Of a stretch of 64,000 nt of DNA, positions 1 through 64,000 are shown one piece after another. The notes beneath the pieces are model-generated. The model had not been told where the DNA came from, ran no database searches, and saw nothing but the letters and a program-made list of their open reading frames with translations. Each line of letters opens with the position of its first letter. The first letter of the stretch is position 1. The stretch spans positions 62,001 to 126,000 of the forward strand of contig CALWSL010000002.1 in NCBI GenBank assembly GCA_944384205.1. Direction: 5' to 3'. A program made the translations under genes and the position numbers. Origin of the DNA: an uncultured Acetatifactor sp. Its GTDB lineage: Bacteria > Bacillota > Clostridia > Lachnospirales > Lachnospiraceae.

Positions 1-728
1 AACCAGAAACCGGACACTCTTCCATCAGGTTTGTCAGCCAGTAGCTTGATGGCTGCACAGAGAAATTATGCAGCAATAAATCAAGAGCATTGAAAAGTAA
101 GGATGAAATTCCCCCTGCAACACATACCACTACCACAATTCCAACTGCCAGGCTTCTGCTGATTTCGGAAATTACAGCAATAATGCTATTGATAGCAACA
201 ACAAGCGCCGATATCAGCAGCACATAAATAACATAATCCTTCAACACAGCTCCCTCTAAGCAAGCTTTTCCGATAAAAATACATCCCAAAGCATAGTTCA
301 GAATTGCACTGAGCAGAACCATGATTTCTGTTGTCAGCATACATACCATATGCTTTGCCGCAAATATCTTTCCACGGGAATATCCCTTTCCCGCCAGATT
401 TTTCATCGCACCATTCCCATACTCACCAACTACAAAAATAATGTTAAAAATGCCGGAAATCAGTACAACAAAAACAACCATTATGTTTTGGAGGATTTCT
501 CCAACCGTAACACTCTCAAAAACCGACTGACCGCTAAGCGGCTCCTGTCCGTCTACTGTCACGAACACTCCTGCCGTACCATTTTCCACATTTCCTTTCT
601 GGACTTCATCTACCAGAAACAGCATTCCATATAATAAACAAACCGAAGCAACAATACAAATACAGCATACTAAAAAGCTTCTGCTTTTCCCTAATTTATA
701 CCATTCACCATTTAATAAATTTATCATC
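1..728 (-). CDS. ABC-2 type transporter permease (partial, runs off left edge)
   Basis: Reading the minus strand from the ATG at 728-726 gives an open frame to base 1 with no stop, about 242 residues, so the C-terminus lies outside the window. It starts MINLLNGEWYKLGKS, the usual cytosolic start of ABC-2 permeases of the bacitracin/lantibiotic-export type, followed by a first membrane helix, an extracytoplasmic loop and at least three more hydrophobic segments, including one with the phrase VVGEYGNGAMKN typical of this family. It starts 21 bases after the stop of the ABC ATPase gene, so the two very likely form one exporter. Substrate unknown; BcrB-like self-resistance export is a family-based guess. 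Confidence 0.8.
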
Positions 729-748
729 GCTAACCTCCATTTTGACTG

Positions 749-1651
749 TCATGATTCTCCAAGTAAATCCATAAAATAAGCTTCCAGATCTTGTCCTGCG
801 AGATAGCTCTCTCTCACTTCCACCCCGCCTGTTATCAATTCCCTGTTCACTCTTGCGCTCTCATCCAGATGCCCGAAAACTCTGAGCATTCCGGACTCCG
901 GTACATCATATTCGGTAATATGCAGCTTTTCCTCCAGTATCGTAACTGCAAGCTCGGCGTTATCTACCGCCAGTTTCTGACACCTGCGGCATTTTTCACT
1001 TAATTCCTCCGCCGCAAACTCCTCTATCAAAGCGCCGCCTTTTATAATGCCGTACCGTGTGGCTATTTTGGACAATTCACCCAGAATATGACTGGATATC
1101 AAAATGGTAATGTTTCTTTCTGTATTCAGTTTTAAAAGCAAATCCCTGATTTCCTTAATTCCCGCAGGGTCCAGTCCGTTAATCGGCTCATCCAATATCA
1201 GAAAATCCGGATTTCGGAAAAGCGAAATTGCGATTCCAAGCCGCTGCTTCATACCCATTGAGAAATTTTTTACTTTTTTTCTGCCTGTATCGCCAAGACC
1301 TACAAACGCAAGCATATCCTTCACTGCATTTTTGTCCGTAATCCCGAAGCTTCTTCTGATAACCTCCAGATTCTCCTCTGCCGTCATATTCGGATAAATA
1401 CCGGGATTCTCAATCAGTGTGCCGATTCGTTTTCGCTGTTTCTCCAAATCCCTCTTTCCAAACAGCTCGATTTCTCCCCTGGTAGGGGCAGCCAGTCCCG
1501 CCACCATACGCATAAAGGTGGTCTTTCCCGCACCGTTCTTACCGATAAAACCGTAAATATCTCCTCTCTTTACATGTATGCTAACCGAATCCACAGCATT
1601 TGTTTTTCCATAAGTCTTCGTCAGATTGTTCGTTTTCAGTATATAATCCAT
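749..1651 (-). CDS. ABC transporter ATP-binding protein (BcrA-like)
   Basis: Cytosolic ATPase subunit of the exporter whose permease follows immediately. All ABC motifs are visible: Walker A GKNGAGKTT, the signature NFSMGMKQR, and Walker B FLILDEPINGLDPAG, with a BcrA/CcmA-type C-terminal extension. I place the start at the ATG at 1651 (MDYILKTNNLTKTYG) because the family begins there and GGAAAGGAAGAG lies just upstream. An ATG at 1684 with its own weaker A/G-rich site would add 11 residues. The gene follows the response regulator by about 150 bases, an arrangement typical of antimicrobial-peptide-responsive ABC modules, but no sensor kinase gene is visible between them. Confidence 0.9.
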   Translation of the reverse strand: MDYILKTNNLTKTYGKTNAVDSVSIHVKRGDIYGFIGKNGAGKTTFMRMVAGLAAPTRGEIELFGKRDLEKQRKRIGTLIENPGIYPNMTAEENLEVIRRSFGITDKNAVKDMLAFVGLGDTGRKKVKNFSMGMKQRLGIAISLFRNPDFLILDEPINGLDPAGIKEIRDLLLKLNTERNITILISSHILGELSKIATRYGIIKGGALIEEFAAEELSEKCRRCQKLAVDNAELAVTILEEKLHITEYDVPESGMLRVFGHLDESARVNRELITGGVEVRESYLAGQDLEAYFMDLLGES

Positions 1652-1797
1652 ACTCTTCCTTTCCGTAATACCGGACTTTTCCATCCGTTTTCCTTTTTTC
1701 CTATTGGTGTTTTACCCCTGTTGTTTATCACCTTGTATTTATCTTACCAACGGAAAATTTAGAAACTTTAGGAAAAGTATAAAGAAATCATAAAGTT

Positions 1798-2589
1798 TTA
1801 ACTCATTTTAAATCCGATTCCCCAAACGGTTTGAATATAGGTTTCCTGTGCATTTATCTTAGTAAGCTTCTGTCTTATATTGCTGATATGTACATTGACG
1901 GCATTCTCTTCCCCTAAAAATTCTTCATTCCACACCGACTCATAAATATTACTCTTTGTAAATACCTTCGTGGGGTTTTCCATTAAAAGCTCCAGTATCA
2001 GATATTCTCTTTTGGTCAGCGAAAGTTCTTTTCCGCCTACTGTTACCGTAAAATCCTCCGGGCGCATGACGATATCCTTATATTGAAGTACCCTGCTTTC
2101 CAAGGCACTACCCTTGAAGCTGCCACCCTCTGAATTATTGCTCTTGGAACTGCCGCTCTTTGAATTACCGTTCTTTAAACTACCGTCCTCCGGGTTTTCC
2201 TCCCCCTGTACCCGCCTTTTCCTGTCCAGGCGGCGCAGTACCGCTTCCAGTCTTGCCAAAAGTTCCTGCGTGTCAAAAGGTTTCACAATATAATCATCTG
2301 CACCTGCTTTCAGCAGTGCAATCCTTACTTTTACATCATCCTTTGCCGAGGACACAATCACCGCCGTGTCAGAACTTTTCTCCTTTATATGCCGCAAAAG
2401 CTCCTCTCCATCCATACCCGGCAGCATCAAATCCAGTATGACGCCATCCGGCACTCTTTTCTCCAGATATAGCAGTGCCTCTGTTCCCGAAAATGCCGAA
2501 GCGGTCTCATATTCCTGATTCTCAAGCAGCTCCTTCAGCATACGATTTATGTCATTGTCATCTTCTACAATTAAAATATATGGTTTCAT
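1798..2589 (-). CDS. OmpR/PhoB-family response regulator, apparently orphan
   Basis: About 263 residues: an N-terminal receiver domain (acidic pocket IVEDD, phospho-acceptor Asp53 in VILDLMLPGMDG, and Lys in IVKPFD) and a C-terminal winged helix (RPEDFTVTVGGKELSLTKRE through VNVHISNIRQKL). The two are joined by an unusual ~36-residue linker rich in Ser, Asn, Gly and Lys. The start at 2589 is chosen because AAGGAG lies 9 bases upstream; the ATG at 2622 has no ribosome-binding site. No histidine kinase gene lies on either side within the window. It probably controls the downstream ABC exporter genes (inference from position). Confidence 0.9.
   Translation of the reverse strand: MKPYILIVEDDNDINRMLKELLENQEYETASAFSGTEALLYLEKRVPDGVILDLMLPGMDGEELLRHIKEKSSDTAVIVSSAKDDVKVRIALLKAGADDYIVKPFDTQELLARLEAVLRRLDRKRRVQGEENPEDGSLKNGNSKSGSSKSNNSEGGSFKGSALESRVLQYKDIVMRPEDFTVTVGGKELSLTKREYLILELLMENPTKVFTKSNIYESVWNEEFLGEENAVNVHISNIRQKLTKINAQETYIQTVWGIGFKMS
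2095..2202 (-). repeat. Low-complexity Ser/Asn/Gly/Lys linker coding region in the response regulator
   Basis: The codons here encode imperfect repeats of the form GSLK-NGNSK-SGSSK-SNNSEGGSFK-GSAL between the receiver and DNA-binding domains. At DNA level the repeated element resembles GGCAGTTCCAAGAGC with variants. OmpR-type linkers are normally short and not repetitive. Confidence 0.7.
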
Positions 2590-2908
2590 AGCCTGCAACT
2601 CCTTCTTATTATTTCTGTTCATTCATTTTACAATGAAATTGCCCTGAACAGGATATCCAACACCATTATTGAAAACTGTTCCACTTCCAAAATAATCTCT
2701 GCCATTTCTCTCATTTTTTCCGTAAATTTCTTTACATGACAAGTCCGTTGCTTTCCCACTTCTGAGAACGCTATTCTGTAATCGCCCTCGCCATGCACAA
2801 CCGCATTTTTAATTAAAAATACATGCCTCTTTATAAACAAACACAAGCATAAAAAAGCAGACTGATTCTTAATTTTAAAAACCAATCTGCAATATTAATC
2901 ACATACAT
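2590..2908. other. Intergenic gap without a supported gene
   Basis: This 319-base gap separates the PASTA-protein gene from the response regulator. It contains the PASTA gene's terminator (2851-2890). An 85-codon minus-strand frame (2628-2885) is open here, but its start codon lies inside the terminator hairpin and it has no ribosome-binding site, so I do not call it. The promoter of the response regulator probably lies in this gap, but I could not identify convincing boxes. Confidence 0.6.
2851..2890 (-). terminator. Rho-independent terminator of the PASTA-protein gene
   Basis: On the minus strand an 11-base-pair stem (arms 2880-2890 and 2857-2867, two G-U pairs) with a 12-base loop is followed directly by six U residues (2851-2856). 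It begins 19 bases after the stop codon at 2909. Confidence 0.8.
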
Positions 2909-4267
2909 CTAATTATTCAAGTCTCCACCATAGTAACCATCCCAGTAATAATAAGTTCCATCATATGTTATCACCTGCTTCGAGCCATCCGAAAATTCTA
3001 CTGTTGCAGATATAGGTTTCATAGCTGCTGTAGTAGAATTATATATTACAGCTTCCCACAGAATATTATTCTTTACCTCTCCTGGATCAATAGGTCCGGT
3101 ATACTCAAGATTCACTATACTAGTATCTCTAATAGAACACTCAGCTGGATTACCCATTCTATCATAATATTTCATTTGGAAAGTGACATATGCTATTTGC
3201 TTATCCGATATATTTTTAAAACTAATAGCAGTGTCAACTCCTCCTACAAAATTTATATCTGTATTTGTTCTTAGTAAGCTTATTGAAGCTTTAGATATTA
3301 CTACCTCAATATCTCCAACTTCCTCCACGCTCTTAAAAATTCCAGTAACATTTTGAGTAGTTTGCAAAAATTTAGTTTCTCCATTTAAACGGCATTCATC
3401 AACATCCCCATAATCATAAGAGATGCTAATATTAATTCCCATTTCTTCAAATTTTTTTCTTATCGTATCTTCTGTAGTATCAACAAAACTGCCATTATAG
3501 TCTGGCAACTTAATTCCTTCACCAGAACTCACATATAAAGTAACTACATCATTTTCTCCATATTTTTTAGGAGCATACTTATAAACGATGCCTGCTTCTT
3601 CCGAATTAAACATTTCCAAAATATTATAATTAATATTATTCTCTTCAAACACATTAATTGCATCTTCTCTTGTCATCCCCTTCACATCAGGTACCATTTT
3701 ATATATACCTTCACTGACTGTTATCAGCAGCTCTTCTTCTGATGTGATAATCTCTCCTGCATTGCCAGACATTGAAATAACTATATCCTTTTCGATGTCA
3801 TCTGTATATTCATATACAATTTCATGAGGTAATGCTAATTCCAATTCTTTAATATTTTTTCCAATAATCTCCGGAATAATATACTGTTTTCCCAAACTCA
3901 CATGTAATATTACTTCTCTGCCTAAATTAATACTATAGGGTGCAACACTTTGTTCATATACAGTATCTTTCTCATACTCAAAAGAATAATCATATTCCAC
4001 ACTATAACTTACATTCCGTCTATCCAATAAATTTATTGCTTCATCGATACTTTTTCCTACCACACTTATCATGTGATAATTACCATAAAAAATCCCAAAA
4101 CAGATACATATTAAAATAGATAAAACAATACAACTAACTGCTATTATTTTCCGTTTCGGAAAAATAATGTTACTTTTTTTTCTCTGAAGTTTATAACCAC
4201 AATTAATACATACCTTTGCAGTATCCGATATCTCTTTTCCACATTCAGGACAATTTATTAATGCCAT
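2909..4267 (-). CDS. Zinc-ribbon / single-pass membrane / PASTA-repeat protein
   Basis: 452 residues. The N-terminus carries a zinc-ribbon (Cys6, Cys9, Cys20, Cys23), then a basic stretch and one membrane helix (about 41-61). After it come three or four PASTA-like repeats (for example VVGKSIDEAINLLDRRN, IPEIIGKNIKELELALP, VPDVKGMTREDAINVFEENN) and a C-terminal beta-rich domain (about 335-452). PASTA repeats normally bind peptidoglycan fragments on Ser/Thr kinases or PBPs, but no kinase domain is present here, so this looks like a kinase-less wall sensor or adaptor. The gene is monocistronic, with its own terminator and an unusual 5' leader. It is more AT-rich than its neighbours. Function not known to me. 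Confidence 0.8.
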   Translation of the reverse strand: MALINCPECGKEISDTAKVCINCGYKLQRKKSNIIFPKRKIIAVSCIVLSILICICFGIFYGNYHMISVVGKSIDEAINLLDRRNVSYSVEYDYSFEYEKDTVYEQSVAPYSINLGREVILHVSLGKQYIIPEIIGKNIKELELALPHEIVYEYTDDIEKDIVISMSGNAGEIITSEEELLITVSEGIYKMVPDVKGMTREDAINVFEENNINYNILEMFNSEEAGIVYKYAPKKYGENDVVTLYVSSGEGIKLPDYNGSFVDTTEDTIRKKFEEMGINISISYDYGDVDECRLNGETKFLQTTQNVTGIFKSVEEVGDIEVVISKASISLLRTNTDINFVGGVDTAISFKNISDKQIAYVTFQMKYYDRMGNPAECSIRDTSIVNLEYTGPIDPGEVKNNILWEAVIYNSTTAAMKPISATVEFSDGSKQVITYDGTYYYWDGYYGGDLNN

Positions 4268-4278
4268 TTTTTACTTAT

Positions 4279-4318
4279 AATTCAATCATATTAAAAAGTG
4301 ATTGAATTTTCTCCTTTC
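4279..4318 (-). promoter_or_regulatory. Hairpin between a strong ribosome-binding site and the PASTA start codon
   Basis: A good Shine-Dalgarno (GAAAGGAG, 4311-4318) lies over 40 bases before the ATG at 4267. Between them is a perfect 10-base-pair inverted repeat (AATTCAATCA at 4279-4288, TGATTGAATT at 4299-4308, 10-base loop). No closer ribosome-binding site is visible. Folding of the hairpin would bring the site nearer to the start codon. Confidence 0.55.
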
Positions 4319-4857
4319 TTATTCCGTGTTCTTCTGAATAAAACAATCCGTTTCTATATATTTATTTCTATTTTTCTACAACGTCACTATTCAAAAATGG
4401 TACTATACACTAGCATTTTGCCAACTCCTCAATAAATATATTGAAGTTATATTATGCTTCACAAACACTCAATTTTCCATTATTTTTATATACCTAACAC
4501 TTGTATAAATGGCATATCTGGCAATTATTTTTCTGATATTCATTATATAAATTAATCTTTGAAAAGTAAAGAAAGGTTTTCTATATAGTTATGGAAATTT
4601 GATATTGAAGCGAGAGAATTGATTGAATATAAGCGCCCTCCGCAATAGTATGTGTTCAAAAGCAATATTTGATTGAGTTTAATTTTTATAGGCTTTTTCA
4701 AATTACATACTTTTAGCCATAATCGATAATTTACAACGAACACTATATGGATAATATGTAGCCATACTTTCAATTTCCGCTGTATTACATGAACACATCA
4801 GATATAATATCTGCGTAAAATATCAATAACTTTTCAAATGTAAAACGGATCATATAC
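4319..4857. other. AT-rich intergenic gap, no supported gene
   Basis: This stretch is very AT-rich. The only notable open frame is a 73-codon minus-strand one (4552-4773) without a ribosome-binding site or recognisable motifs, which I do not call. The promoter of the PASTA gene should lie here; a weak TTGTAG...TATAGA pair may be present close to the leader, but I am not confident in it. Confidence 0.5.
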
Positions 4858-4899
4858 AAAAAAGACATCATCACCTATATTTCTATAAGTAACGATGCC
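4858..4899 (-). terminator. Rho-independent terminator of the rpsB-tsf operon
   Basis: On the minus strand a 16-base-pair stem (arms 4884-4899 and 4864-4879, four G-U pairs) closed by a GAAA tetraloop is followed by six U residues (4858-4863). It lies about 170 bases after the tsf stop. Confidence 0.8.
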
Positions 4900-4930
4900 T
4901 TCATTCAAAAAATTCATTTTTTATCCAATT

Positions 4931-4974
4931 TTTATCATAATACATCACAGTGATTTGTGATGTATTATGATAAA
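4931..4974. repeat. Perfect 19-bp inverted repeat downstream of tsf
   Basis: Arms 4931-4949 and 4956-4974 are exactly complementary with a 6-base loop. In the rpsB-tsf transcript this gives a long AU-rich hairpin about 30 bases before the actual terminator. It has no U-tract of its own. It could stabilise the 3' end, be a second terminator, or be a remnant of a small mobile repeat. Confidence 0.75.
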
Positions 4975-5072
4975 TTACATTATCTTGCTTTGTTTAAAAT
5001 TGCTTACAAGGATTGAAAAGCTTTATTTCTGACTTTGTTTGTTCTAAGAGATATTTCTTAGTTCCGGAAACT

Positions 5073-6014
5073 TTAGTTCCCTGCCATCTGAGCCGCAACC
5101 TCAGCCGCAAAGTCCTCGTTCTTCTTCTCAAGACCTTCACCAGTCTCAAAACGAACAAATTTCTTAATAGAAAGGTTTGCGCCATTCTCCTTAGCAACCT
5201 GTGCAACATACTGGGATACAGTCTGCTTGCCGTCTTCTGCCTTAACATAAACCTGCTCTAACAGACAAACCTCTTTCAGCTCCTTATTCAGACGTCCGGT
5301 GATAGCGCCCTCGATAACCTTTTCAGGCTTACCAGCCATCTTAGGATCCTGTGCAATCTGTGCCGCAATGATTTCTTTCTCATGCGCCTTATATTCTTCA
5401 GATACATCGCTGGTAGCAACATACTTGGGATTTAAAGCTGCAACCTGCATTGCAATGTTGGTCAGAGCTTCTTTAATGTTGTCATTTACAACATCGGTGT
5501 CAGCCTCAACGATAACGCCGATTCTGCCGCCGCCGTGTACATAAGATACGACGCAGCCATTCTCAGCTACAATCTTCTCGAATCTTCTGATACTCAGTTT
5601 CTCACCGATTACAGCGATTTTGTCAACCAATGCTTCTTTTACGGTCTTAGAAGCATCCTCATTCCATGCTTCTTCCATAAAAGCATCCATATCTGCTGCT
5701 GTAGAATTTACTGCCTGCTTGGCAACTGCTTCTACAAACTGCTGGAACTGTTCATTCTTTGCTACGAAGTCAGTCTCGGAGTTTACCTCTACAACTGCTG
5801 CGGTATTGTCGCCGACAGCAGCAATACGGCAGATACCTTCTGCTGCAATTCTGCCTTCCTTTTTAACTGCTTTCGCCTGTCCGTTCTTTCTCAGAACCTC
5901 GACAGCCTCTTCCATATTTCCATTGGTTTCATTCAGCGCTTTTTTACAATCCATCATACCTGCGCCGGTCATCTCGCGCAGTTCTTTTACCATTGCTGCT
6001 GTAATTTCTGCCAT
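5073..6014 (-). CDS. tsf: Translation elongation factor Ts
   Basis: 313 residues, the usual length. It acts in the cytosol as the nucleotide-exchange factor that regenerates EF-Tu-GTP. The N-terminal UBA-like domain (MAEITAAMVKELREMTGAGM, then MDCKKAL) and the signature SETDFVAKN are visible, followed by the two core subdomains. It starts two bases after the rpsB stop codon, giving the usual rpsB-tsf pair. Unlike many Firmicutes, pyrH and frr do not follow; a terminator does. Confidence 0.98.
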   Translation of the reverse strand: MAEITAAMVKELREMTGAGMMDCKKALNETNGNMEEAVEVLRKNGQAKAVKKEGRIAAEGICRIAAVGDNTAAVVEVNSETDFVAKNEQFQQFVEAVAKQAVNSTAADMDAFMEEAWNEDASKTVKEALVDKIAVIGEKLSIRRFEKIVAENGCVVSYVHGGGRIGVIVEADTDVVNDNIKEALTNIAMQVAALNPKYVATSDVSEEYKAHEKEIIAAQIAQDPKMAGKPEKVIEGAITGRLNKELKEVCLLEQVYVKAEDGKQTVSQYVAQVAKENGANLSIKKFVRFETGEGLEKKNEDFAAEVAAQMAGN

Positions 6015-6016
6015 GA

Positions 6017-6772
6017 TTATGCCTCCTCTGCCACTTCTTCGATGTCTTCTGCTTCAGAAACAGCTACATCCTCTTCGGTGTAAACTGCCTCACCCTGATT
6101 TGCCTCGATAACAGCATCTGCCATTTTAGCAACAATCAATTTCACTGCTCTGATAGCATCATCATTACCGGGAATGATATAATCCAATTCTTCCGGATCG
6201 CAGTTTGTATCGCCGATACCGATTAACGTAATTCCAAGAGAATGTGCTTCCTGTACGCAAATTTTCTCCTTCTTAGGGTCTACTACAAAGATAGCATCGG
6301 GAATTCTGGTCATGTTCTTGATGCCGCCCAGATTCTTCTCAAGCTTCTCCCACTCTTTCTTTAACGCAATAACTTCCTTCTTCGGCAATACATCAAAGGT
6401 ACCGTCCTCAGACATTGCCTCGATTGCATGAAGTCTCTCAATACGGGACTGAATCGTCTTGAAGTTGGTAAGCATACCGCCTAACCATCTCTCGTTTACA
6501 TAGTACATACCGCAGCGCTCTGCCTCAGTCTTTACCGCATCCTGAGCCTGCTTCTTGGTACCGACAAAAAGAATCGTACCGCCCTGTGCTGCGATTTCAG
6601 AGATTGCTCTGTATGCCTCATCAACCTTAACTACAGATTTCTGCAGGTCGATGATGTGGATACCGTTTCTCTCGGTGAAGATATAAGGAGCCATTTTAGG
6701 GTTCCATCTTCTGGTCTGATGTCCGAAATGAACACCTGCTTCAAGTAACTGTTTCATTGAAATAACGCTCAT
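6017..6772 (-). CDS. rpsB: 30S ribosomal protein S2
   Basis: 251 residues matching S2 throughout: [20 protein letters not shown] at the start, the motif [24 protein letters not shown], and the acidic tail typical of Clostridia. It is a structural protein of the small subunit and binds with S1. It is preceded by GGAGG and a ~150-base structured leader, and its promoter overlaps the terminator of the flagellar operon. Confidence 0.98.
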
Positions 6773-6923
6773 GTTTTTACCTCCATTTGGTTAGAATCTT
6801 CCGCAATTTCTTTCAGGAATGCTTTCCCCTGTTGGAATCCGCGTCATGAACCCAACAACTCTGTCGTCTATCCTGCCGGAGCATGACACCAACGACAAAT
6901 CGAAATGCGTGTTTTTTCACAAC
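6773..6923 (-). promoter_or_regulatory. Structured rpsB 5' leader, candidate S2 autoregulatory element
   Basis: From the predicted transcription start near 6923 to the start codon the leader is about 150 nt. Nested long-range pairing is visible: GUUGG (6889-6893) with CCAAC (6831-6835), and inside it GUCAUG (6882-6887) with CAUGAC (6843-6848). Ribosomal-protein operons commonly have autoregulatory leaders. I infer that role; I did not match a named RNA family. Confidence 0.4.
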
Positions 6924-6929
6924 TCGCAT

Positions 6930-6958
6930 ATTATAACATAAAAAACCCCTTGTTGCAA
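6930..6958 (-). promoter_or_regulatory. Promoter of rpsB-tsf
   Basis: Minus-strand -35 TTGCAA (6953-6958), 17-base spacer, -10 TATAAT (6930-6935). The -35 box lies within the loop and 3' arm of the preceding terminator hairpin. Confidence 0.7.
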
Positions 6959-6966
6959 GGGGTTTT
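6938..6966 (-). terminator. Rho-independent terminator of the fla/che operon
   Basis: Perfect 11-base-pair stem (arms 6956-6966 and 6942-6952) with a three-base loop, followed by U-rich sequence. The stop codon of the last gene (6965-6967) overlaps the outer stem. It marks the end of the ~35-kb flagellar operon. Confidence 0.85.
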
Positions 6967-7651
6967 AACGATTTCCTGTAATAATTTTTGCAATTTCTTC
7001 CTCACTCGTCCCTAGGGCAACCGCATAATTACCTGTATGAATTCTTTTGGAATATCCGTTTGCACACAAATAGTTATCAAATACTGCCGCATCTTCAACC
7101 AGACCAAGCTCTGCCAGAATCCGGCTGACACTGTTAGAGCTTTCGCCGTATACAATCTCGAAATAAGCAATTCCGTTTTCTACTCTGCTCTCACTTCTTG
7201 TAGCGTTCTCCTCCGGCTGCTCCTCTGAAGGTTCCGTTTCTGATACCGAATCCGTATCCTGAGAAACTGTCCCTTTCGTATCCGCCTCCTGCATCTCTGT
7301 TTCTTCTGCGTCTGTCTCTTCTGTCTCTGTGGTTTCTGTTTCGCCTGTTTGTGCCTCGTCTGCATCTGTCCCCCGTATGTCTGCTGACCCCTCCGAAACC
7401 TCAGATGTTTCCCATCCCGTCATATCTTCATCATTCTCTGATGTTTCCTGTGCCGTATCCTCCGCAGTATTCCGCAAATCTGACAAAACAAGGGAACTGC
7501 TGTCCACCATTCCCAGTTCTGCCGCCCGCTCTCTAATCTGCGCGTCCGTCATTGCGTTCTCGTCTTTACCGACTGTCCCCATGATAAAAGCGGTCACCAG
7601 TACTCCGATGCCCAATCCCCGTAAATAATATCGCAACTTTATGTTTTTCAT
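6965..7651 (-). CDS. Membrane-anchored protein with an MltG/YceG LysM-like C-terminal domain, no catalytic domain
   Basis: 228 residues. One N-terminal membrane helix (about 10-28) is followed by a 95-residue linker very rich in Glu, Thr, Asp and Ser (61-155). The compact C-terminal domain (about 160-228) includes NSVSRILAELGLVEDAAVF, GNYAVALGTSEEEIAKII. This pattern (I...L...G.V....F...L...G....G.Y.L..G.S..EI...L) is that of the LysM-like subdomain of endolytic transglycosylase MltG, but the catalytic region is missing. It is the last gene of the fla/che operon, 20 bases after the SwrB-like gene. It may help position wall-related steps near the flagellum (inference). Confidence 0.6.
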   Translation of the reverse strand: MKNIKLRYYLRGLGIGVLVTAFIMGTVGKDENAMTDAQIRERAAELGMVDSSSLVLSDLRNTAEDTAQETSENDEDMTGWETSEVSEGSADIRGTDADEAQTGETETTETEETDAEETEMQEADTKGTVSQDTDSVSETEPSEEQPEENATRSESRVENGIAYFEIVYGESSNSVSRILAELGLVEDAAVFDNYLCANGYSKRIHTGNYAVALGTSEEEIAKIITGNR

Positions 7652-7671
7652 ATTCTGTCCTTACAAACTCA

Positions 7672-8340
7672 TTATAATGCAACCGTATCCTTCCGGTACA
7701 GCTCAATCACCAGCCTGACCTCCCCGACGCCGAGACCTAACTCCTGCGCAATCGCCACCTGGGATTTTCCCTGCCTGTACAGCTCCAAAATTGCTTCATT
7801 GGAATTTCCTTCAGGAATTGTTTCATCGCTGACTTCCATGGAAGGAGGTTCCTCAACCATTTCATCTTCTTCCACATGTATCACTTCCGGCGCCAGTTTC
7901 TGGAAGGAGCTTACTACCGCTTCCGCCTCTTTCTTCGTTTCCTCCACTTCCTTTACCGTCTTATTCACCTCAGTGACGGTATTTTTCAGGTTTTTGTGCT
8001 TATCATTCAGCATATCATAAAGGAACATAACCTCTTCATGATTTCTGTGAATCTCATTTAACACCGTATCGGAATATTCATTAACAGCCATAATTTTTTC
8101 GTTGGACAGACGTTCCAGAGAGCGTTCCGTCTTTTCCATGGCGTATCCTATCGTTTCCTCAACCACATCATCGACATGATCTTTGATGCCCTCAAGCTCC
8201 TGGGAAACCAGATCCTCTATCTCTTTTTTCGCTAACTGATTTGTTGCTCCCGAAGCTTCCTCTTTATTAGCAGGAATCACAAAGCTTAAGATAAAAATCA
8301 CAGCTCCGATAATCAGAAGCACGACTGTCAAAATATCCAT
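7672..8340 (-). CDS. SwrB-like / DUF6115-type coiled-coil membrane protein with C-terminal HTH-like motif
   Basis: 222 residues: an N-terminal membrane helix (about 3-22), a long charged helical region likely to form a coiled coil (35-155), an acidic stretch, then a C-terminal helix-turn-helix-like motif YRQGKSQVAIAQELGLGVGE. In Bacillus subtilis swrB, a membrane protein that promotes assembly of the flagellar export apparatus, sits between sigD and rpsB, exactly the position here. The architecture agrees, so I infer a SwrB-like role; the sequence itself is too diverged to be certain. Several Clostridia carry such a DUF6115-type gene at the end of the operon. Confidence 0.6.
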   Translation of the reverse strand: MDILTVVLLIIGAVIFILSFVIPANKEEASGATNQLAKKEIEDLVSQELEGIKDHVDDVVEETIGYAMEKTERSLERLSNEKIMAVNEYSDTVLNEIHRNHEEVMFLYDMLNDKHKNLKNTVTEVNKTVKEVEETKKEAEAVVSSFQKLAPEVIHVEEDEMVEEPPSMEVSDETIPEGNSNEAILELYRQGKSQVAIAQELGLGVGEVRLVIELYRKDTVAL

Positions 8341-8355
8341 TCTTATTCCATCCCT

Positions 8356-8664
8356 TTATATCTTTATGTCTATGCCTTGATGCCCCTTTGCGACAATCTG
8401 CTCTTTGTTTTCACGACGCTTACCACTCTGACCGCCATCACCGCTGTATTCATTGCTGCCTTTCTCCTTTGCATCAAACTTACGGTTATGCCAGTCGGAA
8501 TTATCGCTGCTGTGTACCTCCCTGGGGCGTTGATTCGCTTCCTTTTGTACATGCTGACCAATATTTGTCTGGTCAGTCATGCCCTTATTGTCCTCATTAT
8601 GTTTTATGGATGTATAATCTTGAGTTCTCGAAATCGTTGTTAACTCAATCGCACCAAATGCCAT
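8356..8664 (-). CDS. Small hydrophilic fla-operon protein of unknown function
   Basis: 102 residues from the ATG at 8664 (MAFGAIELTTISRTQDYTSI), which has GGGAAAGAG upstream; an in-frame TTG at 8685 is less likely. It has no membrane helix or signal peptide. It begins with a short hydrophobic stretch and continues as a charged, Gln/Asn/Lys-rich and probably disordered chain. Small ORFs with a similar start occur beside fapA in the flagellar operons of other Clostridia (from memory, not searched). It sits tightly between the FapA-like gene and the SwrB-like gene. Confidence 0.6.
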   Translation of the reverse strand: MAFGAIELTTISRTQDYTSIKHNEDNKGMTDQTNIGQHVQKEANQRPREVHSSDNSDWHNRKFDAKEKGSNEYSGDGGQSGKRRENKEQIVAKGHQGIDIKI

Positions 8665-8702
8665 ACTCTTTCCCAGCCTTTCCAACTAAATCATTCCATA
8701 TT

Positions 8703-10292
8703 TTACAGCGGAAGTGATTTTACATCCCCATCAACAACTTCAAATCTGCAATAGTGATACGTATTTTGAATCACTGTAGATAAATCTCCTATAACAATCG
8801 TTGTGCCGGGATGAACTTCTCCCCTTACAACAACCCTTGCCTTATTTTTAAAATCAAACAGACTGTGAAGCCTGAGCATTTCATTGTTCTTTTTTTCCAG
8901 CTCCGCTTTCTGCTGTTCAATTTTTCCAGCCGTTTCTCTCACATACTTTATCTGTTCCTCAGTAAATCTTGCGCCTTTCGCACGCTTTTCCGCAAATCCC
9001 ACCAAAATTGTCTGATTTGCCTTAATTGTTTTCACAAGCTCTGCAACGTCCTTCTGAAGCTGCGTATACGTCATCTTCACCTTGGGATCCGCGCCGACTT
9101 CAACAATCGTGGATGCCCCCATGAGAGCCCCCAGCGTCTTAACGGTAATCTGACTGCCAGCCTGTACGTGCCCGCCGGTAATAAATCCTCTCTTACCGGT
9201 TACTTCAATTTCCGTACCTGCGGTTACATTGCTGTGAAGGATTGAGCCGGTATTAATATATCCCTTTGCTTCCACGGTAGCGTTCTCGATAAATTTGGAA
9301 ATCACATTGCCGCCCGCCTTTAAGATTCCCTTGGACATACCGTTTACGCCTCTGGCAATCACAATATTGCCGCCGGCATAAATCTGTGCGCCTTCCACAA
9401 CGCCATTGATAATAACATTACCGCCTGCATTCACCACAAAGTTGGAGGATACATTCCCGTTAATCTGAACACTTCCGGTGTACTCAATATTACCGGTTGA
9501 GGTATCTACATTCTCTACCTGATAAACATCGGATACGAATACCTCATTATCAACAAGAATAACATGTCCGTCTACCATGGAACTGATACTTAAACCATCC
9601 TCGGATAACTGAATATTTTTACCATGCCTGAGTTTCAAGCGTTTCGGCACCCTGGGAGCCAATGGTTTCCCAAAAATATTGAATCCGCTTTCTCCGTCTT
9701 CTCCACGAATAATCCGTGCAAGAACGTCCCCTTTCTTGCAGTGGTTAATCATATTCAAATTATAATAATCTACCGTTCCGTCCTCGCGCTGTTCCGGTTT
9801 TGCCTGGACATCCGTATTAAAATAATACTCAATTTTGTCATCCACACCCTGCTTCGGTTCTTTCCCTTTTGCCACAATCAAATCGGTGCAAAAATAGTCT
9901 GTTGACATAAAATGATTCTGCAGCGTCTGCATTTGCACACCCTTCACAATATTGCGAATACGAAGAGCATTAATAACCTCGCTGAGATTAAGCCTGCCGC
10001 CCGTCTCGGACGGTGGGTAAAAGCGCATCGTCGCAACCATATTATCGCTGCTTACATTCAACTGATATTTTTCATTTACAACAGGACATTCATCCACCCC
10101 GAGAAAGCAAACCTGAGTTGTTTTTTCCTCAATTGCCTTCTTCAGCGTAGCAATATCGCAGTTAATATTTTCGTCATCTAAATAATGCAGTAATTCGCCA
10201 ATGCCGATTTCCTCTCCTCCATCAACCGGTGGAATCAGTTTAATACCAAATCCGCCAGGCGCTTTCACTAATTGAAAATAGCCGTTCTGCAT
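8703..10292 (-). CDS. FapA-family (DUF342) polymer-forming protein of the flagellar operon
   Basis: 529 residues. The N-terminal ~170 residues form the variable domain. They are followed by a glycine-rich beta-helix region with repeating turns (NAGGNVIINGVVEGAQIYA, AGGNIVIARGVNGMSKG, AGTEIEVTGKRGFITGGHVQ). A coiled-coil stretch (about 405-475) and a short C-terminal beta part come last. DUF342/FapA proteins are found near fliA in many Firmicutes operons and can influence polar or envelope processes, but the biochemical role is not settled. It lies 40 bases downstream of fliA. Confidence 0.85.
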   Translation of the reverse strand: MQNGYFQLVKAPGGFGIKLIPPVDGGEEIGIGELLHYLDDENINCDIATLKKAIEEKTTQVCFLGVDECPVVNEKYQLNVSSDNMVATMRFYPPSETGGRLNLSEVINALRIRNIVKGVQMQTLQNHFMSTDYFCTDLIVAKGKEPKQGVDDKIEYYFNTDVQAKPEQREDGTVDYYNLNMINHCKKGDVLARIIRGEDGESGFNIFGKPLAPRVPKRLKLRHGKNIQLSEDGLSISSMVDGHVILVDNEVFVSDVYQVENVDTSTGNIEYTGSVQINGNVSSNFVVNAGGNVIINGVVEGAQIYAGGNIVIARGVNGMSKGILKAGGNVISKFIENATVEAKGYINTGSILHSNVTAGTEIEVTGKRGFITGGHVQAGSQITVKTLGALMGASTIVEVGADPKVKMTYTQLQKDVAELVKTIKANQTILVGFAEKRAKGARFTEEQIKYVRETAGKIEQQKAELEKKNNEMLRLHSLFDFKNKARVVVRGEVHPGTTIVIGDLSTVIQNTYHYCRFEVVDGDVKSLPL

Positions 10293-10332
10293 TGTTTACC
10301 TCCCCATACCTTTCCTGATAAGCTTATCCTTC

Positions 10333-11106
10333 TCACCCGTCTGTCAGTATGCCCATATAATTTCCCATTTTACCCTTCATCTTCTGTAATGCCCTGGTAT
10401 GTAACTGTGAAACTCTGGACTCAGACACTTCCAAGACATTGCTGATTTCTTTCAGTGTCAGTTCTTCATAATAATATAAGGTAATTACCTTTTTCTCCTT
10501 CTCGGTTAGAAGCTCCAACGCCTCCCCCAATACTTTACATAATTCTTCTTTCTCTATGCGCTCCTCAGGGCTTTCAAATCTTGCAGTAATATGTCTGCTG
10601 TAATCCTGCGACACGTCGCTGCCCTGCTCCATATACTCATTCAAAGACACCAGACCGGTTATTTTTATCTGAGACTGCCAGTCCATATATTCATCTTCTG
10701 AAATTCCCAGCCCTCTTGCAATTTCTTCTTCTGTTGCACTATGTCCCGTTGAAAGCTCTATTTCCTTTATAACAGCCTCAATTTTCTTCTGCTTCTGTCT
10801 GATTGTTCTGGGAATCCAGTCCATTTTTCTTATCTGATCCAATATGGCTCCACGGATTCTGAGACTGGCATAAGTCTCAAACTTTACCTCCTTGAAGCAG
10901 TCAAATTTATCAATCGCATCTATCAGCCCAAAAATGCCATAGCTTACCAGATCATCATATTCCACGTTATAGCCCAGATACATACTGAGCCGCCCCGCCA
11001 CGACCTTTACAAGAGGGGCATATTCTAATATGATTTTTTCACGGATTTCAGAATCTTTTGTCTTCGCGTATCCTTCTAATAATTTTCTTCTGCCCGCTTC
11101 ATCCAT
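10333..11106 (-). CDS. fliA: Flagellar RNA polymerase sigma factor (SigD/FliA)
   Basis: 257 residues with sigma regions 2, 3 and 4: NVEYDDLVSYGIFGLIDAID, RIRGAILDQIRKMDWIPR (the FliA/WhiG hallmark), and the C-terminal helix-turn-helix LTLKEISNVLEVSESRVS. It directs late flagellar, motility and chemotaxis genes after hook completion. As in Bacillus subtilis it is near the 3' end of the fla/che operon, where its level depends on distance from the promoter. I see no anti-sigma factor flgM in the window. Confidence 0.96.
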   Translation of the reverse strand: MDEAGRRKLLEGYAKTKDSEIREKIILEYAPLVKVVAGRLSMYLGYNVEYDDLVSYGIFGLIDAIDKFDCFKEVKFETYASLRIRGAILDQIRKMDWIPRTIRQKQKKIEAVIKEIELSTGHSATEEEIARGLGISEDEYMDWQSQIKITGLVSLNEYMEQGSDVSQDYSRHITARFESPEERIEKEELCKVLGEALELLTEKEKKVITLYYYEELTLKEISNVLEVSESRVSQLHTRALQKMKGKMGNYMGILTDG

Positions 11107-11142
11107 GAAGATTATCTACACCCTCTTTCTCTCCTGTTCCGA

Positions 11143-11415
11143 TTACCTTTTTGTACCCTTCTTGTCTTCCGGTGTTTCTCTCCCGTCTTCTCCTTCGTTT
11201 CCGGTTACTTCCCCTTCTTCTTCGTTCTTCTCATTCTGTGCATCAAAATAATCGAGCGTCCATTTGAGCAGACTTCCCAAAAAATAAAAAAGTATCAAAA
11301 CAACCAGCAATGAAACCAGCTTACTTATCACAGAATAATGGTTTATAAATGTAATGACGCAGGTAACTGCTCCAGCCACCAGCATCAAAATCAAAGGTAT
11401 ATTCTTTCTATTCAT
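11143..11415 (-). CDS. Small two-helix membrane protein between cheD and fliA
   Basis: 90 residues: two hydrophobic helices (about 6-24 and 30-53) and a hydrophilic Glu/Gly/Lys-rich tail (NEKNEEEGEVTGNEG). It starts 11 bases after cheD, and a ribosome-binding site is present (GAGGT). I do not recognise a family. Position suggests co-expression with chemotaxis genes and fliA; function unknown. Confidence 0.65.
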   Translation of the reverse strand: MNRKNIPLILMLVAGAVTCVITFINHYSVISKLVSLLVVLILFYFLGSLLKWTLDYFDAQNEKNEEEGEVTGNEGEDGRETPEDKKGTKR

Positions 11416-11426
11416 ATCAACCTCTG

Positions 11427-11912
11427 TCAGATTATCGTTTCGTTTCTTCCCACGGCACGAATATGAAATTCTCCCGTCTCCGGGAAAAAAGTAACTGTCC
11501 GTCCGTAATTTTCACCTGTATCCTTTGCAAGAATCGGAATCTTTAACTCCTGCAGCTTTGCTTCTGTCGCCTCTACATTGCGGCGCCCCACCTGAACAAC
11601 ATCCGAACGGTTAGCCATAAACATAGCAGCGCCGCCTGCAATTTTGGCGACGATTCTGCTTCTTTTTGCACCGAGCTTCTCCATTTGAAGGATCAGTTCC
11701 TCTATGCCCGTATCTGCAAATTTGGCGACATTCTGATTGGCATTCCGGATTGCAGTACTGTCAGGAAGCATGATATGCGCCAGACCGCCTATCTTAGTCA
11801 CCGGATCCCGCAGGGCAATTCCAACACAGGAACCAAGCCCCAGGGTCGTTACGCCGTCAGGACTTACACAGGTCTTTAAATCTGCCATTCCCACCTTTAT
11901 AATTTCGCTCAT
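11427..11912 (-). CDS. cheD: Chemoreceptor glutamine deamidase CheD
   Basis: 161 residues, normal length. The catalytic cysteine Cys29 in TLGLGSCVGIALRD and His46 in GGLAHIMLP are present. It deamidates receptor glutamines and, in the Bacillus-type system, binds CheC and stimulates its CheY-P phosphatase activity. The cheC gene lies directly upstream. C-terminal GRRNVEATEAKL and GGRTVTF-like core (here YGRTVTFFPETGE) match the family. Confidence 0.96.
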   Translation of the reverse strand: MSEIIKVGMADLKTCVSPDGVTTLGLGSCVGIALRDPVTKIGGLAHIMLPDSTAIRNANQNVAKFADTGIEELILQMEKLGAKRSRIVAKIAGGAAMFMANRSDVVQVGRRNVEATEAKLQELKIPILAKDTGENYGRTVTFFPETGEFHIRAVGRNETII

Positions 11913-11944
11913 AGACTATATCCTTCTTCTACTAAAGTAAAATT

Positions 11945-12568
11945 CTACTCCATAGGTATTCCCAAAGATGTGAGAATCTTAGAATAGGATTCCAAATCAG
12001 GTATTAAGATAAAATAGCCGTCAATCTCTACTTCATCATAAAACTGAGACTGAATCAAAAGAAGATTGTCCCCTAAAGTGCCAAACTCAATAGCAGGTAC
12101 ACTAAGAATTGCGCCTGCCATATCCACCGTCAAATCAGGCGGAGAGGGATATATCTTCAAATTTGTCAAAGTAGAGAGTGAATTCAGATATGCACCCGTA
12201 ATAATATTACCGACTTCCTTCATGGCAGATAATTCCATTTCAGAAAATCCGTCTCCTTCGGAAGCCATACCCATCATCATCTTGTTAATCAGATGTTTTG
12301 CGCATGCTGTCTCAATCAGAAACATCATACTCCCTGTGATATCTCCTTCCACTCCAAGGTAAACGCCCACCATAATCTGCTCTTCACCGCCCATCATGGC
12401 TCCGACATCAGAAAACGGCACAAGCCTTACCTGCGGAACTTTCATATCAACCTTACATTGGAGCATCTGGGAAAGTGCCGTCATGGCATTTCCCGCTCCG
12501 ATATTACCTATTTCCTTTAATATATCGTAATAATTCTGTGAGACTTGTTCCAAGCTCATTTCTCCCAT
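11945..12568 (-). CDS. cheC: CheY-P phosphatase CheC
   Basis: 207 residues with both phosphatase active-site motifs: Glu19/Asn22 in LKEIGNIGAGNAM and Glu118/Asn121 in MKEVGNIITGAYL. It dephosphorylates CheY-P in the cytosol and forms an adaptation module with CheD, encoded immediately downstream. It follows cheW by 17 bases. Confidence 0.95.
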   Translation of the reverse strand: MGEMSLEQVSQNYYDILKEIGNIGAGNAMTALSQMLQCKVDMKVPQVRLVPFSDVGAMMGGEEQIMVGVYLGVEGDITGSMMFLIETACAKHLINKMMMGMASEGDGFSEMELSAMKEVGNIITGAYLNSLSTLTNLKIYPSPPDLTVDMAGAILSVPAIEFGTLGDNLLLIQSQFYDEVEIDGYFILIPDLESYSKILTSLGIPME

Positions 12569-12585
12569 GGGGAATTCTCCTTTTT

Positions 12586-13077
12586 CTATGCGTTCTCTTC
12601 CAACGTAATAGAGTTCAAATCCAACAGTGAAATCAGGTCGCCGTTATGCTTTCCCACACCTGTGACAAAATTAACAGTGTTATCCTTGGAATCATAAGCC
12701 ACCTTTTCAATCTGTGTGGTTTCCAGCATCACAACTTCCTTCACTTCATCCACGATAATGCCAACATTACCCTGCTGCTCTGATTTGAGAATAATAATTC
12801 TTGTGGTTCTCGTAAATTCATCGGCAGGCAGTCCCATTTTCATACGGATACTCATCACTGGAATTACCTCGCCGCGAAGATTAATGACGCCCTTTAAATA
12901 AGCAGGCACCTTGGGAACTCTGGTGATATTCTGCATTTTTACAATATTGTCAATAAAACGGATATCTATTCCGAACTGTTCTTCTCCCAGACGAATTACA
13001 ATGTACTGAAACGACTCTACACTGGTCTTTGCATCTTCAACATTGCCAAGTTCATTTAACGCCTTAAGCTGATCCAT
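12586..13077 (-). CDS. cheW: Chemotaxis coupling protein CheW
   Basis: 163 residues with one CheW (SH3-like) domain: YIVIRLGEEQFGIDIRFID, VPKVPAYLKGVINLRGEVI, and VGIIVDEVKEV. It couples receptors to CheA. It has a ~25-residue N-terminal extension before the domain. It lies between cheA and cheC in the usual Clostridia order. Confidence 0.96.
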   Translation of the reverse strand: MDQLKALNELGNVEDAKTSVESFQYIVIRLGEEQFGIDIRFIDNIVKMQNITRVPKVPAYLKGVINLRGEVIPVMSIRMKMGLPADEFTRTTRIIILKSEQQGNVGIIVDEVKEVVMLETTQIEKVAYDSKDNTVNFVTGVGKHNGDLISLLDLNSITLEENA

Positions 13078-13096
13078 ACCGTTATCTCTCCCTTCC

Positions 13097-15172
13097 TTAA
13101 ATCAAAGCATTCGCATCAAGTATCAATGCGATTTCACCATCGCCAAGAATCGTCGCGCCGCTGATGAATTTACACTGCTTGATATATTTGCCAAGGGACT
13201 TGATAACGATTTCCTGCTGACCAATCAGCTCGTCAATGACCAGACCTGCCTGCTTATCTCCCTTCTTGACAATAACTACAATCAAATTCTCATCCTCGCT
13301 TCTTGTGCTTTCGATATCAAGCACCTTCGGCAGACGAATCAAAGGAATCACAGTACCTCTTAAGTTAATAACCTCTTTATTCTGTACCAGCTTAATCTCG
13401 CTGGGTGAAATATCCTCAAGTGTCTGAATCGATCCAAGGGAAATCGCATATTTTTCTCCGCCTACAACCACCATCAGCGCCTGAATAATCGCAAGAGTCA
13501 GAGGCAGACGGATAATCCATGTACTTCCCTCTCCCAGTTTTGTCTTAATCTCAACTTCCCCGCTTAAAGACTCAATCTTGGATTTTACCACATCCAGACC
13601 TACTCCTCTTCCGGAAACATCCGTTACCTTCTTAGCGGTTGAGAAGCTGGGCAGGAACAGCAGGTCAATAACCTCCTTATCGGTCATGTTTGCCGCCTGC
13701 TCCGGTGTAATCACACCTCTCTCAATCCCTTTATTTCTAACAGCCTCTATATCAATACCGTTGCCGTCATCGCCCACTTCAATCACAACGTTATTTCCAT
13801 CCTGATATGCGTTCAGGAAAATAGTTCCTACCGGCGGCTTTCCTCGCTGTGCACGCACCTCTGCCGACTCAAGACCATGATCTGCGGAATTGCGAAGCAA
13901 GTGCATCAGAGGGTCTCCGATTTCATCTACCACAGTACGATCCAGCTCTGTCTCCTCACCCGTCATGTAGAGTTCCATCTTTTTGCCCAATGACTTGGAA
14001 AGATCTCTAATCATTCGAGGGAACTTATTCACAACACTCTCAATCGGAACCATCCGGACCTTCATAACGGATTCATGCAGGTTTGTGGTCACACTCTCCA
14101 GATATTCAATCTGCTCATTAAAACCTGCGTTCTTTTCCCGTTCCTGATTGGATGCAGATACCAGAGAGTTCTTTGCAATAATCAGCTCGCTTACCAGATT
14201 CATCAGCACATCCAGCTTCTCAATATCTACACGGACTGTACGGTTTACTACAGGCTTGCCGGGGGTCTGCTTCTTCTCTGCCGTTTTTGCGGCTGCCTGC
14301 GGCTTGCTCTCTGCCACTGCTGTCTTTTTGTCGTCAGAAACGGACCTGTCGCTTTCCTCAATAGGGTGATAATTCCTGGTATTTTCCAATACCAGCTCCG
14401 CACCTGTCACCTTTGCGATTTCAGAAACAGATTCCGCAGCTTTAATAATATCGTCTACCGTTCCGTCAGACACAACAATCAGCGTAAAATCTCTGTCAAA
14501 TCTCTCATCCTCCACATCCTGCGCGCTCGGATTAGATACAATGATTTCACTCTTTTCTTCCACTGCCTTGAAAACAAGGAAAGCTCTTGCAGCTTTCAGG
14601 ATACAGCTATCCTGAATTACTACATTCACACCATATACTTTCTTTCCCATCTTCTTAGCTTCGGTCAGAACCCGTATCTGGCTGTGATCCAGCGCAATAT
14701 CATTCCACTTCTCATCGGAAGAGCTTTCTGCTGCTGCCTCTATGCTCGCCTTCTTTACCTCCGGCTGCGGAGCTGCGGGCGCACCTCCTGCGCCATTAAG
14801 AATATCATTCAACTGCTTTATCAACACTTCATTATCATTGGTTCCTTCGTCTGCAGTCTGCTGGATATTGTTATTGTACTCCTCCAGTGCATCCAGACAT
14901 TTAAAAAGCACGTCAATCATCTCGGGCTGTACTTTGATATTACCGGTACGAACCTCAGAGAACACATTCTCCATGTCATGAGTCAGGTTCTGCATTCTCT
15001 TATAACCCATGGTTCCTGCCATACCTTTTAAGGAATGTGCTGCACGGAAGATTTCATTAATCGTATCCATGTTCTCAGGATCGGATTCAAGCTCCAGAAT
15101 CTGCGTGTTCAGCGTCTGTAAGTGTTCTTTTGTTTCATCCAGGAAAATTTCAAGATATTGGCTAACGTCCAT
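13097..15172 (-). CDS. cheA: Chemotaxis histidine kinase CheA
   Basis: About 691 residues in the order P1 to P5. P1 HPt contains phospho-acceptor His46 in FRAAHSLKGMAGTMG, followed by a CheY-binding P2-like region and the P3 dimerisation helices (VDIEKLDVLMNLVSELIIAK). P4 ATPase has the N box LLRNSADHGLE and G boxes GDDGNGID and GRGVGLDVV; the CheW-like P5 closes the protein. I place the start at 15172 because the GGAGG at the in-frame ATG at 15184 is itself the ribosome-binding site for the second ATG. Confidence 0.97.
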   Translation of the reverse strand: MDVSQYLEIFLDETKEHLQTLNTQILELESDPENMDTINEIFRAAHSLKGMAGTMGYKRMQNLTHDMENVFSEVRTGNIKVQPEMIDVLFKCLDALEEYNNNIQQTADEGTNDNEVLIKQLNDILNGAGGAPAAPQPEVKKASIEAAAESSSDEKWNDIALDHSQIRVLTEAKKMGKKVYGVNVVIQDSCILKAARAFLVFKAVEEKSEIIVSNPSAQDVEDERFDRDFTLIVVSDGTVDDIIKAAESVSEIAKVTGAELVLENTRNYHPIEESDRSVSDDKKTAVAESKPQAAAKTAEKKQTPGKPVVNRTVRVDIEKLDVLMNLVSELIIAKNSLVSASNQEREKNAGFNEQIEYLESVTTNLHESVMKVRMVPIESVVNKFPRMIRDLSKSLGKKMELYMTGEETELDRTVVDEIGDPLMHLLRNSADHGLESAEVRAQRGKPPVGTIFLNAYQDGNNVVIEVGDDGNGIDIEAVRNKGIERGVITPEQAANMTDKEVIDLLFLPSFSTAKKVTDVSGRGVGLDVVKSKIESLSGEVEIKTKLGEGSTWIIRLPLTLAIIQALMVVVGGEKYAISLGSIQTLEDISPSEIKLVQNKEVINLRGTVIPLIRLPKVLDIESTRSEDENLIVVIVKKGDKQAGLVIDELIGQQEIVIKSLGKYIKQCKFISGATILGDGEIALILDANALI

Positions 15173-15203
15173 CTTATCCTCCATTCCGCCGCATGCGGCA
15201 ATT

Positions 15204-16292
15204 TTATCGTTTGATTGTTAATCCAACGTGCAAAATAATTTCCTGTGCAATCTGTTCCAGAGGAACCACCTGATCGGAAAGCCCAGCCAAAGCCACGCTT
15301 CTCGGCATCCCGTAAACAGTAGAGCTCTCCTGATCCTGTGATATTACATGCACTTTCTTCTTTGCTTTGAGATTTCTGATTCCCTCTGTGCCGTCTGCGC
15401 CCATACCGGTCATAATAGTACAGATAATATTATCAAAACTACTGTCTGCCAAAGATTCATACATATAATTAGCACACGGTTTTACGCCTTCTCTGGTCGG
15501 CTCATCCGTATAGTGAATCAGATACCTGCCGCCGGACGACCTTTTTACATTCATGTGACTGCCGCCCATTGCCAGATACACAATACCCTTTTGCAGCTCA
15601 TCACCCTCCGCTGCCTCTTTCACGGTAATCTCGCTTAAGGAGTTGAGACGTTCCGCAAAGGATGCCGTAAAGCCTTTCGGCATATGCTGTACAATCAGTA
15701 CCGGTGCATCCAAATCTGCCGGCAGCCTCGGTACTACCGACTGCAGTGCCTTGGGTCCCCCCGTTGAGCTCGCAATCGCAACTATCTTGTTTCCCGGAAC
15801 GCTGACCGTATGCTTCTTGACAATATTCAGCATCTGACCTGTGGTTTTTCTGTCTGCCTGAATTTTTTCATAGGATTCAAAGACAGGCGGTTTGCTTTCC
15901 GCAACGACAGCCAGAATACGGAGTAAATCTTCCCGAAAACTTTCCTCCCTGCAATCAATTGCATTATGCGGTTTATGTATGAAATCCAGGGCACCCAGTT
16001 CCAGAGCATCCAGTGTTATTTTAGCTCCTTCCCTGGTGTCTGTACTTGCCATCATTACCCGGGCGGATATCTTATATTTCCGCAATTCCTTCAGAAGCTC
16101 CAGACCATTCATCTTCGGCATGTTCACATCCAGAACCACAGCATCATAAGTATTCCTGCTAAGTAAATCCAAGGCTTCCAGACCATTTGTCGCTTTTGCA
16201 ACTACCTGAAATCTCTTATCACTATTGATTATATCACAAAGCACTCTTCTCATAAGTGCAGAGTCGTCAACCACCAATATTTTTTTTGCCAT
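15204..16292 (-). CDS. cheB: Chemotaxis response regulator / glutamate methylesterase CheB
   Basis: 362 residues: a receiver domain with phospho-acceptor Asp55 (VVLDVNMPKMNG), a linker, and the methylesterase domain with the catalytic triad Ser175/176 in ASSTGGPKAL, His203 in VQHMPKGFT and Asp300 in TGMGADG. It removes methyl groups from chemoreceptors during adaptation. No cheR is visible in this window, so the methyltransferase must be elsewhere. Confidence 0.97.
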   Translation of the reverse strand: MAKKILVVDDSALMRRVLCDIINSDKRFQVVAKATNGLEALDLLSRNTYDAVVLDVNMPKMNGLELLKELRKYKISARVMMASTDTREGAKITLDALELGALDFIHKPHNAIDCREESFREDLLRILAVVAESKPPVFESYEKIQADRKTTGQMLNIVKKHTVSVPGNKIVAIASSTGGPKALQSVVPRLPADLDAPVLIVQHMPKGFTASFAERLNSLSEITVKEAAEGDELQKGIVYLAMGGSHMNVKRSSGGRYLIHYTDEPTREGVKPCANYMYESLADSSFDNIICTIMTGMGADGTEGIRNLKAKKKVHVISQDQESSTVYGMPRSVALAGLSDQVVPLEQIAQEIILHVGLTIKR

Positions 16293-16322
16293 ATTAACAC
16301 CATCCCGTCTATTGGATTTATT

Positions 16323-17051
16323 TTACGATAGGCGCTCCTTCTTACGCTCGTTGCGCTCCTCTTCAAAGATAAATTTTATAATTTTTTCTCTTATCTTTTT
16401 GTCAAGATTGTAATATTGTACACGATGCTCATAGGTTCCCGGACGATTTTCTGCTTCCCTCACCGATAGCACCTTGCCCACAACCTCATATTCCTTTCGC
16501 TCTTTCTCCATACAAAGCTGATATTTGCAATAAACCAGACTATCCGGCTCATATTTCTGTTCTGACAAAAATCGGAATCCTCCGCCGCTGATATCCACAA
16601 TAATACTGCGTTTTAAAGGTAAACCCGCCTGCAAAGTATATGATGTCTGCTGCTCGATTGCATTGACCTCTTCCTCCTCCAGACTTCGGGTGCGCATCTC
16701 TAATGCACAGCTGAAACGGTAAAATTCTCTCCTCTGATATTTTCTCAGGTTACTGGTAAGCTCTACCAGCAACAAAAACACATTATTGCTTTTATACCGG
16801 TCTGTTACACGGGCAAAGCATTGGTATAATCCGGTTGCACCGTAAATAACCAGCTCATACTCGCTATCCACCGGCAAAAGTATCAGCTTTGTATTCTCCA
16901 TAGGCATGATAATTTCCATCGTATCATCTGACAATACTACATGCACGTCGCTGGAATACACCTTCTGGCTGTTATCTAACTGTTCTCCCCATCCTTTATC
17001 AATAGATCTCAATTCAATTTTATCCCCGGTTGACACAAATTTTGATAACAT
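16323..17051 (-). CDS. YcgR/MotI-type PilZ c-di-GMP receptor
   Basis: 242 residues: an N-terminal YcgR-like beta domain (about 5-105) and a C-terminal PilZ domain with both c-di-GMP-binding motifs, the RxxxR element (RREFYR) and DISGGG (D/NxSxxG). The family (YcgR, Bacillus MotI/DgrA) slows or disengages the flagellar motor when c-di-GMP is bound. The ATG at 17051 has GGAG 8 bases upstream and is preferred to the GTG at 17060. Its place between flhG and cheB in the operon links c-di-GMP to motility, and two cyclase genes lie just upstream of the operon. Confidence 0.9.
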   Translation of the reverse strand: MLSKFVSTGDKIELRSIDKGWGEQLDNSQKVYSSDVHVVLSDDTMEIIMPMENTKLILLPVDSEYELVIYGATGLYQCFARVTDRYKSNNVFLLLVELTSNLRKYQRREFYRFSCALEMRTRSLEEEEVNAIEQQTSYTLQAGLPLKRSIIVDISGGGFRFLSEQKYEPDSLVYCKYQLCMEKERKEYEVVGKVLSVREAENRPGTYEHRVQYYNLDKKIREKIIKFIFEEERNERKKERLS

Positions 17052-17078
17052 ACACTTCACTCCACATCCTGTTACTGT

Positions 17079-17972
17079 CTACTGTCTTCCAAAAAAATCC
17101 GCCTTTCTTCCTAAAACGATATTGGAAAAAAATGCCGCCATGCCCCGCTTTGGCTGTCTCTCCGTCTCTTCCCTGTCCAAAAGCCTGCCCGCAATTTTTT
17201 CATATGCCTGGCTTGCTTTTGCATTGGGATTCTGCAAAGATACCGGTGACTGCTGCATGACTGCTTTGGTAAGCTGTACATCCTGCGGCACGCTTCCTAA
17301 ATAAGTCATTGGAATCTTTAAGTATCTTGTAACTACCGCATTCAGTTTATTGAACAGTGCTTCTCCACCATCCGCTTTCTCAACACGATTTGCTATCAGC
17401 TTAACCTTGGTCTCTTCTTCGTTGAACCTTGGATGTCTGTACAAGGTCTTAAGTAAAGAATACGCATCTGTGATAGAAGTCGGTTCCGGAGTTGTCACCA
17501 AAAGTATCTCTCCGCTTGCCACAAGAAACTCCAGCACAGCATCGGCAATACCTGCTCCTGTATCAACAATGATAATATCGGCAATCGAATCCAGCTCCGT
17601 CAGATTTTGTATAATATAACTTAAGTTATCCCTGCTTAGGTTCGACATTCCCGTGATTCCGGAACCTCCTGAGATAAATCCCACATCCATCGGTCCCCAC
17701 GTAATAATCTCTTTAATATTTTTCCCCTGATAAATCAAATCGGAAAGATTATATTTCGGTACCGTACCGAACATAATCTCAATATTAGCCATACCAAAAT
17801 CTGCATCCAGAATCACAACCCGCTTTCCCAGCTTCCGAAATTGAACAGCGAGGTTGATTGCAGTATTTGATTTGCCAACACCACCCTTTCCGCTGGTTAC
17901 AGTCATTACTCTCGCCAACGGTCTGGATACTTTGCCCGCCTTGATAATTCGTAATTGTTCTGCCTGATCCAT
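17079..17972 (-). CDS. flhG: MinD-like ATPase FlhG (YlxH)
   Basis: 297 residues with the deviant Walker A TSGKGGVGKSN (about 27-36), switch regions DADFGMANIE and VDTGAGIADAV, and a C-terminal amphipathic extension that probably binds the membrane. FlhG controls flagellar number and placement by regulating FlhF and the C-ring. The gene follows flhF by 25 bases as in Bacillus. The N-terminal leader DQAEQLR matches the FlhF-activating DQAxxLR motif, which supports the assignment over other MinD/ParA proteins. Confidence 0.95.
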   Translation of the reverse strand: MDQAEQLRIIKAGKVSRPLARVMTVTSGKGGVGKSNTAINLAVQFRKLGKRVVILDADFGMANIEIMFGTVPKYNLSDLIYQGKNIKEIITWGPMDVGFISGGSGITGMSNLSRDNLSYIIQNLTELDSIADIIIVDTGAGIADAVLEFLVASGEILLVTTPEPTSITDAYSLLKTLYRHPRFNEEETKVKLIANRVEKADGGEALFNKLNAVVTRYLKIPMTYLGSVPQDVQLTKAVMQQSPVSLQNPNAKASQAYEKIAGRLLDREETERQPKRGMAAFFSNIVLGRKADFFGRQ

Positions 17973-17997
17973 CTCAGTCCTCCTGTATAAACGAGAA

Positions 17998-19230
17998 TCA
18001 ATGATTCCCTCCCAAAAGCTGTTTCACCATCTTCTGAGCATTGAACCTCTCAATGTCAGCCGGTACATTCTGTCCATTCGTAATATATGCAATCGGTGCA
18101 TCCATACATAGTTTTACATTCAAAAGATTACCTACTGTTGTCGTCTCATCCAGCTTGGTAAATATCAACTGATAATCTGTTATTTTTTTATAATTCTGTG
18201 CAATTTTGAGCAAATCACAATATTTTGTGGTTGCGCTCAACACCAGAAAACTCTCCCGCACAGCCATCTCGTCAATCACATCCAGAATAGACTTCATCTT
18301 CGCAAGCTGTTCCTCATTCTGATGGGAGTGACCCGTTGTATCCAGAAAGATATAATCATACTCGCTAAAATCAACGATTGCCTGACGAAGCTCCTCTTCC
18401 GTATAAATGACGCGGAACGGAACCTCTAAAATATTGGCATAGGTTCTAAGCTGCTCCGCCGCTGCAATCCGGTAGGTGTCTGAAGTAAGCATGGCAATTT
18501 TTTGTTTATCATCCATCACAAAGCTGCTTGCTACCTTTGCGATGGTGGTTGTCTTGCCCACACCGGTAGGACCCATAAATACTATAACCTTTGGTCCATG
18601 CTCTGCAGTAGTGATTCCTTCCGATTTACCAAATTTCAAAATCAGCTTCTGATACACATTTGCCAGAATATAATCAATCGGAATATTCGGTCTCTTTGTC
18701 TTTTCTATCTCCTCCAGAATCTGATTGGCATATTTCTCATCCACTTCATTGTCAATCATGGTATTATATAAAAGACGGATAAATTTCTCCTGCTCCAGAC
18801 TTTCTTTATCCGCTTCTTTTTTTTCAGTCTTTTCAGACGTTTCAACACTATCAGTCTCTGTCTTTTCCTCTTCCTGTTTCGCCTGAGAGCTCTTAAGCTG
18901 CTCCTCTAACAGCTTCTGTAAGCTGTCCAGCTTCTTTTCAATACTCTCTGCATTCATATCCCGGGACGCCTGCTGCATACTCTTGTTGCTGATTGGAGAT
19001 ACCGGCTCATTCGGGTCGACGGTTACCGTTTCCCTGTGAACCTTTGCAATCGTATTCCGCTCCTCCTCCAGCGCTACCGTTACCTCAACAAGCTTGGCAC
19101 AAAACGCTGCAAAAAGTCCTTTTCGCTTAACGTCCTTCACATTCATAATTACTATATTATTGCCCAGCTCTTTTTTTGCAGCCTGAACAGCTTCTTCTTC
19201 TGATTTCCCTACAAACTTCTTAATAACCAT
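17998..19230 (-). CDS. flhF: SRP-type GTPase FlhF
   Basis: 410 residues: a basic N-terminal B domain, an acidic charged linker (about 60-148, rich in Glu/Lys/Thr), and the NG GTPase domain with P-loop GPTGVGKTTT (about 220-229), DTYRIAAAEQLR, FLDTTGH (the position usually DTAGR) and TKLDE. It determines where new flagella assemble. Its start overlaps the flhA stop by one base (TAATG), indicating translational coupling. Confidence 0.96.
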   Translation of the reverse strand: MVIKKFVGKSEEEAVQAAKKELGNNIVIMNVKDVKRKGLFAAFCAKLVEVTVALEEERNTIAKVHRETVTVDPNEPVSPISNKSMQQASRDMNAESIEKKLDSLQKLLEEQLKSSQAKQEEEKTETDSVETSEKTEKKEADKESLEQEKFIRLLYNTMIDNEVDEKYANQILEEIEKTKRPNIPIDYILANVYQKLILKFGKSEGITTAEHGPKVIVFMGPTGVGKTTTIAKVASSFVMDDKQKIAMLTSDTYRIAAAEQLRTYANILEVPFRVIYTEEELRQAIVDFSEYDYIFLDTTGHSHQNEEQLAKMKSILDVIDEMAVRESFLVLSATTKYCDLLKIAQNYKKITDYQLIFTKLDETTTVGNLLNVKLCMDAPIAYITNGQNVPADIERFNAQKMVKQLLGGNH

Positions 19231-21269
19231 TATGCTGTCACCATCCCAACTGACTGTAATTCTACATTTGATTCTACCTCATTGTAAGAAACCACAACCA
19301 GATCCCTGTAATAATCCTCTGTCAACCGCTTAAAATACATTCTCACAATCGGAGATGTAATTACAATTGGATTCTTGCCCAGATTTTCCAATTTCTTAAC
19401 TTCTTTGCCTACGGAGTCAATAATTGCTCTCGACCTTGCAGGATCCAAATTTATGAATGCCCCCGTCTCCGTCTGCTTCACGCTTCCCATGATCTCCTGC
19501 TCCACCTTAGGATCCAAAGTTACCACGCTTGTAGTCTCATGAGAAGGAAAATACTTGGTAGAAATTGCCCTCTTCAAGCTTTGTCTTACATATTCCGTAA
19601 GAATATCCGTATCTCTTGTAGTAGGGGCATAATCCGCCAAAGTCTCTGTAATCGTCAAAAGATCTCTGATGGAAATCCCCTCTTTCAGCAGATTCTGAAG
19701 CACCTTCTGTATTTCGCCAAGTCCAAGCTGCTTTGGTATCAGTTCCTCCACCAGAGAAGGATTTGTCTCCTTTAAATTGTTGATAAGGTTCTGCACATCC
19801 TGACGGGTCAAAAGCTCCGCTATATGCTGACGGATAATCTCTGTCAGATGTGTTGCAATAATCGAAGGCGGGTCTACTACCGTATACCCCAGACTCTCCG
19901 CCCGCTCTCTCTGTCCCTCGGTAATCCAGATGGCAGGCAGATGGAAGGAGGGTTCAAAGGTAGGAATACCTGTTATCTCCTCTTCCACATATCCGGGATT
20001 CATCGCCATATAGTGATCAAAGAGTATCTCTCCCTCACTGACCTGAACCCCCTTTATCTTGATAATATACTGATTGGGATTCAGCTGAATATTATCCCTG
20101 AGACGAATAATCGGCACCACGGTTCCCAGCTCCAGAGCAATCTGCCTTCTAATCATTACCACTCGGTCTAACAAATCTCCCCCTTGATTGACATCTGCCA
20201 GAGGAATAATTCCATAACCGAACTCCAGCTCAATCGGATCCACCTGCAACAAGCTGTTGACATTTTCAGGCTGCCTGATTTCCTCTGCGGCAGCTTCTTC
20301 CGTATCAACCTCCTGTTCAATCTTGGACGTCTCAATCGTACCCTGAATGTTTCTTGCCACTATAATAAATACAAGTCCGAGTCCTACGAAAACAACGGTA
20401 TTCAACTCTGTCACAAAACCAAGTATTGCAAGCATGGCTCCCACAAGATAAAGCACCTTGGGAATACCAAACAACTGACTGATTAAGGTAGTACCAAAAT
20501 CAGCATCCTTACTTCCTTTCGTAATGAGAATACCAGTGGCAAGTGAAATCATCAGGGATGGAATCTGGCTTACCAGACCGTCACCGATTGTCAGAATTAC
20601 ATACTTGTTAACAGCCGCAGTAAAATCAAGTCCCTGTCTGGTCACACCCATGATAAGACCGCCGACAATATTGATTACCGTAATAATCAGACCTGCAATC
20701 GCATCTCCCTTAACATATTTTACGGCACCATCCATGGAGCCGAAGAAGTTTGCTTCCTCCTGGATTTTTTCTCGACGCTTTTTTGCTTCTGCATCCGTAA
20801 TAGCACCTGTATTTAAGTCGGCGTCAATAGCCATCTGCTTACCGGGCATTGCATCCAGTGTAAATCTTGCAGTAACCTCTGAAACACGTTCAGAACCTTT
20901 ATTAATCACAAGAAACTGAATCAGAATCAGAATGATAAATATGATAGCGCCGATAACTAAGTCTCCGCCGCCTACATACTCACCAAAAGTCTGTACAACA
21001 TTACCTGCATCCCCATCACGAAGAATCAGTCTTGTTGAAGACACATTCAGCGCAATTCGGAAAATTGTAGTGAACAGCAGCATGGTGGGATAAAAGGACA
21101 TATCCAGAACTTCTTTGCTAAACATTGTACCGAAAAGAATCGTCAATGACAAAGCGATATTGATAGCAAGAAGAATATCCAAAAGCCATGACGGAATCGA
21201 TATAATAAACATTAATATCGCGGTCATCAGATATATCGCTACTCCTAAATCCGCTTTTTTAACCTGCAT
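19230..21269 (-). CDS. flhA: Flagellar type III export gate protein FlhA
   Basis: 679 residues, normal length. The N-terminal half carries about eight membrane helices, and the FHIPEP-type loop includes FTLDAMPGKQMAIDADLNTG. The C-terminal cytosolic domain forms the nonameric ring that receives chaperone-substrate complexes. It follows flhB by 33 bases and overlaps the flhF start. Confidence 0.98.
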   Translation of the reverse strand: MQVKKADLGVAIYLMTAILMFIISIPSWLLDILLAINIALSLTILFGTMFSKEVLDMSFYPTMLLFTTIFRIALNVSSTRLILRDGDAGNVVQTFGEYVGGGDLVIGAIIFIILILIQFLVINKGSERVSEVTARFTLDAMPGKQMAIDADLNTGAITDAEAKKRREKIQEEANFFGSMDGAVKYVKGDAIAGLIITVINIVGGLIMGVTRQGLDFTAAVNKYVILTIGDGLVSQIPSLMISLATGILITKGSKDADFGTTLISQLFGIPKVLYLVGAMLAILGFVTELNTVVFVGLGLVFIIVARNIQGTIETSKIEQEVDTEEAAAEEIRQPENVNSLLQVDPIELEFGYGIIPLADVNQGGDLLDRVVMIRRQIALELGTVVPIIRLRDNIQLNPNQYIIKIKGVQVSEGEILFDHYMAMNPGYVEEEITGIPTFEPSFHLPAIWITEGQRERAESLGYTVVDPPSIIATHLTEIIRQHIAELLTRQDVQNLINNLKETNPSLVEELIPKQLGLGEIQKVLQNLLKEGISIRDLLTITETLADYAPTTRDTDILTEYVRQSLKRAISTKYFPSHETTSVVTLDPKVEQEIMGSVKQTETGAFINLDPARSRAIIDSVGKEVKKLENLGKNPIVITSPIVRMYFKRLTEDYYRDLVVVSYNEVESNVELQSVGMVTA

Positions 21270-21302
21270 GTTCTCAATCCTTTCTCTTAAATATTAGTTT
21301 CT

Positions 21303-22415
21303 CTATACTTTCCCCTGTAAATGATATACAAACGCCAGCACCTCCGCCACCGCCTGATACAACTCCGGCGGTACGGCCTGTCCGACATCCACATTGGCAT
21401 AAAGCATACGGGCAAGAGGTTTATTTTCTACAATTTCAATATGGTTTTCCTTCGCCACTTCTTTGATACGGGCAGCAAGATAATCTTCCCCTTTGGCAAT
21501 TACAATGGGAGCATCCGCCACATCCGGATCATATTTGATAGCCACGGCATAATGCGTCGGATTTGTAATAACAACATCTGCCTGCGGCAGATTCTGCATC
21601 ATACGACGCTGGGAAGCCTCTCTCATCTTCTGCCGGATCCTGCCCTTCACCTGAGGATCTCCTTCCGTCTGCTTATACTCTTCCTTTACTTCCTGCTTCG
21701 TCATTCGCATATCACGTTTAAATTTAATCTTCTGAAATGCAAAATCACCCAGCGCAATAATCATGTACACCATTGCAATACGGATACCCAAATCCGTAAC
21801 GGTTTCGGCGAGCAGACCCAACGCCTGCATGAGCGGCATGTCATATAGTGAAAATAACAGTATCCACTTGTCCTCCAGATAATTATAACAGATATAAACA
21901 ATCAAGCCAATCTTTGCAATGGATTTTATCAGTTCCATAACCGCATTCACCGAAAAAATCCTCTTAAAGCCCGAAATAGGATTCAATCTGTTAAACTTCG
22001 GTTTTAACGGTTTTCCTGTAGGCTTCCATTTGACCTGCACCACTTCGCTCAGGAAAGCAATTATAACGCCCACCAGCAATATCGGCGCCATAATAATAAG
22101 CGACTGTAAAATCATCTCCCGATACACCAGACGGGTGTCAGTCTGAGGCATATAACCATTCCAAAAAGTCACTATCCCGGGTATTTGATTATAGATATCT
22201 GAAAACAGGGCAAGAAACTGGTTTCCCATGTTTCCCACCCATAACTTTAATGCCAGAAACAGAGCGAGAATTCCCATAGCATTGGCAATCTCTCTGCTCT
22301 TTGCAACCTGACCTTCTTTTCGGGCGTCGCTCAGCTTTTTCTCAGTAGCAGGTTCTGTTTTTTCTCCGCCCTGACCCTCTGCTGCAAAAAATTGCAGATT
22401 ATATTCCAAAATCAC
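21303..22415 (-). CDS. flhB: Flagellar export switch protein FlhB
   Basis: 370 residues with four membrane helices and a cytosolic C-terminal domain that contains the autocleavage motif NPTH (Asn285-His288, in VVITNPTHYAVAIKYD). Self-cleavage at this site switches export from rod/hook to filament substrates. The N-terminus (GEKTEPATEKKLSDARKEGQ) is classical for the family. The gene follows fliR by 15 bases. Confidence 0.98.
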   Translation of the reverse strand: MILEYNLQFFAAEGQGGEKTEPATEKKLSDARKEGQVAKSREIANAMGILALFLALKLWVGNMGNQFLALFSDIYNQIPGIVTFWNGYMPQTDTRLVYREMILQSLIIMAPILLVGVIIAFLSEVVQVKWKPTGKPLKPKFNRLNPISGFKRIFSVNAVMELIKSIAKIGLIVYICYNYLEDKWILLFSLYDMPLMQALGLLAETVTDLGIRIAMVYMIIALGDFAFQKIKFKRDMRMTKQEVKEEYKQTEGDPQVKGRIRQKMREASQRRMMQNLPQADVVITNPTHYAVAIKYDPDVADAPIVIAKGEDYLAARIKEVAKENHIEIVENKPLARMLYANVDVGQAVPPELYQAVAEVLAFVYHLQGKV

Positions 22416-22430
22416 TTATAAGCTCCTAAC

Positions 22431-23216
22431 TCAAGGCATGATATCTCCCACAAAGCCTGATATCATTGTTTGTATCTCCGTAAATATGAAATCGGCGGCT
22501 CCTGACAGCATTCCTGCCGTAAAAAACATAACCGAAACTCCCACAACAATCTTTAACTGAATACCAACTGAAAACATATTCATCTGAGGCGACACCTTTG
22601 CAAGCACACCCAATATCGCATCCAGCAAAAGAATAACGCAAAATACCGGCAGCACGATTCTGAAACCGATAATGATATAATCACCCATAAAAGTGACCAC
22701 CGTATCCACTAAGGAGTCTGTTCGGAACACTGCTCCGTTTACCGGAATTAAGACAAAGGTATCTGCCAGAGCGCCAAGCAAATAGCGATACATTCCGGAA
22801 GCAATCAGCATCATCATTAATATGTACTGATAAAAGGCTCCGGTAATACTGGTAGTCTGGTTTGTCGCCGGATCCATCAGGGTAGCCATGGAAAGCCCCG
22901 TCGCCATATCAATTACCGAACCGGCAAAATTCACAATGGAGGTACAAATATTCGCGCCAAACCCTATAATAAGCCCTGTAGCCGCTTCCTTTATAACCGC
23001 CAGAGCATACTCCAAAACAGTTTCACAAACAATGACATCCGCAGGAGACAAAACCTGGTATAATAACATCGCCGTAAAAATACTGATACCTATTTTTACC
23101 CTGCCGGGTGTATTTGTCATCCCAAAAAAAGGGGAAATAAACACAAAGCAGGATACTCTGGTTAAAATCAGCAAAAAATACTCCAAATCATATATTGAAA
23201 AAGAAACGTCAATCAT
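22431..23216 (-). CDS. fliR: Flagellar export gate protein FliR
   Basis: 261 residues, with about six hydrophobic segments and no catalytic motif, as expected for FliR, part of the FliPQR export pore. The family features TNTPGRVKIGISIF near the N-terminus and GFRIVLPVFCVILLLDAILG in the middle are visible. It lies between fliQ and flhB in the standard order, 13 bases after fliQ. Confidence 0.96.
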   Translation of the reverse strand: MIDVSFSIYDLEYFLLILTRVSCFVFISPFFGMTNTPGRVKIGISIFTAMLLYQVLSPADVIVCETVLEYALAVIKEAATGLIIGFGANICTSIVNFAGSVIDMATGLSMATLMDPATNQTTSITGAFYQYILMMMLIASGMYRYLLGALADTFVLIPVNGAVFRTDSLVDTVVTFMGDYIIIGFRIVLPVFCVILLLDAILGVLAKVSPQMNMFSVGIQLKIVVGVSVMFFTAGMLSGAADFIFTEIQTMISGFVGDIMP

Positions 23217-23229
23217 ATATCACGCACCG

Positions 23230-23502
23230 TTATCTATGTATGTACAGACTGAAGCTGGACCATAGCTCAGTGGAATACTCCACCATTACCTGCATCATCC
23301 ATGGTCCCAATATTATCAATGCCAAAAATACACAGACAATCTTCGGAACAAATGTCAGCGTCTGCTCCTGAATAGAGGTAACCGTCTGAAAAATACTAAT
23401 TACAAGACCGATACATAAAGACACTAACAGTATCGGCAACGATACCTCAAGTATAATATATAATGCAGTTCTTGCAATATCGGCAACCGCTTCTATCGTC
23501 AT
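23230..23502 (-). CDS. fliQ: Flagellar export gate protein FliQ
   Basis: 90 residues with two membrane helices (about 14-37 and 50-75) and the family phrase SIFQTVTSIQEQTLTFVPKI between them. It is a component of the FliPQR pore in the basal body. Flanked by fliP and fliR. Confidence 0.97.
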   Translation of the reverse strand: MTIEAVADIARTALYIILEVSLPILLVSLCIGLVISIFQTVTSIQEQTLTFVPKIVCVFLALIILGPWMMQVMVEYSTELWSSFSLYIHR

Positions 23503-23528
23503 ATTTCCACTTCCTCTCTTCTGTTATG

Positions 23529-24392
23529 TCAATAGAATGTCTGTACAAGATTTCCGATAATCAATGCCCATCCATCTGCCAGAACAAAAAGCAATATTTT
23601 AAACGGCATGGAAATCATAGTCGGCGGCAGCATCATCATACCCATACTCATCAATGTAGACGCGACTACCATATCAATAATAAGGAACGGAATATAAATC
23701 ATAAATCCTATCCAAAACGCAGTGCGTAACTCACTGACCATAAAGCTTGGAATCAAAACAGAATCCGGTATTGTCTCAATATCACCGTCCCATTCCAATC
23801 CGGCAATATCCATAAACAATTCTACATCCTTTAATTGTGTCTGGGGATACATAAACTCCCTTATCGGCTCCATTGCCGCTTCCACAAACTCCTCCTGATC
23901 AATTTCTCCATTTTCAAAAGGAACGTACGCCTCTTCATAGACAGCAGTAATCGTCGGTTCCATAATAAAAAATGTCAGTATCAGCGCAAGCCCGATAAGA
24001 ATCTGATTCGGAGGTGCAGTCTGCGTATTCAGCGCAGACCGGGTAAAATGCAATACAATGATAATCCTGGTAAAGGATGTCATCATGATAATCAGGGTCG
24101 GCGCAATGGAAATCAGGGTCAAAATAATCAGAATCCTGAGTGAACCATTTAACTCACCATTCCCGTCATTATAGGTAATACTCACTACGTTTCCGGTATT
24201 CGGCTGATAAATCTCTTCCGGCGTCTCCGCTGTTCCCGCTTCATTATATATTGTGGAGATATCTGTTTCTCCCGTCAAATGCGTTTCTGCCGCCTGTACC
24301 GGTATATCTCTTAGAATACACAATATGCCTACCGTAACCAGCAGGCATATTGTTATTATAATCTGTTTTCCAGCAAACATTTTATTTTTCAT
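23529..24392 (-). CDS. fliP: Flagellar export gate protein FliP
   Basis: 287 residues with a cleavable signal-like N-terminal helix (about 10-34), then three to four further helices. Family landmarks include APTLIIMMTSFTRIIIVLHF, QTAPPNQILIGLALILTFF and the C-terminal MGMMMLPPTMISMPFKILLF. It forms the core of the export pore. It follows fliO by six bases. Confidence 0.98.
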   Translation of the reverse strand: MKNKMFAGKQIIITICLLVTVGILCILRDIPVQAAETHLTGETDISTIYNEAGTAETPEEIYQPNTGNVVSITYNDGNGELNGSLRILIILTLISIAPTLIIMMTSFTRIIIVLHFTRSALNTQTAPPNQILIGLALILTFFIMEPTITAVYEEAYVPFENGEIDQEEFVEAAMEPIREFMYPQTQLKDVELFMDIAGLEWDGDIETIPDSVLIPSFMVSELRTAFWIGFMIYIPFLIIDMVVASTLMSMGMMMLPPTMISMPFKILLFVLADGWALIIGNLVQTFY

Positions 24393-24398
24393 ACGTAA

Positions 24399-24776
24399 TT
24401 ATTCCTTCGGTTTGCTTGCATTACTGGAATCCTTTTTTATAACCTTATCGAACAGTTCCTTGAAATTTGTGCCGCCGTTTAAGCTGGTAATTTCTGTCAA
24501 TTGTTCTTTCGGTATCTCTCCCAGCATGGTTACCGTGTCCTTACACACAGCTATCGCCATGTAGGTTTTGCCAATCCGTACAAGCTGAATATACTTGTTA
24601 TTACTGATACGGGCGGTTTCCATCACTTCGATGTTACAATTCACACCCTGCTGCTTCTGATAATTTGCAATCCATTTTGTGGTCAGCGCTGTTACCGCAA
24701 GCACTAACACAAATACCAGCAGCACAGTAATAAGCTGGGCATAACTGTTACCTCTGCCGTTCAATAGAATCATCAT
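24399..24776 (-). CDS. fliO: Flagellar biosynthesis protein FliO (FliZ-type)
   Basis: 125 residues: one N-terminal membrane helix (about 14-36) and a small cytosolic beta domain (IEVMETARISNNKYIQLVRI...MAIAV) typical of FliO. It helps FliP assemble. The start overlaps the cheY stop (TAATG), and it directly precedes fliP as in Bacillus (there named FliZ/FliO). Confidence 0.88.
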   Translation of the reverse strand: MMILLNGRGNSYAQLITVLLVFVLVLAVTALTTKWIANYQKQQGVNCNIEVMETARISNNKYIQLVRIGKTYMAIAVCKDTVTMLGEIPKEQLTEITSLNGGTNFKELFDKVIKKDSSNASKPKE

Positions 24777-25138
24777 TAACCGACTACCTTCTTCACTGCT
24801 TCGATAACACGTTCTGCCTGAAAGGGTTTCACAATAAAGTCCTTTGCACCAGCCTGAATGGATTCAATAACCATTGCCTGCTGTCCCATTGCAGAACACA
24901 TAATAACCAATGCACTGCCATCCAGCTTCTTAATCTCTTTCAACGCCTGAATGCCGTCCATCTCAGGCATCGTGATATCCATGAGAACGAGATCCGGATT
25001 TAACTCCTTGTACTTTTCTATAGCCTTCTGCCCATTTTCAGCTTCACCCGCTACGTTATAACCATTCTTGGTAAGGATATCCTTAATCATCATTCTCATA
25101 AACGCTGCATCATCGCATATCAAGATATTCTTTGCCAT
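24776..25138 (-). CDS. cheY: Chemotaxis response regulator CheY
   Basis: About 120 residues, a single receiver domain: acidic pair in ILICDDAAFMR, phospho-acceptor Asp in VLMDITMPEMDG, Thr/Ser at CSAMGQ and Lys in IVKPFQ. Phosphorylated by CheA, it acts on FliM and FliY at the motor. The ATG at 25138 is chosen because the GGAGG lies inside the codons after the upstream ATG at 25153. It lies 20 bases after fliY. Confidence 0.97.
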   Translation of the reverse strand: MAKNILICDDAAFMRMMIKDILTKNGYNVAGEAENGQKAIEKYKELNPDLVLMDITMPEMDGIQALKEIKKLDGSALVIMCSAMGQQAMVIESIQAGAKDFIVKPFQAERVIEAVKKVVG

Positions 25139-25173
25139 AATTCTTTCCTCCATTTACTGTTATGGTATCTATT

Positions 25174-26511
25174 CTATTTTATAATTTCAGTTACTCTTAC
25201 ACCAAAGCTTTCTTCAATAACTACTACCTCGCCTTTGGCTACAAACTTTCCGTTCACAAGAACATCTATCGGTTCACCGGCTATGCGGTCCAGCTCAATA
25301 ATTGTTCCCGGTGCAAACTCAAGAATTTCCGAAATGGACTTACTTGTACGTCCAAGTTCTACAGTAACTTCCAACGGCACATCCATAATAATTCCAATAT
25401 TTTCCTGTCCCGGAATACTTTCCAGATTGTTGGAAAAATTTTGAAATTGCGCAGGCTGAACATTTACGTTCTGCATATTCATCTGCGGCATAGATGCCAT
25501 GGGATTCATACCGTTCATCATCTGGTTTGTTCCCATGCCGTTCATCATCTGATTCATTCCCATACCATTCATCATCTGATTCATTCCCATACCATTCATC
25601 ATTGGATTCATTCCCATCTGATTCATATTCATCTGACCATTCATATTCATAGAATTCATTCCCATGGTATTCATTTGTCCCATGGAAGAATCCTGTATAT
25701 TCCCCATCGGTGCTGCCTGTTGGGAAACAGGTGCAGGCTCCGGGGCAGGCGCAGAATCAGATGCTGCGGATTCACCCGTCTGTGTGCCAATAAATGTCTC
25801 TACAATCTTGCGGGCAAATTCTATCGGATACAGCTGCATAATTGTACTGTCTACAAAATCATCAATCTGCATACGAAAGGCTATCTTTACAAAGGTTCCT
25901 CCCAAAAACGGAGATACTTCCTCTCCCGATTTATACTGTGTCAAATCCAGCAATGTAGCGTCGGGCGGACTGATATCAATCATTGTGTTAAGCATGGTAG
26001 AAAGCGATGTCGCCGCCGAACCCATCATCTGATTCATTGCTTCGGATATCGCACTTAAATGTAACTCACCCAGCTCCACATCTGTATTAGTTCCGTCACC
26101 ACCCATCATTAAATCGGTGATTACTTTAACATCCTGTTCTTTTAAGACAAGAATATTGGTACCGTCCAAGCCCTGTGTGTATTTAATCTGTATAAATACG
26201 CAGGGTCTTTCATAATCCTCTAATAAGGTACTCCAGGTTGCCAGCTTAACAACCGGCGTTGTAATATTTACTTTTCTATTAACCAGCGAAAACAATGTAG
26301 TCGCGGAAGAACCCATACTGATATTGGCAACCTCACCAATCGCATCCCTCTCTACATCGGACAATAATCCCTCGTCCACTTCCGTTTTCTGTACTGTATT
26401 GTCCGGGGTTTCTCCCCCTTCCTCTGATACATCGGATAATACCTCATCCGAAATATCCATACCGCTAAGTAATGCCTGTATCTCGTCCTGAGACAACATT
26501 CCGCCATCCAT
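25174..26511 (-). CDS. fliY: Flagellar motor switch / CheY-P phosphatase FliY with Met/Asn-rich linker
   Basis: 445 residues. The N-terminal CheY-P-binding peptide [12 protein letters not shown] is followed by a CheC-like phosphatase domain (about 48-240) with two active sites, Glu60/Asn63 ([13 protein letters not shown]) and Glu157/Asn160 ([12 protein letters not shown]). A long linker (242-355) and a C-terminal SpoA/FliN domain (about 370-445, [20 protein letters not shown]) complete it. It forms the C-ring with FliM and dephosphorylates CheY-P. The linker is remarkable: Met/Asn/Gly repeats of nine residues. Confidence 0.96.
25474..25707 (-). repeat. Met/Asn/Gly-rich tandem repeats in the FliY linker
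   Basis: Residues about 269-346 of FliY are dominated by Met, Asn and Gly. The regular core (25507-25611) encodes four copies of a nine-residue unit close to MNQMMNGMG, that is 27-base tandem repeats. It reads as a periodic array in the DNA but stays in frame with fliY, so it is coding sequence and not CRISPR. Confidence 0.85.
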
Positions 26512-26514
26512 AGC

Positions 26515-27495
26515 TTACTCCTCCTCTCTGATTACCGATGTAATCCGGACAGCGTAAGAGTCTTGATTGGCGCCGGGCAAAGCGGTAAACTTTCTAATAT
26601 TCCCTACATATATATTCATGTCATTCTCCACCTTGGTATCCAACCGGATACAGTCACCCACCTGCAGGTTGACGAAATCCGATACCGATATGGTGCTCCT
26701 GCCCAATACTGCCTTGACAGGAACATCAACCTTACGTATCAATGCTTCGATATAGTCTTCATAATTCTCATCATGCTTCTCCTGCATTGTGGAATACCAA
26801 TATTTTGTATTCAATTTATCCATAACTTCTTCCAATGTAAAGAAAGGAAGACAGATATTTACAAAACCTTCTACATCCCCTATTTTTACATTCAGCGTAA
26901 CAATCGCTATCATATCATTCGGGGCTATCACCTGTGCAAACTGTGAGTTTGTCTCCATTCTGCTCAGTACAGGCGACACATCAATAACATTCTTCCATGG
27001 CTCGCGAAGAAGCTGTGTCATCATAACCAATATCTTCTCTAAAATAGTAAGTTCTATTTCTGAGAATTCTCTGGGTCTGTCCAAAGGCATTCCGCTTCCG
27101 CCAAGCATTCTGTCCAGCATCGCATATCCGAGATTAGTTGCCAAATCTATTATGATAGAACCATTAAGCGGCATAAAATTAATAATTCCTAATATAACAG
27201 GATTGGACAATGAGTTTGTAAACTCATTAAATGTAACTGTTTCTGAACTGGCTACAGCAACCTGAACATTCTTGCGAAGATATAACGGAAGATTGGTGGA
27301 TACCAGTCTGCTATAGTGTTCAAATATAATTTCCAAAGTTCTAAGATGTTCTTTTGAGAACTTTGTAGGTCGGCTGAAATCATAATTTTTGACCGGTTTA
27401 TCCTCTTTGCCCTGCATCTGGTCGGCATCCAGCTCTCCGGCTGACAACGCCGCAAGCAGATTATCTATCTCATTCTGTGAAAGGACTTCGCCCAC
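26515..27495 (-). CDS. fliM: Flagellar motor switch protein FliM
   Basis: 326 residues: N-terminal CheY-P-binding segment LSQNEIDNLLAALSAGE, a middle domain (FSRPTKFSKEHLRTLEIIFE) and a C-terminal FliN-like SpoA domain (VDVPVKAVLGRSTISVSDF). It is a C-ring subunit contacting FliG and CheY-P. It overlaps nothing but stops only three bases before the fliY start. Confidence 0.98.
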   Translation of the reverse strand: MGEVLSQNEIDNLLAALSAGELDADQMQGKEDKPVKNYDFSRPTKFSKEHLRTLEIIFEHYSRLVSTNLPLYLRKNVQVAVASSETVTFNEFTNSLSNPVILGIINFMPLNGSIIIDLATNLGYAMLDRMLGGSGMPLDRPREFSEIELTILEKILVMMTQLLREPWKNVIDVSPVLSRMETNSQFAQVIAPNDMIAIVTLNVKIGDVEGFVNICLPFFTLEEVMDKLNTKYWYSTMQEKHDENYEDYIEALIRKVDVPVKAVLGRSTISVSDFVNLQVGDCIRLDTKVENDMNIYVGNIRKFTALPGANQDSYAVRITSVIREEE

Positions 27496-27536
27496 AAATT
27501 CTCACCTCCCGTAATCAAATTCTGTCTCATGGGCTC

Positions 27537-28052
27537 TTACCCAAATTTCACTTCATTAATTGCGACCTTGTAGATAAAATCAGACTGGAACAAATCCTGA
27601 ATTGCCTGCAAAATCTCTTCTTTTATTTCTTCAAAATTACTTCTGCACTCGCTCTCTGTATGTGCAGAAACAACCGAAGTAATTGTATCTTTTATCAAAA
27701 CAGATTTCTCTTCCACCGTTCCGCTGTACTCTTTATAATCTTTATGCCTGGAATTCATCGACAATGCCACTTCAAACACAATGTACTTTTGTCTTTCTCC
27801 CTCTTCCGGCGCCAGCGGAATTGTCATTTCACTGTCAAAGCTGTAAATTTCGGTATCTTCCAGTGAAACCACCGTTTCCGCTTCTTCCTGTCCCGGCACT
27901 GTCAGCTCCAAATCAAGCACTGTCGCAATATTTGCAACCAGTTCCGCCGTCTTTTTGTTGGTTCCCATTACGCTGAACATCAGTACACTTGTAAGCACAA
28001 TATTTACAAGCAGAAGCGACAGGATTATTACTGTCATTATATTCTTCTTCAT
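27537..28052 (-). CDS. fliL: Flagellar basal body-associated protein FliL
   Basis: 171 residues from the ATG at 28052: a short cytosolic tail, one membrane helix (about 5-27) and an extracytoplasmic domain typical of FliL (EVALSMNSRHKDYKEYSG..., EEIKEEILQAIQDLFQ, VAINEVKFG at the end). FliL rings surround MotAB stators. Flanked by motB and fliM as in other Clostridia. Confidence 0.9.
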   Translation of the reverse strand: MKKNIMTVIILSLLLVNIVLTSVLMFSVMGTNKKTAELVANIATVLDLELTVPGQEEAETVVSLEDTEIYSFDSEMTIPLAPEEGERQKYIVFEVALSMNSRHKDYKEYSGTVEEKSVLIKDTITSVVSAHTESECRSNFEEIKEEILQAIQDLFQSDFIYKVAINEVKFG

Positions 28053-28115
28053 TACAAATCTCACCTTTCACCCAGTCCGCATTTACAGACCTTTCTGCCC
28101 CTTCCAAAAACAAAA

Positions 28116-28931
28116 TTAAGAGGGATTATAAATCTTAATTTCAACCCTTCTGTTTTTACTTCTGCCCTCTTCCGTAGAATTATCAGCTATCGGAACCCGC
28201 TGTCCCATTCCCGAATGTTTCAAATCCGTGGGGTTTATCGCAGTATTCTCCGACAGATAATAGAACACTGTCAATGCTCTCGCACTGCTGAGTTCCTCAT
28301 TGCTTGCATACATAGGACTGCTAATCGGCACATTGTCGGTATGTCCTTCAATTTCAATTATGCCGTTTGCATAACGTTCCAGTATCACGCCAACCTTGTC
28401 CAGCACTTCCTTTGCTTCCTCTTTCAGCTCTGCGCTTCCGGAGTCAAATAAAAGCGCGCCTTTCATCGTCAGCTGTACATACTGGGAAGTAAAGCTTACT
28501 TCCACCTGATTTCCCATCTGATTCTCATTAACGGCTTCCTCTACAGCCTCCGACATGATTTCGTTTTCCTGCAGCTTCTGTTCCTCCAGCATCTGCTCCA
28601 GTTCCCCCCGGCTTTCATTTTCCTGGAGATTTTCTGAATCAGAATCATCCTCACTGCTCTTTCCCATACTGTTTATGTAATCATCCAGCTCATTTAACTG
28701 GCTGACACCGTTGCTCATCAAAATACCTTCTCCGATAGCAGTAGAACCTGCCGAAAAAATACTAAAGGTATTACTCATGGCAGCTACCATCTCATTGTAT
28801 TTTGCTTCATCTACCGTAGACATGGCAAACAACATAATGAAGAAACACAACAGCAAATTCATCAGGTCGCTGAATGTTGTCTGCCACGCCGGCGCCCCCG
28901 GCGGCGGTGTATCTTCTCTTCTTTTTGCCAC
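28116..28931 (-). CDS. motB: Flagellar stator protein MotB
   Basis: 271 residues. One membrane helix holds the essential proton-pathway Asp22 (TTFSDLMNLLLCFFIMLF). A charged periplasmic linker follows, then a C-terminal OmpA-like peptidoglycan-binding domain (IIEIEGHTDNVPISS, LSSARALTVFYYL, NRRVEIKI). It starts with GTG overlapping the motA stop codon (TAGTG). Ser/Asp context does not clearly settle proton versus sodium coupling. Confidence 0.96.
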   Translation of the reverse strand: MAKRREDTPPPGAPAWQTTFSDLMNLLLCFFIMLFAMSTVDEAKYNEMVAAMSNTFSIFSAGSTAIGEGILMSNGVSQLNELDDYINSMGKSSEDDSDSENLQENESRGELEQMLEEQKLQENEIMSEAVEEAVNENQMGNQVEVSFTSQYVQLTMKGALLFDSGSAELKEEAKEVLDKVGVILERYANGIIEIEGHTDNVPISSPMYASNEELSSARALTVFYYLSENTAINPTDLKHSGMGQRVPIADNSTEEGRSKNRRVEIKIYNPS

Positions 28932-29722
28932 TACTCTTCACCCCCCGTTTCTTCCTCAGGGTTTACTCTGTCCTTAGGAGCCAGGAAGGACTTCAGTTTT
29001 TCTTCAATAACACGGGGGTTCTCGCCCGCCTGAATTGACAGAAGACCTTCAATCATAACTTCCTTCTGCATCATTTCGGCTGCATTATTCGCTTTAAGCT
29101 TGTTTGCGACAGGGATACATATCCAGTTTGCCAAAACAGAACCATAAAATGTTGTAACAAGCGCAACTGCCATTGCCGGTCCGATTGCCGCTACATCCTC
29201 CATATTATAAAGCATGTCTACCAATCCGATAAGGGTACCAATCATACCCCACGCAGGACCCATGGCACCGAGTGTCTCCCAGAATCCAATCAGATCTTTG
29301 TGACGACCTTCAATACTCACAAGCTCAGTCTCCATAATCGCCCTTACCAAATCCGGATCTGTTCCGTCAACAATTAAGAGAATACCCTTCTTTAAAAAGG
29401 GCTCGTCCAAATCCGTTGCCGCCTCTTCCAATGATAACAGTCCTTCCTTGCGGGCAATATTAGACAACTCTATGATCTTGGCAATCATATCTGTCGTGTT
29501 TAATGTTGCCGTCTTGAAGATAAGTGTAAAGGACTTCAGACCACCTATGAAATTCTGCATGCTGACCGATGCCAACGTACAGGAAAAGGCACCGCCAAAA
29601 GTAATAATAGCGGAGGGATAATCAACATATTCACCCAGACCTCCAATACCCGCACTACTGATAAGACCAAATACGAGCATTACTACACCTAAAATAATAC
29701 CTGCTAAGGAAGCTATATCCAC
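28931..29722 (-). CDS. motA: Flagellar stator protein MotA
   Basis: About 263 residues with four membrane helices and a large cytosolic loop (about 65-145) with the family motif ARKEGLLSLEE and the downstream GMIGTLIGLVDML...IGPAMAVALVTTFYGSVLAN. With MotB it forms the torque-generating channel. Start placed at the GTG at 29722, since AGGTGA lies six bases upstream; the GTG at 29731 overlaps that site. It is in the fla operon as in many Clostridia, unlike in Bacillus. Confidence 0.95.
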   Translation of the reverse strand: MDIASLAGIILGVVMLVFGLISSAGIGGLGEYVDYPSAIITFGGAFSCTLASVSMQNFIGGLKSFTLIFKTATLNTTDMIAKIIELSNIARKEGLLSLEEAATDLDEPFLKKGILLIVDGTDPDLVRAIMETELVSIEGRHKDLIGFWETLGAMGPAWGMIGTLIGLVDMLYNMEDVAAIGPAMAVALVTTFYGSVLANWICIPVANKLKANNAAEMMQKEVMIEGLLSIQAGENPRVIEEKLKSFLAPKDRVNPEEETGGEE

Positions 29723-29754
29723 GGAAATCACCTAACATTCTGCATTTTTTGAAA

Positions 29755-29940
29755 TTATTCTGCAAAAATATCCTTTCTATACAATTTTACAAGATTTTTT
29801 ATCTCTTGTCTACTTTCTTTTACAATTATTTTTCTGCCTGTCGTAAGGGTAATCACAGTATCAGGCGTTTCTTCCACAATTTCAAACAAATGTGGGTTTA
29901 CTAATATCTTTACTCCGTTAATTTTTGTCACTTCTACCAT
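29755..29940 (-). CDS. flbD: FlbD/SwrD family flagellar protein
   Basis: 61 residues: VEVTKINGVKILVNPHLFEI, then VITLTTGRKIIVKES, the standard FlbD pattern. The Bacillus homologue SwrD raises flagellar power by promoting stator gene expression. Here it lies directly upstream of motA-motB and downstream of flgE, with AAGGAGG before the ATG. Confidence 0.9.
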   Translation of the reverse strand: MVEVTKINGVKILVNPHLFEIVEETPDTVITLTTGRKIIVKESRQEIKNLVKLYRKDIFAE

Positions 29941-29968
29941 TATTTACCCTCCTTATTCATTTTTTGAC

Positions 29969-29998
29969 AGTAAGGGACGGATTGTTCCGTCCCTTACT
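29969..29998 (-). repeat. Strong hairpin between flgE and flbD
   Basis: A perfect 13-base-pair inverted repeat (arms 29969-29981 and 29986-29998, four-base loop, G/C-rich) sits in the flgE-flbD spacer. In the operon's direction it is not followed by a U-tract, so a full terminator is unlikely; on the opposite strand it is followed by U-rich sequence. It may protect the 3' end of the flgE message or attenuate downstream expression. Confidence 0.7.
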
Positions 29999-30020
29999 AT
30001 TTTATTTATTAACCTGTTTA

Positions 30021-31784
30021 TTATCTCTTGAGGTTGGTCAATTCCTCAAGCATCGTATCCGAAACAGTAATAATACGGCTGTTTGCCTGGAAACCACGCT
30101 GTGTTGTAATCATTTCGGTAAATTCCGAAGACAAATCTACATTACTCATTTCCAACTGACCTGTGGACATATATCCGCCGTTGGCAGTTACATCCACACC
30201 GATACCGTCAAACTCGCCGGAGTTTAAGGTTGCCGAATACAGGTTGTCTCCCTGTTTTTCCAAACCGGAGGCATTGGCAAACTCTGCAGTAGCTATCTGA
30301 CCAAGCAGTTTCGTCATACCGTTGTCATAGCTTGCATAAATCATACCGTTTTGCTGGATGGACACACCGATCATGTCACCGCTGCGGCGTCCGGTACCAA
30401 GTCCGTCTAAATCTCCTTTTTCAGCTCCGATTGTGGAGGTTCCTTTGTTATCAACCATGGAACTCTCTGAGAGATCAATCACAATATCAGAGAAGTTGCC
30501 GCCCAGTGCGGAAAGCCCCAGAGTAACAGTCGTTTGTGTCGTGGAACCGCCGATACCGGAAAATTTACCGTTATCCGGATTGTAAGTAACAGTGGTACCG
30601 TCAAAATATCTTCCGGCAATATCAAAAGTAGTTGCCGCACCTCCCGCAGAATCTGTATTGTCAAACATCGGGAACTCATTATCTCCGGCATCCGTTGCCA
30701 GATTATACATCATTTGTTCTATAGAAACCGGATCCCCTGTATTTTCATCCGTGATATACAGATTCAGAAACTCTTCAGTGGAGCCTTCGTAACTATATGC
30801 TCTCGCGATGTTATCCATCATCTCTCCGATGGTCATAGTCAGACCGCTTCCGTCCTGAATCGTAACCTCTGTATCAAAATCCTGCAAGGTTCCGTCAGCA
30901 TTAAACATGGAAGGATCCGTTACAAAAGAAGCATAGGTCGTTGTTCCGTCCTGAGACAACAGTTTCTTTGTCGCCTTATCCCAGGTATAACCGGCATTAT
31001 TAAAGCTTACGGTAGTAGGTCTCTCCTGAAGCAGACCGTCAGATCCAAAAGTAACGCCTGAGATATCAATCTCATTTCCCACTGAATCAATCAGTCTGTC
31101 AAACTCTAAACTATATTCGTTTGTAGCCGTTGACTGCTTAAATACCAGTCTTGCCGTGTAACTGTAGCCCAGCGCATCATAGAAATTCAGATTAACCGAC
31201 TTACCGTTAGCGCTTGTTACATCCGTATCATTTCTATCAAGAATACCCGACACATATGCCCTTGAAGTAGCTTCAGGCGGGTATGTCATATTGGCAGAGT
31301 GCATAATACGGAGTGCAGCTACGGTATCCTGCTTAATATTCTGGGTTTCTTCATCGACTCCCCATCCCATAACATTATAACCCGTGCTGGTCATTGCAAG
31401 GTTGCCTGCGCCGTCTACATAGAAGGAACCATCTCTTGTGAAGTAATTTGATATACCGTCACTTACAACAAAGAAATTGTCTCCGGTAATCATAATGTCA
31501 AAAGGATTTCCTGTAGACTGAGCTGCGCCCTGTGTCGTAATGGCGATGTTGATTGCGCCGGATTTTACACCGAGACCAATCTGTCTTGCATTGGTACCGC
31601 CGGTACCGGTTGCTGCGTTAGGTCCGCTTGCCTTCTGTGTGGTCTGGCTCATCAGATCACTGAACGTAATAGAGCTGGATTTGAATGCGGTTGTGTTCAC
31701 ATTGGCGATATTATTACCAATTACATCCATTTTTGTCTGGTGTGTCTTTAAGCCCGATACACCAGAGTATAATGATCTCATCAT
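30021..31784 (-). CDS. flgE: Flagellar hook protein FlgE
   Basis: 587 residues. The rod/hook N-terminal signature (MMRSLYSGVSGLKTHQTKMD, then IGNNIANVNTTAFKSS) and the C-terminal helix (LSSEFTEMITTQRGFQANSR, then TVSDTMLEELTNL) are present. Central D1/D2 beta domains are longer than in Bacillus. It builds the hook after rod completion. Preceded by AAGGAGG. In this operon it follows flgD and the TIGR02530-type gene, the usual hook block. Confidence 0.97.
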   Translation of the reverse strand: MMRSLYSGVSGLKTHQTKMDVIGNNIANVNTTAFKSSSITFSDLMSQTTQKASGPNAATGTGGTNARQIGLGVKSGAINIAITTQGAAQSTGNPFDIMITGDNFFVVSDGISNYFTRDGSFYVDGAGNLAMTSTGYNVMGWGVDEETQNIKQDTVAALRIMHSANMTYPPEATSRAYVSGILDRNDTDVTSANGKSVNLNFYDALGYSYTARLVFKQSTATNEYSLEFDRLIDSVGNEIDISGVTFGSDGLLQERPTTVSFNNAGYTWDKATKKLLSQDGTTTYASFVTDPSMFNADGTLQDFDTEVTIQDGSGLTMTIGEMMDNIARAYSYEGSTEEFLNLYITDENTGDPVSIEQMMYNLATDAGDNEFPMFDNTDSAGGAATTFDIAGRYFDGTTVTYNPDNGKFSGIGGSTTQTTVTLGLSALGGNFSDIVIDLSESSMVDNKGTSTIGAEKGDLDGLGTGRRSGDMIGVSIQQNGMIYASYDNGMTKLLGQIATAEFANASGLEKQGDNLYSATLNSGEFDGIGVDVTANGGYMSTGQLEMSNVDLSSEFTEMITTQRGFQANSRIITVSDTMLEELTNLKR

Positions 31785-31860
31785 AGTATTTGTTCCTCCT
31801 TAAACGGAACCGGTTTCCCTCTGTCATTCAGGAAACATAAAACCTCCTTGTAAGGTCCGG

Positions 31861-32268
31861 TTACATAATTACAGCCCCGTTAATATTTGTAAATACATTA
31901 TCTGTTGTTTCAGTACTGTCCATTGCGGTTACAACGGTATGATTCGGTACATTTACAATAAATGCCAATTCATCCACAATAACCAAAGAGTCCTTGATTC
32001 CTTTCTGTCCGGCTTTTCTGGCGCCGTCATTGAGTCTCTCCAGCTGTTCTTCGGTAAGGGAAATATTACGATCCTCTAATCTGCCAGCCGCATGTTTTGA
32101 AAACTTAAGCTCCTGCGTTTCTGTTTTCTCAGCGCTGCTTTTCTGCCGTAAAATTTCCTGAAAAGAAAGCCCTTCTGCATTTCTGCTTTCACCGACATTT
32201 GTACTTTTGCCAAAATACCGGTCCGTAAGCTGTTCAATGGAAAGGAATCCGTTTTTCTGAATATCCAT
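31861..32268 (-). CDS. TIGR02530-type flagellar operon protein
   Basis: 135 residues from the ATG at 32268 (MDIQKNGFLSIEQLTDRYFG), four bases after the flgD stop. The frame is open further upstream but this would overlap flgD. The C-terminal half carries ELKFSKHAAGRLEDRNISLT and DSLVIVDELAFIVNVPNHTV, the diagnostic pattern of the family found between flgD and flgE in Firmicutes. Cytosolic, no membrane segment. Its role in hook assembly is not well defined. Confidence 0.88.
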   Translation of the reverse strand: MDIQKNGFLSIEQLTDRYFGKSTNVGESRNAEGLSFQEILRQKSSAEKTETQELKFSKHAAGRLEDRNISLTEEQLERLNDGARKAGQKGIKDSLVIVDELAFIVNVPNHTVVTAMDSTETTDNVFTNINGAVIM

Positions 32269-32272
32269 ATTC

Positions 32273-33007
32273 CTAAACTCCTGTGTCTTCTGTGCCGGTT
32301 CCTTCCGTGTTTTCTGCACCATCTGTGTCTTCCGGATTATCCGTATCGTCTGTACCGGAATTTTCTCCTGCAGCAAGTCTTAATTCCTTCAATTTCTCAA
32401 TATACTTGTTCAGATTGGTTAAAACATCCGATGCAATAAAGGATTTTTCATAATCTGTCATCTCGTTATATTCTTTTTCAAGCGCATCAATTGTATCTGC
32501 ATCTGACAGCTCAATGGAATATACATTTGGAAGCTTATTGATCTTGGCAACAAACTCATATGCCTTATCATACGCCGCAATGTACTCCGGATCGACAACA
32601 GTATCCAAATCCTCCAGAGAATAAAGTTCCTCGTTGATGGCAAGATATGCCTTGTTATTTTCATAAACAACATAATCTACCTTACCGCGAACGTAATTGG
32701 TCTCTCCGGATGAGGTGGTGGTTTTAATGTAAACCTCTTCTCCAACAAGTGCGCTTGCTCTCTGTAAGTCAAAACTTTCAGACATATTCTGCAGCGACTC
32801 TACCTGTGAGAACTGTGCGTACTGTGATATGTACTCAGTATTGGAGGTGGGCTCCAGCGGGTCCTGATATTTCATCTGTGCGACCAAAAGCTGCAAAAAC
32901 GCGTCCTTATCCATCCCGGTGTTTGAAGTACCAGAAGTATTCTTTAGGGAATTCTGAGAAGTCGTCTCAACTATTTTACCATCTTCTACCGGTGCTACTA
33001 ATGCCAT
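32273..33007 (-). CDS. flgD: Hook-capping protein FlgD with an unusual acidic tail
   Basis: 244 residues. The family-defining N-terminal block is visible: DKDAFLQLLVAQMKYQDPLE and SNTEYISQYAQFSQVESLQN. A short middle beta segment (about 85-130) follows. The last part differs from the usual FlgD: a helical stretch and then a ~30-residue Asp/Glu/Thr/Gly/Asn-rich tail (about 215-244). It acts as the temporary hook cap outside the cell. Confidence 0.92.
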   Translation of the reverse strand: MALVAPVEDGKIVETTSQNSLKNTSGTSNTGMDKDAFLQLLVAQMKYQDPLEPTSNTEYISQYAQFSQVESLQNMSESFDLQRASALVGEEVYIKTTTSSGETNYVRGKVDYVVYENNKAYLAINEELYSLEDLDTVVDPEYIAAYDKAYEFVAKINKLPNVYSIELSDADTIDALEKEYNEMTDYEKSFIASDVLTNLNKYIEKLKELRLAAGENSGTDDTDNPEDTDGAENTEGTGTEDTGV

Positions 33008-33045
33008 ATTTTTCTCCTTTCCAATACGTTTAACGTATTTCCTTA

Positions 33046-34449
33046 TTATGCGGTGTAATCCACCGTACTGCCATTTGCCGCCATCATCTCTGCAGCCAGC
33101 TGGTCCTCTTCCTCCATGGTATCCAGATTTTCCATGGTAAGCGCACCATCCAACCGGATTCTGCGGGTTCTGACTTTTTTGTCAGGTTCGTTTTGACTTC
33201 TGCCGCGTCCCTGCTCCAGATTCTGCTCAAACTGATGTGTCTGTACTGTAATCTCTATCGCATCAACCTTCACACCCTGCTCAGCAAAGTTTTCCTTTAA
33301 CTGAATCATCTGGCTCTCGAGCACCGCTTTTACTGTCTCATTTTGCGTAAAAAACTGTGCCGTGATATTTCCGCCCTTTGATGATACGTGAATCTGCAAG
33401 GTTCCCAGGTTTTCGGGATGAAGCTGCATTTCCACATTGGAGACATCGGGTTTTATCTGGATTTTCATATAATCCATAATCTGCCTCATGATGTCCGTTG
33501 CGTCCGTATCCCACGCAGAAGTTGTCTGTGTAAGCTGTTGAAGCTGTGGTTCAAAACCTTCTGTTTTCAGATTCTGCAATAATAAATTGCCGCTCAGACT
33601 CTTATCCATTGCAGCATTCGTTTTGGAATCCGCGGGTTTTTGCGACTGATTTTGGGTCTGTTTTCCGCTTTGTTCCTCTGCGGCTACATTACGGACTGTG
33701 GTTTCTGACGAATTCTGTTCTTCCGCATAAGTCTCTGCTTTTACGGCGTCAGTATTGTTTTTGGCAGAAACTTCTTTGTCCACTGTTATTTCAACAGGGG
33801 GAATGTCCGTTTCCTGAATACCTTCGCTTTCCGCAGCAATCTGCACAAGCTGTTCCGCATCCATCTGTAATACTTCACTGCTTTGCTCCAAAAGGGCATC
33901 TGCCTGCTGCATCAATGTCTGATAATCCAGATACAAACCTTCATCCATAAGAAGTGAAGTCGCACTGTCTGCTCCCGCTGCCGCCAAAAGCAGTTCTCCC
34001 AGACTATCCTGCTGCAGCACGTCAAGCTGACCGATACCAAGATCGTCCATCAATCCCTGCACTTCTTCGACTGTCATGTCAAAGGTTTCCGCAATCTGCT
34101 GTATTAATTCAGTTGCTGCCGCTCCAAGGACTTCCATCGCCCGATCCCATTCCTGCGGAGACAGATTGTCGATATCACTTTTGGAACTTTTATCCGCAGT
34201 CTGGTTTTCCTTCACCACGGGCTTGCTGCTTTCCTTCAGTTTCAAGGAATCTCTTACATCGACATCCTCTTCCTTACGGATAGTTTGTGATCCGGCTGCC
34301 GCATTCTGCGAAAGGCTGTTTTTATCTGTCCGGTTATTCCAGACAGCTTCAAAGCTTACAGAACCGGAAGACTGAATCTGTTTTCCGATACCGGATGCTG
34401 CATTGCTGTTCAGCATTGAGCCAATGTCTTTTACCTGCATACTCGCCAT
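33046..34449 (-). CDS. fliK: Flagellar hook-length control protein FliK
   Basis: 467 residues from the ATG at 34449, chosen because AAAGGAGGG lies just upstream; an in-frame ATG at 34491 has no such site. The long N-terminal ruler region is low in complexity (Gln/Ser/Glu/Ala). The C-terminal FliK domain (about 330-420) has MQLHPENLGTLQIHVSSKG and VKAVLESQMIQLKENFAEQG, the conserved core that interacts with FlhB. It lies between ylxF/motE and flgD. Confidence 0.93.
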   Translation of the reverse strand: MASMQVKDIGSMLNSNAASGIGKQIQSSGSVSFEAVWNNRTDKNSLSQNAAAGSQTIRKEEDVDVRDSLKLKESSKPVVKENQTADKSSKSDIDNLSPQEWDRAMEVLGAAATELIQQIAETFDMTVEEVQGLMDDLGIGQLDVLQQDSLGELLLAAAGADSATSLLMDEGLYLDYQTLMQQADALLEQSSEVLQMDAEQLVQIAAESEGIQETDIPPVEITVDKEVSAKNNTDAVKAETYAEEQNSSETTVRNVAAEEQSGKQTQNQSQKPADSKTNAAMDKSLSGNLLLQNLKTEGFEPQLQQLTQTTSAWDTDATDIMRQIMDYMKIQIKPDVSNVEMQLHPENLGTLQIHVSSKGGNITAQFFTQNETVKAVLESQMIQLKENFAEQGVKVDAIEITVQTHQFEQNLEQGRGRSQNEPDKKVRTRRIRLDGALTMENLDTMEEEDQLAAEMMAANGSTVDYTA

Positions 34450-34543
34450 ATTATCCCTCCTTTCTTTCCTATTATATTGTAACAAATGCACAAATGCCCA
34501 TTACAGGCATTCATAGAATATATCGAATTTTAACAGGTATTTC

Positions 34544-35404
34544 TTAAGATTCCGGGTCCAGAATTTTCGTCAGGCGGGCTGCCACATCGGAATTCATAGC
34601 TCCCAGAATAGCGCCTCTGTCCTCTGCACTCATCACCTTTAAAATACGTGCCGCCAAATCCAGATTGTCTGTCATCGCTTCAAAAATCTCTGCCGCCTGC
34701 TTGGGCTTCATTTCTGAATAGGTGGTCGCAAAGTCCTGAATCTCCTGACTCTCCTCAATCTGGGTAACTACCTGCTTGTAAATATACTCAGCCGTTGTCG
34801 GGTCCATAGATTCATAATATTTTTGGTATTCCTCCACACCGGGTCCCTTTTCAGAATATACAACCTCTTCATAGAACTCCGTACGGATACGCTGGAATTC
34901 CACCTGCTTTTCCTCGAATTCCTTTAATCTGACCACTTCCGCCTTCAAACTCGTTATTTCTTCATCCTTGGAGGAAGATTCCGTCTGGGCTTTTTCCAAT
35001 TCTTTCTCTAACGTCCGGATCTGCTCAACCGCATCCGCCAAACTCGTATAGCCTCCATAATTCTCGGAATCCGTTGTCTCTGTCAGCTCCGTTCCCGGAA
35101 GGATTTTATTCACCACCGGCACATCCTGCAGGAGCGGTGTAAGTACGTTGCTGCCAAATCCACCGATATCCAGCTTAATAATAATACAAATCACGGCAAG
35201 CCACAATGCAACAATCAAGATAGTAGCCCCGAAAGTCAGCAGACCGTTGCTTTCCTCGTCCTCAATCAGAGCATCTTCGCGTTTCGCAATTTCCTTTGCC
35301 CTGCGTTTTGCTTCCTTTTTCTGTTCCCTCTGTTGTTTTTTCAGTTGTTTCTTTTCATCCTGTATTTTTTTCTTTTCTGACTCTGCCGCCATTTCTGCTG
35401 CCAT
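34544..35404 (-). CDS. YlxF/MotE-type coiled-coil membrane protein (MgtE-N-like domain)
   Basis: 286 residues: a very basic/charged N-terminal coil (about 8-45), one membrane helix (about 53-74), an acidic coiled coil (about 115-165), and a C-terminal helical domain with MKPKQAAEIFEAMTDNLDLAA and MSAEDRGAILGAMNSDVAAR, as in the N-terminal domain of MgtE. This is the architecture of YlxF/MotE-type proteins encoded between fliJ and fliK. Start overlaps the fliJ stop (TGATG). Confidence 0.85.
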   Translation of the reverse strand: MAAEMAAESEKKKIQDEKKQLKKQQREQKKEAKRRAKEIAKREDALIEDEESNGLLTFGATILIVALWLAVICIIIKLDIGGFGSNVLTPLLQDVPVVNKILPGTELTETTDSENYGGYTSLADAVEQIRTLEKELEKAQTESSSKDEEITSLKAEVVRLKEFEEKQVEFQRIRTEFYEEVVYSEKGPGVEEYQKYYESMDPTTAEYIYKQVVTQIEESQEIQDFATTYSEMKPKQAAEIFEAMTDNLDLAARILKVMSAEDRGAILGAMNSDVAARLTKILDPES

Positions 35405-35859
35405 CAGTTTTTCACCTGCCTTTTTTGACCATATGTATAACTGGTTAACTCATCTATCGACTTGCTTTCCTGCCTGTTTTCTTCCCGCAGAAATTCCTCA
35501 AACGCCTTTTCATGCAATGTTTCATGAGTTTTACGTTCCTTCATTACCTCTGTCAGCCTCTCTCTTGCATCCTCCAGATTCTTCCGCGCCTTCGCAACCT
35601 GCTTCTGCTGCAGCACAATATACTGATCCATCATAAGAATTGCACTCTTGGTATCCTCAATCTCTCTGACCTTAAGCGTTCCCTTAAGAAGCCCTCTCGC
35701 TTCCTCCTCATAGTCAGCTTTTCTTTGAAACAGCGCCGCAAGCTTTTCTTCCTCTTCATCCAGTGCATTCTTCGCCGCCGAAAACTGTTGTTTCGCCTGC
35801 GTTTCCATTTTCATTTTAATGTCCAGAATACTCTGTAGCGAATATCGGAACCTTGCCAT
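35404..35859 (-). CDS. fliJ: Flagellar export protein FliJ
   Basis: 151 residues, nearly all helical and charged, forming the coiled-coil rod that sits in the FliI hexamer. The N-terminal FRYSLQSILDIKMKMETQAK is typical. Position between fliI and ylxF/motE supports the call even though FliJ sequences vary. The ATG at 35859, with AGGTGAG upstream, is preferred over the in-frame GTG at 35865. Confidence 0.9.
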   Translation of the reverse strand: MARFRYSLQSILDIKMKMETQAKQQFSAAKNALDEEEEKLAALFQRKADYEEEARGLLKGTLKVREIEDTKSAILMMDQYIVLQQKQVAKARKNLEDARERLTEVMKERKTHETLHEKAFEEFLREENRQESKSIDELTSYTYGQKRQVKN

Positions 35860-35869
35860 AATCACTCAC

Positions 35870-37192
35870 CTACACATCTTCAAACAAAGCTTCCAGCATG
35901 GATACGCTCTCTTCAAACGTAAATTTTGCATCTACATCCTGACATAAAAATTCGTTCACCGCGTCTATCTTTGATATCGCGTAATCAATGGACGGATTGC
36001 TGCCGCTTTTATATGCTCCGATATTAATCAGATCTTCCGCTTCATTATAGGTAGCCAGTACATTTTTCAGTCTACCCGCCGCCTGCTTATGCTCTCTTGT
36101 GCAAATCTGGCTCATACATCTGGAAATGCTCTGCAAAATATCAATCGCGGGATAATGATTCTTATGTCCCAGTTTTCTGCTGAGCATGATATGCCCATCC
36201 AAAATACTTCGCGCAGTATCCGTAATCGGCTCATTAAAATCATCACCGTCTACCAGAACCGTGTAAAGTCCCGTGATGGAACCTTTAGAAGCTCTTCCCG
36301 CCCGCTCCAGCAGCTTCGGCATCTCCGAATATACGCTGGGAGGATACCCTCTCGTAACAGGAGGTTCTCCACTCGCCAATCCGATTTCTCTCTGTGCCAT
36401 AGAAAAACGGGTAAGGGAGTCCATCATTAAAAGGACATCCTTGCCCTGATCTCTGAAATATTCCGCGATAGCAGTCGCCGTCTTGGCAGCTTTGTTGCGC
36501 TCCAGCGCCGGTCTGTCCGAAGTAGCCACAACTACAACAGAGCGCTTCATGCCTTCCTCGCCCAAATCGCGTTCAATAAATTCTCTAACTTCTCTGCCTC
36601 GCTCGCCAATCAATGCAATGACGTTAATATCCGCTCTGGTATTTCTTGCAAACATACCCATCAGCGTTGATTTTCCTACACCGGAACCTGCAAAGATTCC
36701 GATTCTCTGTCCCTTTCCTACCGTAATCAGACCATCCACAGCCTTTACGCCCAGAGGAAGAACCTCGCTGATAATCGTTCTGCTCATAGGAGCAGGAGCT
36801 GTCGCCTCCACAACGTAACTTGCTCCTTCTATTCTTTCTCCGTCAATAGGTCTTCCCAGACCATCCAGCGTTTTTCCTAACAGCTTTTCGCTAACCGTTA
36901 CCAGAAGAGGAGCAGCCGTATTTTCTACAATACAGCCCAGACTGATACCGTCCACTGCTTCATAAGGCATAAGCAGCGTCTTTCTGTCCTTAAATCCCAC
37001 AACCTCTGCCGGTATTGGAGACAGATTTTCCTCAGCGTCCGGATAAATTATGCAAATATCACCAAGCTTCGCATCCGGTCCGGCAGATTCAATCGTTAAA
37101 CCTACCACGTTGATAACCTTACCCATTTTGCGAAAATAAGATTTTTCTAATAATGTATTATATTTTTGGAAATTTACTGCCTGATGTTCCAA
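35870..37192 (-). CDS. fliI: Flagellum-specific ATPase FliI
   Basis: 440 residues, F1-beta-like. P-loop FAGSGVGKST (about 167-175), Walker B VLLMMDSLTRFSMAQREIGL, and GEPPVTRGYPPSVYSEMPKL characterise the export ATPases. It energises export with FliH and FliJ. Four bases separate it from fliH. Confidence 0.98.
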   Translation of the reverse strand: MEHQAVNFQKYNTLLEKSYFRKMGKVINVVGLTIESAGPDAKLGDICIIYPDAEENLSPIPAEVVGFKDRKTLLMPYEAVDGISLGCIVENTAAPLLVTVSEKLLGKTLDGLGRPIDGERIEGASYVVEATAPAPMSRTIISEVLPLGVKAVDGLITVGKGQRIGIFAGSGVGKSTLMGMFARNTRADINVIALIGERGREVREFIERDLGEEGMKRSVVVVATSDRPALERNKAAKTATAIAEYFRDQGKDVLLMMDSLTRFSMAQREIGLASGEPPVTRGYPPSVYSEMPKLLERAGRASKGSITGLYTVLVDGDDFNEPITDTARSILDGHIMLSRKLGHKNHYPAIDILQSISRCMSQICTREHKQAAGRLKNVLATYNEAEDLINIGAYKSGSNPSIDYAISKIDAVNEFLCQDVDAKFTFEESVSMLEALFEDV

Positions 37193-37196
37193 ATTA

Positions 37197-38066
37197 TCAC
37201 CCGTTATCTTCTTCTCTCTCGTAGGAGAGTATTTTTAACTTCCGTCCCAATTCTTCAAGCTGTGTACCCAGACCGCAGTCAAAGATACCGCCTTCTGTCT
37301 CAATGAGGCATTCGTTTTTTGCTAACGTCAAATCCTCCACTATCTCAATGGAGCAGTTTGCCGACGCCGCTCCTGCAGCAATCTGTTTTTTCTGCATGCT
37401 CACATAGGGATAATCCTCCTTTGATACGTGAATCATAAAGTTACGATTACCTTCAATCTTACGCATTGTTGCGGAAATCAGATATACCAGTATCTCCCTG
37501 TAGGACGCAAGCTCAACATGAAAGATATGTTCATAAATACCTGTAATAGTGTCAACAAACTGAGGCTCCAGTTCATCCATATATTGCTGATATTCCGCTT
37601 CTAACCGCTTTTCTTTCTCTTTAAATTCGGTCTGCAGACGTTCCTCTTCCTTCTGCGCCTTCAACAATCCTTCTGTGTATCCCTGCTGTCTGGCATCAGA
37701 AAGAACCTTTTCGCGTTTTGCAAGTGCAGATGTCTTTGCATCGTCAAGAATCTGCTCCGCCTCGGCTCTGGCTTTTTCCAATAACGCCTCCGCCTCAGCT
37801 TTTGCACCGCCGCGAATTGTCTCCGAATCTTCTCCCGCCTTGATGATATTGGAACCCGCAGCCTCCGAATCTTCTGCATCCTGAAAAAGTGCTTCCACAC
37901 TCACATCAGGCGCATTCAGACCCGAAACAAATCCCTGCTCTTCTTTCTGCTGCATTCTTGCATGCAGCTCTTCCATACGCTTCTCCATCAGTTCATTGAC
38001 GTCAATGAGCCTTTTGTCCTCCTGCTGGACATTTGTATATCTGCATTTATAGAGATTATTAGACAA
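37197..38066 (-). CDS. fliH: Flagellar assembly protein FliH
   Basis: 289 residues from a TTG at 38066. The only upstream ATG (38111) would overlap fliG by over 50 bases and lacks a ribosome-binding site, whereas GGAGGTGA lies 7 bases before the TTG. Long helical region rich in Ala/Glu/Lys/Gln (about 25-160), with EALLEKARAEAEQILDDAK repeats, then the C-terminal V/A-ATPase E-subunit-like domain (DTITGIYEHIFHVELASYRE, DCGLGTQLEELG). It binds and restrains FliI. Confidence 0.92.
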   Translation of the reverse strand: MSNNLYKCRYTNVQQEDKRLIDVNELMEKRMEELHARMQQKEEQGFVSGLNAPDVSVEALFQDAEDSEAAGSNIIKAGEDSETIRGGAKAEAEALLEKARAEAEQILDDAKTSALAKREKVLSDARQQGYTEGLLKAQKEEERLQTEFKEKEKRLEAEYQQYMDELEPQFVDTITGIYEHIFHVELASYREILVYLISATMRKIEGNRNFMIHVSKEDYPYVSMQKKQIAAGAASANCSIEIVEDLTLAKNECLIETEGGIFDCGLGTQLEELGRKLKILSYEREEDNG

Positions 38067-39075
38067 TGATTTCGTCACCTCCACCTCTGGAAATAACGAT
38101 TTCTCCTGCATCCTCCAGCTTGCGGATAATGTTTACAATCTTTTGCTGGGCCTCTTCTACGTCCTTCATACGAACAGGTCCCATAAATTCCATATCTTCC
38201 TTAATCATAACTGCAAGACGTTTCGACAGATTGTTAAAGATTGCATTCTGCACCTGCTCATTTGCACCTTTAAGGGCAACCGCCAGATCGTTGTTATCCA
38301 CATCACGCAGTACTCGCTGAATCGCTCTGTCGTCAAGCAGCAACACATCCTCGAACACAAACATTTTCTTGCGGATTTCGTCTGCAAGCTCCGGCTCTTC
38401 GATTTCCAGAGTCTCCATAATATGTTTTTCCGTACCGCGGTCCACTGTATTCAAAATATCTACAACAGCATCCACACCGCCGATAATTGTGTAATCCTGA
38501 TTTACCAGACTTGCCAGCTTTGATTCCAACACCTTCTCCACTTCCTTAATAACATCCGGACTGGTACGATCCATCACTGCAATACGCCTTGCGACATCAG
38601 CCTGTCTGTCAGGGGGCAGGGCGGAAAGAATAAGCGCCGCCTGTCCTGCCGATAAGTAGGACAGAATCAAAGCGATTGTCTGCGGATGCTCGTCCTGAAT
38701 AAAATTGATAATCTGGGACGCATCCGTCTTTCTTACAAACTCGAACGGCTTTACCTGTAAGGATGCTGTCAGCTTACCGATTACATCCATCGCTTTCTCG
38801 TTGCCCAAAGCTTTCTCCAAAAGCTCTTTTGCATAAGAGATACCGCCTTCTGCAATATACTGCTGTGCAAGACACACCTCATAAAATTCATTGATTACTT
38901 CTTCCTTTACCTGAGGCGTAACACTTCTGGTGTTGGCAATTTCCAGCGTCAGCTCTTCAATTTCATCTTCTTTTAAATGCTTAAATAATCCGGCAGAACG
39001 CTCAGGTCCCATGGAAATCAGCAATATTGCTGCCTTCTGCAGTCCTGAAATCCCGCCTTCTTTCACTTTAACCAT
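38059..39075 (-). CDS. fliG: Flagellar motor switch protein FliG
   Basis: About 338 residues from the ATG at 39075 (MVKVKEGGISGLQKAAILLI); an ATG at 39120 lies inside fliF with no ribosome-binding site. All three domains are visible, including the ARM-type middle domain (QDEHPQTIALILSYLSAGQA, the EHPQT motif) and the C-terminal torque helix with charged residues (FEDVLLLDDRAIQRVLRDVD). It is the rotor component facing MotA. It ends eight bases inside fliH. Confidence 0.97.
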   Translation of the reverse strand: MVKVKEGGISGLQKAAILLISMGPERSAGLFKHLKEDEIEELTLEIANTRSVTPQVKEEVINEFYEVCLAQQYIAEGGISYAKELLEKALGNEKAMDVIGKLTASLQVKPFEFVRKTDASQIINFIQDEHPQTIALILSYLSAGQAALILSALPPDRQADVARRIAVMDRTSPDVIKEVEKVLESKLASLVNQDYTIIGGVDAVVDILNTVDRGTEKHIMETLEIEEPELADEIRKKMFVFEDVLLLDDRAIQRVLRDVDNNDLAVALKGANEQVQNAIFNNLSKRLAVMIKEDMEFMGPVRMKDVEEAQQKIVNIIRKLEDAGEIVISRGGGDEIIV

Positions 39076-39103
39076 GCTTTTACTCAACCCTTCTCTTTTG
39101 AAC

Positions 39104-40702
39104 TTAAGCCCAGTCCTCATTCAGCCAGTTGCGCAAAAGAGCCGCAGCGGCTTCCGGATTTTCGTCTACAAATTTTTCTATCAGCTTACGCGTCTCAGAC
39201 TTAGCTTCCACATCAATATCTTCCAGTTCACTCTCAGGTGTGGATTGCAGAAGATTTTCAACAGATAATTCTTCTTCCTCGGTCACACCGGTTCCGGAAC
39301 GCATACTGCGGAATACCACAACAGCCAATAGTCCGAGAATAATGACAAACACCACAACGCTGAGAACATCTGTTCCGTTTATATTCATGCCTTCCGCATC
39401 ATAGAACAAAGGCGTTTCATACGCCACAATGGTAATCCTGTCCTCGCTGATTCCCGTTGCATTGGCAACCATGGCATAAAAATCTTCGTCAACCTCAAGC
39501 TTTATATCCCCACTGTTTGCAATCTTATACTCTTCCCATGTGGTTCCATCCAAAAGTCCCTGTGTTTCTATATCCTCTTCCCTGATTTCACGATAGGTAA
39601 TCGCAGCGATAGACACAGAAGAATCGTCATAGTCGATACCGCCCGCCGGAGTAACTCTGTTTGTACTGGATTCGTTCGGCAAATAATCTCTGCTCGTCTC
39701 CGTCTGTGAGGATGAAGTCGTGTCGCCGTTCTCATACAGATAGCTGTTTTCATCATTGGAATCCGTTCCGGGAACTCCGCCGCTGCCGCTCTCGTTTTCA
39801 GACTCATAAACATCCTCATGAGCAAGCATACCCTCTTCCCTGTCGGAATTAGCGTAATACTCTTTTACCGTCTCCTGATACTCGGAATAATCCATCGCCA
39901 GATAACTGGTCACTTCTACATTATCATACTGATTTGTTCCAAGAAGAACCTTTTTGACCTGATTGGCGACCATGGATTCCGCCTGATTCTTCAGCTCCTG
40001 CATAGAGCTTGCGATTCCCGCCGAGCTGTAATCGTCTCCGCCCGAGAACAACAGATTGGAATCGGAATCCAGAATCGTAATGTTAGCCGTTGTGTCATTT
40101 CCCAGATAAGCGGCAACCGCCTTTGCAATATTCGCCGCATTCGCTGAGGTAAATGTGCCGTCCAGCTCAAGCTGGATGAACGCCGAAGACTCCTGTTGTT
40201 CTCTGAGCAGCGTGCCGTTCTGGGCAGGAACATGTAAATTAACCTTTGCGCTCTTTACATTGCTCATCGCTGCAAGGTCACTTTCCAGCTTTTTCTCCAT
40301 GTGTTCCACATACAGCTTCTCCTTATCCGCCGCTGTCGTGGACATGCTGCCGCTTAAAACATCCTTTAAATCGTCATAATCATCGGACAGATACCCTGCC
40401 GCTCCCAGCGCCCAGTTTGCACTCGATACATCCGCTTCTTTCACGCTGATAACCAGTCCGTTTGAGGAAGGCGAATATTCAATTCCGGCGCTGTCCAAAA
40501 CATCAACAATCTCTGCTGCCTCCGCAGCGGATTCGCAAGTCACCAGTCTTACATACTGCGGTTTAGTGAATATGTATATTAAAATTGCAAAAGTAAAAAT
40601 TACTACCGCTCCGATACCGACAATAATACTTTTTTGTTTTGTGGTAAACTTATTCCACCACTCAAGTATTTTCGCTGGTATTTCTTTTAGCTTGTCTGTC
40701 AT
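39104..40702 (-). CDS. fliF: Flagellar MS-ring protein FliF
   Basis: 532 residues with an N-terminal membrane helix (about 25-46) and a second one near 440-465. Between them are the ring-building motifs (for example KLYVEHMEKKLESDLAAMSN, VKSAKVNLHVPAQNG) and a Ser/Asn/Glu-rich insertion around residues 290-345. The C-terminal tail ends ALLRNWLNED, which binds FliG. It is the first part of the basal body to assemble. Confidence 0.97.
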   Translation of the reverse strand: MTDKLKEIPAKILEWWNKFTTKQKSIIVGIGAVVIFTFAILIYIFTKPQYVRLVTCESAAEAAEIVDVLDSAGIEYSPSSNGLVISVKEADVSSANWALGAAGYLSDDYDDLKDVLSGSMSTTAADKEKLYVEHMEKKLESDLAAMSNVKSAKVNLHVPAQNGTLLREQQESSAFIQLELDGTFTSANAANIAKAVAAYLGNDTTANITILDSDSNLLFSGGDDYSSAGIASSMQELKNQAESMVANQVKKVLLGTNQYDNVEVTSYLAMDYSEYQETVKEYYANSDREEGMLAHEDVYESENESGSGGVPGTDSNDENSYLYENGDTTSSSQTETSRDYLPNESSTNRVTPAGGIDYDDSSVSIAAITYREIREEDIETQGLLDGTTWEEYKIANSGDIKLEVDEDFYAMVANATGISEDRITIVAYETPLFYDAEGMNINGTDVLSVVVFVIILGLLAVVVFRSMRSGTGVTEEEELSVENLLQSTPESELEDIDVEAKSETRKLIEKFVDENPEAAAALLRNWLNEDWA

Positions 40703-40754
40703 GATAATACTCCCTTGGTTACTTTATTTCCCCTCAGTTCCCCTCGGGAATCTG

Positions 40755-41102
40755 TTAAATCTGTATCTGCATTAATTCCCTGTAAGCCGAAAGAACCTTA
40801 TCACGAATCGCCACCGTATATTGCAGCGCCGCAGATGCTTTCTGCAATGCAATTGTCAGATCGTGGGTGTTTTCCGTTTCACCAAGCGCAAACTTTATTT
40901 GTTCATTCTCAAAGTCCGAAAGATAACTGTTTGTCGTGTTAATATTATCAATCGCAGTATTCAAAAGACTTTCAAACAATGTACCATCCGTCTTTTTCGT
41001 TTCGTCCGTCAGCATTCCCGTAAGGCTGGTCACATCGTCAATATTGCTTATACTGCCAATTCCGCTCAATGCGCTCAAGCCGCTAATCGCTGATAAATCC
41101 AT
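40755..41102 (-). CDS. fliE: Flagellar hook-basal body complex protein FliE
   Basis: 115 residues. The C-terminal half has the family pattern HDLTIALQKASAALQYTVAI and RDKVLSAYRELMQIQI; the N-terminus is Ser/Gly/Leu-rich. It joins the MS ring to the rod. Position between flgC and fliF is standard. Confidence 0.95.
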   Translation of the reverse strand: MDLSAISGLSALSGIGSISNIDDVTSLTGMLTDETKKTDGTLFESLLNTAIDNINTTNSYLSDFENEQIKFALGETENTHDLTIALQKASAALQYTVAIRDKVLSAYRELMQIQI

Positions 41103-41135
41103 TTATATTACTCCTCTCATCTGTAAATTATCCAA

Positions 41136-41582
41136 CTACACCTGTGCCAGTTCCAGACCCTTCAGCGCTATAGACTTGCTTGCGCTGAATGCCGTGGCAT
41201 TTGCCTCATACGCCCTGCTGGCATCAATCATGTTCGTCATTTCCGTAACAATGTTGACGTTTGGATAAGTCACATATCCGTTTTCATCAGCATCCGGATG
41301 AGAAGGGTCATATACCATATTCATCTCCGTCTCGGCATCCTCATAAACACCCGACACTTTCACTCCGTTTCCGGTATAACCGGCGGAAAGGTTTCCCAAA
41401 ACCCTGCTGAAAGAGGTCTGGCTTCCTTTCTCCGCAAAGGTAACTACCTTTCTGCGATACGGTGTTCCGTCTTCCGTCCGCGTCGTACTTGCATTTGCCA
41501 GATTCTCCGAAATAATATCCATACGGTACCGCTGGGCAGTCATACCTGAGGCATTCACATTAAAGGCAGAAAACATACTCAT
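41136..41582 (-). CDS. flgC: Flagellar basal-body rod protein FlgC
   Basis: 148 residues. The rod signature ISENLANASTTRTEDGTPYR and the C-terminal MTNMIDASRAYEANATAFSA are visible. Start at 41582 (MSMFSAFNVNASGMTAQRYR) because AAAGGG lies 9 bases before it; the ATG at 41591 is too close to that site. Proximal rod subunit, exported through the flagellar apparatus. Confidence 0.96.
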   Translation of the reverse strand: MSMFSAFNVNASGMTAQRYRMDIISENLANASTTRTEDGTPYRRKVVTFAEKGSQTSFSRVLGNLSAGYTGNGVKVSGVYEDAETEMNMVYDPSHPDADENGYVTYPNVNIVTEMTNMIDASRAYEANATAFSASKSIALKGLELAQV

Positions 41583-41625
41583 AATATACATCCCTTTCTT
41601 TTATTTTCCTGTATTATTTCCATTA

Positions 41626-42015
41626 CTACTTCATAACCGCCTGCAGATTGGTAAACTCCTGATTGATGCAGGCTATCAGTCCCTGATATTTCAACTGGTT
41701 CTCCGCCAGCATAACATTCTCATTTTCGATATCTACATTGTTGCCGTCCAGACGATAGGAATACTCTGTCATATCCGTATACGGTCTGGGCTGCAGCCGG
41801 CTTATTTTAATATTTGAAACCTTGGAATCCATCGATTCATACCGATTGCTGCCCAAGGCCTTCTGCAGTTCGCTCTCAAATGCAACATCCTGCCTCTTAT
41901 ATCCCGGTGTCGAAGCATTTGCTATATTATTAGAAATCGCTTCGTTTCTCAACCAGCTCGCATCTGCCGCCTTGTCCAGCACATTAATATAATCAAAAGC
42001 ATTCGTATTAATCAT
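41626..42015 (-). CDS. flgB: Flagellar basal-body rod protein FlgB, first gene of the fla/che operon
   Basis: 129 residues from the ATG at 42015, which has AGGGAGGA just upstream; an in-frame ATG at 42063 has none. Rod motif EAISNNIANASTPGYKRQDV and C-terminal VMLAENQLKYQGLIACINQE are diagnostic. It is the proximal-most rod protein and opens the ~35-kb operon, about 60 bases after the promoter. Confidence 0.96.
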   Translation of the reverse strand: MINTNAFDYINVLDKAADASWLRNEAISNNIANASTPGYKRQDVAFESELQKALGSNRYESMDSKVSNIKISRLQPRPYTDMTEYSYRLDGNNVDIENENVMLAENQLKYQGLIACINQEFTNLQAVMK

Positions 42016-42075
42016 TCCATGTTCCTCCCTATCCTTGACAAACATAACAGGCATAGAACTCACCCAATATATTCT

Positions 42076-42103
42076 ATTATAAATTATTTCGCCAAAAACA
42101 CAA
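42076..42103 (-). promoter_or_regulatory. Candidate promoter of the fla/che operon
   Basis: Minus-strand -10 TATAAT (42076-42081) and -35 TTGTGT (42098-42103) separated by 16 bases; -10 is perfect, -35 is weak. It lies about 60 bases upstream of flgB and downstream of the codY terminator. No clear CodY box or SigD box was seen here. Confidence 0.55.
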
Positions 42104-42173
42104 CATCTTTTTCTAAATTTGTGACAAAATACTCAATTTGGTATGGCAGAAATATTTTATTTAGAAACAAACA

Positions 42174-42203
42174 AAGGATCTATTGACTAAACAATAAATC
42201 CTT
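42174..42203 (-). terminator. Terminator of codY
   Basis: On the minus strand a 12-base-pair stem (arms 42192-42203 and 42174-42185, one G-U pair) with a six-base loop is followed by U-rich sequence (UGUUUGUUUC). It separates codY from the fla/che operon. Confidence 0.65.
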
Positions 42204-42255
42204 TTATCGTAACATCCCGTTCAATTCATAATATATGCAGCTTTAATACACTCAA

Positions 42256-43044
42256 TTATCCTCTTTGATTCCGGCGTTTCAATTCTTCTATCTCATCAAA
42301 AACCACATCGTTAAGCACCTTAATATAGGTACCCTTCATTCCCGACGAACGCGATTCAATCACCCCGGCGCTTTCAAACTTTCTAAGGGCATTCACGATT
42401 ACCGAACGGGTAATACCAACGCGGTCTGCAATTTTACTGGCAACAAGAATGCCTTCCATGCCGTTCAACTCGTCAAAAATATGGGTAATCGCTTCCATCT
42501 CCGAGAAGGAAAGCGTACTGATTGCAGATTTTACAACGGCTATCTTGCGATTCTCCTCCGCACTCTCTTCATTCACGGCACGCAGCATTTCCAGACCCAC
42601 CACGGAAGTTCCGTATTCACACAGAATAATATCGTCAATCTCATACTGTTCGTCACATTTGTAAATAAACAGTGTACCAAGACGCTCTCCCGCAATCTCT
42701 ATCGGGGTAATAATCGCCTGAAATCTCTTGGTATCAATATTCTCAAAACCCAGCGTACTCAGATTCACATTTTCCTTGGTTGACAATATTCCGAGCAGTC
42801 TCTCATTCAGCATACTGTCAATAAAGCCGCCTACATTCTCATCAATCAGCTCCGTAATTTCTTCAATGCTATCCGATTTTGCGATGCCAAGAACTTTTCC
42901 CTTGCGGCTGATTACCAGTACATTGGAATCCAGTATCTCCCGCATCACGTTACAGATATCATTAAACACAACCTTGCTGGAATTATTGTTGTGCAGCAAT
43001 TTCCCGATTTTTCTGGTTTTGTCTAATAGTTGAACACTGCTCAT
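42256..43044 (-). CDS. codY: Global nutritional regulator CodY
   Basis: 262 residues from the ATG at 43044, which has GGAGGGG upstream; the frame is open 18 codons further, but without a site. An N-terminal GAF domain binds branched-chain amino acids, and the C-terminal winged helix-turn-helix has ASKIADRVGITRSVIVNALR and KFESAGVIESRSSGMKGTYI. CodY senses branched-chain amino acids and GTP and represses many genes in good nutrition. Its location directly upstream of flgB is the same as in Bacillus subtilis. Confidence 0.97.
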   Translation of the reverse strand: MSSVQLLDKTRKIGKLLHNNNSSKVVFNDICNVMREILDSNVLVISRKGKVLGIAKSDSIEEITELIDENVGGFIDSMLNERLLGILSTKENVNLSTLGFENIDTKRFQAIITPIEIAGERLGTLFIYKCDEQYEIDDIILCEYGTSVVGLEMLRAVNEESAEENRKIAVVKSAISTLSFSEMEAITHIFDELNGMEGILVASKIADRVGITRSVIVNALRKFESAGVIESRSSGMKGTYIKVLNDVVFDEIEELKRRNQRG

Positions 43045-43096
43045 AGGTACCCCTCCGTTTGCTCTGACAACTGGCAACTGTGTCTGTATTTGTTTC

Positions 43097-43125
43097 ATTT
43101 TACCACAAAAGAAATCAGATTACAA
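43097..43125 (-). promoter_or_regulatory. Promoter of codY
   Basis: Minus-strand -35 TTGTAA (43120-43125), 17-base spacer, -10 TAAAAT (43097-43102). It lies in the 136-base gap between the GGDEF gene and codY. Confidence 0.55.
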
Positions 43126-43180
43126 TGCGCAAACATTCGATTTATTTGTATTTTTTGTGATTTATGTGACAATTCACGCA

Positions 43181-45112
43181 TTATACACACTCATTTTTCT
43201 TTTTCTTCTTGTTTCTATACATTATGTCGTCTGCCATATTAATATACTGTTCCACAGTGTCGCCTGATTTTGGGAAAAAAACATCATATCCATAACTGGC
43301 ACTAATCCGATACTCCTTCCCTGAATCCCGGTTTGCCTGTGCCATCAGCTCTTCCAGCTTTTGACAGTAGGCAGCCGCATCCTCCTTCGTGTAGTTCTCG
43401 GCGCAGACAACAAATTCATCACCGCCGATACGGGCACAGATTTCTCCCCCTCTGCACGCACCCTGCAGGGCATGTGCAACTTCCCAAATTGCCGCATCCC
43501 CACTGTCATGTCCGAATTTATCATTAATCTGTTTCAAGTCATCCAAATCCGCAAACAAAACCATAAAAGAGTTTCCCTGTCTGATACATCTGCTGAAGCT
43601 GTCTTTTGTATACCGGATTAATCCGGAGCGGTTATATAGATCAGTTTGGGAATCCAACACATACATCCTGTCAAGCCGTTCCACCATATTCCTCAAATGC
43701 GCCTGTTTTCTGAGGCTTTCCAACCCATTGGATAAATGAATCAGCCATGTGCCGAAAAGAGGACTGCTCATCGCAAATTTACTGTTATCCACTATAACGT
43801 ATCCCATACAGCGGTCTCTGAAATGAATGGGAGAAAACACATAATTGTGTGCTGCGCCCTTCGTTTCACACCCATCCGGCAGCATCCGTACAGAAGGAAA
43901 TTCTCCGCCCCGGAAAAATTCACCTTTTTTATAGGATAAAACTGCCGTCATTGTCTGCGGATAGCCTTCTGTCCGATAATTGTCATGAAACGCCCCCTCC
44001 CTGCATTCCGCATCCGCAGACTGCAGATCCTCTACTATTTCCTTGTCCAGACACAAATAAAAGCTCTCACAGTCAAGTCCTGCTACATGAGGCTTCAATC
44101 GCTCCAGAAAATCCCCGAAGGATTTACTGTCGTTTAACTCCTCTATCATCATAATACTGTTAAATAAATATCTTTCATAATGCTCTGCTTTCCCCAGATA
44201 TTCTCTTCGCAGAGATGTGATATCATCTTGTTCCTCACTGCTGCAGCCGCAGCTTTCCCTGAAAATGGGGGTTGCCGAAAACCGTTCTTTCTTCGGTACC
44301 GCCTCCCCGTTATGCAGCCTTTCAATTCTCCGAACCGCCTCGCGCCCCACAAGATTCTGATTGCGTGATACCGTTGTAAGGGGCGGTCTGGCATTTCTCG
44401 CCTCAAAATTATTATCAAAACCGGTTAAAGCCACCTGCAGGGGTATTTTCAGTCCGCTTTCGTCAAATACGCTCCATACTCCAATGGCAATACTGTCAGA
44501 CGCACAGACCACTGCTTCCGGCATTGTCTGAGGAGTCTCCAGCATCTTCGCCGCTGCCTCCCTGCCGTGCAAAGTGGTTAAGGTCCCCTTAAAGATCCGT
44601 TTTTCCTCCACTGCAATGCCATGCTCCCGCAAAGCATCACGGTACGCCCGCAGACGCTCCGCGCTGTCAGAATTAAAGTCCTGCCCGGAAACATAATTTA
44701 TTTTGGTAAATTTGTGGTGTTCGATTAGATGCTCCACAATTGCTTTCATAGGCGTATACTTCTCTACACCCACAAAATAAAACCCCTCTATTTCCGAATC
44801 AATGCTGACAGCCGCAACGCCCGAGCTTCTGATCTGTTCTATCACACTGCGATAGACGGTATTGCTCTGAATCAGATTGGCAAACAAAATTACTCCGTCA
44901 AACATGGCATAATCCACCAGATTGTAAATATTATATTCTCCAATATTATGCTTCACCGTCTTGTCCGTACCTGCTTCTGCATTGAAGATATAAATATCCG
45001 TCCGGCAGGCGGCAGCCTCTTCCATAATTCCTCTCAGAGTCTCGGACGCATATTCCACGCTCATACTCGCCAGTATCACAGCTATTTTTCGTCTTTCATC
45101 ACTCTTCTCCAT
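43181..45112 (-). CDS. LacI-type sensor / GAF-like / GGDEF diguanylate cyclase (second of pair)
   Basis: 643 residues, soluble with no signal peptide or membrane helix. Residues about 8-285 match a LacI/GalR periplasmic-binding-like domain (GREAAAKMLETPQTMPEAVV, ALTGFDNNFEARNARPPLTT), but there is no DNA-binding helix-turn-helix. SCGC (287-290) and a coiled coil lead into a middle GAF-like domain (about 330-465). The C-terminal GGDEF domain has FADLDDLKQINDKFGHDSGD and an intact RIGGDEF (563-567), with an inhibitory-site-like RGGE at 554-557 (RxxD changed to RxxE). Likely a ligand-controlled c-di-GMP synthase. It starts 23 bases after its paralog. Confidence 0.9.
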   Translation of the reverse strand: MEKSDERRKIAVILASMSVEYASETLRGIMEEAAACRTDIYIFNAEAGTDKTVKHNIGEYNIYNLVDYAMFDGVILFANLIQSNTVYRSVIEQIRSSGVAAVSIDSEIEGFYFVGVEKYTPMKAIVEHLIEHHKFTKINYVSGQDFNSDSAERLRAYRDALREHGIAVEEKRIFKGTLTTLHGREAAAKMLETPQTMPEAVVCASDSIAIGVWSVFDESGLKIPLQVALTGFDNNFEARNARPPLTTVSRNQNLVGREAVRRIERLHNGEAVPKKERFSATPIFRESCGCSSEEQDDITSLRREYLGKAEHYERYLFNSIMMIEELNDSKSFGDFLERLKPHVAGLDCESFYLCLDKEIVEDLQSADAECREGAFHDNYRTEGYPQTMTAVLSYKKGEFFRGGEFPSVRMLPDGCETKGAAHNYVFSPIHFRDRCMGYVIVDNSKFAMSSPLFGTWLIHLSNGLESLRKQAHLRNMVERLDRMYVLDSQTDLYNRSGLIRYTKDSFSRCIRQGNSFMVLFADLDDLKQINDKFGHDSGDAAIWEVAHALQGACRGGEICARIGGDEFVVCAENYTKEDAAAYCQKLEELMAQANRDSGKEYRISASYGYDVFFPKSGDTVEQYINMADDIMYRNKKKKKNECV

Positions 45113-45135
45113 GGCAATACACCGTCTTTCTTCTA

Positions 45136-47067
45136 TCAGTGCAAACGATCCGCATTCTTTTTTGCATTTTTCTTTTTATACATTTGCTTATCGGCTTTAT
45201 CAATATATTTATCTATCGTTTCCCCGGGCAGGGGGACAACTATCTCATAACCAAAGCTTACGCAAATAAGGAAGGGCTGTCCCAGACTGCTGTTGTAATT
45301 TGCCAGCGCCCTGACGAAACGCTCACAGAAAGCTTCCGCTTTTTCTTCATCATAATCCGCCCCGTAAACCACATACTCATCTCCGCCAAAACGGGCACAG
45401 ATTTCTTCCCCCGTACAGGCTTCCTTCAAAGCATCCGCCACCGTCTTAATCGCGATATCACCGCTGTCATGACCAAACTTATCATTAATCCGCTTCAGCC
45501 CATCCAAATCAGCAAACAGTACCATCATCCGCCTTTTTTCTTCCACACAGCGCACAAAGCTTTCCTTTGTATATCTGGCAAATCCCAAGCGGTTATACAA
45601 ATCCGTAAGGAAATCCACCACATACAGTCTGTCCAGACGGTCCAGCATACATTTCAGCTTCACCTGCTTGTGCAGATTTTCCAACCCGTTGGAAAGATTA
45701 ATCAGCCACGTCCTGAAAAGAGGACTTGTCATTACATATTCACTGTTTTCTATCACCACATAGCCCTGACAGACGTCCCTGAAATGAACCGGTGCAAAAA
45801 TATAGGTATGATTTCCGTCCGGCACATCGCGCTGCCACGGAAGCATCCAGCCGGAAGAAAAATCCTCATATTCCACAAATGCGCCAAACTCATAGGCAAG
45901 CGGTACCGCCATCACAGACGCATACCCATTGTATCTGCGCTCATCTCTGATTTTCCTGCAATGGTAAATCTCGTCCGGCTGTTTCAAATCCTCCGCCAGC
46001 TCTTTGTCCAGACAAAAATAAAAGCGGTCACATTGAAGCGCCGCCACATAGTATTTTAAACGGCTGATAAAATCATCAAATGTTTTACTGTCATTTAAAT
46101 CCTCAATCATAATATTGCTTTCCAACAGATGCTTTTCGTAATGATTCACCATACTGACATATCTCTGACGGATACTGTCCAATTCATTATCTTCCTTGCA
46201 TTCGCAGCCGCAGCTTCCGGCAAAAACAGGAACCGCAGGAAACACTTCACTTTCGGAAGGATGCTCCCCGTCCAGATGACCTTTTATCTTTCGCACCGCT
46301 TCCCTGCCGACATTCTTAAGATCCCTGTCAACCGTAGTAAGCCTTGGCACCGAGTGTCTCGCCTCAAACATATTATCAAAGCCCGATACCGCAATCTGCT
46401 CCGGCATGCTGATTCCCTGCTCCCTGAGCACACTGCAGAAGCCCAGCGCAATTCCGTCATTTCCGCAGACCACAGCCTGGGGAAGCTCCTCCCCGGAAGA
46501 AAGAAGCTCCTTCGCCACTTCCCTGCCATGCTGACTGGTAAAGGTCCCCGGAAAAATCCGTTTCTCTTCCACCGGAATACCATGCTCCCGCAGGGCGTCA
46601 CAATACGCCCGCAAGCGCATCTGACTGTCCGTATTATAGGATTGACCCGATATGTAATCAATTTTGGTGAACTTGTGATACTCAATAAAATGTTCTACAA
46701 TATCCTTCATGGACTGATAGTTTTCAACGCCTACACAATAATGCTTCCCCATAGGCGCATCTATGCCGACAACCGGAATCTCAACATTCTCCAGCCGTTT
46801 TTCCATCGTATGATATATCTCACGTCCCTGAATCAGGTTTGAAAACACAATCACACCGTCGAATCTGTCCAGATTTGCCAGCGTGAAAATATTATATTCG
46901 CCGATATTGTGTTTTAACGTTTCATCCATACTTACATACGCGTTAAAAATATAAACGTCAAATTGATTCCGCTTTGCTTCACTTATAATTCCTCTTTGAA
47001 TTTCTGCGGCATATTCCACATCCATATTCGTTGTGATAACAGCGATTTTTCTTTTATTGTACCCCAT
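45136..47067 (-). CDS. LacI-type sensor / GAF-like / GGDEF diguanylate cyclase (first of pair)
   Basis: 643 residues, same length and domain order as its downstream paralog. LacI-type sensor (about 6-283, with LPQAVVCGNDGIALGF and AVSGFDNMFEARHSVPRLTT), Cys motif SCGCEC (285-290), GAF-like middle region, then a GGDEF domain with FADLDGLKRINDKFGHDSGD and GGDEY (561-565), the Tyr variant that is still compatible with activity. The inhibitory site is lost here (TGEE at 552-555). The two proteins are tandem duplicates that have diverged in the sensor. A CodY box lies upstream. Confidence 0.9.
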   Translation of the reverse strand: MGYNKRKIAVITTNMDVEYAAEIQRGIISEAKRNQFDVYIFNAYVSMDETLKHNIGEYNIFTLANLDRFDGVIVFSNLIQGREIYHTMEKRLENVEIPVVGIDAPMGKHYCVGVENYQSMKDIVEHFIEYHKFTKIDYISGQSYNTDSQMRLRAYCDALREHGIPVEEKRIFPGTFTSQHGREVAKELLSSGEELPQAVVCGNDGIALGFCSVLREQGISMPEQIAVSGFDNMFEARHSVPRLTTVDRDLKNVGREAVRKIKGHLDGEHPSESEVFPAVPVFAGSCGCECKEDNELDSIRQRYVSMVNHYEKHLLESNIMIEDLNDSKTFDDFISRLKYYVAALQCDRFYFCLDKELAEDLKQPDEIYHCRKIRDERRYNGYASVMAVPLAYEFGAFVEYEDFSSGWMLPWQRDVPDGNHTYIFAPVHFRDVCQGYVVIENSEYVMTSPLFRTWLINLSNGLENLHKQVKLKCMLDRLDRLYVVDFLTDLYNRLGFARYTKESFVRCVEEKRRMMVLFADLDGLKRINDKFGHDSGDIAIKTVADALKEACTGEEICARFGGDEYVVYGADYDEEKAEAFCERFVRALANYNSSLGQPFLICVSFGYEIVVPLPGETIDKYIDKADKQMYKKKNAKKNADRLH

Positions 47068-47105
47068 TTACGGTCCCTCTTTTTACATTGCCATGTATTA
47101 CCGTA

Positions 47106-47111
47106 ATTATA
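47106..47111 (-). promoter_or_regulatory. -10 box upstream of the GGDEF pair
   Basis: A perfect minus-strand TATAAT 40 bases before the start codon at 47067. No good -35 is present at 16-18 bases upstream (only A/T sequence), which suggests a weak or activated promoter. Confidence 0.5.
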
Positions 47112-47143
47112 ACATATATTTTTTTAAATTTATACTATTTTCT

Positions 47144-47158
47144 TATTTTCCGAAAATT
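47144..47158 (-). promoter_or_regulatory. Candidate CodY box
   Basis: Minus strand AATTTTCGGAAAATA, matching the CodY consensus AATTTTCWGAAAATT at 13 of 15 positions, and almost fully palindromic. It lies roughly 45-50 bases upstream of the predicted transcription start of the GGDEF pair and between that and the topA terminator. The codY gene itself is two genes downstream. Confidence 0.6.
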
Positions 47159-47163
47159 CTCAC

Positions 47164-47199
47164 AAAAATCGCCGGCATTTTTGTAATTTGCCGACGATT
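47164..47199 (-). terminator. Terminator of topA
   Basis: On the minus strand an 11-base-pair G/C-rich stem (arms 47189-47199 and 47167-47177, one G-U) with an 11-base loop is followed by U residues. It begins about 11 bases after the topA stop. Confidence 0.8.
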
Positions 47200-47209
47200 C
47201 CCAAAAAAT

Positions 47210-49288
47210 TTATTTATCCGTTACAGTCTGTCTGCTCTGTACAAACCCACACTGCGCATCCATGCAGACTAACTTATTGCCTTTTTCCAGCAGAGGAGAA
47301 CCGCATTTCGGACAGTTCTCTCCCGAAGGCTTCTGCCATATCATGAAATCGCATTCCGGATTATTGATACAGCCGTAATATTTTCTGCCTTTCTTCGTCT
47401 TTTTTAATACAATGTCTTTTCCGCACTTCGGACAGGCAACTCCTATTTTTTCAAAATAAGGCTTGGTATTCCGGCAGTCGGGAAATCCCGGACATGCCAG
47501 AAAACGCCCGTGAGGACCGTACTTAATTACCATATTTCGCCCGCACAGTTCACAGACTTCTTCGGAGACTTCATCCTCAATGGTAACCTCAGCCAGTTCC
47601 TTCTCCGCGGTCTTAACAGCCTCATCCAAATCAGGATAAAAGTTTGACACCACCGTTTTCCACTTCACGTCGCCTTCCTCGACACCGTCGAGAAGCGCCT
47701 CCATATTCGCAGTGAAATTCACATCCACAATACTGGGAAATGCTTCCTTCATCATATTGTTGACCACTTCTCCAAGCTCCGTCACATAGAGATTTTTATT
47801 TTCCTTTGTCACATAACGCCTTGCAAGAATTGTAGTAATGGTAGGCGCATAGGTACTGGGGCGCCCGATTCCCAGCTCTTCCAGCGCTCTTACCAGGGAA
47901 GCCTCCGTATAATGTGCGGGAGGCTGTGTAAAATGCTGCTTCGGATCAAAAGAAAGGAATTCCAATACCGTGTCCCGGTTCAGTTCGCCGGAAAGAACAT
48001 TTTCCTCCTCCCTGTCATCCTCCTGAATATATACGCTCATAAAACCGTCAAAGGAAAGCTTGGAAGCAGCAGTAGTAAATATCTGATCCGCCGCCTGAAT
48101 TCTCACGGAAACCGTCTCATATTTCGCAGGGCTCATACGGCTTGCCACAAAGCGTTTCCAAATTAACTGATACAGACGGAACAAATCTCTGGGAAGCTGC
48201 TCCTTAATTGCCACAGGAATACGGTTGATATCCGTAGGTCTGATCGCTTCATGGGCGTCCTGAATCTTCTGGCTGTTCTTTTTTTCCGCAGCGGCTTCCG
48301 CCTGATACCTCGCTCCGTAATGCTCTTCGATAAAGGTTTTTGCCATACTCTCCGCTTCTTCTGACACACGGGTGGAATCGGTACGCAAATAGGTAATCAG
48401 ACCGACAGTGCCCTCCCCCTTGATATCCACGCCTTCGTAGAGCTGCTGTGCCAGCCGCATTGTTTTCTGTGTGGAAAAATTCAGCACCTTGCTGGCTTCC
48501 TGCTGTAAGGTAGAGGTGGTAAACGGAAGCGGCGCTTTTTTGATACGCTCTCCGTGCTTCACCTCTGCAACTTTATAGTTGGCACCCTCTAAGGACGCCA
48601 TAACGGCATCTGCCTGCTCTTTATCAAAGATACCCTGCTTTTTATCCACAGTGCCGTAATATCTGGCGGTAATCGGTTTTCTTTCTCCTTTTACTTTCAG
48701 ATTTACATCCAATGACCAGTATTCCTCAGGGATAAAAGCGTTAATTTCCTCCTCCCTGTCGCAGATAATTCTAAGCGCAACAGACTGTACTCTGCCCGCA
48801 CTTAATCCTCTTTTAATCTTTGCCCACAAAAGCGGGGAAATCCGGTAACCCACCATACGGTCAAGAACACGGCGCGCCTGCTGCGCATCCACCAGGTTCA
48901 TGTTTATCTCCCGGGCATTCTTCAAGGATTCTTTTACCGCGTTTTTGGTAATTTCATTAAAAGTGATACGATATACCTTTTTATTCTCCAGCTTCAGCGC
49001 ATGGTACAGATGCCACGAAATCGCCTCTCCTTCACGGTCAGGGTCGGTTGCGAGATAAATTTTTTCCGCCTTTCTGACTTCCTTTCGCAGATTCGCCAGA
49101 ATGTCTCCCTTTCCCCTTATTGTAATATATTTCGGCTCATAATCATGCTCTACATCTATTCCAAGGCTGCTTTTAGGCAAATCCCTTACATGACCGTTGC
49201 TTGCCGCAACCTCATAATTTGCTCCCAAAAACTTCTTAATTGTTTTCATTTTCGCGGGTGATTCCACGATTACTAAATATTTCGCCAT
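47210..49288 (-). CDS. topA: DNA topoisomerase I
   Basis: 692 residues from the ATG at 49288 (MAKYLVIVESPAKMKTIKKF), preceded by AAGGGG. TOPRIM domain with the metal-binding DPDREGEAISWH, a catalytic Tyr about residue 300 in GLITYLRTDSTRVS, and three C-terminal four-cysteine zinc fingers (CELCGRNMVI..., CPKCGKDIVL..., CPKCGSPLLE...). It relaxes negative supercoils. In Bacillus subtilis dprA-topA lie directly together; here ispG, polC and a tRNA intervene. Confidence 0.98.
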   Translation of the reverse strand: MAKYLVIVESPAKMKTIKKFLGANYEVAASNGHVRDLPKSSLGIDVEHDYEPKYITIRGKGDILANLRKEVRKAEKIYLATDPDREGEAISWHLYHALKLENKKVYRITFNEITKNAVKESLKNAREINMNLVDAQQARRVLDRMVGYRISPLLWAKIKRGLSAGRVQSVALRIICDREEEINAFIPEEYWSLDVNLKVKGERKPITARYYGTVDKKQGIFDKEQADAVMASLEGANYKVAEVKHGERIKKAPLPFTTSTLQQEASKVLNFSTQKTMRLAQQLYEGVDIKGEGTVGLITYLRTDSTRVSEEAESMAKTFIEEHYGARYQAEAAAEKKNSQKIQDAHEAIRPTDINRIPVAIKEQLPRDLFRLYQLIWKRFVASRMSPAKYETVSVRIQAADQIFTTAASKLSFDGFMSVYIQEDDREEENVLSGELNRDTVLEFLSFDPKQHFTQPPAHYTEASLVRALEELGIGRPSTYAPTITTILARRYVTKENKNLYVTELGEVVNNMMKEAFPSIVDVNFTANMEALLDGVEEGDVKWKTVVSNFYPDLDEAVKTAEKELAEVTIEDEVSEEVCELCGRNMVIKYGPHGRFLACPGFPDCRNTKPYFEKIGVACPKCGKDIVLKKTKKGRKYYGCINNPECDFMIWQKPSGENCPKCGSPLLEKGNKLVCMDAQCGFVQSRQTVTDK

Positions 49289-49342
49289 TCTATTTCCCCT
49301 TAGCAATCTTCAGTTTACGTCAATACAAAGCAATCGTGGAAC

Positions 49343-49371
49343 ACTATACACCAAAACTTCCCACGGTGCAA
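49343..49371 (-). promoter_or_regulatory. Promoter of topA
   Basis: Minus-strand -35 TTGCAC (49366-49371), 17-base spacer, -10 TATAGT (49343-49348), 55 bases before the start codon. Confidence 0.55.
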
Positions 49372-49497
49372 GCAATTTTCAAAAATTTAGAAAAAGTTCA
49401 AAAAATGGACACGAAAAAGAAACGCAAAAAAATGCGGGGAACCGTTCATCTGGTTTCCAGCACTTTCTCGGGTTGGGCTATTCTTTTTTAAGAATAA

Positions 49498-49569
49498 CAG
49501 CTGATAGGGGAATCGAACCCCTGTTTCCGCCGTGAGAGGGCGGCGTCTTAACCGCTTGACCAATCAGCC
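49498..49569 (-). tRNA. tRNA-Glu (anticodon CTC)
   Basis: Folded by eye on the minus strand: a 7-bp acceptor stem (GGCUGAU with AUCAGCU, G1-U72 wobble), a 3-bp D-stem with GG in the loop, the anticodon stem CCGCC/GGCGG with loop CUCUCAC (anticodon CUC, reading GAG), and a T-arm with UUCGAUU. Discriminator G73. The 3' CCA is not encoded. It lies between polC and topA, with its own promoter. Confidence 0.92.
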
Positions 49570-49613
49570 ATAACAAGTCCGCAGTCCGTTGTCCATCACC
49601 GCGGTACTTGCAT

Positions 49614-49642
49614 ATCATAATATATATTTGATAAAAATGCAA
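49614..49642 (-). promoter_or_regulatory. Promoter of tRNA-Glu
   Basis: Minus-strand -35 TTGCAT (49637-49642), 17-base spacer, -10 TATGAT (49614-49619), 45 bases upstream of the tRNA. The promoter lies inside a 7-bp inverted repeat (CTTGCAT/ATGCAAG), which might also end polC transcription. Confidence 0.6.
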
Positions 49643-49676
49643 GCCTTTTTTTCATTTTTTTTAATTTTTTAAAATA

Positions 49677-52600
49677 TTAAACAAAATCAAACAGGCTGAT
49701 TTGATTTGATTCGGGGAGATTTCCCAGTAAATTCAGGGAATCCATCAGTTCAATGACTGTCTTGGATACTTTCGTACGCTGTCTGAAATCATCCTTGGAA
49801 AGGAACGGACCATCCTTTGCAGCTTCCACAATGGCATCGGCAGCCTTCTCTCCCAGACCGTCAATACTGCTCAAGGAGGGCATCAGCTTTCCGCCCACAA
49901 TCTGAAACAGTCTGGACTGGGCGCGGAAAATATCAATGGGCTCAAACTCGAAGCCTCTCGCATACATTTCCTGCACAACCCTCATATCACCATAAGCATC
50001 CTTTTCCTTATTGGATAAAGAATCCGAACGCTTCTTATAATCTGCCATGATACTTTCCAGATGCTTCTGCCCCTGGCACATAATCTCATAGGAGAACGCC
50101 TTCGCGCGGATACTGAAAAATGCCGCATAATAAGCCAGAGGATAATGAATCTTGCAATACGCAATTCTCCACGCCATCATAACGTAAGCTGCCGCATGTG
50201 CCTTGGGAAACATGTACTTTATCTTCTTACAGGAACCAATATACCAATCCGGTACATCATGGGCTTTCATCTCCGCTATCCACTCCTCCTTCAGTCCCTT
50301 TCCTTTTCGCACGCTTTCCATAATGGTAAAGGACAGACTGGATTCCACTCCCATCTGTATCAGATAGGTCATAATATCATCACGAGTGCATATAGCAGTG
50401 GAGATGGTTGCCACACCGCTCATAATCAAATCCTGTGCATTGCCCAGCCATACGTCCGTACCATGGGATAGTCCCGAAATACGAACCAAATCCGAAAATG
50501 CCTGAGGCTTTGCGTCAATTACCATCTGCATCGCGAAGTCCGTACCGAATTCAGGGATTCCCAATGCCCCCAGCTTCGTACCGCCAATCTGGTCCGGCGT
50601 GATACCCAACGCATCCGTATTCTGGAACAGGGACATGACATCCTGACCGTCCAGAGGAATGGTTACAGGATCCACTCCCGTCAAATCCTGAAGCATACGA
50701 ATCATGGTAGGATCATCGTGTCCCAGAATGTCAAGCTTTAACAGATTGTGGTCAATGGAATGGTAATCAAAATGTGTGGTTATCGTATCCGTGGTCATAT
50801 CGTTTGCGGGATGCTGCACCGGGGTAAAGGAATTGATATCCTGTCCCAGCGGAAGCACCACGATACCGCCGGGATGCTGTCCCGTACTGCGCCGGATACC
50901 CGTACACCCAACCGTAATGCGGTTGATTTCACTGGTACGCTTATGTATGCCCCTTTCCTCAAAATAATTCTTTACATAACCAAACGCTGTTTTGTCCGCC
51001 AGCGTACCAATCGTACCTGCCCGGAACGTCTGCCCCGCGCCAAAAATAACCTCGGTATATTTATGTGCCTTGGACTGATACTCTCCCGAAAAGTTCAAAT
51101 CAATATCCGGCTCCTTATCTCCCTTGAATCCCAGAAAGGTTTCAAAGGGAATATCAAAGCCTTCCTTGTGCAAAGGCTCACCGCAGACAGGACAGCTTTT
51201 ATCAGGCATATCGATTCCCGCACGTCCCGCATAGGCTTTGACCTCCTCACTGTCAAAATCCACATAATGACATTTACTGCAATAATAATGAGGACTTAAC
51301 GGATTTACCTCGGTAATTCCCGCCATCGTCGCCACAAAGGAGCTTCCCACAGAGCCCCGGGAACCAACCAGATAGCCGTCCTCCACGGACTTCCACACCA
51401 GCTTCTGCGCAATAATATACATTACGGCGAAACCGTTTTTAATAATGGAGTTCAGTTCCTTCTGCAGACGCTTCTCTACAATATCCGGCAGATCCGGTCC
51501 ATATATCTCATGGGCTTTGTTATAGCAGATTTCCGTCAAGGTCTTGTCGCTGTCTGCAATGACAGGCGCACATTTGTCCGGACGCACGGGAGCAATGGTT
51601 TCAATCATATCCGCAATCATATTGGTATTCGTGATAACAATCTCCTTTGCCTTATCACTTCCCAGATACGAAAATTCCTCCAGCATCTCATCCGTGGTAT
51701 GCAGAAAAAGCGGAGCCTGATCATCCGCATCCGAAAAACCCTTGCCTGCCATAATAATACGGCGGTAAATTTCATCCTCCGGGTCCAGAAAGTGCACATC
51801 ACAGGTAGCCACTACCGGCTTGTGGAACTGCTCTCCCAACGCCACAATCCTGCGGTTCATATTCTGAATATCCTCAAGAGAGTTGATATTCCTCACCTTT
51901 TCCGACTCAATCATAAATTTATTGTTGCCGCAGGGCTGTATTTCCAAATAGTCATAGAATTTCACCAGTCTCGCTATCTGAGCGTCGGACTGCCCGTCCA
52001 GAAGCGCCCTGTAAAGCTCTCCCGCCTCACAGGCGCTTCCCAGAATCAAGCCCTCTCTGTACTTCATGATAAGACTTTTCGGCACTCTTGGGCGCTTATT
52101 ATAATAGGTGAGATGGGATTCCGATACCAGTCTGTAAAGATTGATTCGCCCCATGTCATTCTTTGCCAGAATAATGGCATGGTAGGAAGGAAGCCTGCGC
52201 ACCGCCTCCACGCTTGCTGCACCAAGCGCATTCACCTGCGCCAGCGTATGAGCTCCTTCTTCCTCCAGCATTTTAATAAATTTTACAAAAATATGGGCTG
52301 TCGCTTCCGCATCATCCACGGCACGGTGATGATTTTCCAAGGAAATTCCAAGCGTCTTTGCCACCGCATCCAACGTATGCTTTGCCTGATTCGGCAGCAG
52401 CATCCTTGCGATTCCCACCGTATCCACATACGTATATTCGGTAGGATATCCGAGCCGTCTGCAATTTTCGATAATAAAGCTCATATCAAAGCCTGCATTG
52501 TGCGCCACCATGACGCAGCCTTCACAAAATTGTAAAAACCGGGGAAGAATTACGTCTATACAGGGCGCGTCCATCACCATATCGTCCCTGATACCTGTCA

Positions 52601-54263
52601 GCTTTTCGATTTCAAAGGGAATGGGCTCCTCAGGATTTACAAAGGCGGAATATCTGTCCACAATCCCGCCGCCGCTTACCTTTACGGCGCCAATCTCGAT
52701 AATGCGGTTATTGACCGGAGAAAAGCCGGTAGTCTCAATATCAAAAACCACAAACTCCTCCTGCAAATCCTGTCCTTTGTCTCCTGTCACGATTTCCCGC
52801 AGATCATCCACCAGATATGCCTCCATACCATAGATAATCTTAAAGAAATCCTGTTTGTCCGGGTTCTCATCTCCCGCTTCTTTCCGCTTTGCCTTCTCCG
52901 CTTTCCACAAATCTTCCCACACATGATTCGCATCGGTAAAACTCTGCACCACGCCGTGATCGGTAATCGCAATCGCTCTGTGTCCCCATTTATAGGCGCG
53001 CTTTACAATATCCTTTGCCTCGGATACGCCATCCATATCGCTCATCTTCGTATGGCAGTGCAGCTCCACCCGCTTATGGGGCGCCGTATCCACGCGGCTT
53101 GTGGTAAAATCAGGAATTTTCTTGATACCGTTAATGGAGCCAATCGTCAGCTCATGGTCAAATTTGTCCATCACGCTGATGCCCTTTACCTTGATAAAGG
53201 CACCGGGCTTAATGCCCTCCATAATCTCTGCCACCTGGTCGTTCCGGGCAAACATTTTCACGGTCATGGTATCTGTAAAGTCTGTCATATCAAAGATTAT
53301 AATGGTCTTCTCATTCTTAATCTCACGCTTATCCACATTGAGAATCTTTCCACGGATTACCACTTCTCCCATCTCTCCGATGATATCCTCAATCTTCATG
53401 GCTTCTTCTTCAAAATCTCTGCCGTAAAGTACATCGGGATTATCTGATCGCTTCACACCGCGGAAGGAATCACCGCCGCGGCGGAACTCACCTTTTTTAA
53501 ACTCTCCGCGTTTGAATTCTCCCTTGCCACTCCCGGCTTTGACGCCTGCCGCCCCGTTCTGCACATTTCCCGCATCTTTCATCTGTGCGTTTCCTGACTG
53601 TCCTGCAGCGGCCTTTCCAGACGCCCCTGCCGCCCCGCTTCCGTCTGTTCCTACAGTCTCTAAGAAACCCTCTCCTTCTCTTTCCCCTCTGACACGGCTG
53701 TAAATTTCCGCCACCCTCATTTGAATCTTACGTTCATCATCCTCTTTATACTTTCCGTTCTGTGCCTCTCTGTACTGCACCTGAACCGTCACCGCGAAGC
53801 CGCATCGTTCCACCAGTATCTTTTCCAAAACTCTGATGAGTTCCTCTTCCTTGCTCCGAATCAGTACGGTATCCTCCACGGTAAGAACCATTCTTTTCTC
53901 TTCCGGATATTCTATCTGTGCCGTCTTAAACGCATTATATTCAATATGACTGTATTCCTTTAACTCCCCCAAAATACTGTCTCTGTAAATACCCATCAGC
54001 TTTTCGGGACTGTATTGTGCCGACAGCTCAAACCGCTCATAGATTTTCACAATGATATTTGCATTGGGAAAAAGCTGCTTCTTTATCTCATTTTCCACAG
54101 ACCAGATACAGTCCTTAGTTATCAATCTGGCGCTGTACAAAAAAATCCGCAGATAATCCTTCCGTTTGGTTGCAGATATCTTCTCCACCATGGTCTGTTC
54201 CATAATATCATGAAAAGGATTATTTAATTTTAACGTCGGAAATACTTCAAAAAACAATTTCAT
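49677..54263 (-). CDS. polC: DNA polymerase III alpha subunit, Gram-positive PolC
   Basis: About 1,528 residues, longer than Bacillus PolC (1,437). In order: an N-terminal domain, a low-complexity linker (about 196-275), an OB fold (VVIRGKILNVDKREIKNEKT), PHP domain (HCHTKMSDMDG), the 3'-5' exonuclease (FVVFDIETTGFS, FVAHNAGFD-type motif here MVAHNAGFDMSF), and the polymerase palm with a zinc-binding motif (YYCSKCHY...CPVCGEPLH) and PDIDLNFSGEYQ. Main replicative polymerase. The start at 54263 overlaps the ispG stop (ATGA); a TTG at 54269 would also be possible. Confidence 0.97.
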   Translation of the reverse strand: MKLFFEVFPTLKLNNPFHDIMEQTMVEKISATKRKDYLRIFLYSARLITKDCIWSVENEIKKQLFPNANIIVKIYERFELSAQYSPEKLMGIYRDSILGELKEYSHIEYNAFKTAQIEYPEEKRMVLTVEDTVLIRSKEEELIRVLEKILVERCGFAVTVQVQYREAQNGKYKEDDERKIQMRVAEIYSRVRGEREGEGFLETVGTDGSGAAGASGKAAAGQSGNAQMKDAGNVQNGAAGVKAGSGKGEFKRGEFKKGEFRRGGDSFRGVKRSDNPDVLYGRDFEEEAMKIEDIIGEMGEVVIRGKILNVDKREIKNEKTIIIFDMTDFTDTMTVKMFARNDQVAEIMEGIKPGAFIKVKGISVMDKFDHELTIGSINGIKKIPDFTTSRVDTAPHKRVELHCHTKMSDMDGVSEAKDIVKRAYKWGHRAIAITDHGVVQSFTDANHVWEDLWKAEKAKRKEAGDENPDKQDFFKIIYGMEAYLVDDLREIVTGDKGQDLQEEFVVFDIETTGFSPVNNRIIEIGAVKVSGGGIVDRYSAFVNPEEPIPFEIEKLTGIRDDMVMDAPCIDVILPRFLQFCEGCVMVAHNAGFDMSFIIENCRRLGYPTEYTYVDTVGIARMLLPNQAKHTLDAVAKTLGISLENHHRAVDDAEATAHIFVKFIKMLEEEGAHTLAQVNALGAASVEAVRRLPSYHAIILAKNDMGRINLYRLVSESHLTYYNKRPRVPKSLIMKYREGLILGSACEAGELYRALLDGQSDAQIARLVKFYDYLEIQPCGNNKFMIESEKVRNINSLEDIQNMNRRIVALGEQFHKPVVATCDVHFLDPEDEIYRRIIMAGKGFSDADDQAPLFLHTTDEMLEEFSYLGSDKAKEIVITNTNMIADMIETIAPVRPDKCAPVIADSDKTLTEICYNKAHEIYGPDLPDIVEKRLQKELNSIIKNGFAVMYIIAQKLVWKSVEDGYLVGSRGSVGSSFVATMAGITEVNPLSPHYYCSKCHYVDFDSEEVKAYAGRAGIDMPDKSCPVCGEPLHKEGFDIPFETFLGFKGDKEPDIDLNFSGEYQSKAHKYTEVIFGAGQTFRAGTIGTLADKTAFGYVKNYFEERGIHKRTSEINRITVGCTGIRRSTGQHPGGIVVLPLGQDINSFTPVQHPANDMTTDTITTHFDYHSIDHNLLKLDILGHDDPTMIRMLQDLTGVDPVTIPLDGQDVMSLFQNTDALGITPDQIGGTKLGALGIPEFGTDFAMQMVIDAKPQAFSDLVRISGLSHGTDVWLGNAQDLIMSGVATISTAICTRDDIMTYLIQMGVESSLSFTIMESVRKGKGLKEEWIAEMKAHDVPDWYIGSCKKIKYMFPKAHAAAYVMMAWRIAYCKIHYPLAYYAAFFSIRAKAFSYEIMCQGQKHLESIMADYKKRSDSLSNKEKDAYGDMRVVQEMYARGFEFEPIDIFRAQSRLFQIVGGKLMPSLSSIDGLGEKAADAIVEAAKDGPFLSKDDFRQRTKVSKTVIELMDSLNLLGNLPESNQISLFDFV
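53445..53684 (-). repeat. Low-complexity Gly/Ala and GEFKRG repeat linker in PolC
   Basis: Encodes residues about 196-275 of PolC: a Gly/Ala/Ser/Asn stretch followed by the repeat GEFKRGEFKKGEFRRG. It sits between the N-terminal domain and the OB fold and explains most of the extra length relative to Bacillus PolC. Confidence 0.75.
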
Positions 54264-55330
54264 TGCCAATGATCCAATTCTTCCTTTAGTACATTCAACA
54301 GTTGGTCCTCCGGCACCTTACGGACAATCTCACCTTTTTTTATCAGAAGTCCCTCGCCGACACCGCCTGCCACACCCAGATCAGCTTCTTTTGCCTCTCC
54401 CGGTCCGTTTACCACGCAACCCATGACTGCCACCTTGATATCCAGCGGGTAATCCTCCACCAGCTTCTCTACCCTGGTGGCAAGACCAATCAAATCAATC
54501 TGGGTTCTGCCGCAGGTGGGACAGGACACCACCTCGATACCGCCCTTTCGCAGCCCAAGCGTACGAAGAATCAGTCTCGCAGACTTGATTTCCTCCACCG
54601 GATCTCCTGTGAGAGATACGCGGATGGTATCGCCGATTCCCTGATGCAGAATCAGTCCCAGACCGATTGCCGACTTGATATTGCCGCTCTGCACCGTTCC
54701 CGATTCGGTGATACCTACATGCAGCGGATATATAGTCTTTCCTGCCAACAGCTCATGTGCCTTCACACACATCAGCACATCCGAGGATTTGATACTGATT
54801 ACCAGATTGTCATAGCCCAAATCTTCAATGATATGCACTTTATCCAAAGCGCTTTCCACAATGCCCTCTGCGGTGACGCCGTTATATTTTTCCACAAGCT
54901 GCTTTTCCAAAGAACCGCTGTTTACTCCCACACGGATAGGGATACCCCGCTCCTTTGCCACATCCACTACCGCTTTCACCTTATCCACGCTGCCGATATT
55001 GCCGGGATTAATGCGGATTTTATCCGCGCCGTTCTCCATAGCCGCGATTGCCATTTTGTAGTCAAAATGGATGTCCGCCACCAGCGGAATGTGAATCTGC
55101 TTCTTAATTTCGGCAATCGCCTTCGCCGCTTCCGGTGTGGGAACCGTACAGCGGATAATCTCACAACCTGCTTTCTCAAGCCGCAAAATCTGTGCCACTG
55201 TTTCTTTTACGTTTTCCGTCTTTGTATTTGTCATGGACTGAATCAAAATGGGATTGCCCCCGCCGATGACTCTGTCTCCAATCTGAATTACCTTTGTATG
55301 ATTTCTGAAGGTGCTGTTATCCTCGCTCAT
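54260..55330 (-). CDS. ispG: 4-hydroxy-3-methylbut-2-enyl diphosphate synthase
   Basis: 356 residues. TIM-barrel N-terminal part (VADIHFDYKMAIAAMENGAD, INPGNIG) and a C-terminal [4Fe-4S] domain with Cys270, Cys273 (SCPTCGRTQ), Cys305 and Glu312 (GCVVNGPGEAKEAD). It makes HMBPP in the MEP isoprenoid pathway. polC overlaps its end by four bases, a pairing common in Clostridia, where the two usually follow dxr and rseP; these are not in the window. Confidence 0.98.
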   Translation of the reverse strand: MSEDNSTFRNHTKVIQIGDRVIGGGNPILIQSMTNTKTENVKETVAQILRLEKAGCEIIRCTVPTPEAAKAIAEIKKQIHIPLVADIHFDYKMAIAAMENGADKIRINPGNIGSVDKVKAVVDVAKERGIPIRVGVNSGSLEKQLVEKYNGVTAEGIVESALDKVHIIEDLGYDNLVISIKSSDVLMCVKAHELLAGKTIYPLHVGITESGTVQSGNIKSAIGLGLILHQGIGDTIRVSLTGDPVEEIKSARLILRTLGLRKGGIEVVSCPTCGRTQIDLIGLATRVEKLVEDYPLDIKVAVMGCVVNGPGEAKEADLGVAGGVGEGLLIKKGEIVRKVPEDQLLNVLKEELDHWQ

Positions 55331-55422
55331 TTCCTCGCTCCTTATCCGGTTCGATATACTGCCGTCATAATATTATAGCGGATTTTATTGAAAAAGTATA
55401 CCCCTTCGAACAATATAACGGT

Positions 55423-56580
55423 TTATGTGGCAGCCTGACTCTTCCGGCAAAAATAACCGGGGCTTAACTGCTCTGCCCATCCCTGCATACATAACCGTAA
55501 GAGCATGGTATTGACCTGAACCGAGTTATCATTATCTGGCAGTTTTCCGACAATCTGCTCTAACGCCTGCGGATAGAAGTCAAGCGCCTCGTAAATTTGC
55601 AATAAATCGGGTGGAATATAGGGAATTGCTTCTCTCTGTTTATCCTCTCTCTGTTTCTCCTCCCCCATCGGATTTTCCTTTCTCCAAATACCCCTCTTTT
55701 TTTCCCACAAGGCAGTGATGTCCTCCAAAAATTCCTGCGGAGATAAAAGTACCCCTGCTCCCTGCCTTATCAGACTGTTGCAGCCGTCGCTTAACCTGTC
55801 GGTAATTCTGCCGGGCACTACATAAACCTCCCTGCCCTGCTCAAGCGCCATATCCACGGTAATCAGCGTGCCGCTTTTCCGCCTTGCCTCAATGACCACC
55901 ACCGCATCCGCAAGTCCGCTGACAATCCGGTTCCGCAGCGGAAAATGATGTGCCTTTGGCAGCACTCCCGGAGAAAAGATGGACAGGATTCCTCCCTGCG
56001 CAGCCAGCTTCTCATACAGCTTTTTATTCTGCGCCGGGTAACAGATATCCACTCCGCAGCCCAGCACCCCGAAGGAGGTTCCTCCCGCCGCAAGTGCCGC
56101 CTCCTGACTGATGCCGTCGATACCTCTTGCCATACCGCTTATAATCTGTACGCCCCTGCCGCCCAGATACTTTCCCAATTCCGCCGCCACATAGCTGCCG
56201 TATGGGGAACAATCCCTGGCACCGACAATTGCCACCGACATTTTATCCTGTTCAGGCAGCTTTCCTTTATAAAATACTCCATATGGCGCATCGGGAACCT
56301 CCCGGAGGCGTTGGGGATAGTCTTTCTCTTCCTTTGTCAGAAAAAAAATCTCCTGTGCACGCATCCTTTCATATTCCTCTTCTATATTCCACTGCGCTGT
56401 AGTCTGCTTTATACCCGCAAGCTGCTTTGCATTTAACACCTGCTGCCAGTTCTCCTCCCCTGCCTGATAAACGCCTCTTGCATCGCCTCCGCAGTGCTTT
56501 AACAGCCTTTCTATGCTTCTATCCCCGATTCCCGGCAGATTACACAGCCAATAGGCATATTTCTTTATTTCCTCTTTCAT
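55423..56580 (-). CDS. dprA: DNA-protecting protein DprA
   Basis: 385 residues from the ATG at 56580, which has GGGAGGAAGGG upstream and overlaps the comM stop (ATGA). The Rossmann core motifs VAIVGARDCSPYG, GGRGVQIISGMARGIDGISQ and SLRNRIVSGLAD-type phrase (here FPLRNRIVSGLADAVVVIEA) are clear, followed by a C-terminal winged-helix-like segment. It loads RecA on single-stranded DNA taken up during transformation. An N-terminal SAM/HhH-like region (NLPGIGDRSIERLL) is present. Confidence 0.95.
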   Translation of the reverse strand: MKEEIKKYAYWLCNLPGIGDRSIERLLKHCGGDARGVYQAGEENWQQVLNAKQLAGIKQTTAQWNIEEEYERMRAQEIFFLTKEEKDYPQRLREVPDAPYGVFYKGKLPEQDKMSVAIVGARDCSPYGSYVAAELGKYLGGRGVQIISGMARGIDGISQEAALAAGGTSFGVLGCGVDICYPAQNKKLYEKLAAQGGILSIFSPGVLPKAHHFPLRNRIVSGLADAVVVIEARRKSGTLITVDMALEQGREVYVVPGRITDRLSDGCNSLIRQGAGVLLSPQEFLEDITALWEKKRGIWRKENPMGEEKQREDKQREAIPYIPPDLLQIYEALDFYPQALEQIVGKLPDNDNSVQVNTMLLRLCMQGWAEQLSPGYFCRKSQAAT

Positions 56581-58151
56581 TCCCTTCCTCCCCAATATTC
56601 CAGCGTGGGACGATAGCACGCCGCCTCCAGCAGATGCTCTGCTGCAATCCGTTCCGCCCCTGCCAAATCCGCAATCGTCCGCGCCACCTTTAAAATGCGG
56701 TGATATCCTCTTGCACTTAAATTTAGAGATTTATAAATCTGCTCCATACACCGTGTCTCTTCCACTCCCAAAGAACAGTATTTCTCAATATCCGCTGCAT
56801 CCATCTCCCCGTTAAACTGTCTGCTGCTTCCTGAAACCTGCCCTTCTCTTCTCCGGAAACGCTTCTGCTGTATGGCTCTTGCTTTCATAACCCGTTCCCG
56901 TATTGCGGCGCTGCTTTCGCTTTTCTTTTCTGCATGCAGCGCCGTAATATCCACTTCGCGCAATTCCACGCACAAATCAATGCGGTCAAGAATGGGACCC
57001 GATACCCTTCCCATATACTTCTTCACCTGCGCCTGCGTACATCTGCATTTGTTGAGATTGGGATAATACCCACAGGGACAGGGATTCATGGCACACACCA
57101 GCATAACATCCGCCGGGTATGTCACGTTTCCGTTTGCCTTGGCTATCTGTACCCGCCGCTCCTCCAGGGGCTGACGCATACTGTCCAATATATTCCTTGA
57201 AAATTCAGGTAACTCGTCCAGAAACAGGACGCCTCTGTGAGAAAGGGAAAGGATACCCGGTTTGGGGTTTGATGTGCCGCCTGTCAGCGCCGCCATGGAA
57301 ACTGTATGATGAGGGCTCTGAAAGGGGCGCGAGGTGACCAGAGGTTCCTTTTCCCCCAGCATTCCCGCCACACTGAAAACCGAAGTCACCTCCAGGCTCT
57401 CCTCCAGTGTCAGCGGCGGCAGAATCCCCGGAATGCGTTTTGCAATCATGGATTTTCCTGCCCCCGGCGGTCCCACCAGCAGCAGATTGTGAAATCCCGC
57501 AGCGGCAATCTCTGCCGCCCGTCTCGCCGTCTCCTGTCCGCCAACCTCCGCAAAGTCAAAAAGATAGTCCGCTCTTGCGTCCGCAAACAATTTTGCGGTA
57601 TCCACACTGATACGGGGCAGAATGTCGTCCTGCTTATTACTCTTTTCCTGCAAAAAACAAAGCAGCTCCCTGATATCTCCCACCCCTCTTACGATAATTC
57701 CGGGTATCACCGCACCCTCCGGCGCATTCTCTCTGGGAACAATGCACTGTCTGACGCCTTGCTTTGCCGCCTCCTGCACAATAGGCAGTACGCCTTTCGC
57801 TTTCCTGACTTCGCCGTTTAGACCCAGCTCTCCCAGAAACAGGGTTTCTGATGTGGCTTCCTCCGAAAAGAACCCAAACGCCTGTAATACTCCAACCGCT
57901 ATAGGTAAATCAAACGCCGTTCCCTCCTTTTTGCAGTCAGCCGGGGACAGATTCACTGTGATATGAGTGGGCGGAATGTCAAATCCCGCATTTTTCAACG
58001 CCACCTGCACCCGCTCTTTGGATTCCCGCACCTCGCCGCTTAAAAATCCCACCATGCTAAAGCCCGGCAGTCCCGGCGCGATATCTACCTCCACACCGAC
58101 TAAACAGGCGTGCACGCCCAGCAGCGTTCCCGATGTAATTGTACTGTACAT
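56577..58151 (-). CDS. comM: YifB/ComM-family Mg-chelatase-like AAA+ ATPase
   Basis: 524 residues. N-terminal Lon-protease-like S5 domain (about 20-165, with LSPADCKKEGTAFDLPIAVG), central AAA+ domain with Walker A LVGPPGAGKSM (about 226-235) and Walker B VLFLDELPEF, and a C-terminal Mg-chelatase-type region with a Cys cluster (MNPCPCGYYPNLNKCRCT). Family members are hexameric helicases that help branch migration in natural transformation. It partners dprA in an overlapping pair. Confidence 0.95.
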   Translation of the reverse strand: MYSTITSGTLLGVHACLVGVEVDIAPGLPGFSMVGFLSGEVRESKERVQVALKNAGFDIPPTHITVNLSPADCKKEGTAFDLPIAVGVLQAFGFFSEEATSETLFLGELGLNGEVRKAKGVLPIVQEAAKQGVRQCIVPRENAPEGAVIPGIIVRGVGDIRELLCFLQEKSNKQDDILPRISVDTAKLFADARADYLFDFAEVGGQETARRAAEIAAAGFHNLLLVGPPGAGKSMIAKRIPGILPPLTLEESLEVTSVFSVAGMLGEKEPLVTSRPFQSPHHTVSMAALTGGTSNPKPGILSLSHRGVLFLDELPEFSRNILDSMRQPLEERRVQIAKANGNVTYPADVMLVCAMNPCPCGYYPNLNKCRCTQAQVKKYMGRVSGPILDRIDLCVELREVDITALHAEKKSESSAAIRERVMKARAIQQKRFRRREGQVSGSSRQFNGEMDAADIEKYCSLGVEETRCMEQIYKSLNLSARGYHRILKVARTIADLAGAERIAAEHLLEAACYRPTLEYWGGRE

Positions 58152-58254
58152 AAACAGATACCTCCTTGTTTTAATTGGAATTCATAATGGAAAATTTTTT
58201 GACTTTTTGATAATAAATTATATAGAGAAGAAAAATGAAAAAGAGTCCTGCAGC

Positions 58255-58282
58255 TCACCGCGGAGGAAATTCCTCCGGGTGA
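58255..58282 (-). terminator. Probable pilT terminator hairpin
   Basis: On the minus strand a 13-base-pair G/C-rich stem (58255-58282, one-base bulge, very short loop) lies just after pilT. The U-tract (58240s) follows only after some 14 bases, so termination efficiency is uncertain. Confidence 0.45.
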
Positions 58283-58296
58283 ATTACTGCCGCTTC

Positions 58297-59364
58297 TTAT
58301 ATTATAATGGAATCTAATCTGTTGTCCATGGCGTCGGCATTCCGGGCAAATTGAACAGCCATGGCACGGTCAATTCTGCCCTCCTGATAAAGCTGTGTAA
58401 TCGCTTCATCCATGGTAATCATCCCCATCTCACGGTTTTCCTGCATCACATCGTCAAGCCGATGGATATCTCCCTCCCGAATCAGGTTTCGTACAACAGA
58501 ATTGGCATGTAATACCTCAAACGCAGTCACACGGCTTTTTCCGTCTGCTGTAGGAATCAGCTGCTGCGAAATGACTGTTTCCAGTACATCGGCAAGCTGT
58601 ACACGAATCTGCTGTTGTTTATGAGGCGGAAAAACGTCTATCATGCGTTTCACGGTGTTTACCGCTCCAACGGTATGCAGTGCGGATAAAACCAGATGTC
58701 CCGTTTCTGCTGCGGTAATCGCCACACTGATGGTCTCAAAATCCCGCATTTCTCCCACCAGAATCACGTCGGGATCCTCCCTCAGTGCAGCGCGAAGAGC
58801 ACTGGCATAGTTCTCGGTATCAATACCGATTTCTCTCTGGTTCACCATGGACATCTTGTGCTGGTGCAGATATTCAATCGGATCCTCCAGAGTAATAATA
58901 TGGGCGTCTCTGTTCGTATTAATCTTATCAATAATCGCGGCAAGGGTAGTAGATTTCCCACTTCCCGCAGGTCCGCCAACAAGTATCAGTCCCTTTTTCC
59001 TGCGATACAGCTCTATCACGGAATCGGGCATCCCCAGTTCCTCAGGCTCCGGCACCTTGGTGTCAACCAGACGAAACGCCATCGCCACGGATCCCCGCTG
59101 CTTATAGGCATTCAACCGAAATCTTCCGCAGCCGGAGCTGGAAAAAGACATATCATACTCCCCGCGTTCTTCAAAACGCTCTATCTGTGCCTCCGTCATA
59201 ATAGAAATCAGCATGTCAAGCGTATCTGCCGGAAGCAGCTTCGGATAATCCATTGTAATCAGATTACCGTTCACCCGCATTTTCGGCGGAATACCAACGG
59301 TCAGGTGTACATCGCTGGCGCCCGCTTTCTTAGCAGCCGTCAAAATCTCTTCAATCGTAGACAT
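58297..59364 (-). CDS. pilT: Type IV pilus twitching motility ATPase PilT
   Basis: 355 residues: PAS-like N-terminal domain and the RecA-like ATPase with Walker A GPAGSGKST (about 131-139), Asp box ITLEDPIEYLHQHK, Walker B DPDVILVGEMRD and His box TGHLVLSALHTVGA. The motif RNLIREGDIHRLDDVM corresponds to the PilT-specific AIRNLIRE loop. It powers pilus retraction. No other pilus gene is in the window. The HD-GYP gene lies 11 bases upstream. Confidence 0.95.
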   Translation of the reverse strand: MSTIEEILTAAKKAGASDVHLTVGIPPKMRVNGNLITMDYPKLLPADTLDMLISIMTEAQIERFEERGEYDMSFSSSGCGRFRLNAYKQRGSVAMAFRLVDTKVPEPEELGMPDSVIELYRRKKGLILVGGPAGSGKSTTLAAIIDKINTNRDAHIITLEDPIEYLHQHKMSMVNQREIGIDTENYASALRAALREDPDVILVGEMRDFETISVAITAAETGHLVLSALHTVGAVNTVKRMIDVFPPHKQQQIRVQLADVLETVISQQLIPTADGKSRVTAFEVLHANSVVRNLIREGDIHRLDDVMQENREMGMITMDEAITQLYQEGRIDRAMAVQFARNADAMDNRLDSIII

Positions 59365-59375
59365 TCTATTTCCTC

Positions 59376-60467
59376 CTATGTATTAAATCCCGCCTTTTTC
59401 AAGGACTCAATATCCATAATATATCTGTTGTCCAGCGTCTTCATAATATCCACAATCCGGATATCGTCATTGTAGGGCAGGGAAAGATCCAAAATATGAT
59501 TGTCGTGGAAACACAATACCACAGGACGAAGAATATTATCTGTATTTTCTACTAATATCAACGCCTTATCCCCTGTGTTCAGCTCCACACTGACGCCGGG
59601 AAACAGAATTTTTATGGACTGAATCAGTGCGTGCACCACCTGAATATCATACATTTCAGGATTGTCTATAATCTTCTGTATTGCTATCACTTCGGATTTG
59701 CGTTCTCCGCCGAGACTCATCGCAGTCAGTTCATCATATCTGTTTGCAACCGCCAGAATCTTTTCTCCCATCAGCATTTTATGATTGGGAAGCTGCTCAG
59801 GCTCCTTCTCCTTTTTAACCGCCTGCGTACAAATACGTCTGACGCCCGCACCGTCTACACCAAAAACATTTTCCATCATTTCTGCAGATTTCATTGCTTC
59901 CGTATAAATCTGCATTTGTTCCTCTTCACTCAAATCATCACGATATGCCAGTCCGCCCCCAAGATGTACCTTGCCGATATCATGTACAAGCGCAGCAAGA
60001 ACCGTCTGGAACTGTTCTTCACGCTTCAGATTCAGCATATGCGACATCATCGTACACAAAATAGCCACATTAAGGGAATGTCTGTAAACATAATCATCCC
60101 TGCTGCGCAGATTCTGATAAAAATTAATCTTATTGTCCAGATGTCCAAAGTTTTTGATAATCATATTGGCAATCATCTGAAGCTTTGTATGTTTTTTCCC
60201 ATAGAGAATATTGTCAATCTCATCCTGAATGGAAAAAATCGTTCTGGTCTGAAAACGCTCAAATTCCAAATCCTCTACCGTCATAGGCGGAAGCGGTTCT
60301 GCCGGCTCCAAAATATAAATGCCCAGCAGACCAAAATTGCGGACACTGTCTATTGCAAGCGCGGAAAGTTTAGAATTTCGTTCAAATAAAAGGACTCCCT
60401 TTTTGCTGTAGATAGGACGCGCAAGGCGCATGCCTGTTTTTAAGTCCTCTGTTTTGACAAACTGCAT
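59376..60467 (-). CDS. Degenerate HD-GYP domain protein
   Basis: 363 residues from the ATG at 60467, with AAGGGAGA upstream; an in-frame ATG further up has no site. N-terminal DUF3391-like part (MRLARPIYSKKGVLLFERN), then an HD domain with RHSLNVAILCTMMSHML and VHDIGKVHLGGG. The family's HHExxDGxGYP element is absent, and the expected later metal-binding His residues are not seen, so phosphodiesterase activity is doubtful. It may bind c-di-GMP or partners. Likely co-transcribed with pilT. Confidence 0.85.
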   Translation of the reverse strand: MQFVKTEDLKTGMRLARPIYSKKGVLLFERNSKLSALAIDSVRNFGLLGIYILEPAEPLPPMTVEDLEFERFQTRTIFSIQDEIDNILYGKKHTKLQMIANMIIKNFGHLDNKINFYQNLRSRDDYVYRHSLNVAILCTMMSHMLNLKREEQFQTVLAALVHDIGKVHLGGGLAYRDDLSEEEQMQIYTEAMKSAEMMENVFGVDGAGVRRICTQAVKKEKEPEQLPNHKMLMGEKILAVANRYDELTAMSLGGERKSEVIAIQKIIDNPEMYDIQVVHALIQSIKILFPGVSVELNTGDKALILVENTDNILRPVVLCFHDNHILDLSLPYNDDIRIVDIMKTLDNRYIMDIESLKKAGFNT

Positions 60468-60506
60468 ACTATGTATCTCCCTTTTTTTATGATAAAAAAC
60501 TGTAAC

Positions 60507-60531
60507 AAAAAGGCAGAGCGCTTCCTCTGCC
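60507..60531 (-). terminator. Hairpin plus U-tract between sigK and the HD-GYP gene
   Basis: On the minus strand a 7-base-pair G/C-rich stem (arms 60525-60531 and 60512-60518) and U-rich 3' side. It is suited to terminate sigK transcription, yet it lies directly downstream of the predicted HD-GYP promoter, so it would also form the first structure of that transcript. Confidence 0.6.
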
Positions 60532-60541
60532 CTTGTTGTCA

Positions 60542-60570
60542 AGTATAACCTATTTGTAGGAAAATGACAA
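60542..60570 (-). promoter_or_regulatory. Promoter of HD-GYP-pilT
   Basis: Minus-strand -35 TTGTCA (60565-60570), 17-base spacer, -10 TATACT (60542-60547). Transcription would start near 60535, about four bases before the hairpin at 60531. Confidence 0.6.
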
Positions 60571-60610
60571 GAATTCTTTGTGCTATTTGCCCATGCTTTT
60601 TATCTTTCTC

Positions 60611-61249
60611 TCAATTTTCCGCTGCAAAGCCTTCTCTCAGCTTCTGCAGCGCTTTCTTCTCGATTCTGGAAACATAACTCCGGGAAATACCGAGACTGTT
60701 TCCGATTTCATTCTGTGTAATTTCCTCTGTCCCGTTCAGTCCGTAGCGCATGATGACTATTTCTTTTTCTCTCTCTGTCAGGCAGCGCTCCATCAACCGG
60801 ACCAGTTTTTCCCTCCTGCTGTTAAATTCCATCTTTTCGATAATATCAGGCTGCTGCTGTTCTATCACATCCATCAGGTGAATTTCATTTCCCTCTTTGT
60901 CCTGTCCGATAGGCTCAAAAAGAGATACCTCTCTGGAAATCTTCTTTTTGCTTCTAAGCAGCATCAGAAGTTCATTATCTATACATCGGCAGGCATATGT
61001 GGCAAGGCGCCCCTTACCAACATCAAAGGTATCCACGGCTTTAATCAGACCGATGCAGCCGATAGATATCAAATCTTCCATGTCTTCATCCACGTTCTGG
61101 TATTTCTTGGCTATATGTGCCACGAGACGCAGGTTTCTTTCCACCAGAATCTCCTTCGCCTGTCTGGCCTCCGAGACGGTGCCCTCCTTCAACAGACGGA
61201 TATATTTTGCTTCTTCTACCGCGGTTAAGGGTTTTTGGAAAGTTTTCAA
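60611..61249 (-). CDS. sigK: Sporulation-type sigma factor, SigK-like, without pro-sequence
   Basis: 212 residues starting with TTG at 61249 (GGAG seven bases upstream). Region 2 (ILVERNLRLVAHIAKKYQN, EDLISIGCIGLIKAVDTF), region 3 with the SigK phrase VSLFEPIGQDKEGNEIHLMD, and region 4 (EITQNEIGNSLGISRSYVSR) fit SigK better than SigE. Bacillus SigK has a ~20-residue membrane pro-sequence; here the in-frame codons upstream reach a stop (61271-61273) after seven codons, so none exists. It acts in the mother cell late in sporulation if the organism sporulates. A related constitutive role is possible. Confidence 0.85.
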   Translation of the reverse strand: MKTFQKPLTAVEEAKYIRLLKEGTVSEARQAKEILVERNLRLVAHIAKKYQNVDEDMEDLISIGCIGLIKAVDTFDVGKGRLATYACRCIDNELLMLLRSKKKISREVSLFEPIGQDKEGNEIHLMDVIEQQQPDIIEKMEFNSRREKLVRLMERCLTEREKEIVIMRYGLNGTEEITQNEIGNSLGISRSYVSRIEKKALQKLREGFAAEN

Positions 61250-61317
61250 AACAATCTCCGTGGATTTCTCTTAACCTTATTTTATGTGAAATTTCGTCCA
61301 CAAGTGCCTGTATCATG

Positions 61318-62472
61318 CTAATCAAACAAAAACTGTGCCATCACATAGTTACTGATATCCAGTCCCCTTTCCGTAAGAACAAGCCGCCTTCCCCGGTCTG
61401 CTTCCGGGTTTCTGTATTCCAGCAAGCCGTCTGCAATATTTTTTTCTATCACGGCGCCGTAGACCTCGGTAAGCGTCTTTCCAAAGGCATCCCAAAACCC
61501 ATTCTCTTCCACTCCTTCCGTCATACGAAGCCCCAAAAACAGAAATTCCTCCATCTGCTCTTTCTCGCTAAGCTCCTGTATATGTCCGCGGCAGCCGAGA
61601 GGGTTCGCCAGATAATCCGCAAGGCTTCGCCCGTTTTGAAACCGTTTATTATCCACAAGGGACGCCGCACCGATTCCAAAGCCTGCATACTCCACCCTGC
61701 GCCAGTATCCGCAATTATGCCGACAGGCATACCCCTCCTTTGCATAGTTGGATATCTCATACCTCTCATACCCGTGACGCTTCAACATCTCTTCCGTCCG
61801 CTTGTACATCTGCCGCTCACATTCCTCATCCGGCAGTTGCAAAGCGCCTTTTTTATCCATTTCCGCAAAAGGCGTTCCCTCCTCCACAATCAGACTGTAG
61901 GCGGAGATATGCGCGGGCTGTGGGGTCAGCTTAAGCACCTTTTCCAGTGTCAGACAGTAAGAATCCGTACTCTGTCCCGGAAGGGCGCTCATAATATCCA
62001 CATTGATATTGCAAAACCCCGCTTCCACCGCAAGGCGGTAGGTTTCCAGAAACTCCTGCCAGCTATGGATTCTGCCCAGACCTTTCAGTTCTTCATCATT
62101 TGCGGACTGCAGACCGATACTTAATCTGTTTACGCCCGCAGCAAAATACCGGTACAGTTTTTCTCCGTCCACGGTTCCGGGATTTACCTCTATGGAAATC
62201 TCTGCTTTCTCCGACACCGAAAAGCATTGATACACCGTTTCAAGCAGCCGTTCTATCCACAGGGCATTCACCACAGAGGGGGTTCCCCCTCCGATAAAAA
62301 CCGTGTCCACAAGATATTCCCGATACGTTTCCGCCCTTCCGCGTATTTCCTGTAATAATGCCTCCATATAAGCATCCTTGGTTTCCTCAGCCGCAGGTGC
62401 GGACAAAAAATCGCAGTAAAGGCATTTCCTTACGCAGAACGGTATATGAAAATATAATTCCAGCTTTTTCAT
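61318..62472 (-). CDS. hemW: Radical SAM heme chaperone HemW
   Basis: 384 residues with the radical SAM cluster motif Cys13-Cys17-Cys20 (CVRKCLYCDF), the GGGTPS motif and the SAM-binding SIEVNPGTVD. The C-terminal HemN-like domain is present. It lacks the extra N-terminal part of true HemN, so I call HemW. It is a cytosolic heme-binding protein. It follows lepA by 12 bases as in other Firmicutes. Confidence 0.94.
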   Translation of the reverse strand: MKKLELYFHIPFCVRKCLYCDFLSAPAAEETKDAYMEALLQEIRGRAETYREYLVDTVFIGGGTPSVVNALWIERLLETVYQCFSVSEKAEISIEVNPGTVDGEKLYRYFAAGVNRLSIGLQSANDEELKGLGRIHSWQEFLETYRLAVEAGFCNINVDIMSALPGQSTDSYCLTLEKVLKLTPQPAHISAYSLIVEEGTPFAEMDKKGALQLPDEECERQMYKRTEEMLKRHGYERYEISNYAKEGYACRHNCGYWRRVEYAGFGIGAASLVDNKRFQNGRSLADYLANPLGCRGHIQELSEKEQMEEFLFLGLRMTEGVEENGFWDAFGKTLTEVYGAVIEKNIADGLLEYRNPEADRGRRLVLTERGLDISNYVMAQFLFD

Positions 62473-62484
62473 CTCTTATCTCAT

Positions 62485-64000
62485 TTATTTTTTATCATCC
62501 AGCTTCAAGACGCTCATAAACGCCTTCTGGGGGATTTCCACGCTGCCTATCTGACGCATACGCTTCTTTCCCTCCTTCTGCTTCTCCAACAGCTTCTTCT
62601 TACGGGTAATATCGCCGCCGTAACACTTGGCAAGCACATCCTTGCGCATCGCCTTTACGGTCTCACGGGCAATAATCTTGCCGCCCACAGCCGCCTGAAT
62701 GGGAATCTCGAATAAGTGTCTCGGAATCTCCTCCTTTAATTTTTCGCACATCTTACGTCCTCTCTCATATGCGGAATCTGCATGTACGATAAAGGACAGG
62801 GCGTCCACTTCCTCCCGGTTAATCAGAATATCCAGCTTCACAAGGCTCGCCTGCTCATAACCCTTGATATCATAGTCAAAGGATGCGTAGCCTCTGGAAC
62901 GGGATTTCAGCGCGTCAAAAAAATCATAAATAATTTCGTTTAAGGGCAGCTCATATTTTAACAGCGCGCGGGTTCCTTCGATATATTCCATCCCTAAGTA
63001 ACGTCCGCGTCTTTCCTGACAAAGCTCCATAATGGGACCGATATATTCCGATGTCACCATAATTTCAGCGCTGACGATAGGCTCCTCCATATATTCAATC
63101 TCGGAAGGGTCGGGCAGATTGGAGGGATTGGTCAGCTCAATCACTTCACCGTTGGTCTTGTGCACCTTATAGACAACGCCCGGCGCCGTGGTTACCAAAT
63201 CCAGATTGTATTCCCGCTCAAGCCGCTCCTGAATAATTTCCAGATGCAGCAGCCCCAAAAAGCCGCAGCGGAAACCGAATCCTAATGCAATGGAAGTTTC
63301 CGGCTCATAATGCAGGGAGGCGTCGTTTAACTGCAATTTCTCCAGCGCATCGCGAAGGTCGGGGTATTTTGCACCATCCGCGGGATACAGCCCGCAGTAA
63401 ACCATGGATTGTACCTTCTTGTACCCGGGGAGGGCTTCCGCACAGGGATTGTTATCATCCGTCACCGTGTCTCCCACTGCGGTATCCTTCACATTTTTAA
63501 TGGAAGCGGTAATATAGCCTACCATTCCGGCGCTCAGCTCCTCACAGGGAATGAACTGACCGGCGCCGAAATACCCCACCTCTACTACATCCGCCTTCGC
63601 TCCGGTTGCCATCATGCGAATCGTGGTGCCTTTTTTTACGGTTCCTTCCATAATACGGCAGAAAATAATAACCCCCTTATAAGAATCGTACAGGGAATCA
63701 AAAATCAATGCCTGCAGGGGATTGTCGGGATTGCCCTTGGGGGCAGGAATCTTTTTTACAATCTGCTCTAATACCTCATCGATTCCGATACCGTTCTTGG
63801 CTGAAATCAACGGCGCATCCTGCGCCTCAATACCGATGACATCCTCAATCTCCTCAATAACTCTCTGCGGATCCGCGCTGGGTAAATCTATCTTGTTGAT
63901 AACGGGAAACACATCCAAATCATGGTCAAGCGCCAGATAAACATTGGCAAGGGTCTGCGCTTCGATTCCCTGCGCCGCATCGACAACAAGAATCGCGCCG
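62485..64000 (-). CDS. lepA: Elongation factor 4 (LepA), partial, runs off right edge
   Basis: The frame is open to base 64000, about 504 of ~600 residues. The visible part begins within the GTPase domain ([20 protein letters not shown]), contains the G4 motif NKIDLP, then domain II, the EF-G-like domains ([20 protein letters not shown]) and the LepA-specific C-terminal domain with [21 protein letters not shown] ribosomal GTPase that back-translocates stalled ribosomes. The Walker A region lies outside the window. Confidence 0.97.

Follow-up and report, generated by a model that had tools for sequence, protein, structure and literature searches.

A 2022 review catalogues the Peripla_BP/GGDEF combination, and the sections of it available to us state that the domain also occurs in LacI regulators and possibly binds sugars, and place the LacI-like Periplas_BP among sensors without an experimentally validated role (PMC8846402). 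The same sections list Leptospira Lcd1 as a cAMP-activated cyclase of the GAF1 type and P. aeruginosa RmcA (SBP_bac_3) as a phosphodiesterase, call PBP-clan domains periplasmic, and give no locus, gene pair or CodY context for Peripla_BP/GGDEF (PMC8846402). In the available text of another study, a LacI regulator gene and a GGDEF-EAL gene are separate, with no fusion (PMC6828939), and nothing specific appears in the accessible parts of two others (PMC6912079; PMC1183210). Searches of open-licence PMC text gave no title or opening of an abstract that assigns a function to diguanylate cyclases with LacI-type sensors in Lachnospiraceae. The architecture as such is already catalogued.

In the window (the whole 64,000-nucleotide stretch analysed, from an uncultured Acetatifactor sp.), gene A (45136..47067) and gene B (43181..45112) lie in tandem on the minus strand with a gap of 23 bases, and each has 643 codons. 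A was characterized from its open reading frame, Pfam, an AF2 model (pLDDT 93.5) and structure matches, and B from its open reading frame, Pfam and BLASTP; both matched Peripla_BP_3 and GGDEF with large margins over the Pfam cut-off. A comprises a LacI-type sensor (residues 1-284), the motif SCGC (285-288), a GAF domain (about 289-483) and a GGDEF domain (484-640), and B, judged by sequence, has the same layout with the active-site motif GGDEF. The two proteins are 52% identical end to end (BLASTP), with 150/280 identical residues in the sensor, 84/181 in the middle region and 82/156 in the GGDEF part. Neither showed a DNA-binding domain or N-terminal HTH above the Pfam cut-off, and the first sensor strand in the model of A is formed by residues 6-13. 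No membrane span was found in A or B, whose Kyte-Doolittle maxima are 1.5 and 1.3 compared with 2.7 for MotA. A and B are probably soluble diguanylate cyclases, each with a LacI-type sensor located in the cytosol. The sequence-only reading had described duplicated 643-residue fusions of a LacI-type sensor, a GAF-like region and GGDEF, cytosolic and devoid of a DNA-binding domain, and this description is confirmed by the reading frames, Pfam and the model of A.

The middle region of A is predicted to adopt a GAF fold by structure comparison of the model, with the GAF of Leptospira Lcd1 among the matches (VIA-align). The Pfam GAF models gave no match on A, and across 51 family members the matches, none above the cut-off, were two to GAF_2 (best E 0.071), one to GAF (0.017) and one to GAF_3 (0.13). 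The GGDEF assignment rests on Pfam (PF00990, 113 and 121.8 bits in the pair against a cut-off of 23.8). Seven catalytic columns are invariant in 66/66 aligned sequences and E564 is kept in 65/66; the motif of A reads GGDEY, a Y being found there in 5/66 sequences, A among them. The catalytic motif is intact in both proteins, which are predicted to act as cyclases. The allosteric I-site, an optional RxxD five residues ahead of GGDEF, is the usual inhibitory pattern; it is absent from A (TGEE) and B (RGGE) and present in 3/66 aligned sequences.

A structural comparison of the sensor had been proposed in the sequence-only reading, and the AF2 model of A with its structure matches indeed indicates that residues 5-288 adopt the fold of a type I periplasmic-binding protein. 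Among sequence matches to the sensor, a LacI ancestor was best, followed by AscG and CcpA, all ahead of PurR. When sensor positions were mapped on what we take to be the LacI ligand contacts, R151 and D231 were each kept in 65/66 aligned sequences, an acidic residue stood at position 115 in 54/66, and position 176 was F or Y in 57/66, but L in B. N203, equivalent to LacI N246, is kept in 58/66; the residue is N in all three A orthologues, A included, S in B, and S, T or C among the B orthologues, which suggests that the ligands of A and B differ. The LacI-type polar pocket is conserved with its putative ligand contacts, and the ligand is most likely of the sugar type, either free or phosphorylated. 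A ligand outside the carbohydrates, such as a purine (as in PurR) or a nucleoside, would make the pair a reporter of nucleotide or nitrogen state and would fit the CodY neighbour. We regard such a ligand as unlikely, given the ranking of the LacI ancestor, AscG and CcpA ahead of PurR and the solute-transport and amino-sugar-type genes next to some relatives. The sensor domain ends in the SCGC motif (46204..46215 in A; 44243..44254 in B, by sequence and alignment; both on the minus strand), of which S and both C are conserved in 64/66 and G in 63/66 aligned sequences, and which is also readable in the genome's two other LacI-GGDEF proteins.

The upstream neighbour of A is topA (47210..49306, minus strand; Pfam), and B is followed by codY (42256..43044, minus strand; Pfam, start estimate and relatives), whose reading frame opens at 43098 and whose relatives begin at the methionine of MSSVQLL. 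We examined the codY neighbourhood of 121 other loci. In 114 of them topA immediately precedes codY, in 4 the junction holds a different insert (L211, L254, L286, L295), and the remaining 3 (L083, L245, L281) stop short of topA or lack it in the part seen. Among the loci read for the pair (53 match loci, 15 longer ones and the 121 codY loci), only the window's genome (G000), G097 and G255 carry it at this site. The order is topA-A-B-codY-flgB in G255 and A-B-codY-flgB, up to the contig end, in G097. One A and one B orthologue stand in tandem at the junction in all three genomes, one of which belongs to another genus. The neighbourhood search that the earlier reading had called for thus recovered the same arrangement in G097 and G255 but nowhere else among the loci read. 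The pair is inserted at a junction that is empty in most relatives examined, and the idea that it fills the position of trmFO-xerC-hslVU of Bacillus, or replaced these genes, is rejected: in the relatives that were read, nothing lies between topA and codY (114/121).

A hairpin with a T-run, likely an intrinsic terminator, follows topA (approximately 47164..47202, minus strand); the fold of 47140-47215 reaches -22 kcal/mol (z -3.9), with 0/200 shuffles as good. The terminator scan did not list this hairpin, the loop being too long for that scan. It did list a terminator-like hairpin between codY and flgB (42173..42204, minus strand), which is weak evidence with 8 found in the window against 5.7 expected; hairpins with T-runs are also readable by eye between codY and flgB in L065 and L066. 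An extended -10-like TGTTATAAT was seen by eye upstream of A (47106..47114, minus strand), and ATATGTTATAAT also precedes the A orthologue in L066 (by eye). The promoter scan, likewise weak evidence with 27 sites in the window against 14.4 expected, gave a codY promoter-like site, TTGTAA-17-TAAAAT with TG (43097..43125, minus strand), and a similar sequence was seen by eye before codY in L065, L066 and empty-junction loci such as L206. The hairpin after topA, together with the terminator- and promoter-like sites at codY, makes co-transcription of the pair with topA or with the flagellar operon a less favoured reading, and the pair and the flagellar operon look transcriptionally separate. The adjacency to codY and the flagellar operon noted earlier holds, but it does not amount to shared transcription, given the hairpins after both topA and codY.

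In the order of reading before A, the topA hairpin is followed by a CodY-box-like palindrome found by box search, TATTTTCCGAAAATT (47144..47158; 1 mismatch to AATTTTCNGAAAATT), and then by the extended -10-like TGTTATAAT. The CodY-box consensus and the autoregulation of codY in Firmicutes are given in the accessible text of PMC9318921. Among 2000 Markov sequences matched in composition, 0.15% contained a one-mismatch box (a chance of about 0.0015 in the stretch). Genome-wide, 6 one-mismatch boxes were found, and 1 in the reversed control; the other five sites, three inside ORFs and two between genes, bear little resemblance to the regulon classically expected of CodY. The whole window has no excess of boxes at ≤2 mismatches (2 found, 0.97 expected). 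Upstream of A in G255 there is no box at ≤3 mismatches, and in G097 this region lies off the contig. Empty topA-codY intergenics carry a box at ≤2 mismatches in 20/113 cases, compared with 0.8 in shuffled sequences (at most 2 across 30 shuffles), these 20 junctions being not independent as some related genomes share one site, and 93/113 empty junctions have no recognisable box. The codY-flgB intergenics show no box excess (2/100, against 2.3 in shuffles). Seven junctions combine a box with an extended -10, and in 6 of these the box comes first. We infer that insertion of the pair separated an ancestral autoregulatory box of codY from the codY core promoter; because the pair seems to be placed between codY's box and codY, the expression of A and B may be under CodY.

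In a phylogenetic analysis of the family the A genes formed a clade of their own (100/100), and a second clade (99/96) united the B genes with the singleton B-like gene of G305; within it the B genes of G097 and G255 grouped together, with the window's B outside. The separate A and B orthologue clades imply that the duplication predates these genomes and that the site was held or regained. A topA tree of 29 rows disfavoured a grouping of the window with G255 (p-AU 0.03, bootstrap not settled), and a quick tree of 118 rows again kept them apart; the G097 contig has no topA and is outside this evidence. A single ancestral insertion within one clade is not supported by these trees and the B grouping; either transfer or loss may account for the history of the pair at the site. 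The occurrence of one A and one B in tandem at the site in all three genomes, with a consistent pocket difference at the LacI N246 position, would be expected if A and B worked mainly as a heterodimer, with one subunit regulatory and two ligands integrated. This arrangement is unlikely in our view, as the GGDEF motifs are intact in both proteins and G305 (L067) has a lone B-type gene without A.

The window's own genome has 11 GGDEF, 6 EAL and 3 PilZ matches, and a LacI-type sensor is found in 4 of its GGDEF proteins: A, B, one on contig C5 and one on contig C4. A relative was detected at E≤1e-60 in at least 57/101 genomes of the genus, many of which hold several, and at E≤1e-100 in at least 11/299 genomes of the family; both counts include the own genome and are lower bounds because few candidates were scored per genome. 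The best 80 loci among named genomes are mostly from Lachnospiraceae and Ruminococcus, and close relatives are present in Ruminococcus flavefaciens, which is non-motile.

A YcgR-type protein (PilZNR and PilZ; 16323..17060, minus strand; Pfam and motifs) is encoded within the window's flagellar/chemotaxis cluster and is a predicted c-di-GMP receptor, carrying REFYR and DISGGG, which we presume to be the c-di-GMP site patterns. The LacI-GGDEF gene on C4 is followed after 46 bases by a PilZ gene. A search of the genome for the c-di-GMP-I riboswitch gave no match, nor did its control, and Rfam gathering scores in the window were reached by a tRNA only. Among the best 80 named loci, chemotaxis/flagellar genes are close by only in L134, whose LacI-GGDEF protein is a distant relative, 28% identical to A. 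Its gene is separated by three small genes from a preceding cluster of ycgR, cheB, cheA, cheW, cheC, cheD, sigma-70-family and fapA genes (cheA and cheC named by similarity) and is followed by genes for a phosphosugar mutase, a GntR/UTRA regulator, a glucosamine-6-phosphate-isomerase-family protein and PTS EIIC. Proteins of the window's flagellar cluster were matched in 4 of these 80 loci; the matches in L128 and L188 are of the ATPase type and need not be flagellar, and in L133 the cheC-like and receiver genes are some 9 kb distant. An AraC-type response-regulator gene is adjacent or two genes off in 7 of the 80 (L114, L151, L154, L158, L174, L175, L181), and all but one of these 7 carry a solute-binding-protein gene as well, with a sensor-kinase or ABC-permease gene confirmed in 5 of them. 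The link to motility proposed from the sequence is partly supported, by ycgR in the flagellar cluster and by the che genes near L134's gene, but weakened by the matches in just 4 of 80 loci and by the apparently separate transcription.

A and B may instead be ordinary members of a lineage-expanded cyclase family that settled at a permissive site, their position beside codY and the flagellar genes being incidental and their output biofilm, polysaccharide or adhesion rather than motility. This is a substantial possibility, though we doubt it. It would account for the many relatives across the genus, often several per genome, the members in Ruminococcus, the different inserts at the same junction in four other loci, and the hairpins that part the pair from topA and codY from flgB. 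However, the pair stays at the junction in three genomes, one of another genus, and falls into two distinct orthologue clades; the position of YcgR within the flagellar cluster and the separate placement by a che/ycgR cluster in L134 also count against a chance location.

The reading we favour, which we hold to be about as likely as not, is that A and B are ligand-controlled soluble cyclases whose c-di-GMP is read by PilZ/YcgR proteins, so that carbohydrate state tunes motility. A small polyhydroxylated molecule, different for A and B, would close the LacI-type sensor; the SCGC junction, the GAF domain and then a long helix would relay this change to the GGDEF dimer and so switch c-di-GMP synthesis in one direction or the other. 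PilZ proteins would sense the c-di-GMP, including the YcgR brake of the flagellar/chemotaxis cluster, which is probably one receptor among others, and the intracellular carbohydrate state would thereby tune motility; CodY may govern the expression of the pair. It is conceivable, if rather improbable, that the system forms a two-input gate, in which CodY (branched-chain amino acids, GTP) sets the amount of cyclase through the captured box of codY, two intracellular sugars set its activity, a possible A-B heterodimer with paired SCGC motifs forms a four-cysteine site at the dimer axis, and c-di-GMP brakes the flagella via YcgR.

LacI-GGDEF fusions are common in gut and rumen Clostridia, judging from the genus count (at least 57/101 genomes) and the best 80 named loci, and the pair provides a concrete, testable case in which c-di-GMP and motility could depend on the carbohydrate state inside the cell. 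With the LacI/GalR sensors (CcpA, RbsR, LacI, CelR), the A/B family shares the predicted type I fold and a pocket with a conserved Arg, Asp, an acidic residue and mostly Asn, whereas those regulators have an HTH, and A and B have none, a GAF-GGDEF output and an added SCGC at the sensor end. GAF-GGDEF cyclases such as Lcd1 show the same succession of GAF and GGDEF, but A and B carry an extra LacI-type sensor in front, and their GAF is too divergent for Pfam. As in RmcA, as far as the available sections of the review describe it, a binding-protein-type sensor would control c-di-GMP turnover; in contrast to RmcA, A and B have no membrane span, a type I fold and a predicted cyclase only.

The topA-codY junction, which holds the paired LacI-type sensor/GAF/GGDEF genes A and B in the window, carries different inserts in four of the loci read for comparison, with long ORFs in L211 and L254 (681 and 857 aa, respectively), several ORFs in L286 (the largest of 1547 aa), and only short repeat-like ORFs in L295, which argues that the junction is a permissive insertion site. 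Two plus-strand frames lie open opposite A, at 45139-46059 (306 aa) and 46129-46842 (237 aa), and are most likely by-products of codon composition. Near rpsB-tsf, the window also encodes a protein with zinc-ribbon and PASTA domains (2909-4267).

Elsewhere in the same genome, a third LacI-GGDEF protein is encoded by an 801-aa frame on contig C4 (about 43271-46205; loci L015/L310); it also contains CSCGC, and a PilZ-domain gene follows 46 bases downstream on the same strand. A fourth, detected with Pfam (635 aa; C5:47104-48981, L014 1489-3393), shares an identity of about 25% with A and likewise has SCGC, the motif ending the sensor domain; its start, HKIAVFISHIYGEYQ, is similar to those of relatives adjoining response-regulator and transport genes. 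A partial GGDEF match (54/161 positions) at C6:97929-98090, inside a 410-aa frame, is perhaps a degenerate domain. Another one-mismatch CodY box occurs near C19:37097 (L323, around 1501), where it separates the gene for a LacI-family regulator from one farther downstream that, judged by eye, resembles glycogen phosphorylase.

Among the relatives, AraC-type response-regulator genes are convergent with the LacI-GGDEF genes in L151, L154, L158, L174, L175, and L181, in most cases with solute-binding-protein genes behind them, and this arrangement looks like a recurring module. In L134 (9968-15243), a distant LacI-GGDEF gene has a ycgR-che-sigma-fapA cluster on one side and amino-sugar/PTS-type genes on the other, a setting that hints at amino sugars as the ligand class.
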